Assembly (NCBI RefSeq): GCF_023698535.1
Contig: NZ_JALJCL010000004.1
Location: 124,001 to 188,000, forward strand
Direction of reading: 5' to 3'
Length of the DNA: 64,000 bases
Source of the DNA: Halorientalis regularis
GTDB lineage: Archaea; Halobacteriota; Halobacteria; Halobacteriales; Haloarculaceae
The notes beneath the pieces were generated by a model, which was not told where the DNA came from, ran no database searches, and saw nothing but the letters and a program-made list of their open reading frames with translations. A program made the translations under genes and the position numbers. Positions within the stretch are counted from its first letter, which is position 1. Each line of letters begins with the position of its first letter. This document shows, piece after piece, positions 1 to 64,000 of the stretch.

Positions 1-2
1 CG

Positions 3-674
3 GTCTTCGACGCCGTTCGCTCGCGGGTCCTCTCGGCCGCCCCCGAGGACCTCCGGCGAGGCTGTCACCTCCAGGGCAACGAGTTCAACGTCACGCTGAA
101 ACCCAACTTCGAGACGGGGAGTCCCCGCGCTCGCGAGGTGATCGACGACGCGCTGATCTACATGCTCGATCTGCTCGGTGACGCAGTCCTGGAGGAGGTT
201 GCCGAGGACGCCGAGAACGCCGGTGCCTGGGCACGGGCCTACTACGCCGCCCAGGACCCCGAGATCCGCACGGTGCTGGAACAGGCGGGGGCGACGGTCG
301 ACACCGACCCCGAGGCCGTGCCGGAGGCCGTCGCTGCCGTGTTCGACCGAATCGACGTGGCCTACTACGAGGCCGACGCCGCCGAGATCGGCAGTCTCGA
401 ACTCAACAAGGTCGCCGGCGTCGAGGCCGCCGTCGACGTGCTGGGGATCGACGACCCCTTCTGCGTCGTCATGGGCGACTCGAAGAGCGATCTTCGAGTG
501 ATGGAGTGGGTCGCCGAGAACGAGTACGGCCTCGCGGCCGCGCCCGAACACGCCTCCCGGGACGTGCTGGAGCACGTGATGAACACCGACGAACTCGTCT
601 TCGATCCCGGCGACGCGACCGACGTGCTGGCGACGATCTACGCGCTGAACCGGCTGGCGCGGCTGGAGTCCTGA
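3..674 (+). CDS. HAD-superfamily phosphatase, 5' end cut by window
   Basis: This is the C-terminal part (about 223 residues) of a HAD-type hydrolase; the reading frame is open from base 3, so the true start lies outside the window. Near the C-terminus a lysine in LNKVAGV is followed about 20 residues later by VVMGDSKSDLRVMEW, the Lys and GD-x3-D (motif III/IV) arrangement that binds phosphate and Mg in HAD enzymes. The N-terminal Asp-x-Asp nucleophile is not visible because of truncation. The substrate cannot be told. The next gene has its own promoter, so this gene probably ends its transcript here. Confidence 0.75.
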   Translation, partial: VFDAVRSRVLSAAPEDLRRGCHLQGNEFNVTLKPNFETGSPRAREVIDDALIYMLDLLGDAVLEEVAEDAENAGAWARAYYAAQDPEIRTVLEQAGATVDTDPEAVPEAVAAVFDRIDVAYYEADAAEIGSLELNKVAGVEAAVDVLGIDDPFCVVMGDSKSDLRVMEWVAENEYGLAAAPEHASRDVLEHVMNTDELVFDPGDATDVLATIYALNRLARLES

Positions 675-715
675 CTGCCGTAATACTTTAACGGTAATAC
701 TGGTTAGGTACTACC

Positions 716-934
716 ATGACGCGGGTCACCGAGAAGGGACAGGTCACGATTCCGAAGTCGATCCGGGAAGAACTCGGAATCAGACCGGGCGACGAAATCA
801 CTTTCGTCGAAACCGAGGAGGGCTACGTCGTGCGGAAGGACGTCGACGAGTCCCGCTTCGAGAAGTGGCGGGGTGTGGCAGACACGGACGACACCGTCAC
901 CGACCGCATGGACGAACTTCGAGAGACGCGATGA
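716..934 (+). CDS. vapB: AbrB/SpoVT-type antitoxin (VapB)
   Basis: A 72-residue protein whose first 45 residues form a swapped-hairpin AbrB fold: VTEKGQVTIPKSIREELGI, then a GDEITFVETEEGYVVRK strand pair. The charged C-terminal tail should wrap the toxin. Its TGA overlaps the ATG of the PIN-domain gene (ATGA at 931-934), the usual antitoxin-toxin coupling. A TATA-like CTTTAA lies at 684-689, so the transcript is probably leaderless from the ATG at 716. In known VapBC pairs the antitoxin with bound toxin represses this promoter; that is inference here. Confidence 0.9.
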   Translation: MTRVTEKGQVTIPKSIREELGIRPGDEITFVETEEGYVVRKDVDESRFEKWRGVADTDDTVTDRMDELRETR

Positions 935-1410
935 CGACCGTCGTAGATACGAGTGCTCTGCTTGCACTCCTCTATCCCGACGATGCGCACAACCAGCGAG
1001 CGAAACGCGCTCTCGTGGCGGCCGACGAAGCCGGGAAAATCACGATCAATCCGATCGTGTACGCCGAACTCGCCGCCGACGACACGTTCGAGGACCGAGA
1101 TGGGCTCGAGTACTTCCTCGACGATACCGGTATCGCGGTCGAACCCATTACCCGCGACACCGCGGCACGCGCTGGCGAGTGTTTTCAGACGTACGTGTCC
1201 CGTCGAGGTGAGAAACTACAGTGTTCGACCTGCGGACGCGAGACAACCTTCGAGTGTCCCGACTGCGAGTCGTCGATCACCGCACGCCAGCACGTCGCAG
1301 CGGACTTCCTGATCGGCGCACACGCCGAAACCGCCGGTACCCTGCTCACTTTCGACGGCGGTTTCTTCCGGGATTACTTCGACGTCGAGATGCTGCAGAT
1401 AGAAGAGTAG
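931..1410 (+). CDS. vapC: PIN-domain ribonuclease toxin (VapC) with inserted zinc ribbon
   Basis: A 159-residue PIN-domain protein. Acidic metal-site candidates are Asp6 (VVDTSALLALLY), the Glu of VYAELAADD, the Asp of ADFLIGAHA and the Asp of LLTFDGGFF near the C-terminus. VapC toxins use such residues to cleave RNA with Mg or Mn. Unusually, a four-cysteine zinc ribbon (C98-x2-C101 and C109-x2-C112) sits between the third helix and the ADFLIG motif. The start at 931 is set by the four-base overlap with the antitoxin. The RNA target is unknown. Confidence 0.9.
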   Translation: MTTVVDTSALLALLYPDDAHNQRAKRALVAADEAGKITINPIVYAELAADDTFEDRDGLEYFLDDTGIAVEPITRDTAARAGECFQTYVSRRGEKLQCSTCGRETTFECPDCESSITARQHVAADFLIGAHAETAGTLLTFDGGFFRDYFDVEMLQIEE

Positions 1411-1415
1411 GCGAA

Positions 1416-1712
1416 TCAGGCCGAGCCGCTCACTTTCTCGTGTTCGGAGGTCAGGTGAAACTCCAGACTATCGCCGGGCTGGAGGGCCGTGTCAGCGGTG
1501 ACCGATTCGTGCCCCGTGTCGGGGTTTCGGACGGCGATCACGTCGGAGCGCAGGCGATTCCCGTCGAGCATGCCGCTGGCGACCTGGGAGCCGTACTCGG
1601 CCGCGAGCCGGTCGATCACGTCCCGTACCGTATCGCCCTCGCGCACACCGATGTGTGCCTCCTGGGCCCCAACCCGTGCCGCGAGCGAACGGCTGATGTC
1701 GATGTCGCACAT
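1416..1712 (-). CDS. MoaD/ThiS-like beta-grasp protein without terminal Gly-Gly
   Basis: A 98-residue protein resembling ubiquitin-like sulfur carriers and archaeal SAMP modifiers: VREGDTVRDVIDRLAAEYG in the first half and ALQPGDSLEFHL near the end, typical of the MoaD fold. Active carriers end in Gly-Gly for adenylation by an E1-like enzyme; this one ends SGSA. It may therefore be a non-conjugating relative. It converges with vapC, five bases separating the stops. An AAAGTTAAC element at 1745-1753 (reverse strand) is a plausible TATA box. Confidence 0.65.
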   Translation of the reverse strand: MCDIDISRSLAARVGAQEAHIGVREGDTVRDVIDRLAAEYGSQVASGMLDGNRLRSDVIAVRNPDTGHESVTADTALQPGDSLEFHLTSEHEKVSGSA

Positions 1713-1832
1713 GGATACTCACCCATACTGGCTCCAGCGTCAAAAAGTTAACTCACACTCGAAAAAGAGAATTGGCGTGGTGGCGTCGGGTGCGGGAAAG
1801 GGCTTACCCGCCCGGGCGTGGAGGTCGACACG

Positions 1833-2759
1833 ATGGCAGATTCGACCGCCGGGAGCGACGATCCGCTCTCCCTGCACGGTGTGGTGCCGCCGACCGTCAC
1901 GGCCTTCGACGACGAGGAGTCGGTCGATCTCGACGCGACCGCGGCCCACGCCCGCTTCGTCGTCGAAGCGGGCTGTCACGGCGTCTTCCCGCTCGGAACC
2001 AACGGCGAGTTCGCGCTCCTGACGCCCGCGGAACGCCGCCGGGTCGTCGAGACCGTCGTGGACGTGATCGAGTCCGTCCCCGTGGTCCCCGGCGTCGGCG
2101 CGCCGAGCACGCGACAAACGGTCGCCAACGCCGAACACGCGGCCGACGCCGGTGCCGACGGCGTCATCGTCGTCACGCCGTACTACTACCCACTGGACCA
2201 CGAGGCGGCCGTGGATCACTACCGCCGGGTCGCGGCGGCCGTGGACGTACCGGTGTACGTCTACCACATCCCCTCCCGGACCGGGAACGAACTCTCGCTG
2301 GCCGCGCTCGACGAAATCGCCGCCATCGACGGGGTCGCGGGGCTGAAGGATTCGAGCAAGGACGTGCCCTGGCTCGCACAGGCCATCGACCGCCACCCCG
2401 AGTTGAGTTTCCTGGCGGGGTCTGACTCGCTGCTGTTCCCCGGGCTGGAAGTCGGCTGTGCCGGGCTGGTCAGCGCCGTCGCCAACGCCTTCCCCGAACT
2501 CGTCGTCGACCTCTACGCGGCCTACGCCGACGGCGACGAGGCCCGCGCTCGCGAGTTGCAGAGCCGAGTCTACGAGGTCCGGGACGCGATGCAACGCGGC
2601 CCGTACATGGCCGGAGTCAAGACCGCGCTCTCACTGCGCGACCTCGACTTCGACGTGGGGCCGCTTCGCCGCCCACTCCGGCGGATGGACGACGACGACC
2701 GCGTTGCCCTGCGGGCGGACCTCGACGACCTCGGACTGCTGGGAGAGCCCAAACGTTGA
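1833..2759 (+). CDS. DapA/NanA-superfamily aldolase, probable KD(P)G aldolase
   Basis: A 308-residue class I aldolase of the dihydrodipicolinate synthase / N-acetylneuraminate lyase family. It has the GTNGE phosphate/carboxylate loop, the catalytic tyrosine in YVYHIPSRTGN, and the Schiff-base lysine at about residue 172 in VAGLKDSSKD. The family also includes 2-keto-3-deoxy-(phospho)gluconate aldolases. Gluconate dehydratase lies just downstream and KDG kinase 16 kb away, so cleavage of KDPG to pyruvate and glyceraldehyde-3-phosphate is the likeliest role. Start 1833 is preferred over a GTG at 1818 because GGAGGT at 1820-1825 is well placed. DapA itself cannot be excluded. Confidence 0.8.
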   Translation: MADSTAGSDDPLSLHGVVPPTVTAFDDEESVDLDATAAHARFVVEAGCHGVFPLGTNGEFALLTPAERRRVVETVVDVIESVPVVPGVGAPSTRQTVANAEHAADAGADGVIVVTPYYYPLDHEAAVDHYRRVAAAVDVPVYVYHIPSRTGNELSLAALDEIAAIDGVAGLKDSSKDVPWLAQAIDRHPELSFLAGSDSLLFPGLEVGCAGLVSAVANAFPELVVDLYAAYADGDEARARELQSRVYEVRDAMQRGPYMAGVKTALSLRDLDFDVGPLRRPLRRMDDDDRVALRADLDDLGLLGEPKR

Positions 2760-2785
2760 TGCTGTTGCCGGGGCGAGTCGGTGAC

Positions 2786-3052
2786 ATGTTGCGGTCACTC
2801 AGCCGCCTCGTCGGCCTGCCCGCGGTCGCCGTCCTGCTGGTGGCCGGAATCGCGATCATGATCTTGGCTGCGATCCAGAACAGCCAGACAGCACAGGTCT
2901 TCGCCGGTTTCGTCGCCGTGCTGGTGGTCGCCGCCAGCCTCGTCATGCTGTTCGCCGTCTACCTCAAGCGACTCAACGCCGACATCGACTCCGACCGCCA
3001 CGAACTCCGCCGGGAACTCGACGAGATGGTCGAGGACGACGACGCCGAGTGA
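2786..3052 (+). CDS. Small two-helix membrane protein of unknown function
   Basis: An 88-residue protein with two hydrophobic segments (about residues 10-29 and 38-57) followed by a charged, probably cytoplasmic, coiled tail with several Asp and Glu. No catalytic motif is seen. It lies 26 bases behind the aldolase gene on the same strand and may be co-transcribed. An upstream in-frame ATG at 2759 overlaps the aldolase stop and would add nine residues; the ATG at 2786 is preferred because it starts just before the membrane segment, but the choice is uncertain. Confidence 0.6.
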   Translation: MLRSLSRLVGLPAVAVLLVAGIAIMILAAIQNSQTAQVFAGFVAVLVVAASLVMLFAVYLKRLNADIDSDRHELRRELDEMVEDDDAE

Positions 3053-3100
3053 CCGCACTCGCGCCCCCGTGTTTTAGGGCTCGCGCGTGAAATGGGCGCC

Positions 3101-4339
3101 ATGGGCATCGACTACGAACGGCTTCGCGACCCCAACGCCGAGTACACGATGCGGGACCTCTCGGCGGAGTCCATGGGCGTCCGGGCGAAACGCGGCGGCG
3201 GCCGCGACGTGGCGATTACGGACGTGCAGACGACGATGGTCGACGGCAACTTCCCGTGGACGCTCGTCCGCGTGTATACCGACGCGGGAATCGTCGGCAC
3301 CGGCGAAGCCTACTGGGGCGCGGGTGTCCCCGAGTTGATCGCGCGGATGAAACCGTTCCTCGTCGGCGAGAACCCCCTCGACGTCGACCGCCTCTACGAA
3401 CACCTCGTCCAGAAGACCTCCGGTGAGGGATCGGTCGAAGGTGTCACCGTCACCGCCATCGCCGGGATCGAGGTCGCGCTCCACGACCTCGCGGGGAAGA
3501 TCCTTGACCTGCCCGCCTACCAGCTCCTGGGCGGGAAGTACCGCGACTCGGTGCGTGTCTACTGTGACTGTCACACCGAAGCAGAGGCAGACCCCGAGGC
3601 CTGCGCCGACGAGGCCGAACGCGTCGTCGACGAGTTGGGCTACGACGCGCTGAAGTTCGATCTGGACGTGCCCAGTGGCCTCGAAAAGGACCGCGCCAAC
3701 CGTCACCTCCGGCCCGGCGAGATCCGGCACAAGGCCGAGATCGTCGAGCGGGTCACCGAGCGCGTCCGGGACCGGGCGGACGTGGCCTTCGACTGTCACT
3801 GGACGTTCTCGGGCAACTCCGCCGAACGGCTGGCCGCCGCCATCGAGGAGTACGACGTGTGGTGGCTCGAAGACCCCGTCCCGCCGGAGAATCTCGACGT
3901 GCAAGAGCGCGTGACGCGCTCGACGACGACCCCGATCACCGTCGGCGAGAACCGGTATCGCGTGACCGAACTCCGTCGGCTGATCGAACGCGGGGCCGTC
4001 GACATCGTGGCCCCGGACATGCCCAAGGTCGGCGGGATGCGCGAGACCCGGAAGATCGCCGACGTGGCGAACCAGCACTACGTCCCCGTGGCGATGCACA
4101 ACGTCTCCTCGCCGGTGGCGACGGTCGCCGCTGCCCACGTGGGCACGTCGATCCCGAACGCGCTGGCAGTCGAGTTCCACTCCTACGAACTGGGCTGGTG
4201 GGACGAACTGGTCGAGGAATCGGTCATCGAAGACGGCCGGATCGAGGTCCCCGAAGAGCCGGGGCTCGGGATCACGCTCGACATGGACGCCGTGGCCGAG
4301 CACGTGGTCGACGGTGAAGAACTGTTCGATGCGGCGTAG
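3101..4339 (+). CDS. gnaD: D-gluconate dehydratase (enolase superfamily)
   Basis: A 412-residue mandelate-racemase/enolase-superfamily dehydratase that closely follows the haloarchaeal gluconate dehydratase pattern from its first residues (MGIDYERLRDPNAEYTMRDL). Metal ligands are in DCHWTF, WWLEDPVPPEN and VGENRY, and a general acid/base His is in VAMHNVSSP. It converts D-gluconate to 2-keto-3-deoxygluconate, the committed step of the semi-phosphorylative Entner-Doudoroff pathway. Two in-frame ATGs exist; 3101 is chosen because a TTTTAG TATA element at 3072-3077 lies about 27 bases upstream, giving a leaderless transcript. Confidence 0.9.
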   Translation: MGIDYERLRDPNAEYTMRDLSAESMGVRAKRGGGRDVAITDVQTTMVDGNFPWTLVRVYTDAGIVGTGEAYWGAGVPELIARMKPFLVGENPLDVDRLYEHLVQKTSGEGSVEGVTVTAIAGIEVALHDLAGKILDLPAYQLLGGKYRDSVRVYCDCHTEAEADPEACADEAERVVDELGYDALKFDLDVPSGLEKDRANRHLRPGEIRHKAEIVERVTERVRDRADVAFDCHWTFSGNSAERLAAAIEEYDVWWLEDPVPPENLDVQERVTRSTTTPITVGENRYRVTELRRLIERGAVDIVAPDMPKVGGMRETRKIADVANQHYVPVAMHNVSSPVATVAAAHVGTSIPNALAVEFHSYELGWWDELVEESVIEDGRIEVPEEPGLGITLDMDAVAEHVVDGEELFDAA

Positions 4340-5422
4340 TCAGAGTTCGACCCGCTCGCCGCCCTCGCCGGCCTCGTAGATGGCCTCGATGGCCCGCATG
4401 TCGGTCAACCCGTGTGCGCCGTCGGCTTCGGGATCGCGACCGGTGAGCACGCAGTCCGCGAAGTAGTCGAACTCCTCGCGCATCTCGTCGACCTGCTCGA
4501 AGTCCACGTCGACGGTCGTTCTACCCCGCGTGATGGTCACCTGCCGGGGTTCGCTGGGGAAGAAGGCCGGGTCGATCCGGACGCGGCCCTCGGTACCGAT
4601 CACTTCGATGTGACTCGACTGTGTGGCGTGCTGGCTGGCCGTGCAGGTCGCGAACACCCCCGCTGGAAATTCGAGGCTGAACGCGGCCCGCTCGTCCGGT
4701 ACGTCGGCGAACGCTTCCCCGGAGGAGTCCATCGACGCCTGCACCGCAACGGGATCGGATTCCAGCAGGAAGCGGGCGGTGTTGAGCGGGTAGAGACCGA
4801 TGTCGGTGACGGAGGCTCCGGGACCGGCCAGGTCGGGGTCCAGCCGCCACTGGTCGGGGTTCGGGTGCATCTCCATGAGGCGCTGGGACATGTGGCCGTG
4901 GACGGCGACGGGATCGCCGAGCAGTCCCGCCCGGAGGAGGTCCCTGACCCGCCGCACGGCGGGTTCGGTGTGCATCCGGTAGGCGACCATCAGTGTGATC
5001 TCGGCGCGGTCGGCGGCCGCGACCATCCGTTCGGCCCGCTCGACGCCTGCTTCCATCGGCTTCTCACAGAGGACGGCCTTCCCGAACTCCGCGGCGGACT
5101 CGACGTATTCGAGGTGGGTGGCGTTGGGCGTGGCGACGTAGACGGCGTCGTAGGCGTCGGTCGCCGCGCCGTCGTGGAACGCGTCGGCCGAGAGCCCGCG
5201 TTCGATCCCGTCGAACTCGGCCGCGACCTCGCGGGCCTTCTCGCGGGTCCGGCTGACGGCGACGGTCGTCTCACACAGTTGTGAGTCCGCGATGGCGGGG
5301 ATCGCCTCCTCGCGGGTCCACCAGCCCAGTCCGACCACGGCGACGCGGAGCGGGCCGGCGTCGTCGGCCGCGACCTGCCAGTCCCGCGCCGTGAACTCGT
5401 CGAGGACGGTGGCGAGATCCAT
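4340..5422 (-). CDS. Gfo/Idh/MocA dehydrogenase, D-xylose/glucose dehydrogenase type
   Basis: A 360-residue NAD(P)-dependent sugar dehydrogenase. A Rossmann motif VAVVGLGWWTREEAIPAI is near residue 26, and the family signature EKPMEA is near residue 128. It closely resembles haloarchaeal D-xylose 1-dehydrogenase (also annotated Gfo6), which oxidises aldoses to lactones. Its stop directly abuts the gnaD stop with no spacer. The start at 5422 fits the conserved MDLATVLDEF beginning. Whether glucose, xylose or another sugar is the substrate cannot be read from sequence; proximity to gnaD suggests sugar-acid catabolism. Confidence 0.8.
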   Translation of the reverse strand: MDLATVLDEFTARDWQVAADDAGPLRVAVVGLGWWTREEAIPAIADSQLCETTVAVSRTREKAREVAAEFDGIERGLSADAFHDGAATDAYDAVYVATPNATHLEYVESAAEFGKAVLCEKPMEAGVERAERMVAAADRAEITLMVAYRMHTEPAVRRVRDLLRAGLLGDPVAVHGHMSQRLMEMHPNPDQWRLDPDLAGPGASVTDIGLYPLNTARFLLESDPVAVQASMDSSGEAFADVPDERAAFSLEFPAGVFATCTASQHATQSSHIEVIGTEGRVRIDPAFFPSEPRQVTITRGRTTVDVDFEQVDEMREEFDYFADCVLTGRDPEADGAHGLTDMRAIEAIYEAGEGGERVEL

Positions 5423-5459
5423 ATCTCCGATTTGCCCCCGCACGCGAAAAGGCGTGTGG

Positions 5460-5473
5460 GTCGACCGGTCGAC
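5460..5473. promoter_or_regulatory. 14-base perfect palindrome in divergent promoter region
   Basis: GTCGACCGGTCGAC lies between the divergent sugar dehydrogenase and sensor kinase genes, 38-51 bases upstream of the dehydrogenase start and just beyond its probable TATA region. This is where an archaeal activator or repressor could bind. A few palindromes of this length are expected by chance in a GC-rich window this size, so support is weak. Confidence 0.25.
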
Positions 5474-5563
5474 AGGTCGCCGCGACGGGTCCACGCCCCA
5501 TGCTGTTATCAGCACTGATACCCTCGTGCGTACAGTTAAACCGGAGTGCGACGAGGTCCCTCT

Positions 5564-7420
5564 ATGTCAAACGGCATCCCTGTTCTCGCGGGGTTGCTCG
5601 TTATCTCCGGTGCGCTCTCGACGGCGGTCGCGGCGCTGCTCTGGAACGAGCGTCCCAAGTCGGGAACGACCCCGCTGCTGTTCGTCGAGGTCAGTCTGGC
5701 GCTATGGGCGTTCGGCCAGGTGCTGGTCGTCGTCGGTGGACCGGTGAGCGAGGCCGCCGGGGCCGCCCTCTCGCTGTTCGCCATGTCGTTCATCGGGCCG
5801 GCGCTGTTCCTCTTTGCCTGCCAGTACACGGGTCACACGGGTGCTGTGTCCACGCGACTCGTCGCGGGACTGGCCATCGTCCCGCTCGCCGTCTTCGCCG
5901 TCGGCGTCCTGAGCGTCGCCGGGGCCGCCGGACTCGGGCCCGTCCGTCTCGGGTACGCCAGCCAGCCGACGCTCGCGGCCGGGTACGGCCCGGTGTTCTG
6001 GGGCGTCGTCGCTTACACCTACACGCTGTTGTTCGTCGGCGACTACTACCTGTTCGGGAAGTTCGTCGGCTCGCGGAACGTCTACCGGAAGCGGACGTTC
6101 TTCTTTCTGGCCTACAGCCTCCTGCTGACAGCCTGTCACGCGCTGAGTAGTGTCGGACTGAGCCCGACGCCGCACTACACGCTAGCGCCGCTGGCGAATC
6201 TCGTGTTCGGCTCGCTCTCCCTGCTGGTGTTCGTGGGCTACCGATCCTACGGGTTCCTCCCGCTCAAGCCGATTCTCGAACTGTTCGGCTCCCAGTCCAA
6301 GAGCCTCGCGCCGGTCGCCCGGACCGCCATGATCGAGGAGATGGGCGGGGGGATGCTCGTGACGGACCACCGCAACCGCGTCGTCGACATCAACCCGATG
6401 GGGCGGAAGATCCTCGGTGATCCCGATGCCCGCGTCGTCGGCCGTCCACTCAAGGAAGTCCTCCCACCGGATATCTTCGTCGACGAGGACGACACGCGAC
6501 TGCTCGATTCGGGCGTCGCCGGGAACTTCTCCGGCGTCTGGGTCCGGACGCCGACCGGCGAGCAACGCTGTTTCGACGTGCTGATCACCGAACTCGACGG
6601 CGAGGGCGCGACCGGGCGCGTCTCGCTGATCCACGACGTGACCGAGCGCGAACGCCGCAAACAGACTCTCGAAGAGCGAACTGCCGAACTCAGACGCCAG
6701 AACGAGCAACTCGAGGATTTCGCCGGAATCGTCTCCCACGACCTCCGGAACCCGCTGAACGTCGCCGACGGGGCCATCGAACTGGCCCGGCGAAACGAAC
6801 AGTTCGAGTACCTCGACCGCGCGGAGAACGCCCACGAGCGGATGGAGACGATCATCGAAGACGTGCTGACGCTGGCCCGGCAGGGTCAGACCGTCGACGA
6901 GACCGAGCGCGTCTCGCTCTGTGGCATCGCCGAAGCGGCCTGGGCAAACGTCGAGACCGGTGCGGCGACCCTGACCTGCCGCGACGACGCCGAGTTCGAG
7001 GCCGACCGGAACCGCCTCCTGCAACTGTTCGAGAACCTGTTCCGAAACAGTGTGGAACACGGCTCCACGCACCCCGACTCGCGAGGGGACGCGACCGACG
7101 CCGACGACGGGGTGACGGTGACAGTCGGCATGATCGACGACGAACCGGACGCGGACGACCGGTCCGCGGCCGGCCCCCGCGGATTCTACGTGGCCGACGA
7201 CGGCCCCGGAATCCCCGAAGACCAGCGCGATGCCGTCCTGGAGCAGGGATACACCACCAGCGAAAACGGAACTGGACTCGGCCTGTCTATCGTCAGTACG
7301 ATCGTCGACGCTCACGGCTGGGAAATCGACGTGGCCGAAAGTGTCGACGGCGGGGCGGAGTTCCGGATCACCGGGCTCGTCGGCGGGGAACCCGCACTGG
7401 AGGACGAACCGGTTCCCTGA
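5564..7420 (+). CDS. Membrane sensor histidine kinase (7TM-PAS-HisKA-HATPase)
   Basis: A 618-residue signal-transduction kinase. Residues 1-225 contain about seven hydrophobic helices of the histidine-kinase N-terminal 7TM type. A PAS domain follows (about 255-365, starting MIEEMGGGMLVTDHRNRVV). Next are a dimerisation/phosphoacceptor box with His392 (VSHDLRNPL) and an ATPase domain with N box NLFRNSVEHGS and G boxes DDGPGIP and GTGLGLSIV. It probably senses a membrane-soluble or extracellular cue. No response regulator is adjacent. TTAAA at 5536-5540 is a TATA element about 27 bases before the ATG, so the mRNA should be leaderless. Confidence 0.9.
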   Translation: MSNGIPVLAGLLVISGALSTAVAALLWNERPKSGTTPLLFVEVSLALWAFGQVLVVVGGPVSEAAGAALSLFAMSFIGPALFLFACQYTGHTGAVSTRLVAGLAIVPLAVFAVGVLSVAGAAGLGPVRLGYASQPTLAAGYGPVFWGVVAYTYTLLFVGDYYLFGKFVGSRNVYRKRTFFFLAYSLLLTACHALSSVGLSPTPHYTLAPLANLVFGSLSLLVFVGYRSYGFLPLKPILELFGSQSKSLAPVARTAMIEEMGGGMLVTDHRNRVVDINPMGRKILGDPDARVVGRPLKEVLPPDIFVDEDDTRLLDSGVAGNFSGVWVRTPTGEQRCFDVLITELDGEGATGRVSLIHDVTERERRKQTLEERTAELRRQNEQLEDFAGIVSHDLRNPLNVADGAIELARRNEQFEYLDRAENAHERMETIIEDVLTLARQGQTVDETERVSLCGIAEAAWANVETGAATLTCRDDAEFEADRNRLLQLFENLFRNSVEHGSTHPDSRGDATDADDGVTVTVGMIDDEPDADDRSAAGPRGFYVADDGPGIPEDQRDAVLEQGYTTSENGTGLGLSIVSTIVDAHGWEIDVAESVDGGAEFRITGLVGGEPALEDEPVP

Positions 7421-7421
7421 C

Positions 7422-7991
7422 TCACTCGACGTGCCGGACGACGGTGTGGCGACACTGCTCGTGGGGGACGAGGTCGTCGGCCCGCTCGGGCGTGCCCGAG
7501 GGATGCTCGGCGGCGGCCTCGCGGATGATCGACCGCAACTCGCCGAGACTGACCGGTCCGCGCTCGTCGATGGCGGCCCGAACGTCCGCACAGACCGGCG
7601 AGTCGTCCTGTCCGACCGAGTCGATCCAGCGGAACCGGACCTCTTCGCCGGCCTGCTCGGTGAACGTCCGGACCCGGGCCAGGTTCCGGATCGACGCCAC
7701 CTCCGTGTCGACGATGGTCCGGGCGCGGTCGTCGTCCATGTCGAGTTCCCGGGCCACCCGGTCGGCGATCATCGACCGGGCGTACCCCTCCTCGCGAGCC
7801 AATTCCGCGGCCAGGATCTCGGCGATCTGGCGGGCGTCCTCGCCCGAGAGCCCGTAGTGTTCCAGCATCGACCCGGCCCGGCGCTCCACGTCGACGGTGA
7901 GTTCGAGCTGTCCGTCGTCACCGTCGTCGGCAGTGCTGGCCGCGCTCCCCTCGTCGCCGAGCAACCCGGTGACCCAGCTACGCAAACCCAT
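7422..7991 (-). CDS. Conserved haloarchaeal protein, weakly phage-head-morphogenesis-like
   Basis: A 189-residue soluble protein I cannot place firmly. The first 45 residues are acidic and variable. The middle is helical. Residues about 140-160 contain RFRWIDSVGQDDSPVCADV, which recalls the tail of SPP1 gp7/Mu F-type minor head proteins, though only one cysteine of the usual pair is present. No other phage gene is nearby, so it is probably a cellular protein. A TTTATA box (reverse strand, about 8015-8021) lies 27 bases upstream of the ATG. It converges with the histidine kinase, one base between the stops. Confidence 0.6.
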   Translation of the reverse strand: MGLRSWVTGLLGDEGSAASTADDGDDGQLELTVDVERRAGSMLEHYGLSGEDARQIAEILAAELAREEGYARSMIADRVARELDMDDDRARTIVDTEVASIRNLARVRTFTEQAGEEVRFRWIDSVGQDDSPVCADVRAAIDERGPVSLGELRSIIREAAAEHPSGTPERADDLVPHEQCRHTVVRHVE

Positions 7992-8094
7992 GTTCTCCGC
8001 TATTCTGCGTCTCCGATATAAAGTTCCGGCGCGTTTCACGTCGGAAGCTGTGCGGGGCCAGTCGAGCGCCCGACCGAACAGCCGCCAATCGTGA

Positions 8095-9417
8095 TCAACC
8101 CTCGACCAGCGCGGCTTCCAGAACCTCCAGCGGGTGGCGGATCTCGTAGCCCGACCCGTGTTCCATCTGCATCGCACAGGTCGGACACTCCGTCATGCCC
8201 GTCTGCCCCTCGGCCTCCTCCATCTCCTCGAACATCTCCTCGCCGATGGCCATCGATTTCTCGTACTTCTCGGCCTTCCAGCCGTAGGTCCCCGAGATGC
8301 CCGAACAGGAGTCGCCCACGTCCTCGACCCCGACGCCGTCCAGGTCCCGGAACAACTCGACGGCCTGCCGGTCCAGCCCCTGGTTCCGGGCGTGACACGG
8401 TGCGTGGTAGGCCAGGTCCTCGCCGTCCCCGTCGATCTCGGCGTCGCCGAGTGCCCCACGGAGGTCCTCGTGAATCCGCAGGTACTCCAGAGCCTCGTAG
8501 GTGTGGGCGGCCACGTCGGCAGTGCCCTCGATGGTAAAGAGCTCGGGGTACTCCTGGCGGAGCGCCATCGAACAGGAGGTGCAGGAACAGATCACGTCGT
8601 AGCCCTCGTCGATCAACTCCGAGAAGGACGAGATATTGGTCTCTGCGTCCCGGCGGGCGTCGTCGAGCATCCCGTTGGCGAACATGGGCGTCCCCGAACA
8701 GCCCTGCTCGGGGACGACGATCTCGTAGCCGAAGTGTTCGAAAGTCCGGACCATCGCCTTGGCCACTTCCGGGGTGTTGTAGTTGGCGTAACAGCCGTGG
8801 AAGTACGCGACGCGTTTGTCTTCACTCTGGACCTGCGCGCCACCTCGCTCCGCCCACCACTCCCTGAACGTCTGCGTGGCGAAGGCAGGGAACTCGCGTT
8901 CGGCAGTGAGGCCGAACAGTTTCTCGCCGAGTTTGCGGAGTGGCCCGTTGTTCGCGAGGGTGTTTGTCAGGCGCGGGAATTTGCTCCCGAGCCACGCCCC
9001 TTTGCGGTAGTTGGCGAGGATGCGGTTGCGCCAGTACTCGACGGAGAGCTTGCTCATCCCCTCCTCGACGTACTCGGCGCGGGCCTCGTTGTGCATCTGG
9101 CTGAGGGGCACGTCCGAGGGGCAGGCGTCGTCACAGCGCATACAGTTCGAGCAGTCCATGATCGACGGGTCGATGTCGGCGTCGTCCTTGCGCTTGAGCC
9201 GCCACTGCTCGGGCCCCTGGAACTTCGGGCCGGGGAACTCGTCGTCGACCTCGGCGACGGGACAGTTCGTGTCGCAGGTCGAGCACTTGTAGCAGTCGTC
9301 GGCCCCGGACCGCAGGTCCAGCTCCGACTCGGGGAACACGTCGACAGGCTCGAACTCGTCGTCGGGAATCTCGTCGTTCGGTACACCTGGGTCGTGGGGA
9401 GAGTCTGCGTCGCTCAC
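8095..9417 (-). CDS. glpC: Anaerobic-type glycerol-3-phosphate dehydrogenase subunit C
   Basis: A 440-residue iron-sulfur subunit. Two 4Fe-4S clusters are predicted from Cys42/45/48/52 and Cys89/92/95/99. Two cysteine-rich CCG-type repeats follow (around FHGCYANYNTPEVA and the PCHARNQGL / GDSCSGISG region). It carries electrons from the GlpAB flavoprotein dimer to the membrane quinone pool. The GTG start overlaps the glpB TGA (GTGA, 9414-9417), indicating translational coupling in the glpABC operon. Haloarchaea use this enzyme aerobically to oxidise glycerol-3-phosphate made by GlpK. Confidence 0.95.
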   Translation of the reverse strand: MSDADSPHDPGVPNDEIPDDEFEPVDVFPESELDLRSGADDCYKCSTCDTNCPVAEVDDEFPGPKFQGPEQWRLKRKDDADIDPSIMDCSNCMRCDDACPSDVPLSQMHNEARAEYVEEGMSKLSVEYWRNRILANYRKGAWLGSKFPRLTNTLANNGPLRKLGEKLFGLTAEREFPAFATQTFREWWAERGGAQVQSEDKRVAYFHGCYANYNTPEVAKAMVRTFEHFGYEIVVPEQGCSGTPMFANGMLDDARRDAETNISSFSELIDEGYDVICSCTSCSMALRQEYPELFTIEGTADVAAHTYEALEYLRIHEDLRGALGDAEIDGDGEDLAYHAPCHARNQGLDRQAVELFRDLDGVGVEDVGDSCSGISGTYGWKAEKYEKSMAIGEEMFEEMEEAEGQTGMTECPTCAMQMEHGSGYEIRHPLEVLEAALVEG

Positions 9418-10694
9418 GTGGTCTCACCTGCCAGCCTGCCCGCCAGAGTTCCGGTCGCCAGCGAGACGCCGCTGCCGGATTTCTCGGCCGCGAAGTCGTA
9501 GTTGCCCAGTACCGCGCCCGCCGCCCGGAGGTTGTCGAACTCGACCGCGCCCCGAGCACCACGGGGCCGCAACTCACGGTCGGGGTCGACGCCAAACCGG
9601 GCGAAGCGGTGGTCGCCGAAGGCGTCGTCGTCGAACCAGTCGTAGCGGTCCGGCGGGTGGGCGACGTGGCAGTCGAAGATGGGCTCCTCGACGCCCGCGC
9701 GGTCGGAGTCGATGCCCTTCCCGACCAGTCCGCCGGTCGCCAGCACGAACTGCTCGGCCGCGTAGGGGACCGTCGCACCGTTGCGGTCGACGGTCACGGC
9801 CGCGACCCAGTCGCCGTCCGCACCCGCCTCGTAGCCGACCACGGGGTTCCCGGTCTCGATGCGGACGCCTTCGCGGTCCAGCGCGTCGTAGAGCCGCTCT
9901 TCCAGTCGAAGGCCGGGGAGGCTCGGCGGCCCCATCGGAACCTCGAAGACGTCGACGCCGAGGTGGGACTCGAGGTCGGCCCGCACTGCCTCCGGGTGGT
10001 CGTCGCCCAGCACGGCCGGGAATCCCACCCGCGTCTCGCCATCGAGGTGGGTGGCGACGCGCTGGGCCAGTGCCCGGCGGATGCTCCCGTCCTGACTCTC
10101 CTCGCCGCCCTCGTCCCGGTCGAGCAGGTGCGCGAAGCGGGTCACCTTCGGGTCCGCACTCAACTCGACGGGAAACTCGACGGTGGCGCCGCGGGCCCGG
10201 AAGGGCGCGCCGGCCGCGTTCAGCCGGTCGGCCGACAGCGGCGCGTCGAATTCCACCAGCCGTTCGAACCCGACCAGCAGGGCGTCGCGCTCGTCGCTGG
10301 CCAGCCCCGCGGCCGCGCTGGCGGGATAGCGCGCCGTCGGCTTGACGCGCCCCCCCTGCGTCGGGACCAGCGCGTTGCGTTCCGTGTGGTTGCCCTCGTA
10401 GGTATCGTCGGCGAAGTCGTCGAACAACGCCAGTCCGGACCGAACTGCGTCCTCGCCGACGCGCTCGTAGGGGTGGCCCTCTGGGAGGTCGGAAAGCGCC
10501 GCGAAGGGGTCGACCAGCGGGCCCTCGCCGTCAGGCGTGTAGCCCAGCACGTCGATCAGGCCGCTAGCGTGCCGGAGCGTAGGCTGTTTGTACGAGACCA
10601 GGCGCACGTCCGCGCCGGCCCGGGCGGCCGAGACGGCGGCGGTGATGCCGGCCAGTCCGCCGCCGATCACCAGCACCTCCTGCTCAATCGCCAT
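9414..10694 (-). CDS. glpB: Glycerol-3-phosphate dehydrogenase subunit B
   Basis: A 426-residue FAD-binding subunit with an N-terminal dinucleotide motif [15 protein letters not shown] near residue 7 and the GlpB-type central region. It partners GlpA in the flavoprotein part of the complex. The ATG at 10694 lies 11 bases inside the end of glpA, so the two genes overlap and are probably translated together. It overlaps glpC by four bases downstream. Confidence 0.93.
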
Positions 10695-12384
10695 CGGAGG
10701 CACCTCCGTCGAAGGCGGCGAAGTCGACAGCGTGATCGGCGTCCCCGGTCCCCGTCGGATCGAGCGCCCCACCGTCTCGATTCATCGTCGTTGCGTGGAG
10801 CGCGTAGCTGAGCATCGCCTGGGAGAGCTGTTCGCCCCACAGCGCGTGGCGCTGGCCCTTCCAGCGCTCCTGATACAGTTCGTCGAGTGCCGCGGTCGCC
10901 TGTTCGGCGTCGTACTCGGGGTGCAGTTCCCCCGCCATCGCGTGGGCGCAGAAGCCGCCCTGGCAGTTGCCCATCGACGCACGCGTCCGGATGCGAACTG
11001 CGTTGAGGTCCGTCCCCGACCCCTCGATGGCGTCCTGTAGTTCCGCACGGGTGACGCCCTCACACGAACAGATCACGGGGTTCGGGCCCTCGGTGTCGAG
11101 CACGTCGGACGCGCGGTCGCCGAGTCGCTGTTTGCTCCGGCGCGCGACCGGCGAGGTCAGCCCGAACTCGCCCATCGCGTCGTCGAGGACACGTTCGTCG
11201 CGGCTCCCCGGCAGGGGGACTTCGGCGGTCCGACAGGTGGCCGAGACCCCCAGTCGGTCACAGACGTGATCGCTGATGTCCTCGGCCATCATCCGGTAGG
11301 TGGTGAACTTCCCGCCGACGATGGTGGTGAGCCCCGGCAGGCCGTCCCGGTCGGCGTGGTCGAGCAGGAAGAAATCCCGCGTGATGTCCTCCGAGTCGGC
11401 CGTGCCGGAGTCCGGCGGTTCGTACAGCGGACGCACGCCCCAGTAGGATCGGATCGTCCGGGCCTCCTGCAGGACCGGGAGGAGCTTCGAGAGCTCCTCG
11501 ATCATGAGGTCGACCTCCCACTGTTCCTCGGGGTAGTCCTCGGGGTCCGCGACCTCCTCGTCGGTAGTCCCGAGGATGCAGGTGGTCTCGTGCGGGACGA
11601 CGATGTCGGCGTTGCCCTTCGGCTTGCACCGATTGATTACGGTGTCGACCTGCCGGACGTTCATGACGGTCATCACGCCCTTCGAGGGCCGGACCGCCAC
11701 GTCGACGCCGGCCATCTTGCCGATCCGGCCGGCCCACGCGCCCGTCGCGTTGATCACGTGGTCGGCCTCGATCCGCTCGGTCGTGCCCGCCGTCTCGTGG
11801 GTCCGTTTGCCGGGACCGCTCCCGTGTCGGACCGCCGCCCCGACGACCTCGCCGGCCTCGACGAGCAGGTCGGTCACCTCGGTGTGGGTCTCGATCCGCG
11901 CGCCGTGGTTCTGTGCGCTCGCGGCGTTGGCAACGCAGAGCCGGAAGGGATCGACCGCCCCGTCGGGCACCGCGATCGCCCTGTCCACGTCCTCGGCGAG
12001 GTAGGGCTCGCGCTCGCGTGCCTCCCGGCCCGAGAGGACCTCGGTCGGAATGTCACACTCCGCACAGCCCCGGAGTTTCCGCTCGAAGTACGCCTCGCTG
12101 TCCTCGGGGCGTTTGACGAACAGGCCGCCGGTCTCCTCGACGCAGTGGCTCGCGATGTCTTCGAGGACGTGGGTCTCCTGGATGCACTCCCGGGCGCTGG
12201 CCTGGTCGGCCACGGCGTAGCGCCCGCCGCTGTGGAGCAGGCCGTGCATTCGCCCGGTCGTCCCGTGGGTCAGGTTGCCCTGCTCGACGAGCGTCACGTC
12301 GACACCGCGCATTGCAAGGTCACGGGCGATACCACAGCCTGTCGACCCACCGCCGATCACCAGAACGCTCGGTGTGTCCGCCAT
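10684..12384 (-). CDS. glpA: Glycerol-3-phosphate dehydrogenase subunit A
   Basis: A 566-residue catalytic flavoprotein. The FAD motif [14 protein letters not shown] is near residue 7. A C-terminal BFD-type iron-sulfur domain has cysteines in ICSCEG (about residue 434) and GNCQGGFC (about 470-476). It oxidises sn-glycerol-3-phosphate to dihydroxyacetone phosphate. It is first in the glpABC operon and divergent from the ugpB remnant and glpK. An A/T-rich TATA element at about 12412-12421 lies roughly 30 bases upstream of the ATG. Confidence 0.95.
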
Positions 12385-12621
12385 CGCACTGTCGGTCACT
12401 TGGGCCGCTCGCACATATTTTTACCGCAGGCTTCCCACCGCCGATAAATCACAGAGAACACCTCTCAAAAACTGAAATCCGGGCGAAACGATTATCGTCT
12501 GTTCCGGTGTCCGGCCCGAACACGCATCGATGTACGACCGGACCCGTTGCACGGAGGATCGCCGAGTCCCGTCGCCGCCGGCGAGCGACCGGCGCAGTTC
12601 GGCCGACCGGGGGCGGTGACA

Positions 12622-13158
12622 GTGGCAGGCTCGAACCGATCCACCCCGGAGGAACACTCCCCGGAGCGGATCCGGGAGTTCGTGGCCGTGATCGAGGACA
12701 ACGCCGGGGGCGATCTCGGGCGACGAATGAACGAGGACGTCGACGACGAGGCGCTGGCCGCCCTCGCACGGGCATACAACGACATGCTCGACGACTGGGC
12801 CGACCGGTTCGAGTCGGTCGACGAGTTCGGCGGCTGGCTCGCCCAGCCCGATCAGCAGGTCCGCTGGCACGAGGCGACCGGCTACTTCCCGGTCCACGAA
12901 CGGGCGGTCTCGCAACTGGACCGCGAGGGGTAGTTCGACGAGAACCCCCACTACGCGACCGCGTTCGACCAGCTCCGGGAGACCCGCCAGTCCGTCGCCA
13001 CCAGCGGCGCACGCATCGGCCCGTTCGACACCGTCCGCACCATGATCGCCGAGGCCTACGAGGAGATGAGCGAGGGCCGGCCGGTCGACGAGGCGCTCGA
13101 ACGGCTCACCGACAAGGCCGAACGCCAGCTCCGCGCCTACGAGTCAGACCGGAGCTAA
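12622..13158 (+). pseudogene. Broken ugpB-like solute-binding protein remnant with in-frame TAG
   Basis: The frame from a GTG at 12622 runs to TAG at 12931, and then continues in the same frame for 74 more codons to TAA at 13156. Residues spanning the stop match the C-terminal part of UgpB-type glycerol-3-phosphate ABC substrate-binding proteins: FGGWLAQPDQQVRWHEATGYFPV before it and FDENPHYATAFDQL after it, then a MIAEAYEEMSEGR helix. The lipoprotein signal and most of the N-terminal lobe are absent. The first about 60 residues (PERIREFVAVIEDNAGGDL onward) do not look like UgpB, so the piece may be chimeric. It sits between glpA and glpK, where a transporter would fit. Confidence 0.75.
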
Positions 13159-13238
13159 CCCGTGGCTCCGGCGACCGGGCAGGTCCGATACCGCACGACT
13201 GCAGGTCGGCGATCCGCGACCGGGATCTCTGCGTAAGG

Positions 13239-13246
13239 TTTATTTT
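13239..13246 (+). promoter_or_regulatory. TATA box of the glpK transcript
   Basis: TTTATTTT is the only strong A/T block upstream of glpK. Its centre is about 27 bases before an ATG at 13270 but about 79 bases before the glpK ATG. Archaeal transcription normally starts 24-28 bases after the box, so transcription should begin at or next to the mini-ORF described below. Confidence 0.6.
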
Positions 13247-13269
13247 GGTACACCCTGCCTCTTACCGGC

Positions 13270-13317
13270 ATGACCGCAGTGGCAGTAAAGAAAACAGTCT
13301 CCGGTGCCAGCGAGTGA
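13270..13317 (+). CDS. Predicted leaderless leader peptide before glpK
   Basis: ATG at the predicted transcription start opens a 15-codon frame encoding MTAVAVKKTVSGASE. Its TGA at 13315-13317 ends four bases before the glpK ATG. No Shine-Dalgarno site precedes glpK itself, so ribosomes finishing this peptide could re-initiate on glpK. Two other genes in the window show the same layout (see findings). No homologues can be checked, and a chance frame is possible. Confidence 0.4.
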   Translation: MTAVAVKKTVSGASE

Positions 13318-13321
13318 CACC

Positions 13322-14863
13322 ATGACACGGGACAACTACGTGGGTGCGATCGACCAGGGGACCACAGGGACCCGATTCATGGTCTTCGACCACGGGGGGC
13401 AGGTCGTCGCCAACGCCTACGAGAAACACGAACAGATCTACCCGGAACCCGGCTGGGTCGAACACGACGCCGTCGAGATCTGGGAGAACGCCAAGACGGT
13501 CATCGAGCGGGCGCTGGACGAGGCGGGCATCGAGGCCACCCGACTGGCGGCGCTGGGCATCACCAACCAGCGCGAGACGACGGTCGTCTGGGACGCCGAG
13601 ACGGGCGACCCGATCCACAACGCCATCGTCTGGCAGGATCGGCGGACCACGGACCGCGTCGAGCAACTCGAACGCGAGGGGAAAGTCGACTGGATTCGCG
13701 AGAAGACGGGATTGGAGGCCGACGCCTACTTCTCGGCGACGAAAGCCGAGTGGTTGCTGGACAACGCCGACCCGATCAAGATGGAGCGGACCCGTACCGA
13801 GGACGCCCGGGACCGCGCCGAGGCTGGCGAACTCCTGCTGGGCACTATCGACGCCTGGCTGATCTACAACCTCACGGGGACCCACGTCACCGACGTGACC
13901 AACGCCTCGCGGACGATGCTGTTCGACATCCACGAGATGGCGTGGTGTGAGGACCTGCTCGCGGAGTTCTCGGTCCCCCGGGCGATGCTGCCCGAGGTGC
14001 GCCCCTCCTCGGACGAGGGGTACTACGGGTACACCGACCCCGACGGCTTCCTCGATGCGTCGATCCCGGTCGCGGGCGCGCTGGGCGACCAGCAGGCCGC
14101 CCTGTTCGGCCAGACCTGCTTCGACGCCGGCGACGCCAAGAACACCTACGGTACCGGTTCCTTCTTCCTGATGAACACCGGCGACCAGGCCGTCGAGAGC
14201 GACCACGGTCTGCTCACGACCGTCGGGTTCCAGCGCTCGGGCGACCCCGTCCAGTACGCGCTGGAGGGGTCGATCTTCGTCACCGGCGCGGCCATCGAGT
14301 GGCTCGAAGACGTGGCCCTCATCGACGACCCCGCCGAGACGGCCGAACTCGCCCGCTCGGTCGACGGGACCGACGGCGTCTACGTCGTCCCCGCGTTCAC
14401 CGGCCTCGGTGCACCCCACTGGGACGGCCGCGCCCGCGGGACCATCGTCGGGATGACTCGCGGGACGCGCCGCGAACACATCGTCCGCGCGACCCTGGAG
14501 GCCATCGCCTACCAGACCCGCGACGTGGCCGAGGCCATGGAGGCCGATGCGGGCGTCGAGATGGGGACGCTGAAAGTCGACGGCGGTGCGGTCAAGAACA
14601 ACTTCCTCTGTCAACTGCAATCGGACATCATCGGGACCGAGATCGCCCGGCCGGAGGTCGACGAGACGACCGCGCTGGGGGCCGCCTACGCCGCCGGCCT
14701 CGCGGTCGGCTACTGGGACTCGCTGGCCGAACTCCGGGACAACTGGCACGTCGACGCCGAGTTCGCTCCCGAGATGAACCCGTCCGATGCCGACGCACGC
14801 TTCGAGCGCTGGCACGACGCCGTCGAGCGCTCGAAAGACTGGGCCCGCGAGAGTGGTGACTGA
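13322..14863 (+). CDS. glpK: Glycerol kinase
   Basis: A 513-residue FGGY-family kinase of normal length. It phosphorylates glycerol to sn-glycerol-3-phosphate for the GlpABC dehydrogenase encoded divergently upstream. Motifs include the N-terminal GAIDQGTTGTRFMVFD phosphate loop, TNQRETTVVWD, IDAWLIYNLTG, and the C-terminal ATP-binding DGGAVKNNFLCQLQSDI. The ATG at 13322 gives the conserved MTRDNYVGAIDQ start. The next gene begins nine bases after the stop. Confidence 0.97.
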   Translation: MTRDNYVGAIDQGTTGTRFMVFDHGGQVVANAYEKHEQIYPEPGWVEHDAVEIWENAKTVIERALDEAGIEATRLAALGITNQRETTVVWDAETGDPIHNAIVWQDRRTTDRVEQLEREGKVDWIREKTGLEADAYFSATKAEWLLDNADPIKMERTRTEDARDRAEAGELLLGTIDAWLIYNLTGTHVTDVTNASRTMLFDIHEMAWCEDLLAEFSVPRAMLPEVRPSSDEGYYGYTDPDGFLDASIPVAGALGDQQAALFGQTCFDAGDAKNTYGTGSFFLMNTGDQAVESDHGLLTTVGFQRSGDPVQYALEGSIFVTGAAIEWLEDVALIDDPAETAELARSVDGTDGVYVVPAFTGLGAPHWDGRARGTIVGMTRGTRREHIVRATLEAIAYQTRDVAEAMEADAGVEMGTLKVDGGAVKNNFLCQLQSDIIGTEIARPEVDETTALGAAYAAGLAVGYWDSLAELRDNWHVDAEFAPEMNPSDADARFERWHDAVERSKDWARESGD

Positions 14864-14871
14864 GCCCCCAC

Positions 14872-16038
14872 ATGGACCTCGCAGAACGCATCCGGCGACG
14901 GCGGGAGAGTAGCGGTGACACACCGCTGATCCGCGACTACGACGCCATCAGTCCCGTCTCGCACGTCCCCGATCCGACCGGCCGGGGGCCGATCCTCGAA
15001 CGCCTGCTGGACGCCCTCGATCCGGTCTTCGACGGCGACCTGCCGCCCGAGGCCTACGTCTGGGGGCCCGCCGGTGCCGGCAAGTCGGCGGTCGTGACCG
15101 CGCTGTTCGATCACCTCTCGACGCAGGTCACCGGCTCGTCGACCGTAATTCACACGGCGACCCGCGCCAGCACCGGCGGCGACCTCGCGTTCGTCGCCGT
15201 CGACGCACGAACCGCCGACAGCCCCTTCGGCCTCTATCGGACAATCCTCGACGCCCTCGTGGACGAGCAGGTCCCGGCCCGCGGCGTCGGAACCGACCGG
15301 CTCCGGGACCGCCTCGCCCGCGAACTCGCCGGCGGCCGCGCGGTCGTCGTCGCCGTCGATCACGTCGGCGAACCCGCGACGCCGGACCTGGCGACCGTCG
15401 CCGATCACCTCTCGCCGCTGTCCCGCCTCTCGTGGATGGCCGTGGGCCGACCCGAACCGGCCGCCGTCGAGGCGTCGCTCCCGGCCGAGTGCATCGAGAT
15501 TCCGGCCTACCGCCGGCACGCGCTGGCGGACCTGCTGACGAGTCGGGCCTCCGCGGGGCTGGCCGACCGGGCCGTCGAACACGAGGGCGTCCGCGAGATC
15601 GCCGACTGGGCCGACGGTGACGCCCACGACGCCCTCGCGGCGCTGTTCGGGGCCGCCGACCGCGCCGCCGCGGCCGACCGCTCGCGCATCCACGGCGAGG
15701 ACACCACCGCCGCCATCGACGACGTGCCCCGCCCGTCCTGTGCGCTCGGCCGGGTCGTCGCGCTCCCCGAGAACCGCCAGCGTGTCTGCCGCGTCCTCGT
15801 GGATCTGGCCGACGACGAGCGGGCCTCCGTCGACGCCGCCACCGACGCCATCACCGCCCGGGTCGACCTCTCCCCGGGGACCATCAAGCGATTCCTCTAC
15901 GAACTCGCCGAAACCGGGATCGTCGAACGGGTTCGCAGTGACGCCGCCGGCGATCACGGCCGGCCGCCCAGCCGCGTCGAACCCCGCTTCCCGACCGCCG
16001 TCTTCCGCCGACTCTACGACCGCCGGGCCGGGAACTGA
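14872..16038 (+). CDS. Orc1/Cdc6-like AAA+ ATPase
   Basis: A 388-residue protein with the layout of archaeal Orc1/Cdc6 initiators: an N-terminal segment, Walker A GPAGAGKS at residues 65-72, a Walker-B-like strand VVVAVDHVGE near residue 165, and a C-terminal winged-helix region (LSPGTIKRFLYELAETGIVERV). The usual acidic Walker B Asp-Glu pair reads Asp-His here, so ATP hydrolysis may be altered. It lies nine bases behind glpK, an odd place for a replication gene. No origin-like AT-rich repeat region is adjacent. It is probably a divergent paralogue with a regulatory or accessory role. Confidence 0.75.
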   Translation: MDLAERIRRRRESSGDTPLIRDYDAISPVSHVPDPTGRGPILERLLDALDPVFDGDLPPEAYVWGPAGAGKSAVVTALFDHLSTQVTGSSTVIHTATRASTGGDLAFVAVDARTADSPFGLYRTILDALVDEQVPARGVGTDRLRDRLARELAGGRAVVVAVDHVGEPATPDLATVADHLSPLSRLSWMAVGRPEPAAVEASLPAECIEIPAYRRHALADLLTSRASAGLADRAVEHEGVREIADWADGDAHDALAALFGAADRAAAADRSRIHGEDTTAAIDDVPRPSCALGRVVALPENRQRVCRVLVDLADDERASVDAATDAITARVDLSPGTIKRFLYELAETGIVERVRSDAAGDHGRPPSRVEPRFPTAVFRRLYDRRAGN

Positions 16039-16039
16039 C

Positions 16040-16075
16040 GGCTCATCTCCGAATTCGCCCCCGGTCACCAGTGCC
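16040..16075. repeat. 36-base direct repeat, copy 1
   Basis: The stretch starting GGCTCATCTCCGAATTCG is repeated exactly at 16099-16134. Copy 1 lies just beyond the stop codon of the Orc/Cdc6-like gene and duplicates the last codons and stop of the ROK kinase gene. It looks like a short tandem duplication of that gene's 3' end. Confidence 0.9.
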
Positions 16076-16076
16076 A

Positions 16077-16098
16077 CCTGCGCCGACACTGGCGCAGG
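16077..16098. terminator. Hairpin between the two direct repeats
   Basis: CCTGCGCC (16077-16084) pairs exactly with GGCGCAGG (16091-16098) around a six-base loop. It lies between two convergent genes and between the 36-base repeats. It could end both transcripts or block RNA decay; no T-run follows. Confidence 0.4.
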
Positions 16099-16134
16099 GG
16101 CTCATCTCCGAATTCGCCCCCGGTCACCAGTGCC
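16099..16134. repeat. 36-base direct repeat, copy 2 (inside ROK kinase 3' end)
   Basis: This is the second exact copy, 59 bases after the first. On the minus strand it encodes the C-terminal residues TGDRGRIRR and the stop of the ROK kinase, so this is the copy in use. Confidence 0.9.
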
Positions 16135-17067
16135 GGCGGTCATCGCACTCGCGACTGCCCCTTTCACCACGATGTCGTCGCCGTACTCTGTCAGCCTGAT
16201 TTCGGGCACGTTCGAGACCACCAGCTCGGGCAGGCGCTCGCGGACGGGATCGAGGACCAGTTCGGGGTTGTTCAGCGCGACCGCGCCCCCGACGGAGATC
16301 GTGATCGGCGCGTAAGCGTGGACGATGGTGGCGATGCCGTGGCTGTTCCAGTGGGCCAGCCGCTCTATCACTCGATCGGCCAGCGGGTCCGCACCGGCCG
16401 CGTCGAAGACGGCTGCCGCGTCGAACCCGTCGCCCTCTAGCGGGAGGTCGGTCGCCACGTCCTCCCGCTCGTGGAGTATCCGGGCGTACTCGGGGATGTT
16501 CTCGCCGGAACAGAAGGCCTCCCAGTGGCCGGTGCCGCCACAGCCACAGGTCACTGGCCCCTCCGGATCGAGCGCGACGTGGCCGACCTCGCCGGCGTTG
16601 CCGTCCCACCCCGAGAGCAGGGTGCCGTCGACACAGACGCCCGCGCCGATCCCCGAGGAGATGGTCAGGTACACCATGTCGTCGGGCGCGTGGTCGGCGT
16701 AGAACCGTTCGGCCAGCACCCCGGCGTTGGCGTCGTTGTGGAGGTAGACGGCGTCGCTGTCGACGAGATTCTGGACCGGCCCGACGAGCGGAATCCGGTC
16801 CGCGCCGGCGACATTCACGGGGTTCTCGACCGCGCCGGCGGCGGTGTCGAGCGGGCCGATAGAGCCGATCCCGACGGCGGTGATCCGGGTCGTGGTCGTC
16901 CCGGCCGCCTCGCAGGCCGCCCGGACGGCGTCGAGGACGGCCTCGGTGACGGCGATCCCCCCCTCGTTCTGGGGCGTCGAGCGCCGGTCACGGCCGAGGA
17001 TCCGCCCCTCCACGTCCGTGACGACGGCCCGGAGGTTCGTCGCCCCGAGGTCCACTCCCGCGTACAT
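16102..17067 (-). CDS. ROK-family sugar kinase, probable glucokinase
   Basis: A 321-residue ROK kinase with the ATP site DLGATNLRAVVTD at residues 5-17, the sugar/catalytic motif NDANAGVLAE, the glycine-rich SSGIGAGVCVDG, and the zinc region GHVALDPEGPVTCGCGGTGHWE. In the usual motif a third cysteine follows the GC pair; here that place is His. It probably phosphorylates glucose or a related hexose. It sits two genes from KDG kinase and next to pyruvate kinase, in line with sugar catabolism. A GTG six bases upstream (17073) is better spaced from the CTTAAG TATA-like box at 17096-17101 and may be the true start. Confidence 0.85.
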   Translation of the reverse strand: MYAGVDLGATNLRAVVTDVEGRILGRDRRSTPQNEGGIAVTEAVLDAVRAACEAAGTTTTRITAVGIGSIGPLDTAAGAVENPVNVAGADRIPLVGPVQNLVDSDAVYLHNDANAGVLAERFYADHAPDDMVYLTISSGIGAGVCVDGTLLSGWDGNAGEVGHVALDPEGPVTCGCGGTGHWEAFCSGENIPEYARILHEREDVATDLPLEGDGFDAAAVFDAAGADPLADRVIERLAHWNSHGIATIVHAYAPITISVGGAVALNNPELVLDPVRERLPELVVSNVPEIRLTEYGDDIVVKGAVASAMTAGTGDRGRIRR

Positions 17068-17157
17068 TCTCACCCGAACGGTGGCCCGGCGCGCACTTAA
17101 GACCGTTCGCTCGCTCCCGCCGAGGAGTCACCCCGCAACCGACCGGCACACGGTGGG

Positions 17158-18897
17158 TCACCGATCCGTGATCCGGTCGGCGTAGACCACGCCGCGCTCG
17201 CCGTCCAGCGTCACGTCGGTGCCGGCCTCGACCCCGGCGAGGTCCGCGTCCGCGATGGTCGGGATCCCGAGTTCGCGGGCGACGATGGCCGCGTACCCCG
17301 TCACGCCCTCGTGGCCGGTGACGATGCCGCCGACCGCCGAGAGGTCGCCCTCGAACTCGCCGTCGAACTCGGCCGGGACGGCGAGGATGGCACCCTCGGG
17401 CATCCCGGCGAGGTCGCCATCTCCGACGTGGAAGACGGGGCCCGACACCACGCCGTCGACGACCGAGCGGCCCGACACGAGGGTCTCGGCGGCGACGTGG
17501 ATCTTGAGGGTGTTGGCGGTGTCCAGCCCGTCGAGTTCGGTCATCATGCCCGCCAGTACCACCACGGTCTCGCCGGGGTCGACGACGCCCGCGTCGATGG
17601 CCGACTGCACGGCCGTCTGGATCACGGCGCCGGCCCCGTTCTCGGTGTAGCTGGCGTACTCGGGCCGGATGCCCCAGGACAGCGAGAGCTGTCTGCGGAC
17701 TCGCTCGCTGGGCGTCGCGGCGACGATGGGCATGTCCGGGCGGTACTTGGCGGCCTTCCGGGCGGTGTAGCCCGACTCGGAGGCCGCGACGATGGCGCTG
17801 GCACCCACGTCCCGGGCGAGAAAGCGCGCCGACCGGGCGAGCGCGTCGGTCCGACTCTCGCCCGCCGCCGGAACCCGCTGTTCGCGTGACTCGGCGTACT
17901 CCGCGCTGCCCTCCACGTCCCGGACGATGCGATCCATCGTCTCGACCACGGTAACGGGGTGGTCGCCGATGGCGGTCTCGCCCGACAGCATGACGGCGTC
18001 GGTGCCATCGAGGACGGCGTTGGCCACGTCGGAGGCCTCCGCGCGGGTCGGCCGGCGCTCGTGGATCATCGAGTCCAGCATCTCCGTCGCGGTGATGACC
18101 GGGACGCCCGCGCGGTGGCACTGCCGGATCACTCGTTTCTGGATCAGCGGGACCTCCTCCATTGGACACTCGACGCCGAGGTCGCCGCGGGCGACCATCA
18201 CGCCCGCGGCCTCGTCGGCGATGGCCTCGATGTTCTCGACCGCGTCAGCGCGCTCGATCTTGGCGACCACGGGGATGTCGCCCCCTTCGTCGTCGATGGC
18301 CTCGGCGACCTCGTACACGTCTGCGCCGCTGCGAACGAAACTGGCCGCGACGAACTCCACGTTCCGGTCGACGGCCACGGCGATGTCCTGGCGGTCCTGC
18401 TCGGTGACGACTGGCAGGCCCAGATCGACGCCGGGGACGTTGACGCCCTTGTTCCCGGCGAGGTCGCCGCCGTCCTCGACACGGGCGGTCACGGCTTCCT
18501 CGCCGCTGTCCTCGACGACGGTCTCGATGCGGCCGTCGTCGAGCAACACGCGGTCGCCGGGCTGGGCGGCCGCGACGGACGCCGAGAGCCCGATCTCTTC
18601 GGGTGTGGCGGTCTCGCCGACGGAAAAACGGACCGTCGAGCCGGTCTCGACGTGGATCGGGTCCTCGGTGGGGGCCGTCCGGATCTCCGGGCCGGCGAGG
18701 TCGTACATCACGGCGACGGGGGCGGATAGCTCGCCGCCGACCTCGCGGATGCGGTCGATGGCCTCGCGGCGGTCCGCGGGGGTGCCGTGGCTGGCGTTCA
18801 ACCGTGCCACGTCCATCCCGGCCTCGATCAACTCGCGCAGTCGCTCGCGGCTGTCCGAGGCCGGGCCGATGGTACAGACGATCTTTGCGTTGCGCAT
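17158..18897 (-). CDS. pyk: Pyruvate kinase with C-terminal PEP-utiliser domain
   Basis: A 579-residue pyruvate kinase converting phosphoenolpyruvate and ADP to pyruvate and ATP. The barrel has RNAKIVCTIGP at the start, the substrate/metal region VVAKIERADAVENI and MVARGDLGVE, and ITATEMLDSMI. The last about 100 residues form an extra swivelling PEP-utilising domain with ...TGHEGVTGYAAIVARELGIP, as in Bacillus-type enzymes; here the catalytic His position is in GHEG. The upstream GTG at 18921 is less likely than the ATG at 18897. It lies between the ROK kinase and KDG kinase on the same strand. Confidence 0.95.
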   Translation of the reverse strand: MRNAKIVCTIGPASDSRERLRELIEAGMDVARLNASHGTPADRREAIDRIREVGGELSAPVAVMYDLAGPEIRTAPTEDPIHVETGSTVRFSVGETATPEEIGLSASVAAAQPGDRVLLDDGRIETVVEDSGEEAVTARVEDGGDLAGNKGVNVPGVDLGLPVVTEQDRQDIAVAVDRNVEFVAASFVRSGADVYEVAEAIDDEGGDIPVVAKIERADAVENIEAIADEAAGVMVARGDLGVECPMEEVPLIQKRVIRQCHRAGVPVITATEMLDSMIHERRPTRAEASDVANAVLDGTDAVMLSGETAIGDHPVTVVETMDRIVRDVEGSAEYAESREQRVPAAGESRTDALARSARFLARDVGASAIVAASESGYTARKAAKYRPDMPIVAATPSERVRRQLSLSWGIRPEYASYTENGAGAVIQTAVQSAIDAGVVDPGETVVVLAGMMTELDGLDTANTLKIHVAAETLVSGRSVVDGVVSGPVFHVGDGDLAGMPEGAILAVPAEFDGEFEGDLSAVGGIVTGHEGVTGYAAIVARELGIPTIADADLAGVEAGTDVTLDGERGVVYADRITDR

Positions 18898-18973
18898 GGA
18901 TTCGGTGTGGTCGCTGCCCACGGTTCTCCCCGGTGGTTCTCACCGCGGGCGGTTAGCTTCTGTGGGCCGTGCC

Positions 18974-18997
18974 GACCACTCCTGTGACCGAGTGGTC
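18974..18997 (-). terminator. Hairpin downstream of kdgK
   Basis: GACCACTC (18974-18981) pairs perfectly with GAGTGGTC (18990-18997) around an eight-base loop. It lies 28 bases past the kdgK stop and upstream of pyk, so it may separate the two transcripts. Confidence 0.4.
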
Positions 18998-19024
18998 CCC
19001 GTTCCGGCCGGCTACCTCGCGTGG

Positions 19025-19978
19025 TCACCGCTCGATCCGCCCGCTCTCGTCCGCGAGCGCGCGTTCGACGGCCTCGGGCGTGACGACGGCCATGTCGCCC
19101 GGGACCGTGCGTTTCAGTGCCGCCGTCGCCGTGCCGTAGGCCAGTGCGTCCGGGACGGTTCCGCCCTGGAGACGGCTGGCGAGGAACCCGCCGACGAAGG
19201 CGTCGCCGGTCCCGACGGGGTGGGCGTCGCTCGCGGGGATCGCCGGCTGTTCGTGAGTCTGGCCGTCGTGGACCGCGACCGCGCCCTCGTCGCCGCGGGT
19301 CACCACGACCGTCTCGAAGTCGTAGTCCGCGTCGAGCCGTTCGGCCGTCTCGACCGGTGACCCCGCCAGTCCGAGGACGGTCTCGGCGTCCCTGTCGGCG
19401 ACGACGAACAGGTCGACGCGGTCCAGCAGGTCGGTGACCGTCTCCCGGGCCGCCTCGGGCGACCAGAGCTTCGACCGGTAGTTCAGGTCGAACGCGGTCG
19501 TCGTGTCGGCCTCGCGAGCCAGTTCGAGCAGGTCGGTGGTCGTCGTCGCCAGCGTGTCCGAGAGCGCGGGCGTGATGCCGGTCGTGTGGAAGGCGTCGGC
19601 GCGCTCGATCAGGTCGGTCGGGAGTTCCGCGGCCGTCGCGGTCCGGACGGCCGCGCCCTCGCGGTCGTAGGTCACCGTCCGCCCGCGCGGCGGGTCGGCG
19701 CTCTCCAGGTAGTAGGTCCCCTGCCGGCCCTCCTCGGTCAGGACGACGGCGGGGTCGACGCCGTGCTGGCGGAGCGCGGCCAGCACGCGGCGACCGGGCG
19801 GCGAGTCCGGGAGTTTCGAGAGCCAGGTCGACTCGACGCCGAGGCGCTGGGCCGCGACGGCGACGTTGCTCTCGGCTCCGGCGGCGTGAACCGCGAAGGT
19901 GCCGGCCGTCTCGACCGGCTGGTCGCCGGGCGGGGACAGGCGCAACATCGTCTCTCCGAAGGTGGCGAGTTCCGGCAT
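19025..19978 (-). CDS. kdgK: 2-keto-3-deoxygluconate kinase (PfkB family)
   Basis: A 317-residue ribokinase-type sugar kinase. It starts MPELATFGETMLRLSPPG, has the FDLNYRSKLW segment seen in KDG kinases, and ends with the PfkB signature DAHPVGTGDAFVGGFLA holding the catalytic Asp. It makes KDPG from KDG, the phosphorylation step of the haloarchaeal semi-phosphorylative Entner-Doudoroff pathway begun by GnaD at 3101. A CTTTTT-type TATA box at about 20002-20009 (reverse strand) lies 28 bases upstream of the ATG. Confidence 0.9.
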   Translation of the reverse strand: MPELATFGETMLRLSPPGDQPVETAGTFAVHAAGAESNVAVAAQRLGVESTWLSKLPDSPPGRRVLAALRQHGVDPAVVLTEEGRQGTYYLESADPPRGRTVTYDREGAAVRTATAAELPTDLIERADAFHTTGITPALSDTLATTTTDLLELAREADTTTAFDLNYRSKLWSPEAARETVTDLLDRVDLFVVADRDAETVLGLAGSPVETAERLDADYDFETVVVTRGDEGAVAVHDGQTHEQPAIPASDAHPVGTGDAFVGGFLASRLQGGTVPDALAYGTATAALKRTVPGDMAVVTPEAVERALADESGRIER

Positions 19979-20066
19979 GGACACACTGTCGCCGGCCGCG
20001 AGCAAAAAGGTGCGAGACGAGGGGGTCCAGCGGCTGGTCGGGCCGCGGTCGTCGACCCACAGGCAC

Positions 20067-20234
20067 TCAGCGCCGGTCGGTGACCGACACCGCGCCGTCG
20101 GACTGGAGCCAGGCGCGGTGGTTGTGCCGGTCGTAGATGATGACGCCCTCGGCGGCGTCCAGCTCTACGAGCTGGCCGGCGGCTACTGGCGCGTCTCGTT
20201 CGGCGTCCGCGTCGTCGACAGGTGCTCGTGCCAT
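20067..20234 (-). CDS. Small acidic haloarchaeal protein
   Basis: A 55-residue protein with a short beta-rich core (GVIIYDRHNHRAWLQSDGAVSV) after an acidic N-terminus. The type is common in haloarchaea and has no known function. Start 20234 is supported by a GGGGGA Shine-Dalgarno-like run at 20241-20246 (reverse strand), in contrast to the mostly leaderless genes around it. A TATA-like CTTAACATA at 20272-20279 and a palindrome at 20258-20270 lie upstream. Confidence 0.7.
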   Translation of the reverse strand: MARAPVDDADAERDAPVAAGQLVELDAAEGVIIYDRHNHRAWLQSDGAVSVTDRR

Positions 20235-20257
20235 CGTGATTCCCCCTTCGGATAGAT

Positions 20258-20270
20258 GTAGGACGCCTAC
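20258..20270. promoter_or_regulatory. Operator-like palindrome behind a TATA box
   Basis: GTAGG-ACG-CCTAC is a perfect 5+3+5 inverted repeat placed between the TATA element (about 20272-20279) and the start codon of the small acidic protein, directly over the expected initiation region. A bound repressor would block polymerase there. No regulator can be assigned. Confidence 0.35.
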
Positions 20271-20483
20271 TATGTTAAGTGTTACCACACCACACGGTAA
20301 GTCGGTGAGCGCCAGGTAACCGTCGGGTTTCAGCTACCGATACTCGCCGGGAGCGGCGGTCGAGGCCGGAGCCGGACCGGGTAGCGAGCGCGCCACTCGC
20401 GTGCGGGCGTCCGTTGATGGTTTCTTGGCACTGAAACTCGGTGATACTTACTACGTCATGCGTTTATTTCTCGCGCCCAAATC

Positions 20484-20491
20484 TTTATAAT
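20484..20491 (+). promoter_or_regulatory. TATA box before the gene at 20526
   Basis: TTTATAAT within an A/T-rich block (20479-20505). Initiation is expected near 20509-20514, which is where the six-codon mini-ORF starts rather than the main gene. Confidence 0.65.
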
Positions 20492-20508
20492 TCAGTAAAT
20501 TGATTGGT

Positions 20509-20529
20509 ATGGACACCCGGGTACAATGA
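20509..20529 (+). CDS. Predicted six-codon leaderless leader peptide
   Basis: ATG at 20509 opens MDTRVQ and the TGA at 20527-20529 overlaps the ATG of the following gene (ATGA). The 5' edge of the TATA box is 25 bases upstream. The overlap would let a terminating ribosome restart on the main gene. So short a frame could be chance; the repeat of the layout elsewhere supports it. Confidence 0.35.
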   Translation: MDTRVQ

Positions 20530-21044
20530 CAACTGAGACTACTGCGGAGAGGGTCACCGTCGATCTCCACGTTCGGTCACTCACACCCCGTGCCGGGCAC
20601 GGCCGCCAGGAAGCGGTGATCGAACGCCTCGAACGACTCGCGGACACCGGGCAAATCCACGAGTTCTCCGTTCACGTCTGGGGACGGCAGGTCAGCCTCT
20701 CGACGGCTGCCGCACGCACCGACGCGGGCCAGAACGTGCTGGACCGCGTCGAACGGTTCCGCGACTGGGCCGCGGACACGGACCGTTCGATCAGTTCCTT
20801 CTTCGAGACGCGGCGGGTCTCCTCGCAGATGACCGAGGAGAGTTACGTCGCCCTCGTGTTGCCGATGTTCACGTTCGCCGAGTACCACGACGGCGAGTTG
20901 GCGTTCGTCGCCCCCTGCAGCGACGGCGACGGCGTCTGCACCGTGACCGACCGCCTCGACACCCTGGAGCACAGCACGACCGTCACCGAGACGCTCGAAG
21001 CCGACGGCAACGGGCAACTGATCGCAGAGGAAGCCGAGGAGTGA
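20526..21044 (+). CDS. Conserved haloarchaeal protein of unknown function
   Basis: A 172-residue soluble acidic protein. The first half alternates strands and a helix (VTVDLHVRSLTPRAGHG; IHEFSVHVWGRQVSL), then a helical FRDWAADTDRSISSFF and an EESYVALVLPMFTFAEY strand pair. I recognise this as a family widespread in haloarchaea but cannot give it a function. Its stop abuts the HxlR regulator's stop with no spacer. It may be read after the mini-ORF at 20509. Confidence 0.65.
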   Translation: MTTETTAERVTVDLHVRSLTPRAGHGRQEAVIERLERLADTGQIHEFSVHVWGRQVSLSTAAARTDAGQNVLDRVERFRDWAADTDRSISSFFETRRVSSQMTEESYVALVLPMFTFAEYHDGELAFVAPCSDGDGVCTVTDRLDTLEHSTTVTETLEADGNGQLIAEEAEE

Positions 21045-21413
21045 TCAGGCCGGGGACCCCTCGTCCGGCGCGGGCACGAGGTGGTCACGGCCCCACTCAC
21101 GCATCGCCTCGATCACCGGCGCGAGTTCCTCGCCGCGCTCGGTCAGCGCGTACTCGACACGGAACGGCTTCTCGCTGACCACCGAGCGTGTGACGATCCC
21201 GCGTTCTTCCAGGTCCTCCAGACTGTCCGACAGCACCTTGCTCGACACTCCGTCGACCGCGTCTTTCAGCGCGTTGAATCCCAGCGGTCCCTCCTCGAGC
21301 AACCGGTCGACGATGACCGGATGCCACTTCTTCCCGATCAACGAGGCCGTCGCGGTCACCGCACACCACTCCTCGCCAGCGCACCAGATCTCGATGGGGT
21401 CGTCGTCGCTCAT
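21045..21413 (-). CDS. HxlR-family winged-helix transcription regulator
   Basis: A 122-residue MarR/HxlR-like regulator. Typical features are the cysteine before the domain (EEWCAVTATASLIGKKWHPVI), the recognition region GFNALKDAVDGVSSKVLSDSL, and the wing (EERGIVTRSV...RVEYALTERG). Such proteins dimerise on palindromic operators and often respond to redox or aromatic compounds. An ACTATATG TATA element at 21438-21445 (reverse strand) is 27 bases above the ATG at 21413, which decides against the in-frame ATG at 21440. Confidence 0.88.
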   Translation of the reverse strand: MSDDDPIEIWCAGEEWCAVTATASLIGKKWHPVIVDRLLEEGPLGFNALKDAVDGVSSKVLSDSLEDLEERGIVTRSVVSEKPFRVEYALTERGEELAPVIEAMREWGRDHLVPAPDEGSPA

Positions 21414-21581
21414 ACTCGAACCCTGTACGTCCACCGTCATATAGTTACGTCCCAATACCTGGTTGTCGTGGGTAACCGTTCGAGTAGCCTGCCGGGTTCG
21501 ACCGGTGATTCTCGCCCCCCAGTTCTCAGAATCTGATACGTTGCACCCCGATTTAACACACTGCCGGGCCAGGGAGGTGAT

Positions 21582-21983
21582 ATGTACGAGATACTGATGC
21601 CTATCGACACCGACGCGGACCGCGCACTCAGACAGGCCCGGGCGGTCGAGGACCTGCCGGGCGGCCCGGAGGATGTCCACGTCACCGTCCTTCACTCCTT
21701 TACCGACAACCCCTCGGGCGCGTCCATCACGCAGTTGCAGGCGGCCCGACGGGTCGAGTCCCACCTCGAAGACGTCGGCTATTCCGTGACACTCGACGAA
21801 CAATCCGGGAGTCCGGCCGACGCCATCCTCGACGTGGCCGCCGAGGACGACGTTGACCTCATCTGCATCGGCGGCCGCAAGCGGTCCCCCACCGGCAAAG
21901 TCCTGTTCGGGAGCGTCACCCAGAGCGTCCTGCTGGATGCCGATCGGTCCGTGCTGGTCTGTCGGCGGAACGACGACGCCTGA
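21582..21983 (+). CDS. Universal stress protein (UspA family)
   Basis: A 133-residue single USP domain with N-terminal MYEILMPIDTDADRAL and C-terminal ICIGGRKRSPTGKVLFGSVTQSVLLDADRSVLVCR. The G-x2-R/K-x8-G-S/T-V ATP-binding motif is recognisable, so it may bind ATP. The ATG is preceded by an unusually good Shine-Dalgarno GGAGGTGA at 21573-21580. Role in stress response is inferred from the family only. Confidence 0.88.
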   Translation: MYEILMPIDTDADRALRQARAVEDLPGGPEDVHVTVLHSFTDNPSGASITQLQAARRVESHLEDVGYSVTLDEQSGSPADAILDVAAEDDVDLICIGGRKRSPTGKVLFGSVTQSVLLDADRSVLVCRRNDDA

Positions 21984-22024
21984 CGGGAACCGGACACCTA
22001 TTTAAATAACCGATCATTTCCGGG

Positions 22025-22222
22025 TAAAATTTAATCCAGGAAGAGACTATATTATCGCTTGCCGGTGGGTGGGTGGTTCATCGCTTCCGATTCTCACCGG
22101 CGGGAGACGCGCCCACGTCTCCCTCAACAGCCGTCCCGCAAGCACCACGTGCCAGCTTTGCCGCGATGCCGTTCCTCAGGCGGCATCACGGCTTCTTCTG
22201 ATCGTCTCACCCACCCGGTTGG
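22025..22222 (+). ncRNA. Candidate structured RNA or decayed transposable-element end
   Basis: This gene-free convergent gap begins with an A/T-rich promoter-like stretch (TAAAATTTAAT at 22025-22035, CTATATTA at 22048-22055). Then come a closing stem (CCGGTGGGTG at about 22062-22071 against CACCCACCCGG at 22208-22218), hairpin GGGAGACG/CGTCTCCC (22103-22110 and 22116-22123) and hairpin GATGCCG/CGGCATC (22165-22171 and 22181-22187). No convincing protein is encoded. The 3' arm overlaps the end of the response-regulator gene on the other strand. An IS200/IS605-type end remnant is the main alternative. Confidence 0.4.
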
Positions 22223-22782
22223 CGGCCGATGTCGCGAAAGGCCAGCTCGAAGTCCTCGAAGTCCGACAGTGACTCGGCCATCTCGCTTTCGAGCCGGTCG
22301 GCCCGTTCCCGCAACGCCGCCACGTCCTCGTTCTCATCGAGTTCCTGGGGCGTCTTCTCGGCTTCCAGCAGGGCCAGTTTCGAGGTGACCTCGTAGTACT
22401 CGGTCAGCCGGTCGTCGTAGGCGTCGGCCGCGAGCTGTTGTTCGACCGCGCCGAGGAGATCGGCGCTCTCGACCGGTTTACAGAGGTAGTCGTCGAACGG
22501 CATCTCGATGATATCGAAGTCGGGATCGACGGCGGTGATCATGATAACCCGGTAGTCGTCCTCACGGTCACGGAGTTCCGCGAGGACCTCGTCACCCGAG
22601 ACGTCGGGCATCCGGCGGTCGAGCAACACTACGTCGACGCCGTCGGCCTTCTCGAGTGCTTCCTGTCCGCCGTAAGCGACCCGGACGTCGTACTCACGCT
22701 CGATTTTGAGCGCGTACACGTCGGCGACTTCCGTCTCGTCGTCGACGACGAGGACCGTCGCCGCCGCCGAATCGTTCCCCAT
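22207..22782 (-). CDS. Response regulator with HalX domain
   Basis: A 191-residue regulator. The receiver domain (VLVVDDETEVADVY; phosphoacceptor Asp in VVLLDRRMPDVSG; Lys in DYLCKPVESADL) covers residues 10-125. A C-terminal helical HalX domain (DDRLTEYYEVTSKLALLEAEK) is found almost only in haloarchaea. No DNA-binding domain is present, so output is probably by protein contact. The partner kinase is not adjacent. A TTATAA TATA element at 22808-22815 fits a leaderless ATG at 22782. Confidence 0.9.
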   Translation of the reverse strand: MGNDSAAATVLVVDDETEVADVYALKIEREYDVRVAYGGQEALEKADGVDVVLLDRRMPDVSGDEVLAELRDREDDYRVIMITAVDPDFDIIEMPFDDYLCKPVESADLLGAVEQQLAADAYDDRLTEYYEVTSKLALLEAEKTPQELDENEDVAALRERADRLESEMAESLSDFEDFELAFRDIGRQPGG

Positions 22783-22884
22783 ACTACGTCCCTTTCGCAG
22801 CGGCGAGTTATAATTTTGCCCGCTTCCTGACACCGACGCCGCCGAACCAAACCATTCACACCGGTCCGGCCCCTGAACTCGGAT

Positions 22885-23109
22885 ATGAGTGGCCACGAGA
22901 CCGACGCGGCGACGGGCCTGTCCGAGAAAGCCAAGTTCGCACTGGTTCTGAGCGGCGGCGTCGTCCTCCCCGGACTCGCCAACTACGCACTCGGGGCGGC
23001 CGGCTACAGCACGCTCGGCAGTCTGGTGTGGGTCCTGGGATACGTCGGCGCTGTCCTGCTTCTCTGGTACGTCTGGGTCCGTCCGCTAGACCTGACCGGT
23101 CCCGCGTGA
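22885..23109 (+). CDS. Small two-helix membrane protein
   Basis: A 74-residue protein with a short polar N-terminus and two hydrophobic segments (about residues 18-40 and 45-66: FALVLSGGVVLPGLANYAL and SLVWVLGYVGAVLLLWYVWV). Function unknown. It is divergent from the response regulator, whose TATA element TTATAATT is nearly symmetric and may serve both directions. Confidence 0.6.
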   Translation: MSGHETDAATGLSEKAKFALVLSGGVVLPGLANYALGAAGYSTLGSLVWVLGYVGAVLLLWYVWVRPLDLTGPA

Positions 23110-23164
23110 CCGTGGGCGAGTAACGGAAGTTTTTAGGCCGCTACAGGGTCAGTCCTAGCCAAGA

Positions 23165-23425
23165 ATGCTCGCGCTACCACTGCAGGTGATCGACAACTTC
23201 CTGCTCCAGTACAACGTCGGGCAGGCGCTGCTGGCGATTTTTATCCTGTCCGCCCTGGCTGCCCTGCCGCTGAAGTCCCAGCGTGTCTACGCCATGCAGT
23301 TCCTGGGGTTTGGACTTCTATTCCTGTTGACGCCCCAGAGCATGCTCGCGAAACCCCACTGGAAGTTCCTGGGTATCGCCCTGCTCGTGCTGGCCCCGAT
23401 GGTCTACATCACGGCCAAACGATAA
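23165..23425 (+). CDS. Small haloarchaeal membrane protein
   Basis: An 86-residue, strongly hydrophobic protein with about three membrane helices (residues 18-36, 43-60, 66-83). The pattern VIDNFLLQYNVGQALLAI then PLKSQRVYAMQFLGFGL is conserved-looking, but I know no function. A TTTTTAGG box at 23130-23137 provides a near-leaderless promoter. Its TAA abuts the NAD kinase stop. Confidence 0.65.
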   Translation: MLALPLQVIDNFLLQYNVGQALLAIFILSALAALPLKSQRVYAMQFLGFGLLFLLTPQSMLAKPHWKFLGIALLVLAPMVYITAKR

Positions 23426-24256
23426 TCAGTCGAGTTTCCCGAGTCCCGCGAAGAAGTCCAGCGGCGGCCCCGCAACTCTGACAGGCTTTTCCGCCCGTTC
23501 GAGCGTGACCGTCGCCGGCGGCGTCACTGCCTCGCTCGTCCGCCCGTCCCCGACGACTACTGCTCGCTCACTGTTCTCGACGGTCACTTCGATCTCACTG
23601 TCGATGTCGACCACCAGCGGCGGCATCTCGGACTCGCCAGCCATCTCGGTCACGATCAGCCCGGACACGTCGGGATGGACGAGCGGACCGTCCTCGCTGA
23701 GGTTGTACGCGGTGCTGCCGGTCGGGGTCGCGATCAACACGCCGTCGGCGTGACCCTCGGTGTAGGTCGCGCCGTCGACCGTGACGTCGAGGTCGACGCC
23801 CTGTCCGTGCCCGCGCTGTGACCCGAGAACGGCGACCTCGTTGATCGCCGGTGGGATCGTCCAGCCGTCGCCGCGGGCTTGCAGTCGGTGCATCGACCGG
23901 GTGTCGGCCCCACCGTCCTCGCGAATCTCCCGGACGACCTCGTCGACCGTCTCGACGGCCACGTCGGGCGAGACCGCGTTCAAGAACCCGACTTCGCCGA
24001 GGTTGACGCCCATGATCGGCGTCGTCCCCGCGCCGCGGGCGGCAAAGAGGAAGGTGCCGTCACCGCCGATGCTGACTACCAGGTCACGGCCGGCCATCGC
24101 GTCGACCGAGACGCCCTCGGCGTCGGGACCGAGGTGCGCGGCGGTGGTCTCGTCGACGACTGTCGGCACGCCCTCGTCGTCGAGGTGTGTCCGGATCTCG
24201 CTGGCCAGCGCGGCGGCGCGGGGATTGTCCCGCTGGGCGACGATGCCGACGTTCAT
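23426..24256 (-). CDS. nadK: NAD kinase
   Basis: A 276-residue ATP-NAD kinase making NADP. It has the catalytic GGDGT motif (LVVSIGGDGTFLFAARG) near residue 65, the NEVAVLG motif, and the TPTGSTAYNLSEDGPLVHPD nucleotide-binding signature. Length and order are normal for the family. The conserved MNVGIVAQRDNP start at 24256 has a TTTATA TATA box at 24282-24288 (reverse strand), 28 bases upstream, so it is leaderless. Confidence 0.95.
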   Translation of the reverse strand: MNVGIVAQRDNPRAAALASEIRTHLDDEGVPTVVDETTAAHLGPDAEGVSVDAMAGRDLVVSIGGDGTFLFAARGAGTTPIMGVNLGEVGFLNAVSPDVAVETVDEVVREIREDGGADTRSMHRLQARGDGWTIPPAINEVAVLGSQRGHGQGVDLDVTVDGATYTEGHADGVLIATPTGSTAYNLSEDGPLVHPDVSGLIVTEMAGESEMPPLVVDIDSEIEVTVENSERAVVVGDGRTSEAVTPPATVTLERAEKPVRVAGPPLDFFAGLGKLD

Positions 24257-24369
24257 CCGTCTCGGGTTTGGCAACGGGTCACTATAAACCGGGCGGACCC
24301 GACCCGGGCGGGCGTATCGGGACGTGAGGCCCGGGCAACATTAATCACGAAGCATACCCAGGGTCGGGT

Positions 24370-24402
24370 ATGGCCATCCGGCCGTCAGTGAGTCACTCAT
24401 GA
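24370..24402 (+). CDS. Predicted ten-codon leaderless leader peptide
   Basis: ATG at 24370 encodes MAIRPSVSHS, and its TGA (24400-24402) overlaps the ATG of the ATPase gene (ATGA at 24399-24402). The TATA element ATTAAT (24340-24345) is centred 27 bases before this ATG, not the main one. This is the cleanest of the three leader candidates. It is too short to test by codon use. Confidence 0.45.
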   Translation: MAIRPSVSHS

Positions 24403-25658
24403 GTGAGGACGACGACTGGTTCGAGAGCGCCGTCGGTGAGGGAGACGGCGACGACGCCGAGACCGCTGACGACGGACACGACGAGGATGCCGCAGCCGAC
24501 GAGGAGTCGCCGTTCGGCGACGCATTCGGTGACGACGGCGACGAGTCGTCCGGTGACGACGCTGGCGGTGACGCTCCGTTCGATGACGAGAGCGACAGTC
24601 CCTTCGAGGGCGACGATGCCGGCGGCTTCGGCGACGGCAGCGCCGACGAAAGCGAGAGTCCGTTCGACGGTGAGAGCAATGACGGCGCGGCCTTCGGTGG
24701 CGGTGAGACCGACACCGCGAGCGACGAGAGCCCGTTCGGCGGTGGCGGCGGCGATAGCGACGCGGACAGTCCCTTTGGCGGTGGTGGGAGCAGTGACGAC
24801 GGCGGCCCCTTCGGCGGTGGTGGCGGCGGTGGCGGCGGTGGCGGCGACGACGGCGAACTGTTCGACGACGACTTCGCCTCCGCGTTCGGATCGGCCGGCG
24901 GCGGTGGCGGCGGTGGCGGCGGCGGCAGCGAGTTCGACGACGAGGACTTCGAGTCCGACATCCCCCGCCTCGACGTGGGGATTCAGGGTCTGGACGACAT
25001 GATTCAGGGTGGTATCCCGCGCCGCCACCTCATCGTCACCATCGGCTCGGCCGGGACCGGGAAGACCACCTTCGGGCTCCAGTTTCTCCACCACGGCCTC
25101 GAAAGAGACGACACCGAGAAGGCCGTCTTCATCACGCTCGAACAGAGCCACGACGCGATCATGGCGACCGCCGACGAGCGCGACTGGAACTTCGCCGAGC
25201 ACGAGGCGGAGGACAACCTCGCCATCATCGACCTGGACCCCGTCGAGATGGCCAACAGCCTCCAGAACATCCAGGCCGAACTCCCCCAACTCATCAAGGA
25301 CTTCGGTGCCGACCGCCTCGTGCTGGACTCCGTCTCCCTGCTGGAGATGATGTACGACAACCAGGCCAAGCGCCGGACGCAGGTGTTCGACTTCACCCGC
25401 TCGCTGAAGAAAGCCGGCGTCACCACGATGCTCACCTCCGAGGCCAGCGAGTCCCACGAGTACGCCTCCCGCCACGGCATCATCGAGTACCTGACCGACG
25501 CCGTCTTCCACCTGCGGTACGTCCGCCAGGAGACCCGCGAGACTCGTATGGCCGTCGAGATCCAGAAGATCCGGAACGCCAACCACTCCCGGGAGACCAA
25601 GCCCTACGAGATCACCGGCGAGGGGATCTCGGTGTACCAGCAGGCCAACATCTTCTAG
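24399..25658 (+). CDS. RecA/KaiC-type ATPase with long acidic SPF/glycine-repeat tail
   Basis: A 419-residue protein. Residues 1-180 are low-complexity Asp/Glu/Gly/Ser with about eight spaced S/A-P-F or A-F units (ESPFGD, DSPFEG, ESPFDG, DSPFGG) and two poly-glycine tracts. Residues about 190-419 form one KaiC/RadA-like ATPase domain: Walker A GSAGTGKTT at 216-224, FITLEQSHDAIMATA, and a Walker B strand in DRLVLDSVSLLEMM. Single-domain haloarchaeal KaiC-like proteins act in signalling or motility, but I cannot assign this one. The disordered tail probably binds partners. Confidence 0.85.
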   Translation: MSEDDDWFESAVGEGDGDDAETADDGHDEDAAADEESPFGDAFGDDGDESSGDDAGGDAPFDDESDSPFEGDDAGGFGDGSADESESPFDGESNDGAAFGGGETDTASDESPFGGGGGDSDADSPFGGGGSSDDGGPFGGGGGGGGGGGDDGELFDDDFASAFGSAGGGGGGGGGGSEFDDEDFESDIPRLDVGIQGLDDMIQGGIPRRHLIVTIGSAGTGKTTFGLQFLHHGLERDDTEKAVFITLEQSHDAIMATADERDWNFAEHEAEDNLAIIDLDPVEMANSLQNIQAELPQLIKDFGADRLVLDSVSLLEMMYDNQAKRRTQVFDFTRSLKKAGVTTMLTSEASESHEYASRHGIIEYLTDAVFHLRYVRQETRETRMAVEIQKIRNANHSRETKPYEITGEGISVYQQANIF

Positions 25659-25856
25659 CATCTTTTTGCACCTCCCGTACGAGCGGACGGCGATTCTCGC
25701 CGCCCGCTCGAAGGGTCGGGCAAAAAGCTGCGACAAAAATCGGCCCTCCCTCCCGTGCGCGCCGTGGGCGCGCGTGGTCACTCGGGCCGGTTCCGCCCGC
25801 TCGCGACGCTACGGTCGCTCGCGTGCGACTGCTGTGCTCGTGCGCTAGCAGCACCG
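25659..25856. other. Gene-free segment rich in hairpins, with terminator-like signals
   Basis: After the ATPase stop there is a T-run (CTTTTTG, 25662-25668). A long hairpin follows with 14-base arms (25680-25693 against 25697-25710, one mismatch, three-base loop). A second hairpin is GCGCGCC/GGCGCGC (25757-25763 and 25767-25773), and further GCTCGCGACGCT-like partial palindromes run to 25850. No coding frame is supported. It probably ends both flanking convergent transcripts. Confidence 0.5.
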
Positions 25857-26336
25857 CTACTGCTCGATCTTCACCGAGAACCACTCCGGTCGAATTCGAA
25901 CGACGGAATTCGACCCGGCTTCGAGGTGGTACTCGCCGATACGAACCGGAAGACTGTCTCGTCTACCGCCGTCGGTCTCGGCGATCAGTTCGCACCCGCC
26001 TTTCTCGTCGATGCCGGGGTCGAGCATCGTCGATTCGCGGGTCGCCAGTGTCGCGCTGTCCTCGAAGATCGTCGCTCCGTCGGCGGTGACGGTCGCGGTG
26101 ACCGTTCTGGTCGGTTCGCTGTAGTTCGCGATCGAAATTCCGATGTCCTCGGCAGACTCGAACGTTCCGGTCGAACCAGAGTCAACGGTCGGTGCCGCTG
26201 CCGTGATCGGATCGGCGTCCGTTGTCGACGTGGGTTTCGTCGATGGGTCGGGTGTGGCGTCGCTCCTATCACCGAGACACCCACCAAACCCGATACAGCC
26301 GGTCCTGGCCGCGGCGAGGAGGGCACGCCGTCGCAT
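25857..26336 (-). CDS. Secreted lipoprotein, beta-sandwich-like
   Basis: A 159-residue protein beginning MRRRALLAAARTG, with a lipobox-like FGGC at Cys20, followed by a Thr/Ser/Pro/Asp linker and about 100 residues of predicted beta strands (GISIANYSEPTRTVTATV; GEYHLEAGSNSVVRIR). It resembles haloarchaeal lipoproteins of unknown role anchored outside the membrane. The hydrophobic core of the signal contains an Arg, so export is less certain. Confidence 0.65.
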   Translation of the reverse strand: MRRRALLAAARTGCIGFGGCLGDRSDATPDPSTKPTSTTDADPITAAAPTVDSGSTGTFESAEDIGISIANYSEPTRTVTATVTADGATIFEDSATLATRESTMLDPGIDEKGGCELIAETDGGRRDSLPVRIGEYHLEAGSNSVVRIRPEWFSVKIEQ

Positions 26337-26378
26337 GGTCGGGCGTCGCTTGGTCCTGGTAAGTGTTTCTGTCGCGCG

Positions 26379-26807
26379 TCACCGCGCGACCGTCACCGGA
26401 ATCGTCGCGTTCCGGACGACGTTCTCGGCGACGCTGCCGAGCAGGATGCGAGTGACTCCCGAGCGGCCGTGGCTCCCCATCACGATCCGGTCGATCTCGT
26501 GTTCGCCGGCGTACTCGACGATAGCGCGGGCGGGCTTGCCGACGACCGTATCGGTCGTGATGGCCGCGTCGAGGTCGCGGCCCTCCGCCTCCAGGGCTTC
26601 GAGCAACTCCTCGGCCTCTTCCTTGGCGTGTTCGTACCACTCCTCGGACGCGGCCGGGAACGACGCGCCGGCGCTGTACCCCGCCTCCGTCGGGTTGATG
26701 ACGTGCAACAGCACGAACTCCGCGTCCGGATGCTCCCGCATGGCGAAGTCACAGGCCTCCCGGGACTGCTCGGAGCCGTCGACGGGAACCAGGATGCGCT
26801 TTTCCAT
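26379..26807 (-). CDS. Universal stress protein (UspA family)
   Basis: A 142-residue USP domain: MEKRILVPVDGSEQSREACDF at the start and IVMGSHGRSGVTRILLGSVAENVVRNATIPVTVAR at the end, an intact G-x2-G-x9-G-S ATP-binding motif. An in-frame ATG at 26822 would add five residues. It is 53 bases downstream of herA on the same strand and probably has its own promoter. Stress role is inferred from the family. Confidence 0.92.
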   Translation of the reverse strand: MEKRILVPVDGSEQSREACDFAMREHPDAEFVLLHVINPTEAGYSAGASFPAASEEWYEHAKEEAEELLEALEAEGRDLDAAITTDTVVGKPARAIVEYAGEHEIDRIVMGSHGRSGVTRILLGSVAENVVRNATIPVTVAR

Positions 26808-26860
26808 GGTTGAAGGTAACATGGCACGCGACAAAGGTGTACGGCTGTCTACCGCCGCGC

Positions 26861-28735
26861 TCAGTCCCGCCCGTGCTTGGTCACACAGACTGGCAGACCG
26901 ATCAACTCGACGGGTTCGGAGTTGTCCGGCGAGTAGACGACCATCTGGCCTTTCTCCATGTACGGGACTTTCGCCTCCAGGTTCGACGGGATGTTCACCG
27001 CCGAGATGGCGTCCTCGTCGCCGAGGTTCAGGACCACAGTCGTATTGAGCTGCTTGAACACGGGTTCGGCGATGTCCTGTGGGTCCTGCGTGATCAGAAA
27101 GAGGCCGAGCCGTTCCTTCCGACCCTGTTTTGCGGCCTCGGTGAACTTCGAGATGACCTTGCCCGCCTGGACGCTGTCGGCGTCGGTCAGGAAGTTGTGG
27201 GCCTCGTCCATGCCCACCACGAGGGGCGTCTCCTTGATTCGGTCGTAGCGCGGGTCGTTCGAGAGCTTCTGGTCGACCAGCAGGCTGGAGACTGCCAGGA
27301 CGATCGTCTCCGTGGTGCGGGTGTCGTTGATGTGGTAGGTGGGAACGACGGTGAGTCCCCCGGGCCGGACGAGTTCGTGAATCTGCTCGGTGATCGGTCG
27401 AGCGTCCTGATCGAACACGTCGCCGAAGCCCCGGACGCGGCGGCGGATGGCGTCGAACGTCGCCTCGTGGACGCGTCCGCTCTCGTCGAGTTCCTCCTTG
27501 AGTGCCGGGTCGTCGAGGAAGGAGACGAACTGCTGGTAGGTCCCCTCGGCACCGTAGTTGTCGAAAAACCGGTTCAGGAGGTAGCGCAGGCCGCCGTACT
27601 GGTTGTCGTTGAGACCGCTCCCCGCAACCAGCCAGGGGTTGCCCCGCACCATCGAGAAGGGGATGGTGAACGCCACCTGCTCGGCGCGGTGGTGGTCGGC
27701 GGCGTAGGTCGCACCGTCGACCTTCGGGACGAAGGCGATGGTGTCGTCGTGGCCGCCGTAGGCGACGCCCTCCCGCTCCAACCGTCGGCGGTCGTCGTCG
27801 TCCAGGCCTGGGTTGTCGTCGTGCATCTGGGCGTACTCGTCCTGGGGGTCGAACTGGACGACGGCGGCCTGGACCTCGCGGTCCTCGCCGGACTCGACGG
27901 GATAGGTCCGGTCCTCGCTGAGGTACTGCCGCAAAATGTTCTTCGAGCCGTGGGTCTTCCCCGACCCCGTGCCGCCGGCGACGAGCGTGTGCCGGAAGAC
28001 GAGGGGATCGCCGGCGTCGTAGTCGTCTTTCAGCCGGTAGTCGATGGTCGGCGGTTCGGCGGCGGTCCGGACCCGCTCGCCACCGACGGCCAGATGACCG
28101 AGGAACACGCCGTCCTCGGGCATCTTCAACCCGGTCTTGATCTCCGACTTGTCCGTCGCGGGCCGAACCACCGTCTCGGGTTTGGGCACGCGGTCGGTCA
28201 TCCGCCGTTTCAACTCGCCGTCCTGTTCGAAGAGAACCGCCACGGGTTCGAGCGTGGCCATGAACTTGAAATCCTGCTCGTCGATGCCGCGCTGGCGCAT
28301 CGCGCGGCGGGCGTGGATCTCGGTGGCGTCGTCGGTCCGGAACTCCTGTGCGTATTCGAGGGCGGTGATCCGGCAAAAGAGGCGCTCGCCGTCTGGATAT
28401 GGGACGAGCAGGTACTTGCCGATCCGGACGGTCGAGCGGTTCTCGACGGTGACGTAGGCCCGGAGTTCGGTGTCGTCGGGGTCCTCGCTGATCGTCAGCC
28501 CCTCCGAGGCCGAGAGGACGCCGATGCCGCGGTCGGTCCCCGCGGGCGACACGTCGACCGTCTCGAACTCCGGTGTCTCGTCGTCGGGTGTTCCCGCGTC
28601 CTCGGTCGCGGCCGATTTGCTCGCCGTCTCGGCCTCGTCGGGCGTCTCGTCGGTGGCCGACTCGTCCTCGGTGCCGCCGCCGGACGCCTCGTCCCCGCTC
28701 CCGTCGAAATCGGTGAAATCGCCCAGATCAGACAT
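26861..28735 (-). CDS. herA: HerA hexameric DNA translocase/helicase
   Basis: A 624-residue HerA/FtsK-type ATPase. Residues 1-60 form an acidic disordered leader, unlike crenarchaeal HerA. A HAS-barrel covers about 60-170, Walker A GGTGSGKT is at 254-261, Walker B PLVVGMDEAHNF is near 485-495, and the ITQDPQDIA sensor region follows. It pumps DNA during double-strand-break end resection with the NurA nuclease and Mre11/Rad50. nurA lies upstream on the same strand, but a small gene on the opposite strand separates them, so they are not one operon here. Confidence 0.93.
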   Translation of the reverse strand: MSDLGDFTDFDGSGDEASGGGTEDESATDETPDEAETASKSAATEDAGTPDDETPEFETVDVSPAGTDRGIGVLSASEGLTISEDPDDTELRAYVTVENRSTVRIGKYLLVPYPDGERLFCRITALEYAQEFRTDDATEIHARRAMRQRGIDEQDFKFMATLEPVAVLFEQDGELKRRMTDRVPKPETVVRPATDKSEIKTGLKMPEDGVFLGHLAVGGERVRTAAEPPTIDYRLKDDYDAGDPLVFRHTLVAGGTGSGKTHGSKNILRQYLSEDRTYPVESGEDREVQAAVVQFDPQDEYAQMHDDNPGLDDDDRRRLEREGVAYGGHDDTIAFVPKVDGATYAADHHRAEQVAFTIPFSMVRGNPWLVAGSGLNDNQYGGLRYLLNRFFDNYGAEGTYQQFVSFLDDPALKEELDESGRVHEATFDAIRRRVRGFGDVFDQDARPITEQIHELVRPGGLTVVPTYHINDTRTTETIVLAVSSLLVDQKLSNDPRYDRIKETPLVVGMDEAHNFLTDADSVQAGKVISKFTEAAKQGRKERLGLFLITQDPQDIAEPVFKQLNTTVVLNLGDEDAISAVNIPSNLEAKVPYMEKGQMVVYSPDNSEPVELIGLPVCVTKHGRD

Positions 28736-28840
28736 ACCAGCCACATCGGCCCGGCGGGTCAAACACGTTTCCCCCGCGACCGGGTCGCACCGATCACCGG
28801 CGACGCGGGCTTTTTGCCCGCCGGTCGCGTACTTACGGCT

Positions 28841-29182
28841 ATGTTGCTCATTCGAGGCTCCGCCGGGGGGACGGACCTGACCGGCACGCTGTACGAGCGC
28901 GGCGAGTCCCCGCCGTCGTTCAAGGGTGCGCCCGACGAGGACGCCCCGTACGTCTGGATCTGCGATTCGTTCTACGAGGTCGAGAGCGGCGGCCAGCGGA
29001 CCAGTATCGCCGGTCGCGAACTGAACGTCGCCTTCGAGTCCCCGATGCCCCACGGCTTCGAGACCCGCGAACGGGCCATCGAGGCCGCCGAGGAACACGT
29101 CCGCACCCAGTTCGCCCGCGTCGGCGTCGACGCCGAGGAAGTCGAGATCGAGGTCACGAAGACCGAAGCCGAGGCCCACTAG
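28841..29182 (+). CDS. Small conserved haloarchaeal protein between nurA and herA
   Basis: A 113-residue acidic protein of a family I know only from haloarchaea. It starts MLLIRGSAGGTDLTGTLYERG and ends with an amphipathic helix and VEIEVTKTEAEAH. No catalytic motif is seen. Its TAG (29180-29182) shares the palindrome CTAG with the nurA stop on the other strand. CTTTTTG at 28809-28815 is a TATA element 28 bases before the ATG. Placement between the DNA-end-processing genes hints at, but does not show, a repair link. Confidence 0.75.
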   Translation: MLLIRGSAGGTDLTGTLYERGESPPSFKGAPDEDAPYVWICDSFYEVESGGQRTSIAGRELNVAFESPMPHGFETRERAIEAAEEHVRTQFARVGVDAEEVEIEVTKTEAEAH

Positions 29183-30429
29183 AACTCAGCGCCCTCCCAG
29201 CGCACGTCGTCGTACTCGCGCTGGCGGTCGCTCGAAAAGGTCTCCTCCAGCTGGCGCTGGAGCGCCTGTTTCTCCTGCCTGCTGATCCGGGCCAGTTCGT
29301 CGGCCTTCTCGACGGCCAGTGGCGGCCCGGTGCGTGCGGCCACGTCGGAGACGATCTGCATGGTCAACTCCTCGCGCAGGGCCTCGTCCTCCGTGAACGC
29401 GTAGGGCGCTTCCACGCGGTAGACCAGTTCCTCGCGGGGGTCGTAGATCACGAAGAAGGTGACCTCGTAGGCCTCGGGGTCGAGTGCCTTCTCCAGGTCC
29501 AGATCGAGGTCGCTCTCGACGGAGAGGGGGCAGTCCGCGCCGGCCCGGGAGACGAACCAGTTGGTGAACGTGAGTACGTCCGTGTCGGTCTCGCCGTCGT
29601 CGTCGGTGCGCCGGAGGATCTGCTCGAACAGGGCGGCGTCGTTGACCCACGGCGCGGCGGTCTTCCGACGCACGGTCCTGGTGATCGCCTTCGAGGCCGT
29701 GCTCTTGACGAAGCCCACGAGGGGCACGTCCCGCCCGACGAACCGCTCCACGAGGTCGACGTAGTGCTGGACCACGTCCCGCGGGCGCTCGTCCTCGACG
29801 AGCAGTTCCGCGAGCGTGGGGTCCTGGTCGGTCCACTTCAGCAGGCCGGTGGGGTAGATCGGGCCGTCGAGGATCAGGAGGTCTTCCACCACGTCGGCGT
29901 TGAGTTTGGCGTGGGTGCTCTCGGCGAGATAGAGCGCCAGCGCGTGGACGACGGTCTGCTCGAAGCGGTCGACGCGGGGGGCCTGCAAAATGCGCCCGCG
30001 GCCGTACCCCTGATCGAACAGGCTCCAGTCGTCCTCGGTCACGTCGACGGTGCCGTCGTTGGAGTGGACGGTGCTGACGATGGTGCGGCCCCGATGCAGG
30101 TCCAGATCGGAGGGGACGGCGGCCATCGCGGCCTGGGCCACGTCGATGACGAGGCCGTTCTTGAACGTCGTGGGGTTGATCGTCCCCGAGTCGAGGCCGT
30201 GCTGGGTCGGGAACGGGGACTCCATCAGCGCCGCGTCCTCGACGTCGACGAGTCGACAGCGCTGGTCGCCGAGCGGTTCGAGGATGGCCGTGCCCTCGTC
30301 GTAGAGGGGGTCGAGGAAGTCGGCCCAGACGGTGCCCGCGAGGTCCCGGTGGTCGCTGGCGTCGACACCGCTCTCGATGCGGCCGGCGAGCTGGGCGATC
30401 CCGTCGAAATGCACCGGGTCGAGCGTCAT
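29179..30429 (-). CDS. nurA: NurA 5'-3' nuclease
   Basis: A 416-residue haloarchaeal NurA-type nuclease. Candidate RNase-H-like core acidic residues lie in LVDVEDAALMES, LVIDVAQAAMAAV, LLILDGPIYPTGLLKW and FFVIYDPREELVYR. NurA digests DNA ends in complex with HerA. The C-terminal helix-rich tail ends ...DDVRWEGAEF. The ATG at 30429 has a CACTTTTGC TATA-like element about 27 bases upstream. Confidence 0.88.
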   Translation of the reverse strand: MTLDPVHFDGIAQLAGRIESGVDASDHRDLAGTVWADFLDPLYDEGTAILEPLGDQRCRLVDVEDAALMESPFPTQHGLDSGTINPTTFKNGLVIDVAQAAMAAVPSDLDLHRGRTIVSTVHSNDGTVDVTEDDWSLFDQGYGRGRILQAPRVDRFEQTVVHALALYLAESTHAKLNADVVEDLLILDGPIYPTGLLKWTDQDPTLAELLVEDERPRDVVQHYVDLVERFVGRDVPLVGFVKSTASKAITRTVRRKTAAPWVNDAALFEQILRRTDDDGETDTDVLTFTNWFVSRAGADCPLSVESDLDLDLEKALDPEAYEVTFFVIYDPREELVYRVEAPYAFTEDEALREELTMQIVSDVAARTGPPLAVEKADELARISRQEKQALQRQLEETFSSDRQREYDDVRWEGAEF

Positions 30430-30496
30430 TACCCGGTCGAACGGATGGGGACGGCAAAAGTGTCCGGGGCCGACGGGCGGTGTCGGGGCGGTCGGC

Positions 30497-30892
30497 CTAC
30501 TCGTCGCGGCCGGTCTTGTCGTCCAGCACTTCCTTGATCGCGGTGACGTAGGAGTTGAAGTCGCGGATGGTCGCGCCGTCGGTAGTGAGGAACACGCCGT
30601 CGCGGTCGCTGGTCACCCGGAGGAGAAAGCCGTTCTCGAAGACGCGGATGGTGTAGCGGTACTCGCCGAGTTCGGTGCCCCGGTAGGCGTCGGTCGTGTT
30701 CTTGAACCCGCGCCACTCGTGGCCGATGAAGCTGTCCAGGTCGGCGTCGCGTTCGAGGTCATCGCGGAGATACAGTTGCTCGAAGTTCGAGCGCGTGAAG
30801 TAGGTCAGAGAGCGGAGGCTGTCACCCGCCGCCGTGCGTGCGGTCGTCACCAACTTCTCGGCGAAGGCCTCGTCCACGATGGTCGTCTCCAT
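30497..30892 (-). CDS. Conserved haloarchaeal protein
   Basis: A 131-residue acidic alpha/beta protein from a haloarchaea-wide family of unknown role: METTIVDEAFAEKLVTTAR, then FTRSNFEQLYLRDDLER, then a strand-rich YRYTIRVFENGFLLRVT and a C-terminal helix. It resembles small ligand- or light-sensor-type folds only in secondary structure. It sits between nurA and gpmI and has a strong own promoter. Confidence 0.75.
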   Translation of the reverse strand: METTIVDEAFAEKLVTTARTAAGDSLRSLTYFTRSNFEQLYLRDDLERDADLDSFIGHEWRGFKNTTDAYRGTELGEYRYTIRVFENGFLLRVTSDRDGVFLTTDGATIRDFNSYVTAIKEVLDDKTGRDE

Positions 30893-30912
30893 GCGTTAGG
30901 CCTGGCTGTCCT

Positions 30913-30922
30913 GTTATATAAC
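30913..30922 (-). promoter_or_regulatory. Symmetric TATA box
   Basis: GTTATATAAC, a perfect ten-base palindrome, is centred 26 bases before the ATG at 30892. It is the strongest TATA box in this part of the window, and its symmetry could allow weak bidirectional use. Confidence 0.7.
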
Positions 30923-31038
30923 GTCGGTGGTCTCCGATACTCCTGCCGGGGGCTGGGACGCGCTCGCCCCGTCCGCCGGAACCCTGAGACCGGGGCAGGT
31001 CCGACGCCTCTTTACCGCACCGTGGCGACCCCTCGCGT

Positions 31039-32556
<1,518 letters not shown>

Positions 32557-32961
32557 TCACTCGGCCGGATCGGGCATCTCGTCGGGGACGGCCGCGGCGA
32601 AGAGCCGGTAGCCCGAGACGGCACCCAGCAGGCCGAGCGCGACGGCCAGCGCGACCGACCCCGAGAGAAACATCCCGACGAAAACGAGCGGTGCGCTCCC
32701 CGCGAGGGCGACGCCGGCCGGAATCGGATCGACGCCGGCGGTTCGGCGGGCACTCGTCCCGCGGGCCACCTGCTCCGGGACCAGCAGGAGCGGGACCAGC
32801 AGGAAGATGCCGGCGGCGGTCGCCAGCCCCGCCAGCAGGCCCGGAAGCGGATCGGGGAACACGACGTACCCCACGACGCCGAGGCTCCCGCCGGCCGTGA
32901 CGGCGAGACCGAGCCGTACCACTGCCACGCCGAGCCCCCGGGAACCCGTTTTGTCGGCCAT
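32557..32961 (-). CDS. Four-helix membrane protein of unknown function
   Basis: A 134-residue hydrophobic protein with about four membrane segments (residues 12-32, 39-58, 78-97, 100-118) and short polar loops. No known motif. Its TGA abuts the gpmI stop on the other strand with no spacer. Confidence 0.6.
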   Translation of the reverse strand: MADKTGSRGLGVAVVRLGLAVTAGGSLGVVGYVVFPDPLPGLLAGLATAAGIFLLVPLLLVPEQVARGTSARRTAGVDPIPAGVALAGSAPLVFVGMFLSGSVALAVALGLLGAVSGYRLFAAAVPDEMPDPAE

Positions 32962-33009
32962 GTGCCCCCTGAGCGGGCCGGGCCACTTAACTGACCGGGA
33001 GCGGATCGG

Positions 33010-33192
33010 TCAGGCCGCCTGTCGACGGATGGTTCCGGATGTCCCGACCAGCAGTGTCCCCGCGGCCAGCGCGAGGACGCCGACAGGGAACAAGAGGACG
33101 GGCGCGCTCTCGATCAGCCCAAGCAGTTCGATGCCGACGACGACCGCACCCAGCATCAGCGTCGCCGGGCCCGCGAGCAATCTCGGATCCAT
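33010..33192 (-). CDS. Small two-helix membrane protein
   Basis: A 60-residue protein with two hydrophobic helices (LLAGPATLMLGAVVVGIELL and VLLFPVGVLALAAGTLLV). AGGTGA five bases before the ATG at 33192 supports this start over a GTG at 33201. Function unknown. It lies upstream of the 134-residue membrane protein on the same strand, 48 bases away. Confidence 0.55.
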   Translation of the reverse strand: MDPRLLAGPATLMLGAVVVGIELLGLIESAPVLLFPVGVLALAAGTLLVGTSGTIRRQAA

Positions 33193-33331
33193 GCGAATCA
33201 CCTGCCGGCACTACGACGGCTTGACTGGTGAACCCGCCTGCGTGACGTGTTCCAGTTCCGTCCCATCCGAGTATCAAATCCTGTCAGACGGTAGTAAGCT
33301 GTATAGGCCGGGAGTCCCTATACGTCGAGAA

Positions 33332-34093
33332 ATGAGCCCGTTCGGCTCTTTCGACCTCGACGACGACGACCGGATGTCGATCTATCGCTACGTCGAACGT
33401 CACGGGACCGTCGACACCAGCGAGGCCGCCGAACACGTCGGTATCGACCCCGAAACCTTCCGGCATCACGTCTCGATCCTGAAACGGGACGGGTACGTCC
33501 GCGAGACCGACGACGGGAACCTCCGGGTCCGGCTCGACTGCGGCGAGAGCGAAGAACACGAGACGGCGGGGCTGCACTACGAGATCAGACCGGCGTGCAA
33601 GGCCGACGCGACGGGATTGCTCGGCGTCGTCCGCGAGGTCGCCGACCAGCAGGAGCACCTAGTCGCCGAGAGCGTCGCGGAGCAACTCGAGTACGAGGAC
33701 GCGCTGTTCCGGAACAACGCCGGCAAGACCCGCGTGTTCTTCGTCGCCACCGTCGAGGACGAGGTCGTCGGCTGGTGCCAGGTCGAAATTCCCAGCCTGG
33801 CGAAACTCTCCCACACCGCCGAGATGACCGTCGGCGTCCTCGTCGAGTATCGGCGGTACAGCATCGGGAGCCACCTCCTCCAGCGCGGGATGGAGTGGGC
33901 CCGCGCCAACGGCTGTCGGCGCGTGTACAACTCCCTGCCCGAGACGAACGATCTGGCCGTCTCCTTCCTCCAGGAGAACGGCTGGCGCATCGAGGCCGTC
34001 CGGAACGGCCACTTCGAGATCGACGGCGAACCCGTCGACGAGATCATGCTCGCCGCGGATCTGGGTGGGCCCGAGCCCGTCCACAGCGGGTGA
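33332..34093 (+). CDS. Winged-helix/GNAT acetyltransferase fusion
   Basis: A 253-residue protein. Residues 1-75 form a DNA-binding winged helix (IYRYVERHGTVDTSEAAEHVGIDPETFRHHVSILKRDGYVRE). Residues 88-250 form a GNAT domain with the acetyl-CoA loop region VGVLVEYRRYSIGSHLLQRGMEWARANG and ...NGWRIEAVRNGHFEID. It could be a regulator controlled by acetyl-CoA or an acetyltransferase with a binding module. A GTATAGG box (33301-33307) is about 28 bases before the ATG. Confidence 0.8.
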   Translation: MSPFGSFDLDDDDRMSIYRYVERHGTVDTSEAAEHVGIDPETFRHHVSILKRDGYVRETDDGNLRVRLDCGESEEHETAGLHYEIRPACKADATGLLGVVREVADQQEHLVAESVAEQLEYEDALFRNNAGKTRVFFVATVEDEVVGWCQVEIPSLAKLSHTAEMTVGVLVEYRRYSIGSHLLQRGMEWARANGCRRVYNSLPETNDLAVSFLQENGWRIEAVRNGHFEIDGEPVDEIMLAADLGGPEPVHSG

Positions 34094-34094
34094 C

Positions 34095-34910
34095 TTACCC
34101 AGTCCGGAACGAGTAATCCAGCGTGTCCGCCGAGTGGGTCAGCGACCCCAGCGAGATCACGTCCACACCCGTCGCCGCGTAGTCGGGTACGTCCGCGACT
34201 GTGATGCCGCCCGAGGCCTCCGCCAGCGTGTCGTCGTCGCGCTCGCGGAGTTTCGCGACGGCCTCGGCGGTCTCGTCGGGGCGCATGTTGTCCAGCAGGA
34301 CGATGTCCGCGCCGGCGTCGGCCGCCCGCGGCGCGTCCTCTGGCCGCTCCACCTCGACTTCGATCTTCGTGGCGAAGGAGGCGCGCTCGCGGAAATGCTC
34401 GACGGCTCCTTCCAGCCCCATCTCCGCGACGTGGTTCTCCTTGACCATCACCATGTGCGAGAGGTCCAGCCGGTGGGTATCGCCGCCGCCGGCGACGACC
34501 GCGCGCTTCTCCACTCCGCGCAGGCCCGGCGTCGTCTTGCGGGTCGCGGCGATAGCAACCCCGTCGTCGACTTCCCGGGCGGCCTCGACCGCACGGCGGG
34601 TCTTCGTCGCGACGCCGGAGGCGTGACCCGCGAGGTTGACCGCGACGCGCTCGCCACGTAGCACCTCACGTGCGGGGCCCGCCACGCGCAGGACGGTCCC
34701 GCCGCTCTCGACGCGGTCGCCGGCCTCCGCGGCGCGCTCGGCGGTCACGTCCAGATACTCGAAGACGGCACAGGCGACGTCCAGACCGGCGACGATTCCG
34801 GGTTCCCTGGCGACGAGTCGCCCCGTCGTCTCCCCCGGGACCTCGTTGGTCACGTCGTGGTGGCCCAGATCCTCCTGGAGCCAGTCCTCGACTGTCGAGT
34901 CGGGTATCAT
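34095..34910 (-). CDS. nadC: Nicotinate-nucleotide pyrophosphorylase (carboxylating)
   Basis: A 271-residue quinolinate phosphoribosyltransferase. It uses quinolinate and PRPP to make nicotinate mononucleotide. Motifs: EDLGHHDVTNEV at the start, ERVAVNLAGHASGVAT, TRKTTPGLRGVEKRAVVAGGG and VLLDNMRPDE. It is last in nadABC; its ATG overlaps the nadB stop by one base (TGATG-type coupling). Confidence 0.95.
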   Translation of the reverse strand: MIPDSTVEDWLQEDLGHHDVTNEVPGETTGRLVAREPGIVAGLDVACAVFEYLDVTAERAAEAGDRVESGGTVLRVAGPAREVLRGERVAVNLAGHASGVATKTRRAVEAAREVDDGVAIAATRKTTPGLRGVEKRAVVAGGGDTHRLDLSHMVMVKENHVAEMGLEGAVEHFRERASFATKIEVEVERPEDAPRAADAGADIVLLDNMRPDETAEAVAKLRERDDDTLAEASGGITVADVPDYAATGVDVISLGSLTHSADTLDYSFRTG

Positions 34911-36481
34911 CAGTCGTCGGCCCGCGGTTCTGGTGCCTGGTCCCCGTCCGCGCTCGCTTCCTCGACGAGGTGGTGACAGCCGACAGACTCCTCGTTCTCG
35001 GCGGCCTGGCGAGCGATCAGGAGGCTCGTCACGCTGGCCGCCCGGAGTTCGTACAGCGACCGCGAGGTCCGGGTCCGGGTGTAGGCGTCGACCTCACCCT
35101 TCAGCCGGCGCAGGACCGCCATCGCACGCCCGAGGTCGTCGGGGTCGCGCTCCAGGCCGACGTACTCGTCCATCACGCGCCGGAGCCGGTGGAACTTCTC
35201 CTCGGCGAACCGCTCGGGGAGTTCCGGGTCGCGTTCGAGCAGTTCGGGCGCTTCGATCACTTCGACCTCGCGCCCGGCCGCGTCGTCGCCGGCGCGCAGA
35301 CCCCAGACGAGTCCCTCCAGCAGGGACGTGGAAGCCAGCCGGTTCGCACCGTGGACGCCCGTGCGGGCACACTCGCCGACGGCGTAGAGGCGGTCCAGCG
35401 TGGTCCGGCCGCGGTCGTCCACGTCGATCCCGCCACAGAGGAAGTGTTCGGCGGGCGCGACCGGGATCCCGTCCGTCCAGTCGACGCCGTGATCCTCGCA
35501 CTTCTCGACGAGGTCGGGGAACTCGCCGGCGAAGTCCAGCGGCGACACGTCGAGGGTCACCTCGCCCGTCGCGTCGCGTTCCGTCTTGACCGCCCGGGCC
35601 ACCACGTCCCGTGGCGCGAGTTCGGCGTCCTCGTGGTAGTCGGGCATGAACCGCTCGCCGTCCCCGTTCCGGAGGACCGCGCCCTCGCCGCGGACGGCCT
35701 CGGAGACGAGGAAGGGGCCTTCCTCCGCGGCTTCGCCGCTACGGTCCGAGGCGCTCCGCGCCTCGCTCGCGACACACACAGTGGGATGGAACTGGACGTA
35801 CTCCATGTCCGTCACGTCGGCACCCGCGAGCGCGGCCATGGCGATGCCGTCGCCGGTCGATCCGGTGGGATTGGTCGTCCGCGGGTAGAGGTCGCCGATG
35901 CCGCCGGTGGCGAGGACGACCGCGCCCGCGTACGTGGGCTCGAAGTCCCCGTCCGACTCCAGGACCGCACCGTGGACCCGTCCTTCGTGGCGGATCAGTT
36001 CGAGCGCGGCGGTGCCGTCACGGATCGTGACGTCGTCGTGGTCTGCGAGGTAGTTCAGGAAGGGGATGTGGATATGCTTGCCCGTCGACGCGTCGACGTG
36101 CAGGATGCGGTTCGAGGAGTGGGCGGCCTCGCGGCCGAAGTCGAAGTCGTCCTCGGTCCCGCCGTTCGTGTCGAACTCGACGTCGAGCGTCTCCAGGAGC
36201 ACGTCCTCGACCGCTTCGTTCGCGTTCTCGACCAGCACGTCCACGGCGTCGGGGTCGGCCGTGTCGCTGGAGGCCGCCAGGATGTCGGCCTTGAACTGCT
36301 CGGGGTCGTCGCGGGCGATGGCGATGCCGCCCTGTGCCCACCACGAGGAGGCACCCTCGGGGCGGGTGGCCTTCGTGGCGACGGTTACGTCCGCACCCCC
36401 GCGGGCCGCGGCCAGCGCGCTCGCGAGGCCCGCGATGCCGGAGCCGACGACGAGTACGTCTGTCTCGTTGTGGTCAGTCAT
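34910..36481 (-). CDS. nadB: L-aspartate oxidase
   Basis: A 523-residue flavoprotein oxidising L-aspartate to iminosuccinate. FAD motif VLVVGSGIAGLASALAAARGG near residue 9, the SSWWAQGGIA signature, the HPT active-site region (YVQFHPTVCVA) and GANRLASTSLLEGLVWG. The C-terminal helical domain is complete. It is the middle gene of the NAD-synthesis operon, three bases behind nadA. Iminosuccinate is unstable, so coupling with NadA is expected. Confidence 0.96.
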   Translation of the reverse strand: MTDHNETDVLVVGSGIAGLASALAAARGGADVTVATKATRPEGASSWWAQGGIAIARDDPEQFKADILAASSDTADPDAVDVLVENANEAVEDVLLETLDVEFDTNGGTEDDFDFGREAAHSSNRILHVDASTGKHIHIPFLNYLADHDDVTIRDGTAALELIRHEGRVHGAVLESDGDFEPTYAGAVVLATGGIGDLYPRTTNPTGSTGDGIAMAALAGADVTDMEYVQFHPTVCVASEARSASDRSGEAAEEGPFLVSEAVRGEGAVLRNGDGERFMPDYHEDAELAPRDVVARAVKTERDATGEVTLDVSPLDFAGEFPDLVEKCEDHGVDWTDGIPVAPAEHFLCGGIDVDDRGRTTLDRLYAVGECARTGVHGANRLASTSLLEGLVWGLRAGDDAAGREVEVIEAPELLERDPELPERFAEEKFHRLRRVMDEYVGLERDPDDLGRAMAVLRRLKGEVDAYTRTRTSRSLYELRAASVTSLLIARQAAENEESVGCHHLVEEASADGDQAPEPRADD

Positions 36482-36484
36482 GAA

Positions 36485-37606
36485 TCAGATCTCCAGCATC
36501 CGGTCCAGCGCGACCTGTGCGAGTTCCTTCTCCTCGGGCGCGACCTCGATGACGTTGCGCTCGCGGCCCTCGAGCAGTTCCTCCAGCACCCACGTCAGGT
36601 AGTTCGGGTCGATCTGGCGCATGGCGTTGCAGTCCATGCAGGCGTCACCACAGAGGGGCAGGACCTCCACCTCGGGATGCCAGCGGTCGAGGTGCTTGGC
36701 GAGGTGGATTTCGGTGCCGATGGCCCAGGTGTCGCCGGGGTCGGCGTCCTCGACGGTCTCACAGATCGTGGAGGTGGAACCGACCACGTCGGCGGCCTCG
36801 ACGACCTCGCGGCGGCACTCGGGGTGGACGACCACGTTGGCGTCCGGGCGCTCCTCCCGGAGGTCCTCGATGTGGCTCGCACGGAACCGCTCGTGGACCT
36901 GGCAGTAGCCGTCCCAGAGGATGATGTCGTTCGCGGCCGCGGCGCTGGCGTCTTTGCCCTCCGGGTCCCACGGGTCCCACTCGACGATCTCCTCGGCCAT
37001 GTCGAGCCGGTGGGCCGTGTTCTCTCCCAGGTGCTTGTCGGGGAGGAACAGGACCTTGTCACCCTTCTCGAAGGCGTACTCGAAGGCCTTGTGGGCGTTC
37101 GAGGAGGTACAGACCAGGCCGCCCTGCTCGGCGCAGAAGGCCTTCAGGTCGGCGTAGCTGTTCATGTACGTGATCGGGATGATGTCGTCGTCGGTCTCGG
37201 CGGTGATCTCCGCCCAGGCGGCGTCGACCTGCAGGGCCTCGGCCATCCCGGCCATCGGACAGGACGCCTCCATGCTCGGGAGGATCACCGACTGATCGTC
37301 GTCGGTGATGATGTCCGCGGACTCGGCCATGAACGTCACGCCGCCGAAGATCACGTAGTCGGCGTCGGCGTTGGCCGCCTCCTTGCTCAGCTGGTAGGAG
37401 TCGCCCACGAAGTCGGCGTGCTCGACGATCTCGCGGCGCTGGTAGTTGTGTCCCAGGATGACGACGTCGTCACCCAACTCGGCCAGGGCGGCCTCGATGC
37501 GCTCGGTGCGCTCGTCCTCGTCGAGGTCCCGGTAGGCCGGCGGGAGCTGTTCCAGGTTGTCGTACTTGAAGAGACTCAGGTCCGTCTCGAACTGCGCTGT
37601 TTCCAT
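36485..37606 (-). CDS. nadA: Quinolinate synthase
   Basis: A 373-residue NadA that condenses iminosuccinate with dihydroxyacetone phosphate to quinolinate. The 4Fe-4S ligands are in MEASCPMAG, VHPECRREV and CGDACMDCNAMRQ; other signatures are VILGHNYQRREIVEHADFVGDSY and TYMNSYADLKAF. First gene of nadABC. TATA-like CGATATAC lies at 37636-37643 (reverse strand). Better spacing would favour an in-frame GTG at 37615 as start; the ATG at 37606 is kept by family length. Confidence 0.95.
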   Translation of the reverse strand: METAQFETDLSLFKYDNLEQLPPAYRDLDEDERTERIEAALAELGDDVVILGHNYQRREIVEHADFVGDSYQLSKEAANADADYVIFGGVTFMAESADIITDDDQSVILPSMEASCPMAGMAEALQVDAAWAEITAETDDDIIPITYMNSYADLKAFCAEQGGLVCTSSNAHKAFEYAFEKGDKVLFLPDKHLGENTAHRLDMAEEIVEWDPWDPEGKDASAAAANDIILWDGYCQVHERFRASHIEDLREERPDANVVVHPECRREVVEAADVVGSTSTICETVEDADPGDTWAIGTEIHLAKHLDRWHPEVEVLPLCGDACMDCNAMRQIDPNYLTWVLEELLEGRERNVIEVAPEEKELAQVALDRMLEI

Positions 37607-37840
37607 TTCCGGCACGTAGACCACCCGATTGGTGTTGTATATCGTACGGTATCCAGTATTGAAAAGATTTTGCCTTCAATGTGCGATACCGGTGGAATTT
37701 CATGCAGATATTGCCGGAGGTCGGGTGCTGTTCGTCTGGAACAGCACTTCAGCGGCTCACGATTGGATCTCGGTATCAAAAATTCGACGTTCGACCGAAC
37801 AGTAGGATTAAAGTACAACTTGACACGACGACAAACAAAT

Positions 37841-38551
37841 ATGGACCGCCGCAAGTTCCTCGCTGCGACGGGAAGTGCCCTCGGCGCGACGAGTCTGGCC
37901 GGCTGTGGCCTGCTCGGATCGAGCGAACTGCCGCCACCGCGGAAGTCGGACGTGTTCGAACCGATCGAGGTGGCCCCGAACGCGCTGGTCGTTCCGCTGG
38001 AGAGCGATCCCGAGGCCGAGGCCGCCGCCACGGACGGCAACAACGCTGTCGCCGCGGATGCGGTCGGATCGCTCGCACCCGTCGGCGTCGCTCGCGCGGC
38101 CAAAGGCCGTGGTGCCGCCGGCCGCGGGAGCAGAGGTTCCTACGCGGGCGCGCCCCATGGCGCGCACGGACGCGCGATCTGGCACGGGGAGGACGACGAC
38201 GACGACTGGCGGGACAACCACCAGAGTCAGCTCGAGATGTATCAGGTCGCCATCCCCGCGGTGGCCTTCGCCCGCGTCGGTGGGCCCACCGACGACGAGG
38301 ACAACCTCCCGGGTGCCGGACCGCCGGGCAACTGGGACGCGCGGATGGAGAGCGTCGACGCGGGCGAGCAGGTCCGCTGGGAACGCGACCTCCGCGAGGG
38401 CTGGTACCGCGTCGGTGCCAACCTCCAGGCCGAGAACGCCGACCGCGACCTGGGCTGGTCGGCCGTCGATCTGAACGTCGTCGAGAGCGGCGGCCAGTAC
38501 GAGATCGACGAAAAGTGGAAAGTCGAGCCCCGATTGAACACGTCGGACTGA
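37841..38551 (+). CDS. Tat-exported lipoprotein in the spermidine-synthase-like cluster
   Basis: A 236-residue protein with a clear Tat lipoprotein signal (MDRRKFLAATGSALGATSLAGCG, RR at 3-4, lipobox Cys22). The middle holds an Ala/Gly/Arg-rich stretch and an acidic DDDDDW patch. The C-terminal 100 residues look globular (YQVAIPAVAFARVGG; GWYRVGANLQAENADRDLGWSA). The next gene starts six bases after its stop, so they are co-transcribed. Function unknown; see the cluster finding. Confidence 0.75.
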   Translation: MDRRKFLAATGSALGATSLAGCGLLGSSELPPPRKSDVFEPIEVAPNALVVPLESDPEAEAAATDGNNAVAADAVGSLAPVGVARAAKGRGAAGRGSRGSYAGAPHGAHGRAIWHGEDDDDDWRDNHQSQLEMYQVAIPAVAFARVGGPTDDEDNLPGAGPPGNWDARMESVDAGEQVRWERDLREGWYRVGANLQAENADRDLGWSAVDLNVVESGGQYEIDEKWKVEPRLNTSD

Positions 38552-38557
38552 GCCGTC

Positions 38558-40363
38558 GTGACGACGCCCTCCAGACGCAGCACGGTTTTCGGACTCACGT
38601 TCGTCGTCGCCTTCTGTAGCATCGTCTACGAACTTATCTACTCGGAACTGCTGACGGTGATCTTCGGGGGCACGGTCGTCCGCTACTCCATCACCATCGG
38701 CCTCTTCCTGTTCTCGCTGGGCATCGGTGCCTTCGCCTACCGCTACGTCGACGACGACCCGGCGAACTTCTTCCGCCTGGAGGTGTATCTCGCGCTGGCG
38801 GGCCCGCTCGGACTCGTCTTCATCGTCGCCGTCAACTCCGTCCCCGTCCCGGGCTCCCAGACTGTCGAACTCGTCGCCGAGACGGTCGCGCTGTGGCTGT
38901 CACACCTCCCCATCGTCGTCGTCGGGATCCTCTCGGGCCTGGAGATTCCCTTCCTCACGGACCTCGCCGACGCCGAGGTAGACGCCGACCTCGGCGCGCT
39001 CGCCGTCGTCGGTTCGCTCGGTCGTGGCTCCCGGCGACTCGCGAGGGGTCTGTTGGGTCTGCTCTTTCGGATCTCCGACCCCGGAGGACCCATCGACGGA
39101 GAAGCAGGTGAGGACGGGAGTTTCTCTGCGATCCTCGGGATGGACTATCTCGGGAGCCTCGTCGGGACGGTCACCTACGCGCTGGTGCTGTACCCCTCGC
39201 TGGGCCTGATCGCCGCGGTGTTCGTCCTCGGCCTCCTGAACGCGGCGGCCGCCCTCGCCGTCTACCTGCTGTACCGGGACCGGCCGGCCGGCGATTCGTC
39301 GGCCGGGCCAGGGGTCACCTTCGGTACCGGCGTCCGGGCGTTGCTGGTCGTCTGTGTCGTCGCCTCGACGGCCTACGCCGGCGCGCTGGCGGCCGATGAC
39401 CGCGTCGAGTCGGAACTTCGGACGCTGTACCTCGAAGAAGGCATCGAAGACGAGTACCCCGGCCGGAACATGGCCGTCTCGATCACCGATCACCGGACGA
39501 CCCGGTACCAGGATATCGTCCTTTACGAGCGCGAGTGGACCGGGTCCGGCGCGACCGACCCGTTCCCCGACGGCCCCGAGACCTGTCTCCGACTGGACGC
39601 GGCGATCCAGCTCTGTGAGAGCTGGGTCGAGTCGTACCACCACGGCCTCGTGGACGTGCCCGCCGCCTTCGAGCCACTGGCCGAGCGCAACCTCTCCGAC
39701 GACCGCGTCCTCCTGCTGGGCGGCGGCGACTGGATCGCCGTCAACTACCTTCGCGACCACGGTGCGACCGTCGACATGGTCGATCCCGACCGGGAGTTCC
39801 AGCGGTACACGAAGGATCACCCGTTCTTCCAGCGGTACCACGACGACGCCTACCGCTACGGGAATCTCACGGTCCACCGCCAGGACGGGTACGCGTACCT
39901 CCGGGAGACCGACCGCCGATACGATCTGATCCTGCTCGATCTGCCCGGCGCGCGCAGCGACGACCTGCTGCATCTGTACTCGACGGAGTTCTACCGCCAG
40001 GTCCGGCAGCACCTCACCGACGACGGGCTGGCGGTCACGTGGGCGTACTCCCGCTACGGCTTCCCCCGACACCGGAGTGCGTACCTCACGACCGTCGAAG
40101 CCGCCGGCTTCGAGTCGTACCTCTCCTATCACGCCTACGGGGACGCTAACGGCGACGGCCAGGCCGAACGGGGCGAACAGTTCTACGCCTTCTCGCCGGG
40201 GCCGACGCCCGACCTCGACCTCGATTCGGGCGGCCCCTACCTCGACCGGTACCGCGACCGCTACGCCGCCCGGGAGTGGCGGCCGGTCCCATCCTTCCGC
40301 GGCGTGGCTCCAAACAGCGTCTTCCACCCGAACTATGACATCATCGTCGACTACGGACCCTGA
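38558..40363 (+). CDS. Membrane spermidine/spermine-synthase-like protein
   Basis: A 601-residue protein. Residues 1-275 hold about seven membrane helices (first FGLTFVVAFCSIVYELIYSE), the fused membrane module of many SpeE-like proteins. Residues about 330-600 form an aminopropyltransferase/methyltransferase-like domain: RVLLLGGGDWIAVNYL nucleotide loop, VDMVDPDREF, and YDLILLDLPGA. The start is a GTG six bases after the lipoprotein stop. The usual polyamine substrate Asp lies in LLDLPGARSDD. It probably modifies a membrane-proximal substrate rather than making bulk spermidine. Confidence 0.8.
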   Translation: MTTPSRRSTVFGLTFVVAFCSIVYELIYSELLTVIFGGTVVRYSITIGLFLFSLGIGAFAYRYVDDDPANFFRLEVYLALAGPLGLVFIVAVNSVPVPGSQTVELVAETVALWLSHLPIVVVGILSGLEIPFLTDLADAEVDADLGALAVVGSLGRGSRRLARGLLGLLFRISDPGGPIDGEAGEDGSFSAILGMDYLGSLVGTVTYALVLYPSLGLIAAVFVLGLLNAAAALAVYLLYRDRPAGDSSAGPGVTFGTGVRALLVVCVVASTAYAGALAADDRVESELRTLYLEEGIEDEYPGRNMAVSITDHRTTRYQDIVLYEREWTGSGATDPFPDGPETCLRLDAAIQLCESWVESYHHGLVDVPAAFEPLAERNLSDDRVLLLGGGDWIAVNYLRDHGATVDMVDPDREFQRYTKDHPFFQRYHDDAYRYGNLTVHRQDGYAYLRETDRRYDLILLDLPGARSDDLLHLYSTEFYRQVRQHLTDDGLAVTWAYSRYGFPRHRSAYLTTVEAAGFESYLSYHAYGDANGDGQAERGEQFYAFSPGPTPDLDLDSGGPYLDRYRDRYAAREWRPVPSFRGVAPNSVFHPNYDIIVDYGP

Positions 40364-40856
40364 GGTCCACACGGAGCGGCTGTTCGTCGGCTTCGGGAGC
40401 GACAGCCCCGACTGCGACCGCCTGACCGTCTTCGCCGAGACCACCGTCGGCCTCTGTGGCACGCCCGCAGAGGTCGCCGTCATCGGGAGTTCCCACTACG
40501 TCTACGCCCCCGACCTTGGGTTCCGGGAGATCATCTCCTGTAAATCACTCTCCCACGACGCCGTGGCCGAACTCCCCCTGCCCGAGGGCGAGGACCGGCG
40601 ACTCCGCTACGCCGGCGAGTCGGTGATCGCCGAGACGGCCGTCGCGATCCGCGATATCGACACCTACCCCGGCGGGCACGACTTCGAGCTGGCCCACGAG
40701 TTCGAACCCGACGCCTACACCGCCATCGCGGTCGACGGCGACGGCTACGAGACGTATCACACGTACCCCGAGCACGGCTGTCTGGTGTACTCCAGGACGG
40801 ACCTCCAGCGGACCGACGACGCGACCGACGCCGACTCACCGGTCGATCAGCGGTAG
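40335..40856 (+). CDS. DUF2617-family protein
   Basis: A 173-residue protein. The core VAVIGSSHYVYAP and the C-terminal PGGHDFELAHEFEPDAYTAI followed by a YHTYPEHGCLVYSRTDL strand match the DUF2617 pattern known from bacterial spermidine-synthase gene neighbourhoods. It overlaps the end of the membrane synthase gene by 29 bases, strongly suggesting coupling. Its 3' end overlaps the zinc-ribbon gene on the other strand by ten bases. Biochemical role unknown. Confidence 0.75.
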   Translation: MTSSSTTDPEVHTERLFVGFGSDSPDCDRLTVFAETTVGLCGTPAEVAVIGSSHYVYAPDLGFREIISCKSLSHDAVAELPLPEGEDRRLRYAGESVIAETAVAIRDIDTYPGGHDFELAHEFEPDAYTAIAVDGDGYETYHTYPEHGCLVYSRTDLQRTDDATDADSPVDQR

Positions 40857-41455
40857 ATCTCCCGGCGCTCCCGGTCCGAGAGGTCGACGCTGGCGTTCGC
40901 GGACACCCGACAGAACGAACACTCGTCGGAACTGGCGACCGTTTTGAGCGTGAACGTCAGCCCGAACAGACGGAGGACCTTCTCCTCGCGGCGCTCGATC
41001 ACGCGTTCGGCGTCGTGACCGCAGTACTGGCAGTGGTCGCGCTCGATCTCGGTCTGGTAGGAGACGAGATCGAACCCGAACCAGCCAAGCCCCGCGTAGG
41101 CTTCGTCGCGGGTCGTCTGCACGAGGTCGGGTTCGCTCTCGGTCTCGAACGACTCCCGTGAGATCGAGTTCGCCTCGCCCTCGTCGCGTTCCCGCCGGAG
41201 CGACATCTCCTCGCCCAGGGACAGCGAGTTGCGGTCGCCGGTGCAGTCGAGGACCACTGTCTCGTCGTTCCCGCGGACGCGGACGGAGTTGTGGTCGCCG
41301 GCCAGCGCGAGTCGGAACTCGTCGGCCGCCGGGGTCACGTCGACGGCACAGCGCTCGCCGGTGACGGCCAGGCTCTCGACGGTGCCGGCGTCGACGCTCT
41401 CGCGGTCGCCGCCGACCGTCGCCTCGTACTCGCCGGACTCGGGTGCGGAACTCAT
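40847..41455 (-). CDS. DUF3060-like repeat protein with C-terminal zinc ribbon
   Basis: A 202-residue protein in two parts. Residues 10-110 hold short beta repeats of the form V-x-G-x-x-N-S-V (VTGERCAVDV; LAGDHNSVRVRGN; CTGDRNSLSLG), like DUF3060 solenoids. Residues 140-190 hold a treble-clef or ribbon-type CQYCG ... CSFC pair. It converges with and overlaps the DUF2617 gene. No enzyme motif is seen. Cytoplasmic, as no signal is present. Confidence 0.6.
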   Translation of the reverse strand: MSSAPESGEYEATVGGDRESVDAGTVESLAVTGERCAVDVTPAADEFRLALAGDHNSVRVRGNDETVVLDCTGDRNSLSLGEEMSLRRERDEGEANSISRESFETESEPDLVQTTRDEAYAGLGWFGFDLVSYQTEIERDHCQYCGHDAERVIERREEKVLRLFGLTFTLKTVASSDECSFCRVSANASVDLSDRERREIYR

Positions 41456-41514
41456 GGCAGGGCGGATCGGTTACCACTGGGACGGCGGCGGGCTTGAAAG
41501 TTCGTGGTTAGTTC

Positions 41515-42174
41515 TCAGGCGCTACAGACTCGGTGGAGGTCGTCGAGCGAGTCGATGTCCCACGTGGGCCAGACGTTGAGATCCCAGTCGGTGCGGTGGG
41601 GACGGCGGATGAACGCGGAATCGATGCCGGCGTTCTCGGCGGCCCGGATGTCGGACTCGTTGTCGCCGACGTACAGCGCCGAGTCCGCGTCGAGGTCGGC
41701 GAGCGCCCGCTCCAGGTAGTGGGCGTTGGGCTTGCGGAGATTGAGGCTCTCGATGGTCGCCTCGCGGCCGTAGGCGGTGTCGAACAGCCCGTCGATCTCG
41801 AAGTGATCGAGCAGGAAATCGACCGTGGCCTGCTGGTTCGAGCTGACGATGCCCCGCTTGATGTCGAGGTCCGCGATCGTCGATACGTCGCCGTACGGCG
41901 TCTTCCGGCCGGCTCGCGCCTCCGCCTGCTGGGCCTCAGAGACCGTGCGGTCGCGTGCGATCCAGAACTGGTCGGGATCGAGATCGTACGTGTCACAGAC
42001 GGACGCGACCTGTGCTGGGGTCGCGCCGATGGTCATGTCCTCGACGTGGTCGGGGTCCGGGTCGGTGACGCCGAACTGCGCGAACGTATCGGCAGTGGCC
42101 TCCCGGAGCACCTCGAAGTGCGTCCGACCGACGAGGACACCGTCGTTGTCGAAGACGACGGTATCGTAAGTCAT
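41515..42174 (-). CDS. HAD-superfamily phosphatase (phosphoglycolate-phosphatase-like)
   Basis: A 219-residue HAD subfamily IA hydrolase. Motif I FDNDGVLV has Asn between the two Asp-containing positions (usually D-x-D, here D-N-D, intact). Motif II is IVSSNQQ, the motif III Lys is in NLRKPNAHYL and motif IV is ALYVGDNESDIRAAENAG. A cap lies between residues 15 and 90. Haloarchaeal homologues are annotated phosphoglycolate phosphatase, but the substrate is not proven. Confidence 0.85.
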   Translation of the reverse strand: MTYDTVVFDNDGVLVGRTHFEVLREATADTFAQFGVTDPDPDHVEDMTIGATPAQVASVCDTYDLDPDQFWIARDRTVSEAQQAEARAGRKTPYGDVSTIADLDIKRGIVSSNQQATVDFLLDHFEIDGLFDTAYGREATIESLNLRKPNAHYLERALADLDADSALYVGDNESDIRAAENAGIDSAFIRRPHRTDWDLNVWPTWDIDSLDDLHRVCSA

Positions 42175-42214
42175 ACTACCCGTAGCGTCGGCGACGAAAT
42201 AAGGGTTTCCGATC

Positions 42215-44335
42215 TCACATCTCCGAGCGCTTGATCAGCGCGTACAGCACGAGGCCGCCGAGGATGACCGAGAGGTACACCTCGGCCGCGACCAGGATGC
42301 GAGAGGCCCACCCGCTGGCCCCGATGTTCCCGTAGCCGATGGTGAGGAACGTGATGTAGCTGAACGAGACCATCGTGTAGAACTCGCCGAACCCCGAGGG
42401 CGTCGCCAGTTGCGAGAGTGAGTCCAGCTGGTGGCTCGGGGCGGTCTCGAAGGCCGGGCCACCGAAGGTGTAGAAGAAGGCAAAAAAGAAGGGGACGACC
42501 GCGAACACGGCGAAGATGCGGAAGATGCGCATGCCGTGGCCACAGGTGATTCCGAGGAAGGCGTTCTCGGCGGCGCGGACGCCGTTTTTGAACCTGGAGC
42601 CGAGGTCCGCGGCTCCGTCGGCGGCGATGGCGAGGTGTTTCTTCCGGGCGTACTGCTGGCGTTTCACCCGGAACTCGCCGGCGGCTTTCATGTCGCCGGC
42701 CGCCGAGGCGCTGTTTTTCGCGTTGAGGTAGGTCGTCTCGATCACTTCGGGGGTCATCTCGACGGCGTAGGTGCGCTCGGTGGTGTCGTCGAACTCGTGG
42801 AGCACCCAGTCGTTGCGGTCGAGATAGTCCGTGTGTGTCGAGAAGTCGAACTCGTTGCCGTCGAACTCGCTGAAGACGGTGTTACAGAACCGGAAGTAAT
42901 CCAGCAGGCGCTGGCCCCCGCCGCTCTCGTCGGCCGACTGGAGCGTGATGTCGCCGATGGAGGCCCGCGTGAGGTCGTAGCGGACCCACCCGTCTTTGGG
43001 CTGGGAAAGGGTGCCGCCCTTGATCGTCGCGTCCGTGAGGTTCACGTAGGGGTTATCGTCGATTGCCAGCACCAGCATGTCGATGCGGTCCTCGAAGGTC
43101 GCGTCGTCGAAATCGATCGTTCCGGCGAACTCGACGCGCATGAAGTTGGCCGAGGTGAACTCCGTCCCGGAGAAGTTGGCGTCGTCCGCGAACGTCGCGC
43201 TGTCGAAAGTGGCGTTGTCCTCCAGCTGGTTGGCGTGGCCCTGGAACTCCGCGCCGCGGAAGACGGCTTTCCCCCGGAAGGTCGTCTCCGAGAAGTCGGC
43301 GTCCTCGACGAAGCGGGCCTCGTCGAAGTCGGCCTGCCCGTCGAAGGTCGCGTCCACGAAATCCGCGTCGGCCATGAACCACGTCTCCTCGAAGACGGCC
43401 TCGCCCTGGAAGGTCGCGGCCTCGAAGTTGGAGTACCGGAACTCCGCCTCGCCGAACTGGGCCAGGCCGGCGAAGGTCGCATTCTCGAAGGACACGTCGT
43501 CTTCCAGCGAGCGCGCGCCACCCTCGAACACCGCGCCCTGGAAGCGTGCCTCGGCGGCGAAGTGCGCCCCGGCGAAGGTGGCGTCCTCCGTGAACCGCGC
43601 CTCGGCGAAGTTCGCCAGCGCCTCGAAGCTAGTGTCGGTGAACCGAACGTCGCCGTCGACGCGGATTTCGCGGAACCGCGCCGGCCCCTCGAAGGTCGCA
43701 CCGTCGAACGTGCTGGCCCGGAGTCGGACCTGCTCGAAGACGGCCTCGTCGGCGAAGGTCGTCTCGGCGAAACTCGTGTTGTCGTCCATGGCGTTGGACT
43801 GACCGGAGAAACGCCCGCCCCGGAAGGAGACGACATCCCCGAACGTCGCGCCCGCGAAAGACGTGTCTTCGCCGCAGGTGATCTCCTCCAGGCGCGTCTC
43901 GGCCTCGAAGACAGTGTCGGAAAACTCGCAGTCCCGGTCGAACCGGGACTCTTCGGCCTGCACCGGTCCGGTGATCGTCGAGTCGACGACCTCCACGTCG
44001 TACTCGAAGTGGGCGTCCTCGATTTCGAGGGCACCGATCTCGCAGTTCTCGAAGACGAGCGGGACCATCACGTCGGCGTGCTCGACGCTGATCTCGTTCT
44101 CGAAGGAACAGTTCCGGAACTCGACCGGGTGGTTGTTCTCCCGGCCCACGTCCAGATAGTCGAGTTCGAGTCGCGGGAAGGTCCGACCCTCGAACACCTT
44201 CTGCTCGCCCTCGCCGTATCTGATCACCTCGATGAGGGCCTCCTGTACCGCCGCCGTGTCGATCCCTTGTTCGGCCCGCTCGCTGGGGGAGAGCTCCAGG
44301 ATCGACCGACTCTCCGTGAGCGACGTGTCGGTCAT
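42215..44335 (-). CDS. Pentapeptide-repeat protein fused to a two-helix ion channel
   Basis: A 706-residue protein. Residues about 60-440 are pentapeptide repeats with a central F and A-x-F spacing (FAGATFGDVVSF, FEGPARFREI, DFSETTFRGKAVF), predicted to form a right-handed quadrilateral beta-helix. A linker follows. Two membrane helices (about 600-620 and 680-702) flank a pore loop with the filter TIGYGN at 665-670, as in potassium channels. The large cytoplasmic helix replaces the usual RCK or nucleotide sensor. Ligand unknown. Confidence 0.85.
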   Translation of the reverse strand: MTDTSLTESRSILELSPSERAEQGIDTAAVQEALIEVIRYGEGEQKVFEGRTFPRLELDYLDVGRENNHPVEFRNCSFENEISVEHADVMVPLVFENCEIGALEIEDAHFEYDVEVVDSTITGPVQAEESRFDRDCEFSDTVFEAETRLEEITCGEDTSFAGATFGDVVSFRGGRFSGQSNAMDDNTSFAETTFADEAVFEQVRLRASTFDGATFEGPARFREIRVDGDVRFTDTSFEALANFAEARFTEDATFAGAHFAAEARFQGAVFEGGARSLEDDVSFENATFAGLAQFGEAEFRYSNFEAATFQGEAVFEETWFMADADFVDATFDGQADFDEARFVEDADFSETTFRGKAVFRGAEFQGHANQLEDNATFDSATFADDANFSGTEFTSANFMRVEFAGTIDFDDATFEDRIDMLVLAIDDNPYVNLTDATIKGGTLSQPKDGWVRYDLTRASIGDITLQSADESGGGQRLLDYFRFCNTVFSEFDGNEFDFSTHTDYLDRNDWVLHEFDDTTERTYAVEMTPEVIETTYLNAKNSASAAGDMKAAGEFRVKRQQYARKKHLAIAADGAADLGSRFKNGVRAAENAFLGITCGHGMRIFRIFAVFAVVPFFFAFFYTFGGPAFETAPSHQLDSLSQLATPSGFGEFYTMVSFSYITFLTIGYGNIGASGWASRILVAAEVYLSVILGGLVLYALIKRSEM

Positions 44336-44439
44336 TTGTCGGACCGTCGTGGACCTGGCTCAAAAGTTTTGCGAGAGTGAAACGTAGTCACAGGTCGTCC
44401 TTCGGAAACGCTTAGGACGTACCCGCCACACCGTCGAGT

Positions 44440-45651
44440 ATGACCGATCCGTCCGATCTCGCTCGTCGCGTCCGCGAGGGCGAGCTCCGGCTCCACGAAC
44501 TGGACGACCACGCCGACCCCGAGACGGCCGCCACGGCACGCCGCATGTTCGTCGCCGGCGAGACCGACACCGATCTCGACACCGTCGGGGAGTACGCCTT
44601 CGCGGCCGAGACCGCCGAACCCAACATCGAGAACATGATCGGCGGGACGCAGGTCCCCGTCGGCGTCGTCGGCCCCGTCGAGATCGACGGCGGCGCAGTC
44701 GCGGGCGAACGGTACCTCCCGCTGGCGACCACCGAGGGTGCACTCATCGCCAGCGTCAACCGCGGCTGTTCGGCCATCCGGGCGGCCGGCGGCGCGACCG
44801 CGCGCGTCCTCAAGAACGGTATGACCCGCGCGCCCGTGTTCACCGTCGCGGACGTGGGCGAAGCCGCCACGGTCGCCGCGTGGGTCCGCGAGAACACCGA
44901 CGAACTCGCCGCGGCCGCCGAGTCGACGACCAGCCACGGCGAGTTGACCGACGTGACCCCCTACGTCGTCGGGGACTCCGTGTTCCTCCGGTTCACCTAC
45001 GACACCAAAGACGCCATGGGAATGAACATGGCCACCATCGCCACGGAGGAAGCCTGCGGGGTCGTCGAGGCGGAGACACCCGCGTCGCTGGTCGCGCTGT
45101 CGGGCAATCTCTGCTCCGACAAGAAACCCGCCGCGATCAACGCCGTCGAGGGCCGCGGGCGCACCGTCGCCGCCGACGTGTTCATCCCCCACGACCTCGT
45201 GGAGGAGCGGTTCAAGACGACCGCCGACGCCATCGCGGAGGCAAACACCCGCAAGAACCTCGTGGGAAGCGCCAAGGCGGGCAGTCTGGGGTTCAACGCC
45301 CACGCCGCCAACACCGTCGCCGCCGCGTTCCTCGCGCTGGGGCAGGACATCGCGCAGGTCGTCGAGGGGTCGAACGCCATCACCACGGTCGAGGAGCGCG
45401 AGGACGGCCTCTACGCCAGCCTCACCATCGCCTCGCTGGAAGTCGGTACCGTCGGCGGCGGGACCGGCCTCGCCACGCAGGCCGAGGCCATGGAGGTGGT
45501 GGGTGTCACGGGCGGCGGTGATCCGCCGGGGAGCAACGCCGACGCGCTCGCGGAGGTCATCGCGACCGCGGCGCTGGCCGGCGAACTCTCACTGCTCTCG
45601 GCGCTGGCCTCCCGGCACCTCTCCAGCGCGCACGAGGAACTGGGTCGCTGA
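44440..45651 (+). CDS. hmgA: HMG-CoA reductase (class I)
   Basis: A 403-residue NADPH-dependent enzyme making mevalonate for archaeal isoprenoid lipids. Signatures: ENMIGGTQVPVGVVGP, DAMGMNMATI, GSAKAGSLGFNAHAAN and GGGTGLATQAEAMEVVGV. It lies divergent from the channel gene, with a GCTTAGG TATA element (44409-44415) about 27 bases before the ATG, so it is leaderless. This enzyme is the statin target in haloarchaea. Confidence 0.97.
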   Translation: MTDPSDLARRVREGELRLHELDDHADPETAATARRMFVAGETDTDLDTVGEYAFAAETAEPNIENMIGGTQVPVGVVGPVEIDGGAVAGERYLPLATTEGALIASVNRGCSAIRAAGGATARVLKNGMTRAPVFTVADVGEAATVAAWVRENTDELAAAAESTTSHGELTDVTPYVVGDSVFLRFTYDTKDAMGMNMATIATEEACGVVEAETPASLVALSGNLCSDKKPAAINAVEGRGRTVAADVFIPHDLVEERFKTTADAIAEANTRKNLVGSAKAGSLGFNAHAANTVAAAFLALGQDIAQVVEGSNAITTVEEREDGLYASLTIASLEVGTVGGGTGLATQAEAMEVVGVTGGGDPPGSNADALAEVIATAALAGELSLLSALASRHLSSAHEELGR

Positions 45652-45657
45652 CCGCGG

Positions 45658-46287
45658 TCACTCGCCGGTTTCCTGGGCAGGTGGAGCCCCAGTCGCATCG
45701 TCGGCCGCGTCCGTCCCCGTCGCGGGCGTGACGGTCGTCGTCTCGTCGGCGTATTCGTAGGTCCCGTCGACGGTCATCCCCGTACAGTCGGGGAAGTCGT
45801 CCCGCTGGGGACACCCCTGACAGTCGTCGAGCGCGGTCAGTCCCTTGTATGCGACGTACGGAATCAGGAACCCGACGAAGAGGGCGACGGTGACGAGCCG
45901 GTCGGCCGGCCGGAAGACGAACGGAAACGCCAGCAACGCCAACCCGACCGCCAGGAGCGCCTTCACCGCTATGCGGCTCCGCGTCCGCCACCGGCCGGGG
46001 CTGAGCGACTCGACGACTTTCGGGCCGATCAGCGCGAACCCGAGGCCGTAGAACGCCGGGGTCGCCAGCTCGAACAGCGCCGCGCCCGGCACGGCGAGTC
46101 GTGCGACGATCAGCGACGACAGCGCGAGGAGGCCGACGGGATAGACGACGAAACACCCCATACACAGCTGCTGGCCGTACAGCTCGAACGTGTGATGGGA
46201 GTAGTAGCGACAGGTCGGGTGGTGTGCGAGGAGCAACGGCTCTTCCTCGCCGATTCGCTGGACGGCCACCCGAAGTGGGTTCCGCAT
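45658..46287 (-). CDS. Polytopic membrane protein, DUF2085-like
   Basis: A 209-residue protein with about four membrane helices and cysteine motifs near both ends: HHPTCRYYSHHTF then LCMGCFVVYPVG (residues 22-50), and DDCQGCPQRDDFPDC after the last helix. The layout recalls DUF2085 membrane proteins. The C-terminal 40 residues are a Thr/Ala/Asp tail. The next gene upstream ends one base before its ATG, suggesting an operon with the small zinc-ribbon membrane protein. Confidence 0.6.
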   Translation of the reverse strand: MRNPLRVAVQRIGEEEPLLLAHHPTCRYYSHHTFELYGQQLCMGCFVVYPVGLLALSSLIVARLAVPGAALFELATPAFYGLGFALIGPKVVESLSPGRWRTRSRIAVKALLAVGLALLAFPFVFRPADRLVTVALFVGFLIPYVAYKGLTALDDCQGCPQRDDFPDCTGMTVDGTYEYADETTTVTPATGTDAADDATGAPPAQETGE

Positions 46288-46512
46288 CTATCTGTACTGG
46301 TTCAGGTCCTCGCCGCAGTGCCCGCAGGTGGAGGCCCCCTGCGAGACGGTCTCCATGCACTCTGGGCACTGCTCCAGCGTCTCCCTGGCGTCGAAGTAGT
46401 AGTAGACGCCGTAGGGGAGACAGCAGAACCCACCGATGATTAGCTTGCCCATGTCGCCCGTGAACTCTTTTTTCGTCTGCAATCCTGCCATCATTTTCAC
46501 CGTTTTTGCCAT
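46288..46512 (-). CDS. Small membrane-anchored zinc-ribbon protein
   Basis: A 74-residue protein with a hydrophobic segment (GKLIIGGFCCLPYGVYYYF) then a CPECMETVSQGASTCGHCG zinc ribbon at the C-terminus. The start at 46512 follows an A/T-rich upstream region; an ATG at 46494 is an alternative. It probably links a membrane complex to a nucleic acid or protein partner; function unknown. Confidence 0.65.
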   Translation of the reverse strand: MAKTVKMMAGLQTKKEFTGDMGKLIIGGFCCLPYGVYYYFDARETLEQCPECMETVSQGASTCGHCGEDLNQYR

Positions 46513-46599
46513 CTGGTTTATCTCTTTTGAAACGTAAACAATCGCGCTTCCTCGGGGGAGGGGAGCGCCGATCACCCTGGGGTGGCTCCAACCTGTCGG

Positions 46600-46947
46600 G
46601 AACTACGTCCTCGAACCGGCAGGTGTCCCCGATGATCCCGAGGACGGCCAGTGCGCCACCCAATGCCAGCACGGCGACGAGCAGGGCGAAGAAGGCTCCG
46701 CCCAGTAGTGGGACCAGCAGCCAGTCGACGAACGACAGCGCCCGGGCCGCCGCAGACAGGTGAAGCCCGCGGCCTGCAGTTCGTGGCTGAGGACGAAGCG
46801 GTACCCGCTCCCGAGCGCGAACCCCGCGACGAACAACAACTGCCCGAGTCGATGGAGGCCGATGGGGCCGACCGTCGGTCGGCCGGCGCTACCCGCGCCC
46901 ACCACGACGAGCGCCCCGAGAGCGATAGCAGTCCCCGACACCAGCAC
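46600..46947 (-). pseudogene. Frameshifted small membrane protein gene
   Basis: The first frame encodes hydrophobic VSGTAIALGALVVVGAG and GQLLFVAGFALGSGYRFVLSHELQ. After about base 46762 that frame becomes Cys/Ser/Trp-rich noise. The neighbouring frame, one base shifted, continues sensibly with LSAAARALSFVDWLLVPLLGG and two further hydrophobic segments to IIGDTCRFEDVVPD. A single-base deletion near 46755-46765 (in GGCTTCACC) explains this. No good start codon exists either: in-frame candidates are an ATT at 46986 or a GTG at 46947. It is a pseudogene or a sequencing error. Confidence 0.65.
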
Positions 46948-47047
46948 GAGTACGTCGGCGGACTCCAGTCGCTGGTCGATCGTAATGGTAAGTCACCACG
47001 ACGCACGGTACAACCCACAGTCGGAGGGCGGACACCTCGCTCCGCCG

Positions 47048-47416
47048 TCACCCGCGGTCCCGATTCCGGGAGCCCTGCACGACCAGCGCGACGGCACCGC
47101 CGACGACGACGGCCAGGCCGAGGACGAGCGCGGTTTCGCTCCCGAACGCAGGTGCGAGCGCGAGCAACCCCCAGCCGACCGCGCCGACGGCGTGGGCGAT
47201 ACCGATCAGGCGCTGTCCGCGCCGGAGGTAGACCACGCCGCCCAGGCCGAAGCCCAGCGCGAGGACGACCGTCGAGAGCGCGACGGGTCTGACCCGGAGG
47301 CCACCGAGCGCGAGCGGCCCGACCACCGGTTCGACGAGAAAGAGCAGGCCCGCCAGTCCGACGAGCGTGCCGACGGCCGCCGATCCGTAGTCGATGTCCC
47401 GGTCGACGAGGCTCAC
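47048..47416 (-). CDS. Four-helix membrane protein
   Basis: A 122-residue protein with four hydrophobic segments (GTLVGLAGLLFLVEPVVG; ALSTVVLALGFGLGGVVYL; GIAHAVGAVGWGLLALAPAF; ALVLGLAVVVGGAVALVV) and a basic tail. The GTG start at 47416 overlaps the upstream TGA (GTGA), so it is coupled to the DUF5817-like gene. Function unknown. Confidence 0.65.
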   Translation of the reverse strand: MSLVDRDIDYGSAAVGTLVGLAGLLFLVEPVVGPLALGGLRVRPVALSTVVLALGFGLGGVVYLRRGQRLIGIAHAVGAVGWGLLALAPAFGSETALVLGLAVVVGGAVALVVQGSRNRDRG

Positions 47417-47937
47417 AGTACTCTGTAGGTGTCGCCGCTCTCGGTCACTTCGCCCTGGCGGACGAGTTTGTCGAGGGCATCCCGGACGTACTCGGCCGGA
47501 ACGCCGCGCTCGGTGGCGTAGTCGACGACGCTCCCTTCGGTCGGGGCGTCCTGTTCGCGGAGCGCTTCCAGTACCGTCTCCCTGCGGCTCTGGCCGCCGC
47601 CCGCCCCCTGCTCGGCGCGGTCGGCGGCTGCCCCGACCGCCGCCGTGTCGACGCCCGACTGTTCGAGGTACGCCTCGTCGTCGACGCCGGCTTCGTCGAG
47701 GTAGCGGTCCATCTCGGCGAAGGAATCGAGGTCGTCGAAGGCGTCTTCGTGGCCCTGGCGTTTGGCCAGCATCGCCGCCCGGACCTCCCGGGCGTGGTCC
47801 GGATCGTCCGTCGTGACGAACTGCTTGAGTTTCTCGAACTTGCGACTCGCCCCACAGCGGGGACACTCCGACCGTTCCGGGCGGCCCTCGACGACCCGGA
47901 GCGCGTCACAGTCGCTGCACCCGACCACGGCGTACAT
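47413..47937 (-). CDS. DUF5817-type zinc-ribbon and winged-helix protein
   Basis: A 174-residue haloarchaeal protein. Residues 1-30 form a zinc ribbon (MYAVVGCSDCDALRVV then CPRCGASRKFEKLKQF). A charged helical middle (AREVRAAMLAKRQGHEDAF) follows, and the C-terminal 60 residues are a winged helix (REQDAPTEGSVVDYATERGVPAEYV). This domain order suggests nucleic-acid binding. The ATG at 47937 gives the conserved start. Confidence 0.75.
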   Translation of the reverse strand: MYAVVGCSDCDALRVVEGRPERSECPRCGASRKFEKLKQFVTTDDPDHAREVRAAMLAKRQGHEDAFDDLDSFAEMDRYLDEAGVDDEAYLEQSGVDTAAVGAAADRAEQGAGGGQSRRETVLEALREQDAPTEGSVVDYATERGVPAEYVRDALDKLVRQGEVTESGDTYRVL

Positions 47938-48026
47938 GGTCGTCACTGAGGCCCGTTCGGGGAAGAATCTGCCGTCCGCGTCGCGACGCGAACGGTTAGG
48001 TGGGTTCGGTCCCTGTTCCGGCACGA

Positions 48027-48806
48027 ATGCGACGCTCCCACGCCGTAGCCACACTGTGTCTCCTCACCGTCCTGGCCGGGTGTGGCGGACTCATCGACGA
48101 CCGGGCGACACCCGAACCCGTCGAACTGGGGAACGCGTCGGTGCCGCCGGGAATCACGGCCGACGGGGTGGACGCGTCGACGCTGGCCGCGAACCACGAC
48201 GCCGTCCTCGGATCGACCAGCTACACCGTCCGGGTCAGTGAAGTAATCACGAGCAATGGGACCGTCCGCCGGAACGCGACACGGGACCGCCGGGTCGCCC
48301 CGGGCGCGGACCGGTACCTGTTCCGGCGCGTCCAGCGAACGAACGGCTTCCCCACGTCCTCGCTCGCGCCGGTGTTGACCTACTGGTACGACGGGACGGC
48401 CGTTACCCAGCGAGTCGGGACCGGCGCGGATGCCCGGGTCGACCGGTTCCCGACCGAGCCGCCGGGTCCGCTCCGTGACCCGACGAGCCACCGGGGCGTC
48501 GCCAGGATCTTCGGTGCGTTCGAGTTGCGGCCGAACCGCACCCTCGGGGACGGACCGGTCCGGCTGACCGGGGTTCGGTTCAGCGATCCCGGGTCCGCGC
48601 CGACGCCGTCGTTCGTCGGGCCGCCGCGGAACGCGTCGCTGAGGGCCGTCGTCGACGGCCGGGGATACGTTCGGAGCTACCGCTTCGCGTACGACGCCGA
48701 CGCCAGCGGTGTCTCGGGGACGGTCCGCGTGGTTCGCCGCGTTCAGTTCGTCGCTGTCGGAACGACGACCGTTGAGGCACCGGCCTGGGCGGACGAGGTC
48801 ACGTGA
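48027..48806 (+). CDS. Secreted lipoprotein of unknown function
   Basis: A 259-residue lipoprotein: MRRSHAVATLCLLTVLAGCGG, lipobox Cys19. The mature part begins with a Pro/Glu linker, then VDASTLAANHDAVLGSTSYTVRV, a layout shared with the next lipoprotein gene (48855) and typical of a large haloarchaeal family. Many GTV and NGT strands suggest a beta-rich fold. It may be paralogous to its neighbour. Confidence 0.7.
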   Translation: MRRSHAVATLCLLTVLAGCGGLIDDRATPEPVELGNASVPPGITADGVDASTLAANHDAVLGSTSYTVRVSEVITSNGTVRRNATRDRRVAPGADRYLFRRVQRTNGFPTSSLAPVLTYWYDGTAVTQRVGTGADARVDRFPTEPPGPLRDPTSHRGVARIFGAFELRPNRTLGDGPVRLTGVRFSDPGSAPTPSFVGPPRNASLRAVVDGRGYVRSYRFAYDADASGVSGTVRVVRRVQFVAVGTTTVEAPAWADEVT

Positions 48807-48854
48807 CAAGCCGCCGGCTACGGTCCGGCTCCCCCGCCACGGCGACCCGGGTGG

Positions 48855-49952
48855 CTACTCGCTCGCGCCGTCGCCGCTGGGCTCGAACGGGCTGGGGCCA
48901 ACCCGAAAGAAGGCCTCGACCGGCGCGTCGAGTCCCGGCGGATCTTCGAGTGTGATGGTCGCCTGGCTCCTGTCGTCCCCGATGTCGAGTCGCGTGCCCG
49001 GATCCGGCGGCGTCCGTGTCAGCGTCGCGGTCGGCTCGTACTCCCCGGGCGACAGCGAGAAATAGAGCGTGGCACCCGGTTCGATGGGACGGTCCGACTG
49101 GACGGTGACGGTCCGGAGTCGGGACGAGAACTCGACGTTCGTGTTCGCCGGCACCGTCGGGCCGCCGGTGATCCGAACCGCCAGCGCGGTGTCGTTGGCC
49201 ACCAGCGACGCCTCGCCACGGACGAGTTTCGGGACCCACGTCGGCCGCGGGACCGTCTCGACATCCGTCGTAGCCGTGATGTCGAAGCTGGTCGGCGGTC
49301 CCTCCCCGGCGTTCACCGTGCCGGTCGCTCGGCGGAGCAGTCCCCGCTCGTCGACCAGCAGACTCGCCTCGTACTGCTGGTACTCGGCGGCGAGCCCGGT
49401 CGATTTGGCGCTGTCGGCTTCGAGTCGGACGACCTGCGCTCCCCGGTAGGTGCTCGTGCCGACCCGCTCGAACTGCCCGGAGCCGACGTAGATGGCCAGG
49501 CCGAACCCGATACTGCTGCCGGCGGAGATCGCGCCCGACCGGTCGTCGGTGAACACGTATCGCTCGTCGCCCCACCGTTCGTGTTCGGCCGTCCACTCCC
49601 GATCGGTGGGCTGGTAGGTGACCGACGAGAACGTGCCACGACTCCGGTGTAGCAGGTGCGAATCGTTGCGGTAGGTCGTGGCGTTCGAGTCGACGGTCCC
49701 GTTCGAGCGCGTCAGATAGTGCTGCCGGCTCGCGCTCTCGTTGAGCGCCTCGAAGTGTGCGTTCAGCAGCGCCGACTCGTTGACGCTCCCGTCGACCGCC
49801 ACGCCCGGAACGGTCGGCCAACCGGCCGTGTCGTCGCGGTCGTTCTCCTCGTCGTCTCCCGGATCGGCACCGGGCGTCGCCGTCGGCTCGCCCGCCAGCC
49901 CCGAACACCCGGCGAGGACGAGCGCCAGTACGCAGTGTCGATACAGTATCAC
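48855..49952 (-). CDS. Secreted lipoprotein, paralogue of the gene at 48027
   Basis: A 365-residue lipoprotein starting at a GTG (VILYRHCVLALVLAGCSG, lipobox Cys16), followed by an acidic DDEENDRDD linker. Residues 50-230 share the plan of the convergent 48027 gene: N-x-H-x-E-A-L-N, a TRSNGTVDSNATTYRN strand, and an SVTYQP region. The extra C-terminal 130 residues form another predicted beta domain (VPANTNVEFSSRLRTVTV; GEYEPTATLTRTPPDPG). Surface-exposed; role unknown. Confidence 0.7.
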   Translation of the reverse strand: MILYRHCVLALVLAGCSGLAGEPTATPGADPGDDEENDRDDTAGWPTVPGVAVDGSVNESALLNAHFEALNESASRQHYLTRSNGTVDSNATTYRNDSHLLHRSRGTFSSVTYQPTDREWTAEHERWGDERYVFTDDRSGAISAGSSIGFGLAIYVGSGQFERVGTSTYRGAQVVRLEADSAKSTGLAAEYQQYEASLLVDERGLLRRATGTVNAGEGPPTSFDITATTDVETVPRPTWVPKLVRGEASLVANDTALAVRITGGPTVPANTNVEFSSRLRTVTVQSDRPIEPGATLYFSLSPGEYEPTATLTRTPPDPGTRLDIGDDRSQATITLEDPPGLDAPVEAFFRVGPSPFEPSGDGASE

Positions 49953-50036
49953 GTGCTGGCCGGCCGGCGGACAAATTCGTTCCGGCTTCCGGCCCGGATC
50001 ACAAAACATTCCTGACGGTCGTCGGAAACAGCCGGT

Positions 50037-50825
50037 ATGCGCGAGCCCTCCCTGTTCGCTCTCGGGGTCGGCGGTTCCGTCGCCGGCACTGTCAGGACGG
50101 CCCTCGTCCTGATCGCTCCGCCGCCCTCCCTGCTCGTCGCGGCCGCCGCCGCAGTGGCAGTCTTTCCGGCCGCTACAGCCGTACCGATGCGCCTGTCGAC
50201 ACCCGAACGCATCGAACGGTTCCAGTCGCTGTCCGCGCAGGTCCCGGTCGTCGTCGTCCCAGTGATCCTGACGGCGGCCGTCGTGACCGTCCACTACGGC
50301 CTGGCGGGGCCCGGACGGGCCGTATTCTGGCCCGGCATGATCGGCGTCGGGGTCGCCTTCGTCGGTGCAGTGTCGATACTCCACGCCGCCGAACGTCGGT
50401 ACGCCGCTCGCGTGGAAGCCGAGAGCGACGTGCGCGTGGTCCTGCCGGATCCGAGCGCCGACGGGCCGGGCAAGCGGTGGCAACTGGTCGGCGTGGCCGC
50501 TGGCGTCGTCGCCGTGGCGTTGTTTCTGCTGAGTGCCGTTCTCGGGGACAGCCCCGACGTGACCTGGTTGTTCGCCGCGCTCGGCGGGATCGTCCCGACG
50601 CTCACCGCCCGGCACCGCTCGGAACTGGTCGTCCTCGACGCCGGCCTGAAACAGGGGGTGGCGATCCGTCCGTGGAGCGACTTCGAGAGCTACGAGATTG
50701 CCGACGACGAACTGGTGATCCGGGACGGGAGCTGGTTCCCACAGCAGTGCGCCATCCCGCGCGAGAAGATCGACGACGAGGACGCGGCTGTCGCTGCGCT
50801 GTCGCGGTATCTGCCGGAAAAATAG
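50037..50825 (+). CDS. Membrane protein with C-terminal cytoplasmic domain
   Basis: A 262-residue protein. About four to six hydrophobic segments lie in residues 10-185 (SLLVAAAAAVAVFPAATAV; VVVVPVILTAAVVTVHYGL; MIGVGVAFVGAVSILHA; LVGVAAGVVAVALFLLSAV). A soluble tail follows (LVVLDAGLKQGVAIRPWSDFESYEIADDELVIRDG), like PH-type domains of bacterial DUF5673-like proteins. A short A/T block at 50010-50017 may be the TATA box. Function unknown. Confidence 0.65.
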   Translation: MREPSLFALGVGGSVAGTVRTALVLIAPPPSLLVAAAAAVAVFPAATAVPMRLSTPERIERFQSLSAQVPVVVVPVILTAAVVTVHYGLAGPGRAVFWPGMIGVGVAFVGAVSILHAAERRYAARVEAESDVRVVLPDPSADGPGKRWQLVGVAAGVVAVALFLLSAVLGDSPDVTWLFAALGGIVPTLTARHRSELVVLDAGLKQGVAIRPWSDFESYEIADDELVIRDGSWFPQQCAIPREKIDDEDAAVAALSRYLPEK

Positions 50826-50836
50826 CGCGCCCGCCC

Positions 50837-52099
50837 TCAGGCCAGGTCGTGGATGGTGTCGGCGACGCGTTCGGCGTACTCGCTGCAGGCGAGTTTCTCG
50901 CCGCCCTGGATCTGGCGTTCGATGTCGTAGGTGACCCGCTTGGACTTGATCGTCTCCTCGACGGCGTCCCGGATGAGTTCGCCCGCGTCCTTCCAGCCCA
51001 TATATTCGAGCATGAGTTTGCCCGAGAGAATCATCGCAGTCGGGTTCACCTTGTCCTGGCCGGCGTACTTGGGGGCCGAGCCGTGGACGGGTTCGGCCAG
51101 ACAGCGGCCGTCACCGAAGTTCGCACCGGGTGCGATGCCGAGCCCGCCGATCTGGGCCCCACAGGCGTCGGAGAGGTAGTCGCCGTTGAGGTTGGGCATC
51201 GCCAGCACGTCGTACTGCTCCGTGCGGGTGAGGATCTGCTGGAGCATGTTGTCCGCGATGCGGTCGTTGACGACGACGGCACCCTCGGGCTGTTCGCCGT
51301 CCCGTTCCTCCCAGAGGGTGTCCTCGGTGATGACCTCGTTGCCGTACTCCTCTTCGGCGACCTCGTAGCCCCAGTCCCGGAACGCCCCTTCGGTGAACTT
51401 CATGATGTTCCCCTTGTGGACGAGGGTGACCGAGTCATGGTCGTTCTCCAGGGCATAGTCGATGGCTTTGCGGACGAGGCGTTTCGTCCCGAACTCGCTG
51501 ATGGGCTTGACGCCGATGCCGACGTCTCCCTCGTGGATGGTCTCGTCGAAGCCCATCTCCTCCTCGACGAACTCACGCACCTTCTCGGCACCCTCGGTGC
51601 CAGCTTCCCACTCGATGCCGGCGTAGACGTCTTCGGTGTTCTCCCGGAAGGTGACCATGTCCATCTGATCCGGGCGGGTGACCGGCGAGGGGACGCCCTC
51701 GATGTGGTAGGTCGGCCGGACGTTCGTGTAGAGGTCCAGCCGTTTCCGGAGCGCGACGTTCAGCGAGCGGAAGCCGGCACCAACGGGTGTCGTCAGCGGC
51801 CCCTTGATCCCGACGTTGAACTCCCGGAACGCCTGCAGTGTGTCCTCGGGGAGGTTCTCGTCGTACTGCTCGCGGGCAGTCTCGCCAGCGTAGACCCGCA
51901 TCCAGCTAATCGAGCGGCCGGTCGCGTCTGCCGCCGCTTCGAGCACCTTCTGTGCGGCCGGACCGACATCGACGCCGATGCCGTCGCCGTAGATGATGGG
52001 GATGATGGGGTTCTCCGGGACAGCTAGCTCGTCGTTGTCCGGATCTACCACCTCGATTTTGTCCCCGTCCGCGGGCACGTCGACCTTCTCGTAGGGCAT
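50837..52099 (-). CDS. icd: Isocitrate dehydrogenase, NADP-type
   Basis: A 420-residue TCA-cycle enzyme oxidising isocitrate to 2-oxoglutarate. Signatures: IIYGDGIGVDVGP, GPLTTPVGAGFRSLNVALRKRLDLYTNVRP (substrate loop), FRENTEDVYAGIEW, and GDYLSDACGAQIGGLGIAPGANFGD with metal Asp. The haloarchaeal start is MPYEKVDVPADGDKIEV at 52099. CCTTTTAG at 52121-52128 (reverse strand) is a TATA element about 27 bases upstream, so the mRNA is leaderless. Confidence 0.96.
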   Translation of the reverse strand: MPYEKVDVPADGDKIEVVDPDNDELAVPENPIIPIIYGDGIGVDVGPAAQKVLEAAADATGRSISWMRVYAGETAREQYDENLPEDTLQAFREFNVGIKGPLTTPVGAGFRSLNVALRKRLDLYTNVRPTYHIEGVPSPVTRPDQMDMVTFRENTEDVYAGIEWEAGTEGAEKVREFVEEEMGFDETIHEGDVGIGVKPISEFGTKRLVRKAIDYALENDHDSVTLVHKGNIMKFTEGAFRDWGYEVAEEEYGNEVITEDTLWEERDGEQPEGAVVVNDRIADNMLQQILTRTEQYDVLAMPNLNGDYLSDACGAQIGGLGIAPGANFGDGRCLAEPVHGSAPKYAGQDKVNPTAMILSGKLMLEYMGWKDAGELIRDAVEETIKSKRVTYDIERQIQGGEKLACSEYAERVADTIHDLA

Positions 52100-52129
52100 A
52101 TCTCGGAACATCACACGTCGGGCTAAAAG

Positions 52130-52795
52130 GCCTACCGCTTCCTGGGAAACTGTAGACAACGACCGTGGTATTTCTGAGCTGTCACACAGCAATCGGCCCG
52201 TCGCCGCCGGACCGGGCCGTTCGGGTCCGCGTCGATGTCTGCTCGAACGGGCGGCATCCCACTCGCTGTAGCGCCCGCTTCAAACCGGGCCGCCCGGCGT
52301 AGTCGTCTCGGGTTCGGTCGGGGCCGCACCCTCGGTCGGCGTCTCGGTCCCGGGTTCGACCGGCGTCGCGGGTTCGGCCGGCGTCCCGACCGGTTCCATC
52401 TCGCCTGTGGTCTCGTTGCTGTCCTCGAACATCAGCGAGTCGACCTCGACCCGTTCGACCGAGAGCGTCGCTGTCACCGCCGCGAGATACTTGTCTCCCC
52501 TCCACCGGCCGTTCCCCGACACTGGAAACAGGTGTCCAGACCGTTTTCGCGGCGAAGCGACCGACTGTCTCGGATAGACGGTCGCTGATTGTCGGGCGGT
52601 TTCAGGTTGGCCATCGAATCGTGATTGTGCGTCTCGTCGCATGCGCGCGACCGACTATCGTCTCGCGAGCGGGTGAGCACTGAATTTCCTCGGCGCTGTC
52701 GGGCGGGTCTCGTCCGATCCCGCCGGACCGACGAGCTCGGCCGACGGACACGGTGGAGCGCAACTCCTTTGCCGCCCTTCGCCGAACGGGCGGGT
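52130..52795. other. Long poorly coding gap between icd and map
   Basis: About 660 bases with no confident gene. It contains one modest minus-strand frame (52280-52477, listed separately), short G/C-rich stretches and no clear RNA structure. Its left edge holds A/T-rich GGTATTTCTGAGCTGTCACAC. Its right end carries the map promoter (CTCCTTTGC at 52763-52771). It may hold a decayed gene. Confidence 0.4.
52280..52477 (-). CDS. Possible small acidic Pro/Thr/Glu-rich protein or gene remnant
   Basis: A 65-codon frame from GTG 52477: a plausible start MTATLSVERVEVDSLMFED followed by a PGTETPTEGAAPTEPETTT-type tail with haloarchaeal codon use. GGAGGGGAGA lies about 20 bases upstream. The tail is like the C-terminal linkers of surface proteins. 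It could be a real small protein or the 3' end of a lost larger gene. Confidence 0.3.
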   Translation of the reverse strand: MTATLSVERVEVDSLMFEDSNETTGEMEPVGTPAEPATPVEPGTETPTEGAAPTEPETTTPGGPV

Positions 52796-53689
52796 ATGAC
52801 CGACGTGGATTTAGACGCCGAGCAGTACGACAAAAACCGGGAGGCGGGCGAGATCCTCGCACAGGTCCGCAACGAGGCCGCCGACCGGGTGGAAGTCGGT
52901 GCGAGCCACCTGGAGATCGCCGAGTGGGCCGAAGAGCGCATCCGCGAACTCGGGGGCGAACCCGCGTTCCCGGTGAACATCAGCATCGACGAGGAAGCCG
53001 CCCACGCCACACCTGGCGTCGACGACGAGACCACATTCGGCGAGGACATGGTCAATCTGGACATCGGCGTCCACGTCGACGGCTGGCTGGCCGACACTGC
53101 GGTCACGGTCGATCTCTCCGGCAATCCCGAACTCGCGGAGGCCTCCGAGGCCGCGCTGGAGGCTGCCCTCGATACCGTGGAAGCCGGCGTCGAAACCGGC
53201 GAGATCGGTGCGGTCATCGAGGAGACTATCGACGGCTACGGGTTCAACCCCGTCGTGAACCTCACGGGACACGGGCTAGGCCACTGGCAACAGCACACGC
53301 CACCGAACATCCCGAACCGCGCGGTCGATCAGGGGATCGAACTCGAAGCCGGCGACGTGGTGGCCATCGAACCGTTCGCCACCGACGGTGGCGGCAAGGT
53401 CCGGGAGGGCAGCGAGGAGGAGATTTTCGCACTCGAATCCGAGGGCTCGGTCCGGAACCGCGCGGCCCGCCAGGCGCTGAACCAGATCACCGAGGAGTTC
53501 AAGACGCTCCCCTTCGCCACGCGCTGGCTCGACGTGCGCCGCCCCGAGATGGCGCTGCGCCGGCTGAAACAGCAGGACATCCTCCACGGCTACCCCGTCC
53601 TCAAAGAACAGGCGGGCTGTCTGGTCAGCCAGAAAGAGCACACGATCATCGTGACCGAGGACGGCTGTGAGGTCACGACGCGGCTGTAG
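52796..53689 (+). CDS. map: Methionine aminopeptidase (type II, archaeal)
   Basis: A 297-residue metallopeptidase removing N-terminal methionine. Metal ligands: Asp in MVNLDIGVHVDGWLADTAV, His in NLTGHGLGHWQQH, Glu in AIEPFATDG and Glu in SQKEHTIIVTEDG. The substrate-pocket HATPG motif is present (AAHATPGVDDE). The about 60-residue type II insert lies between residues 190 and 260. Single conserved start at 52796. Confidence 0.95.
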   Translation: MTDVDLDAEQYDKNREAGEILAQVRNEAADRVEVGASHLEIAEWAEERIRELGGEPAFPVNISIDEEAAHATPGVDDETTFGEDMVNLDIGVHVDGWLADTAVTVDLSGNPELAEASEAALEAALDTVEAGVETGEIGAVIEETIDGYGFNPVVNLTGHGLGHWQQHTPPNIPNRAVDQGIELEAGDVVAIEPFATDGGGKVREGSEEEIFALESEGSVRNRAARQALNQITEEFKTLPFATRWLDVRRPEMALRRLKQQDILHGYPVLKEQAGCLVSQKEHTIIVTEDGCEVTTRL

Positions 53690-53733
53690 CGGTCGTTCCC
53701 GGGGCGCTGGTCTCGGCGATGTCGATGTCAGCG

Positions 53734-53934
53734 TCAGGCGTTGTTCATCCGCAACACGGTCCGAGCGCCGCAGACGCGACACTCGCTGACCCGGTAGGGT
53801 TCGCGCGAGTACTCGGCGTTCTCCGGGGTGGCACTCTCGGTGAGGATCTGCACCGACACCTCGTGCGGTGTCTCGCGACGACACTCCTCGCACTCCTCTG
53901 TCATCCCGTCGCCGCCGTCGTTTGTCGCTGACAT
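53734..53934 (-). CDS. Small zinc-ribbon protein
   Basis: A 66-residue protein with CEECRRET and CRVCGART, a complete four-cysteine zinc ribbon. A common haloarchaeal type of unknown role, probably a nucleic-acid or protein adaptor. The start MSATNDGGDG at 53934 follows GAGAGGT, a usable Shine-Dalgarno site. TTTTTATG at 53962-53969 (reverse strand) is the likely TATA. Confidence 0.75.
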   Translation of the reverse strand: MSATNDGGDGMTEECEECRRETPHEVSVQILTESATPENAEYSREPYRVSECRVCGARTVLRMNNA

Positions 53935-54110
53935 CGTACCTCTCACTCTCACCGACGAGAGCATAAAAACCCCAATCCGTTCGGCTCCGTTCACGGAATC
54001 TTCGGCCGCTGTCTTGCGGTTTTCCGCGAGACTATCTGTGAAGCGAGCAAATCGTTTATGATGACCTCTCGTGTCCTCTTCCTGGTATTAAACTGGAAAA
54101 CGGCCGAATG

Positions 54111-54121
54111 GTTTATATACC
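54111..54121 (+). promoter_or_regulatory. Strong TATA box distal to the HIT gene
   Basis: GTTTATATACC, followed 24 bases later by a GTG that opens a 14-codon frame (54139-54183, MVEPGRLGGGLRGG then TAA). A second, weaker TATA-like GGTTAAGATA at 54177-54186 is properly spaced for leaderless HIT mRNA. The gene may have two start sites. Confidence 0.45.
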
Positions 54122-54207
54122 ACTGCGTCAGGATTCGGGTGGTCGAACCGGGCCGTCTCGGCGGGGGCCTCCGTGGCGGTTAAGATACGGGCGGCCACAG
54201 GGCCGGC

Positions 54208-54744
54208 ATGGAGCAGGTGTTCGCGCCCTGGCGGATCGACTGGATCGAACGTCCCGACAAGAACGCCGACATCGACGGCTGTGTGTTCTGTGCCTTCGCG
54301 GAACGCGACGACGACCGGGCCAACAACGTCGTCGCCCGGAGCAACCACGCGCTCGTCCTCCTGAACAACTACCCGTACAACCCGGGCCACGCGATGGTGA
54401 TTCCCCACCAGCACACTGGCGACTACCGCGATTTGGACGAGCCGGTTCTCACGGACCACGCCCGCCTGAAACAGCGGACCATCGAGGCCATGGAGACCGC
54501 ACTCCACCCGGAAGGGTACAACGCCGGGCTCAACCTCGGCGGCGGCGCAGCCGGGGGCTCAATCGACGATCACCTCCACACCCACGTCGTCCCCCGCTGG
54601 GAGGGTGACACCAACTTCATGCCCGTCATCTCCGAGACGAAAGTCATCGTCGAGGCCGTCGAAGACACCTACGACCGGCTGTACGAGGGCTTCGCCGAGC
54701 AGGAGGGTGCGACCGTCCCCGACGACGGCGCGGTCGAGTTCTAG
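54208..54744 (+). CDS. HIT-family nucleotide hydrolase/transferase
   Basis: A 178-residue histidine-triad protein. H122-L-H124-T-H126 (HLHTHVVP) is the catalytic triad, and CVFC near residue 28 with a later His could bind zinc. The order MEQVFAPWRIDWIERP fits the HIT branch that hydrolyses AMP-lysine or dinucleoside polyphosphates; ApnA phosphorylase activity is also possible. The start has TATA-like support 27 bases upstream. The CDF exporter gene follows 43 bases later. Confidence 0.9.
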   Translation: MEQVFAPWRIDWIERPDKNADIDGCVFCAFAERDDDRANNVVARSNHALVLLNNYPYNPGHAMVIPHQHTGDYRDLDEPVLTDHARLKQRTIEAMETALHPEGYNAGLNLGGGAAGGSIDDHLHTHVVPRWEGDTNFMPVISETKVIVEAVEDTYDRLYEGFAEQEGATVPDDGAVEF

Positions 54745-54787
54745 CTCGACAGGGCGACTTTTTTACCCGGGTGTCCAAACGCCGACG

Positions 54788-55723
54788 ATGGCACGCTCGA
54801 CGACGCTTCGGCGGGTCGGCCTCGTGGTCCTCGGGGCCAACCTCCTGCTCGCGCTGGCGAAGGGCGGGGTCTGGTACGTCACCGGGAGCCTCGCCGTCGG
54901 GTCCGAGGCCGTCAACAGCCTCGCCGACACCGTCTACAGCGTCGTGGTCGTCGCCGGTCTCTACCTCACCACTCGGCCACCGGACTTCGAGCATCCCCAC
55001 GGCCACGAGCGCATCGAGCCGTTCGTGGGCCTGTTCGTCGCACTGGGTATCTTCGCGGCCGGCGGGGCCGTCATCTGGCAGGCGCTGACCGCGGTCCTCG
55101 CCGGCCCGAGTCCGACCACGTCCAGCCCGGCCGCTGTCGGCGTCCTCGCCGTGGCCGCCGTCGCGAAGTATCTCCTCTACCGGTACTGCCTGACCGTCGG
55201 CGAAGACCACCGCTCGCCCGCCCTCGTCGCGACCGCGCTGGACAACCGCAACGACATCCTCACTGCCGTGGCGGCGCTTGGCGGGGTCGTCGGCGCGGCG
55301 CTGGGCTTCCCGCTTCTGGACCCCGTCGCCGCCGCGCTCGTCGGTGTCGGCATCCTCTACACAGGCGTCGAGGTCGTCCGGGACAACCTCGATTACCTCG
55401 TCGGGGCGGCCCCGCCGGAGGACCTGCGGGCCGAGATCGTTCGGCGGGCACTCTCCCACCCCGACGTGAAGGGGGCCCACGACGTGATCGCCCACTACGT
55501 CGGCCCGGAGATCGACGTGAGTCTCCACATCGAAGTCGAGGGCGACCGGACCCTGCTGGAGGCACACGACATCGAGACCGCCGTGATCACGTCGATCCAG
55601 GAACTCCCGGAAGTCGACGACGTGTTCGTCCACATCGACCCGAAAGAGGCCGGCGAGTGGAAACCCGACGAGGAGGTCGACCGGCTGGCCGATCACGGTC
55701 CCGGTCCGGACGGCGGGCCCTGA
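54788..55723 (+). CDS. Cation diffusion facilitator, predicted Mn-type exporter
   Basis: A 311-residue CDF transporter with six membrane helices (residues 10-205) and a C-terminal cytoplasmic ferredoxin-like domain (LRAEIVRRALSHPDVKGAHDV; VDVFVHIDPKE-like end). The transport site is N43-x3-D47 in helix 2 and D152-x3-D156 in helix 5. Zn exporters have Asp/His at those places; Asn-Asp-Asp-Asp is the pattern reported for bacterial MntE-type manganese exporters. So Mn export is predicted. CTTTTTTACC at 54758-54767 gives a leaderless start. Confidence 0.88.
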   Translation: MARSTTLRRVGLVVLGANLLLALAKGGVWYVTGSLAVGSEAVNSLADTVYSVVVVAGLYLTTRPPDFEHPHGHERIEPFVGLFVALGIFAAGGAVIWQALTAVLAGPSPTTSSPAAVGVLAVAAVAKYLLYRYCLTVGEDHRSPALVATALDNRNDILTAVAALGGVVGAALGFPLLDPVAAALVGVGILYTGVEVVRDNLDYLVGAAPPEDLRAEIVRRALSHPDVKGAHDVIAHYVGPEIDVSLHIEVEGDRTLLEAHDIETAVITSIQELPEVDDVFVHIDPKEAGEWKPDEEVDRLADHGPGPDGGP

Positions 55724-56044
55724 CGACCACCAGGATTTAGCTACGACAGCGCGACGAACGCCGCCGACGAGAATGGCCAGCTGACGGCCGAGTACACCTT
55801 CGTCCAGGAGTTCGAACTCAAGCCCCGGACCGGCGAGTACGTCGGCGAACTCGACGAACTGGAGATCGTCTCGTTGCCCGACGACGACCACGTCGGGTTC
55901 GTCGTCGAGATCGACCGCGACGCGGACGCCCCGGTCGAGATGGCCGGTGCCGACGAGACCACCACCACGGTCACCTTCGAGGGGGTCGACGAGGAGGACA
56001 GACTGGCCGAGAAGTTCCGGGACGCCATCGACCGCAAGCTGTAG
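55724..56044 (+). pseudogene. 3' remnant of a gene lacking any start codon
   Basis: Directly after the CDF stop and in the same frame, about 106 codons run open to TAG at 56042. Composition is typical of haloarchaeal coding DNA (FVQEFELKPRTGEYVGELDEL; VGFVVEIDRDADAP; EEDRLAEKFRDAIDRKL). No ATG, GTG or TTG occurs in the first 45 codons. This looks like the C-terminal half of a gene whose 5' part was deleted, with the break at the CDF stop. Family not recognised. Confidence 0.6.
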
Positions 56045-56060
56045 GTGGGTACCGGAGCCG

Positions 56061-57320
56061 CTAGATCGGCTCGCCGAACGCGTACACCGTGTTGTGGCTC
56101 GTGATCTCCACGTCGACGGTGTCACCCACTGACAGTCCGCGGTCCTCGGCGTCGGTGATCACGACCTGCCGGTACGCTTCGTCGTAGCCGACAAGCGAGT
56201 CGTCGGTGCCGTCCTCGGTCAGCAGGACCGACTGCTCGGTCCCGATCATCTCCTCGTGTGCCTGCCCCACGAGGTCCATCTTCAGGTCGGTCAGCGCCTT
56301 CGAGCGGTCCTTCTTGGTCTGGCCGCCCAGCCCCTTCATATCGGCGGCGTCGGTCCCGGGCCGCTTCGAGAATCGGGTGACGTTGATCTTCTCGGGCCGA
56401 GTCTCGGCCATCAGGGCGAGACTCTGCTCGTGATCCGCCGGCTCCTCGGTCGGGAAGCCGGCGATGAAGTCCGTCGAGAGCGTCCAGTAGTCCAGATGCT
56501 CGTCGAAGGTCTCGACCACTTCCACGTACTCGCCCACGGCGTGCTGGCGACGCATGTCCGCGAGCACGTCGTCGCTGCCCGACTGGACGGGTGCGTGCAG
56601 GAAGTTGTAGAGTTCGTCGTTCTCGGCGAACACCCGGGCCAGTTCGTCGCGGACGCCGTGGACGCCCTTCGGGTTGGCCATGCCCACGCGGACGCGGAAC
56701 TCGCCGTCGATGTCACAGATTCGGTCGAGCAGCTCGGGCAGGAGGCTCTCGCCCTGATTGATATCCCAGCCGTAGACGCCGGTGTCCTGGCCGGTGATCC
56801 GGATCTCCTTCGCGCCCGCGTGGACGAGAGCGCGAGCCTTCTCGACGTTCTCCTCGATCGGCGGCGAGTCGATCCGCCCGGTCGCCTGCTTGGTGATGCA
56901 GTACGAACAGTCGCTCATACAGCCTCGGGCGATGGGGAGGATGCCGACGACGCCGTTCAGGACCGGGTCGGTCCCGTCGGTGACGGTCGGACACTCGCCG
57001 TTGAGGACGTGGTCGGGCACCTCGTCCCAGTGGAGGATCTCGGCGTCGATGTCCTCGTCGCGGAACATGTCTCCCTGTGCGAGCGCCATACAGCCTGTCA
57101 CCACCAGGTCACCGGGGGTCTCGGCGTCCAACTCTTTGGCCCGCCGGAGCATGTTCTGCTCCGTCTTCTCCAGCACCGTGCATGTGTTGAGGATCGCCAC
57201 GTCGGCGGCTTCCGGGCCGTCGACGGGGTGGTGGCCCCCCTCGCGGAGCGCCTGCTCGATCTGCTGGGTCTCACCTCTGTTGGAGGTACACCCGTACGTC
57301 TCGATGTGATAGCGGGCCAT
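56061..57320 (-). CDS. tRNA t6A37 methylthiotransferase (MtaB/CDKAL1 type)
   Basis: A 419-residue radical-SAM enzyme. The N-terminal MTTase domain has three cluster cysteines (ETYGCTSNRGE; ILNTCTVLE; VVTGCMALA). The radical-SAM cluster is CMSDCSYC near residue 135, and the C-terminal TRAM domain ends with DVEITSHNTVYAFGEPI. It adds a methylthio group to t6A at tRNA position 37. Archaeal/eukaryotic family members lie in this group. Confidence 0.92.
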   Translation of the reverse strand: MARYHIETYGCTSNRGETQQIEQALREGGHHPVDGPEAADVAILNTCTVLEKTEQNMLRRAKELDAETPGDLVVTGCMALAQGDMFRDEDIDAEILHWDEVPDHVLNGECPTVTDGTDPVLNGVVGILPIARGCMSDCSYCITKQATGRIDSPPIEENVEKARALVHAGAKEIRITGQDTGVYGWDINQGESLLPELLDRICDIDGEFRVRVGMANPKGVHGVRDELARVFAENDELYNFLHAPVQSGSDDVLADMRRQHAVGEYVEVVETFDEHLDYWTLSTDFIAGFPTEEPADHEQSLALMAETRPEKINVTRFSKRPGTDAADMKGLGGQTKKDRSKALTDLKMDLVGQAHEEMIGTEQSVLLTEDGTDDSLVGYDEAYRQVVITDAEDRGLSVGDTVDVEITSHNTVYAFGEPI

Positions 57321-57366
57321 TCGCTACCTCCGACTCCGTGCTCGCCGAGCAAAAACGCGACGGATC

Positions 57367-58002
57367 CTACTCCCTCGCCGTTCGCCACTCCTCGACGATG
57401 GTGACGCCGCTGCTGGCCCCGATACGCTCGGCTCCGGCGTCGAACATCGCTTCCGCGCGCTCCCAGGACCCGATTCCCCCGCTGGCTTTCACCGGCAGGA
57501 ACTCACTGAGCAGTTCCACGTCGGCGACCGTCGCGCCGCCATCTCCGAACCCGGTGGCGGTCTTGAGCATATCGGCGTCGGCCGCGGCGGCGAGTTCGCC
57601 CGCCCGTTCGAGCTTCGCGTCCGACAACAGTGGGGCCTGAACGATGACTTTCACCGGCAGCGGCGTCGCCGCGACGACTTCGGCGATTTCGTCCCGATAG
57701 TCGTCGTCCTCGCCGCCGAGCAGGCGGCCGGCGTTGGCGACCAGATCGAGTTCGTCCGCGCCGGCCTCCCAGGCCAACTCGGCTTCCTCGGCTTTCGCCG
57801 TCGGCGTGTGCTGTCCGTGCGGGAAGCCGATCACGGTCGCGACCGTCGTCTCGGGTGCGTAACTCGACGCCATCTCGACGTAACACGGCGGGATGCAGGC
57901 GTTCGTGCCGTACTCGATGGCTTCGTCGAGGACGGCCAGTACGTCGTCGCCCGTCGTCGCCGGTCCCAGCACCGTGTGGTCGATCTGCCCGGGAACGTCC
58001 AT
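57367..58002 (-). CDS. deoC: Deoxyribose-phosphate aldolase
   Basis: A 211-residue class I aldolase. Schiff-base lysine in [12 protein letters not shown]; second active-site lysine in [11 protein letters not shown]; phosphate site in [10 protein letters not shown]. It splits deoxyribose-5-phosphate into glyceraldehyde-3-phosphate and acetaldehyde during nucleoside breakdown. Uridine phosphorylase at 59899 belongs to the same salvage route. TTTTATCC at 58023-58030 (reverse) is a TATA box about 25 bases upstream of the ATG. Confidence 0.93.
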
Positions 58003-58081
58003 GCATCCGATAGCGGCCCGTGGGATAAAAATCGACGTGGCCGACCGGAAGGCTTTCGGCCGCCGCGCAACCCCCTCCGGC

Positions 58082-58906
58082 ATGTTCTTCCAGATACTGC
58101 CCGAAGGACTGGTCGTCCCCGGCCTGGCGTATCTGCTCGGTCTGGCGGTCGCCGGTCTCGCCGTCGGCGCGGTGCTTTTCACCCGTCGCCCGCCGGTCAC
58201 GCAACGACTCGTCGTCGCGTTCACGCCCTGGATGGCGGCCGGTGCGGCGTTTCACGTCCTCTACCAGCTGGAAGCGGTCCCCGATGCCATCGCTCCACTC
58301 TTCTCGGCCCCCACAGTGTACGTGACGACGTTTCTCGCCGCTGGGACGGTCTGGGGTGGACTGATCCTCGCGGATCGAGGGGTCCCGCCCGCACTCGCCA
58401 CGACCGGTGGTGTGGCGACCCTTGCCGGTGCCGCGCTGGTCGTACAGACGGCCACGGCCCGGGGCACGCTCGCGCCGGCGTTGCCCGTCGCCGCGCTGAT
58501 CGCGTCTGTCGTCGTCGCGGTCGTGACGTATGCCATTCTCGACCGGGTTCGCCCGACCGTAACCGCCCGAACCGGGACGCTCGGCGTGGTCGTCGTGTTC
58601 GGCCACGCGCTCGACGGTGTGTCGACGGCTGTCGGCGTCGATCTGCTCGGGAGCGGCGAACGAAGCCCGGTCCCTGCGGCGATCATGGAGTTCGCCGGCT
58701 CCCTGCCGACGGCGTCGGTCGTCGGTAAGGGATGGCTGTTCGTCCTGGTGAAACTCCTGATCGCGGCCGCGGTTCTGGTGTTGTTCGCCGACTTCGTGGA
58801 GGAAGATCCCGCCCAGGGCAACGCGGCCCTCGGTGTGGTCGCCGCCGTCGGACTCGGGCCGGGAACGCACAATCTGTTGCTGTTTGCCGCCGCTGGACTG
58901 TTCTGA
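58082..58906 (+). CDS. DUF63-family membrane protein
   Basis: A 274-residue polytopic protein with about eight hydrophobic helices. It starts [20 protein letters not shown] and contains [21 protein letters not shown] and [19 protein letters not shown], with conserved His/Asp in membrane segments. The pattern matches DUF63, widespread in euryarchaea. Conserved polar residues suggest an enzyme or transporter of unknown substrate. Confidence 0.8.
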
Positions 58907-59079
58907 GCGGCGCTGTTCGGCGTATTTTCCGAAAGGGAACGAGAGTGAGGGTCGGTACCGGTCAACCCCGTGGTGTTGGGCGTGGTTCGTCCGGTGAGGG
59001 TTCGGACGCGTGGTGTTTGCTTGGAGTGGCGTGCTCCGCCTTCCCCCGCGCCCTCATCGTATCCATATTCCCCCGAGAG

Positions 59080-59138
59080 TATAAAGGTTACTGCTCGTGA
59101 ACCTTACTTCGTAAGGACGAAATTCGGGTCAAGAGCAG
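59080..59138 (+). promoter_or_regulatory. TATA box plus nested inverted repeats
   Basis: TATAAAG at 59080-59086 is followed by CTGCTC (59091-59096) that can pair with GAGCAG (59133-59138). Inside lies a perfect six-base hairpin CCTTAC-TTC-GTAAGG (59102-59116). It lies in a 269-base non-coding gap before the gene at 59176. It could be an operator or a short structured leader. Confidence 0.35.
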
Positions 59139-59175
59139 ATAGAGCCGTAATCTAAACTCCCCAAGATTAATGCGC

Positions 59176-59853
59176 ATGGCTGAAATATGGATTCCCATGC
59201 CCTCAGACTCCGGTTCCGAGGAGTATCCCCGGGCACCCGCCCAGAAGGCGCGGGACGAGAACATTCTGGGCGTCTTCGAGGGGACGGACGACCCTGTCCT
59301 GACCACCTCGGAAGTCGCGGAGGAACTTCCAATCGGGAAGCGTGCGACGCTGAACCGGCTGGAGGACCTCGTGGACCGGGACGAACTGGACTCGAAGGAC
59401 GTGGGGGTCGGTCGCGTGTGGTGGCGCGCAACGCCCGAATCGGAATCCGAACCGGACGTCGCAGCCGAACCCGAGCCGGGACCGACGCCCACCGGGCCTG
59501 CTGCTCCCGCACAGCCGGCGGAAACGACGCCGCCGGCTTCCGAGGACACCACGGAGCCACTGGAGACGGAGAGTCCGCGATGGGCCTTCATCGGCAGTCT
59601 GGGCCGTCACTCCATCCTGGCGGGAATCTTCCTGTTCGGCCTCGTGCTGGTCGATGGAATCGTCCAGCCCCAGTCGTTGCTTCCGGTGTCAGCGATCTCC
59701 CTGTCGCTGACGGCACTCGTCTTCTTCCTGATCGGGTTCCCGGCACGGGGCGCGTACCGGGCCAAGAGGTTCTTCGAGTCGACCGACCTCTCGCTCGCGC
59801 AGTTCATGGGACCCGTGGGTCGCCTGTTCGGTCGGGACGACTCGAAGTCCTGA
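59176..59853 (+). CDS. Membrane-anchored winged-helix protein
   Basis: A 225-residue protein. Residues 30-85 form a winged helix (ENILGVFEGTDDPVLTTSEVAEELPIGKRATLNRLEDL). A Pro/Glu/Thr-rich linker (90-125) follows, then two membrane helices (about 140-158 and 163-185). It looks like a regulator tethered to the membrane. In-frame ATGs at 59170 and 59197 are alternatives; TAATCTAAA at 59148-59156 supports 59176. Confidence 0.7.
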   Translation: MAEIWIPMPSDSGSEEYPRAPAQKARDENILGVFEGTDDPVLTTSEVAEELPIGKRATLNRLEDLVDRDELDSKDVGVGRVWWRATPESESEPDVAAEPEPGPTPTGPAAPAQPAETTPPASEDTTEPLETESPRWAFIGSLGRHSILAGIFLFGLVLVDGIVQPQSLLPVSAISLSLTALVFFLIGFPARGAYRAKRFFESTDLSLAQFMGPVGRLFGRDDSKS

Positions 59854-59898
59854 GCGCCGATCCCCGTCCGTTTTGTAGCCGCTGGCTGAATGGCACGT

Positions 59899-60624
59899 AT
59901 GGCCAAACAGCCACATCTGCTGGTCGAACCGGGCGACCTGGCGAACGTCGCACTCCTGCCGGGCGACCCCGGGCGCGTCGACCGCATCGCCGACGCCTGC
60001 GACGAGGCGACGACGGTCGCACAGAACCGCGAGTACAAGGTCGTCAACGCCACCTACGAGGGCCGTGACCTCACGATCTGTTCGACCGGTATCGGCTGCC
60101 CGTCGGCAGCCATCGCCGTCGAGGAACTCCACGCCGTCGGCGTCGAGACCGTGATCCGGGTCGGCACCACGGGTGCGCTCCAGGCCGGGATCGAAATCGG
60201 CGACATGGTCGTCGCGACCGGCGCGGCCAAAGACGAGGGAACGACCGGCCGCTACGAGGCCGACACCGTGCCCGCGGTGCCGGACTACGACGTTCTCTCG
60301 GCGCTCGTCGATGAGGCCGAAGTCAATGGTGAAGACGTACACGTGGGGCCGGTGGCCACGGACGACGCCTTCTACGCGGAGACGGACGAGTACGTCCGGG
60401 CCTGGGAGGCCGCCGGCCTGCTGGCCGTCGAGATGGAGGCGGCAGCGATTTTCTCGCTGGCCCGCCGGAAGGGGATGGCCGCCGGCGCGATCTGCACCGT
60501 CGACGGCAACCTGGTCGAGGGGACACAGAAAGGCGAGACCGACGACGACGAACTCCCCGAGAAGGCGAGAAACAACGTCGAGCGGGCGATCCGGATCGCG
60601 CTCGACGCCGCGACGGCGCTGTAG
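59899..60624 (+). CDS. udp: Uridine phosphorylase
   Basis: A 241-residue NP-I family nucleoside phosphorylase: ALLPGDPGRVDRIA phosphate loop, STGIGCPSAAIAVEEL, IRVGTTGALQAGIEIGD signature and LAVEMEAAAIFSLA for ribose binding. It releases uracil and ribose-1-phosphate. TTTTGTAG at 59870-59877 lies 26 bases before the ATG at 59899, preferred over an in-frame ATG at 59890. Confidence 0.93.
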   Translation: MAKQPHLLVEPGDLANVALLPGDPGRVDRIADACDEATTVAQNREYKVVNATYEGRDLTICSTGIGCPSAAIAVEELHAVGVETVIRVGTTGALQAGIEIGDMVVATGAAKDEGTTGRYEADTVPAVPDYDVLSALVDEAEVNGEDVHVGPVATDDAFYAETDEYVRAWEAAGLLAVEMEAAAIFSLARRKGMAAGAICTVDGNLVEGTQKGETDDDELPEKARNNVERAIRIALDAATAL

Positions 60625-60676
60625 CGGTCACGGGATCGGCGCGCGGTTTTTGTGTCCGGCTTCGAAAGGGGTGGGT

Positions 60677-62308
60677 ATGCGCGACCGGGTGCGTGAGCGA
60701 CTCGCCGCGGCCCGAGCGCGGGTCCGCCGGTTCGAGCGCCGCGAAGTGTGGACGATCCGCCGCTGGCTCGAGAACACCCGCAACCTGGTCCACTTGTCGG
60801 TGCTGGTGTTCGTTCCCCTGCTCATCGCAGCGGTCACCTGGATCTCGAACGCCGTCTCCGTGCTGCCCTTCCTGCTCTTTCCGCCGCTGGCCTCGGGGAC
60901 GTACATGCTCTTCGCCAGACCGGAGAGCGAGTTCGCCTCGCCGACGCGGTTCGTCGGTGGCCTCACCGTCGGCGCGTTCTGTGGCTGGCTCGCGTACGGT
61001 GTCGCGACCGCCCTGTGGGCGGCACCCGGGCGAACGACGGTCGATCCCGGTGCCGCGGCGTTTTCGGTCTTCCTCACGGGGCTGGTGACTTGGCTGCTCA
61101 CGGTCGAGGAAGCCTCCGCGTACTCCAGTGCCCTGCTGGTCCACGTCATCGACGTCAGCAGCGCCAACTCGATCACGCTCGACGTGGTGACGGGCCTGTC
61201 GGTGACGCTGACGCCGCGGCTGGCTTACGTCGGGAGCGTCCTCGTCTCCTCGACGCTGGTCGCCGGCGTCTTCCTGCTCTGGCGGGAGACCTTCTTCGAG
61301 GAGCGGGCCCGCTATCTCTACCAGTCGACGAAGGGCGACGACCACGTGCTGGTACCGATGCGGACCGACGACGCCGAGGCGACGGCGATGCTGGCCGCGA
61401 AACTCGCCGCCGCCCACGAAGCCGGGAAGGTCGTCCTGCTGGATGTCGTGGACGACGAGCAGGTAGCCGCCGCCGAGCGACAACTGCTCGACGGAACGGC
61501 TGGAGTTCGGATGGACGGTGGTCCCGCGAGTGATGCGAGCGGGCCCTCGTCGGAGCCACGGTCCGAGGGTAGCCGTCCCGACGACCCCGAGGCGGGCATC
61601 GACGCCGGCGACTCGGATTCAGCGGCCTCCGAGGAGGAACTCGACGCGGAGACGCTCGACGAGATGGCCGAACACCGCGCCGCATCGAGCGCCGTCGAAC
61701 GACTGGAGGAACAGGCCGCACAGGTCGAGACGAAAGTCGGCGTCCCCTGCGAGGTCGTCGTCGCCACGGCCGGCGGGACGCCCGCGTCGACGGTTATCTC
61801 GACCGCACACGAGACCAACTGCGATCTGATCGCGACGCCGTACGAACAGCGCCACGGGAGTCTCTCGCCGTTCGTTCGACTCCTCTTTCGGGGCGACGTG
61901 GACGTGCTGGTCCATCGCTCCTGTGCGGGGCGGACGCGCTGGCACCGCGTCCTCGTGCCGGTCCGTCGGGCCGGCGACGTGGCCCACGCGATGATCGACT
62001 TCGCGCTCCGGTTGGCCGGCCGGACCGGGCACGTCGGCGTCGCCAACTGCCTGCAGGGTGACGGCAACCGTCGCCGCGCCGAGAACATGCTCTCGGATCT
62101 GGTCGAGCCCTTCGAGGGCTCGCTCGAAACGCGGGTTTCGAGTGCTCCCATCGAGGACTTCCTGTCGGCGAACGCGACGAACTACGATCTGGTGTTCATG
62201 GGCGCGAGCACGGATCGAAGTCGCGCCTCGCGGCTGGTCTCGCCGCCCACCTTCGAGCGTATCCGCGATCTGGACTGTGACGTAGCTATCGTCGACCGCA
62301 ACCGCTGA
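60677..62308 (+). CDS. HPP-type membrane domain fused to tandem USP domains
   Basis: A 543-residue protein. Residues 40-215 hold about five membrane helices of an HPP-family module (FPPLASGTYMLFARPESEFASP loop). Residues 225-400 contain a first USP-like domain (VLVPMRTDDAEATAMLAAKLA) split by an 85-residue disordered acidic insert. Residues 410-543 form a second (WHRVLVPVRRAGDVAHAMI; DLVFMGASTDRSRASRL). HPP proteins are linked to nitrite transport in plants and cyanobacteria; here substrate is unknown. GGTTTTTG at 60645-60652 fits a leaderless start. Confidence 0.8.
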   Translation: MRDRVRERLAAARARVRRFERREVWTIRRWLENTRNLVHLSVLVFVPLLIAAVTWISNAVSVLPFLLFPPLASGTYMLFARPESEFASPTRFVGGLTVGAFCGWLAYGVATALWAAPGRTTVDPGAAAFSVFLTGLVTWLLTVEEASAYSSALLVHVIDVSSANSITLDVVTGLSVTLTPRLAYVGSVLVSSTLVAGVFLLWRETFFEERARYLYQSTKGDDHVLVPMRTDDAEATAMLAAKLAAAHEAGKVVLLDVVDDEQVAAAERQLLDGTAGVRMDGGPASDASGPSSEPRSEGSRPDDPEAGIDAGDSDSAASEEELDAETLDEMAEHRAASSAVERLEEQAAQVETKVGVPCEVVVATAGGTPASTVISTAHETNCDLIATPYEQRHGSLSPFVRLLFRGDVDVLVHRSCAGRTRWHRVLVPVRRAGDVAHAMIDFALRLAGRTGHVGVANCLQGDGNRRRAENMLSDLVEPFEGSLETRVSSAPIEDFLSANATNYDLVFMGASTDRSRASRLVSPPTFERIRDLDCDVAIVDRNR

Positions 62309-62311
62309 GGA

Positions 62312-63481
62312 TCACTCGCCGGCCGCGCTCCCGCCGGAACTGTCGAGCAACTGGTCGGCAACGGTCTCGACGTTCTCGTCGCCCAGCGCCGACTCGACCA
62401 GCAGGTGGCCACCGATGACTGCGGGGCTGATGACCGTGTCCGCACCCGCGCGTCTGAGTTTCTCGACGTTCTCGCGGTCGGTCGCGCCCGCGACCACCCG
62501 GATGTCGGCGTTGAGTGACTTCGCGGTGAGGATCGCCAGCGCGTCGTTGGCGTCGTTGTTGGTCGCCGCGACGACCGCGCGGGCGTCCTCGATGCTCGCG
62601 CGCTGGAGCGGTGCCTCGTCGCTGGGATCGGCCGACAGCACCGCGATGTCGCGGGCGTTGAGCTCCGCCGCCGCCTCCTGGTCCGGAGTGATGACGACGA
62701 AGGGGACCGTGCCGTCGAGTTCGTCGATGATCGGTTCCGTCAGGTCGCCGTAGCCGAGGACGATCACGTGGTCCTCGAGCAGTTCGAGTTGTCGTTCTGT
62801 CATGGTACCGAGTGCCTGTGCGAACCGCGCTTCTATGGCTGGGCCGAGTAGCGACCCCAGTGCGAGCGTGAAACTCGCCACCCCGAGGATCAACACGGAG
62901 ATCGAGAACAGGCGGGCCTGCTGTGTGGTGGGAATCGCATCGCCGTACCCGACCGTGCTGGCGGTGACGATGGTGTAGTACACCGCGTCGAGGATGGTCT
63001 CGACGTTGTTGAAGTCCTCGCTGAGTCGGTAGGTGCCGGCCGTCCCGTAGACCATCGTGCCGAGGAGGGCAGCCGTCGCGGCGAGTTGGGTCGTCGACAG
63101 GTCGATCTGCCGGTCGAACCGGCGGTAGTTGAGCAAGACGAACGGAATCGAGAGCAGGGAGAGCGCGATCAGCGGCGTCGAGGCCACGCTGGATTGGGCC
63201 AGTCCCTGGACCGCCGTCACGGGCAACAGCAAGACGGTCGAGTACCACGCGACCCGAAGTCCGCGGCGGAGTCCGAGGACGCTTCCGAGCATCAGAAATC
63301 CGGTGAGCGCGCCCGTGAACCCGGCCGCACGTTCCAGATCCTCCGGAACGTACGCCGCGACCGATTCGTCGACGCCGGTGGTCCCGATTTTGACGACGCC
63401 AGTCGTAAACGAAAGCACCGCGACGAGCGTCACGAGAACCATCGTCACACGAGCACCGAGCAACACGCGCCGGGACGCCAT
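62312..63481 (-). CDS. Potassium channel with TrkA-N (RCK) domain
   Basis: A 389-residue channel. Four helices precede the pore (residues 10-140), then the filter TVGYGD near 178 between two pore helices. A cytoplasmic Rossmann RCK domain (HVIVLGYGDLTEPIIDEL, with G-x-G-x-x-x) follows, and AVLSADPSDEAPLQRASIEDARAVVAAT. It gates K+ flux by nucleotide or ion binding. Convergent with the HPP-USP gene, three bases apart. Haloarchaea keep molar K+ inside, so such channels are central. Confidence 0.92.
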   Translation of the reverse strand: MASRRVLLGARVTMVLVTLVAVLSFTTGVVKIGTTGVDESVAAYVPEDLERAAGFTGALTGFLMLGSVLGLRRGLRVAWYSTVLLLPVTAVQGLAQSSVASTPLIALSLLSIPFVLLNYRRFDRQIDLSTTQLAATAALLGTMVYGTAGTYRLSEDFNNVETILDAVYYTIVTASTVGYGDAIPTTQQARLFSISVLILGVASFTLALGSLLGPAIEARFAQALGTMTERQLELLEDHVIVLGYGDLTEPIIDELDGTVPFVVITPDQEAAAELNARDIAVLSADPSDEAPLQRASIEDARAVVAATNNDANDALAILTAKSLNADIRVVAGATDRENVEKLRRAGADTVISPAVIGGHLLVESALGDENVETVADQLLDSSGGSAAGE

Positions 63482-63573
63482 GCTCCTCCGTCCGACGTGA
63501 GCGCGGATAAAACCGCCGACCCGGACGCTCCATCCGGCGGTACTGGTTTGTACGAGGCGGTCCCAGCCAGTCC

Positions 63574-64000
63574 ATGGCCTCGCTCCCAGTCGAAGTTCTG
63601 CTGGGCATCTATCTCGGCTTTCTCACTGGTATCATCCCTTCGCTTGTCGCGTGGACGCTCGGCTTCGGATTCAAATACTTCACCGGCGTCTCCATCCCCG
63701 GGTTCGGTGTGGTTGTGCTTGCGGTCGCGCTGGCGGGCGTCAGCGGCGGTTTGCTGGCGCTCGCGGATCCGACCGTCACCCAGTCGACCAACGCACCGAC
63801 GCTGGTGACCGCCATCCTGGTGGTGACGGCGCTGTCGCTGTACGCCCACGCCAAGGGCGACCAGCTCGGCGCGAACGCCCCCCGGAAACTCTCACTGTCG
63901 AAACTCCGCGAGCGCACGCTCTCGCGGGATCTCGCTGACCTCGTGGCGGGCGGTCAGGTCCGTATCGACGTGGTCGGCGACGTGTCGGACATGGAGGGGT
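63574..64000 (+). CDS. Membrane protein, 3' end outside window
   Basis: The first 142 codons of a gene running off the right edge. It has three hydrophobic segments (VEVLLGIYLGFLTGIIPSLVAW; GFGVVVLAVALAGVSGGLLALA; LVTAILVVTALSLYA) then a cytoplasmic part (KLSLSKLRERTLSRDLADLVAG; QVRIDVVGDVSDMEG). Haloarchaeal proteins of this shape carry TrkA-C-like regions and are often annotated as potassium-channel related; it is divergent from such a channel. CTGGTTTGTAC at 63543-63553 may be its TATA region. Confidence 0.65.
   Translation, partial: MASLPVEVLLGIYLGFLTGIIPSLVAWTLGFGFKYFTGVSIPGFGVVVLAVALAGVSGGLLALADPTVTQSTNAPTLVTAILVVTALSLYAHAKGDQLGANAPRKLSLSKLRERTLSRDLADLVAGGQVRIDVVGDVSDMEG

Follow-up and report, generated by a model that had tools for sequence, protein, structure and literature searches.

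Organisation of the ATPase locus

The window, a stretch of 64,000 nucleotides from Halorientalis regularis, harbors a gene for a KaiC-domain ATPase that is directly preceded by a mini-ORF (Table 1). The ATPase consists of a long, acidic, SPF-rich N-terminal linker and a single KaiC domain; in the profile search, residues 194-419 matched positions 1-224 of the 224 positions of TIGR03880, above the curated cut-off. The four Cir proteins of H. volcanii have masses of 27.5, 30.1, 52.7 and 29.7 kDa (PMC3941300), and judged by size the ATPase probably corresponds to none of them. The start codon of the mini-ORF is the ATG at 24370-24372 and its stop is the TGA at 24400-24402, so that the two reading frames share an ATGA tetramer. 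A preliminary description of this DNA had located the TATA element, the mini-ORF and the overlap correctly, with the ATTAAT core 27 nt before the mini-ORF ATG.

The ATPase gene and the NAD kinase gene share an intergenic region and point in opposite directions. Because this upstream neighbor is divergent, no preceding cistron could have the mini-ORF as its tail, and an operon-tail reading was rejected on this ground.

Table 1. Features of the ATPase locus (window coordinates)
Feature	Position	Strand	Evidence or remark
NAD kinase gene, divergent	23426-24256	-	PF20143 and PF01513; ATG 24256, first in-frame TTG 24274
BRE/TATA promoter element GGCAACATTAATCA	24334-24347; core ATTAAT 24340-24345	+	matrix score 6.5
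Predicted transcription start	24370	+	at or adjoining the A of the mini-ORF ATG; based on TATA spacing
Mini-ORF MAIRPSVSHS, 10 codons, TGA stop, predicted leaderless	24370-24402	+	position and stop conserved
ATGA stop/start overlap of mini-ORF and ATPase	24399-24402	+	sequence
KaiC-domain ATPase, TIGR03880 KaiC_arch_3	24399-25658	+	305.3 bits against a cut-off of 249.45; Pfam PF06745

Promoter spacing and the predicted leaderless start

Two sister genomes supplied the training set for a BRE/TATA matrix: 289 orthologous gene pairs outside operons, whose starts were set by protein alignment. The data consisted of 0.8 Mb from each sister genome with a codon-model gene set, and the mini-ORF/ATPase site lay outside the training region. 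For leaderless genes the motif start peaked 36-38 nt before the start codon, with 272 of 578 leaders within 2 nt of the mode. At the focal promoter the matrix placed the motif start 36 nt before the ATG of the mini-ORF and 65 nt before that of the ATPase. A TATA spacing as in leaderless genes suggests that the mini-ORF ATG is probably at or near the 5' end of the mRNA.

A strict leaderless TATA was found for 17 of the 45 window genes that have orthologue-defined starts, in agreement with the preliminary count of at least fifteen window genes with a TATA box about 27 bases before their own start. The accompanying statement that the exceptions to this spacing, at 13270, 20509 and the ATPase, all have a mini-ORF exactly where the mRNA should begin is inexact: several other window genes, including those at 22885, 44440, 59170 and 59899, look leadered yet lack a mini-ORF where transcription is predicted to begin.

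Conservation of the mini-ORF in ATPase homologues

Homologues of the ATPase came from two sources, 293 genomes of the order and a set of named genomes, and were then oriented. Their main starts were set by the conserved MSxDDDWFE-type N-terminus, some starts being our own calls. A lone mini-ORF in a single genome would be weak evidence, but of 101 distinct homologue leaders (120 nt) 93 contained a mini-ORF that begins with ATG and terminates at position +1, +4 or +8 relative to the main start, compared to 28.9 expected from dinucleotide shuffles.

In a sharper test the upstream ATG was chosen on TATA spacing only and the stop was ignored. Such an ATG was found in 85 of the 101 distinct homologues, covering five haloarchaeal families (f1, f4, f5, f12 and f17), and all 85 mini-ORFs defined in this way stopped on the main start. 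The overlap was of the -4 type (stop at +4) in 69 cases, -8 (stop at +8) in 13 and -1 (stop at +1) in two, with one further mini-ORF abutting the ATPase gene. This arrangement spans 21 different leader lengths of 23-116 nt, and in none of the 85 cases did the mini-ORF run in frame with the ATPase or far into it. If leader length were random, a stop on the main start would be expected with a chance of about 0.40 per case. The conservation of the stop on the start is far beyond chance, with significance figures that are indicative, the groups being partly non-independent by shared ancestry. The preliminary description had proposed conservation of the ATG, stop and overlap in relatives as a check, and this is what the 85 TATA-placed cases display.

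In the Haloferax homologue (L077) the upstream ATG is at -47, so that the predicted mRNA 5' end would be about 47 nt ahead of the annotated start. Deviating homologues were also found. In L138 a GTG replaces the ATG at the exact predicted start, with the stop at +8 retained. At least five homologues (L052, L078, L087, L098 and L082) retain a leader without a recognisable mini-ORF, from which it follows that the mini-ORF is not indispensable. Two homologues of family f7 (L140 and L141) have only a CTG precisely where transcription is predicted to start, and the frame is open from this CTG to a stop at +4; leaderless initiation on CTG is possible in these sequences.

Covariation of the ATPase second codon with the mini-ORF frame

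The two mini-ORF frames place different demands on the main gene. A frame-2 mini-ORF is closed by the TGA of ATGA or GTGA, independent of the third base of codon 2, whereas closure in frame 1 requires a T-ending codon 2 followed by GA (ATGAGTGA, GTGGCTGA). Codon 2 of the main gene ended in T in 13 of 13 frame-1 cases versus 11 of 71 frame-2 cases (Fisher p=4e-9), the other 60 frame-2 cases having C at this position. With one count per group-frame-base combination the proportions were 7/7 and 7/32 (Fisher p=0.0002). The test is not circular because the mini-ORFs were selected without regard to the stop. Since codon 2 tracks the frame of the mini-ORF, this comparison of sequences indicates that termination at the overlap is under selection.

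The mini-ORF peptide

The encoded peptides of different genera have nothing in common, as illustrated by MAIRPSVSHS, MGRSCGWWSCV, MANGRGVRR and MTATGARSRHE. Inside Halorientalis an M-x-x-R start is recognisable; comparison of the homologue peptides between genera revealed neither conserved regulatory codons nor an arrest sequence. The peptides are rich in Arg and Gly, with 20% Arg and a mean net charge of +1.6; typical haloarchaeal proteins, in contrast, are acidic. Since the peptide is unconserved, selection appears to act on the coupling and not on the peptide, and the preliminary suggestion that the leader peptide itself exerts control finds no support.

Proposed mechanism and alternatives

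We consider it quite probable that the mini-ORF serves as a leaderless cistron for loading ribosomes and feeds the KaiC_arch_3 ATPase gene by termination-reinitiation. Transcription would begin at or adjoining the mini-ORF ATG (around 24370), as expected from the TATA spacing, and a ribosome would initiate leaderlessly on the 5'-terminal AUG. It would read about 10 codons and terminate at the UGA within AUGA (ending at 24402), the frame and stop of this step being conserved in the homologues, and would then reinitiate on the overlapping ATPase AUG (24399). Such reinitiation has been demonstrated for other overlapping gene pairs of H. volcanii, where nine of nine pairs were strictly coupled (PMC6728339). 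The peptide would probably be a by-product, with selection holding the mini-ORF ATG at the end of the mRNA and its stop codon on the ATPase start. As a guess, a sub-maximal or condition-dependent dose of the ATPase may be the reason why the gene is not simply leaderless.

Native overlaps in H. volcanii are mostly -4, followed by -1 and -8 (PMC10666635), and the set found in the ATPase homologues (-4, -8, -1) is the same. An SD motif within the 5'-UTR does not support de novo initiation in H. volcanii (PMC6728339). SD-like matches of at least 4 nt occur upstream of the main start in 72% of the homologues versus 42% in shuffles, and in the window genome a strong SD is absent before the ATPase ATG. 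The core of the preliminary proposal, a mini-ORF located at the predicted mRNA start and coupled to the ATPase start, finds strong support in the maintenance of start, stop and frame over five families.

The mini-ORF might also act as a regulatory leader peptide, its translation sensing a tRNA, an amino acid, a drug or salt, with stalling or poor termination switching the ATPase. A conserved mini-ORF ahead of a single gene, the Arg content of the peptides and the openness of termination-reinitiation to modulation would all suit such a role. We nevertheless regard it as improbable, given that no run of residues or codons is kept between genera, unlike in classical attenuators or arrest peptides, and that the length of the mini-ORF varies from 8 to 39 codons among the homologues. 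Even less probable is that the upstream ATG merely reflects an Inr-like transcription-initiation sequence, or chance, with the ATPase being initiated independently on its 29-nt leader. SD-less leadered mRNAs are translated in haloarchaea, and a few homologues do without the mini-ORF, both of which agree with independent initiation; an initiator sequence, however, would not be expected to hold a frame and stop while the leader takes 21 different lengths, or to show covariation with the second ATPase codon.

It is hardly credible that the ATPase really begins with the mini-ORF peptide, the two being joined by a programmed frameshift or separated by a sequencing error. At an AUGA uORF of mycobacteria, stop suppression with frameshifting does yield a minor product (PMC11260477), but in the haloarchaeal homologues the offset is frame 2 or frame 1 depending on the genus, for which a single direction of shifting is insufficient, and a sequencing error could not recur across dozens of genera. 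Moreover, the MSxDDDWFE N-terminus of the ATPase is conserved whereas the mini-ORF residues are not. An N-terminal extension or frameshift was rejected because of the variation in frame between genera.

Other candidate mini-ORFs

Two further mini-ORFs in the window had been put forward as members of a class. The one preceding glpK (13270-13317) has 15 codons, a stop 4 nt before the ATG and acceptable TATA spacing, and no counterpart was found in any of 18 relatives. It is for that reason probably a chance occurrence, and we no longer count it as a class member. The glpK leader itself (window 13200-13322), promoter included, is completely different among Halorientalis species, while the gene is highly conserved. 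For the mini-ORF at 20509-20529 (MDTRVQ) the motif starts 32 nt before the ATG, compared to 36-38 nt in leaderless genes, which puts this ATG 4-5 nt upstream of the predicted transcription start and not, as had been stated, exactly where the mRNA should begin. The mini-ORF occurs in three members of the genus; in two sister species the ATG has become ACG with the promoter and the TATA spacing intact, the very outcome that the preliminary description had named as refuting, and its class membership is withdrawn.

When TATA placement, coupling and presence in both sister genomes were all required, ATG mini-ORFs were found for three of the 289 genes, whereas non-start triplets gave 0.12 on average. 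With a loose TATA threshold there was no separation from the control triplets; stricter thresholds did separate them. When the TATA condition was omitted, coupled ATG mini-ORFs were not clearly enriched over control triplets genome-wide in a single genome. An ATG at the predicted start (three positions) was present in 18 of 152 leadered promoters, about three times the neighboring rate, and the in-frame cases among these are probably misplaced starts. The three conserved genes are those for the KaiC_arch_3 ATPase, a uspA-type protein and CorA. The class that had been proposed draws its support from the uspA-type gene and corA, and not from the examples first given for it at 13270 and 20509.

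The uspA-type gene (L284; G000:C40:263848-264270, minus strand) is located in the same genome outside the window. It is preceded by a TATA-placed mini-ORF of 25 codons (MERRVGSGIGGSDRPVESGDSEDDG) that ends at +8 of the gene start, and about 15 genomes belonging to several families share this layout, while the peptides are not conserved. Among the corA homologues (L259-L277), a TATA with a leaderless-placed mini-ORF was found in five genomes (G006, G004, G001, G003 and L274), a form present in part of the genus. In most other genomes corA is overlap-coupled to an ORF starting with M-V/I-G-x-x-L, which resembles the tail of a conserved upstream gene. The sequence pattern suggests that a mini-ORF may take over the role of an upstream cistron that has been lost. 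A coupled mini-ORF of 24 codons was also seen in both sister genomes at an apparent B12-type ribonucleotide reductase gene (G006:C1, around 2678989; assigned by sequence reading). Its TATA spacing is 42-43 instead of 37, and it is a possible further member of the class.

Relation to known systems

The architecture itself has been described in mycobacteria, where leaderless small ORFs are coupled to the following gene by an RTGA tetramer (Shell et al. 2015, PMC4633059) and the coupling was proposed to help translation of the second gene (PMC4633059). Like these, the haloarchaeal mini-ORF is an unannotated first cistron of a transcript that is here predicted to be leaderless, and its TGA overlaps the start of the annotated gene, in this case as ATGA. 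Unlike the bacterial examples it is archaeal and lies behind a TATA promoter, is conserved across families in position, frame and stop but not in peptide, and is found with -8 and -1 overlaps besides -4 and with a covarying codon 2. In the uPPE2-PPE2 pair of Mycobacterium tuberculosis, the two reading frames overlap as AUGA and the second gene depends, by way of this overlap, on translation of the uORF (PMC11260477). The same overlap joins the mini-ORF and the ATPase, whereas the mycobacterial pair is SD-led and riboswitch-controlled, neither of which is evident at the ATPase locus.

Closer by taxonomy are the termination-reinitiation pairs of H. volcanii (Huber et al. 2019, 2023; PMC6728339, PMC10666635), which belong to the same class of organisms and have ATGA/GTGA, -1 and -8 overlaps. 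Both members of those pairs are ordinary genes; ahead of the ATPase the first member is a mini-ORF, 8-39 codons long among the homologues, at a predicted mRNA end. A uORF search in H. volcanii based on mapped transcription starts (Babski et al. 2016, PMC4983044) was limited to leaders 150-250 nt in length. The resulting uORFs, likewise small ORFs in haloarchaeal leaders, encode acidic products of 15-31 amino acids, with overlap or conservation unreported (PMC4983044). In contrast, the leaders of the ATPase homologues measure 23-116 nt and the products are basic. The idea of short ORFs as deliverers of ribosomes is described in a 2025 review (PMC12548453). No archaeal account of the architecture was found in the literature searched, and within that literature the archaeal form appears to be new.

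Significance

Whether haloarchaeal leaderless mini-ORFs represent a general, peptide-independent ribosome-loading device for leadered genes, which may also replace a lost operon cistron as in corA, we judge to be evenly balanced. If they do, a mini-ORF at the mRNA end with an overlapping stop would bring ribosomes to genes where SD-led de novo initiation fails. Such mini-ORFs are missed by annotation pipelines and by uORF surveys restricted to long leaders; the combination of a TATA-placed ATG and a stop on the main start suggests a search recipe for finding more. For the ATPase mini-ORF, a prokaryotic uORF, sequence alone is enough to demonstrate conservation across families. To the question of how haloarchaea initiate translation on mRNAs that have a leader but no functioning SD mechanism, this locus offers a concrete, testable answer for at least one gene family, namely that the leader itself would be translated.
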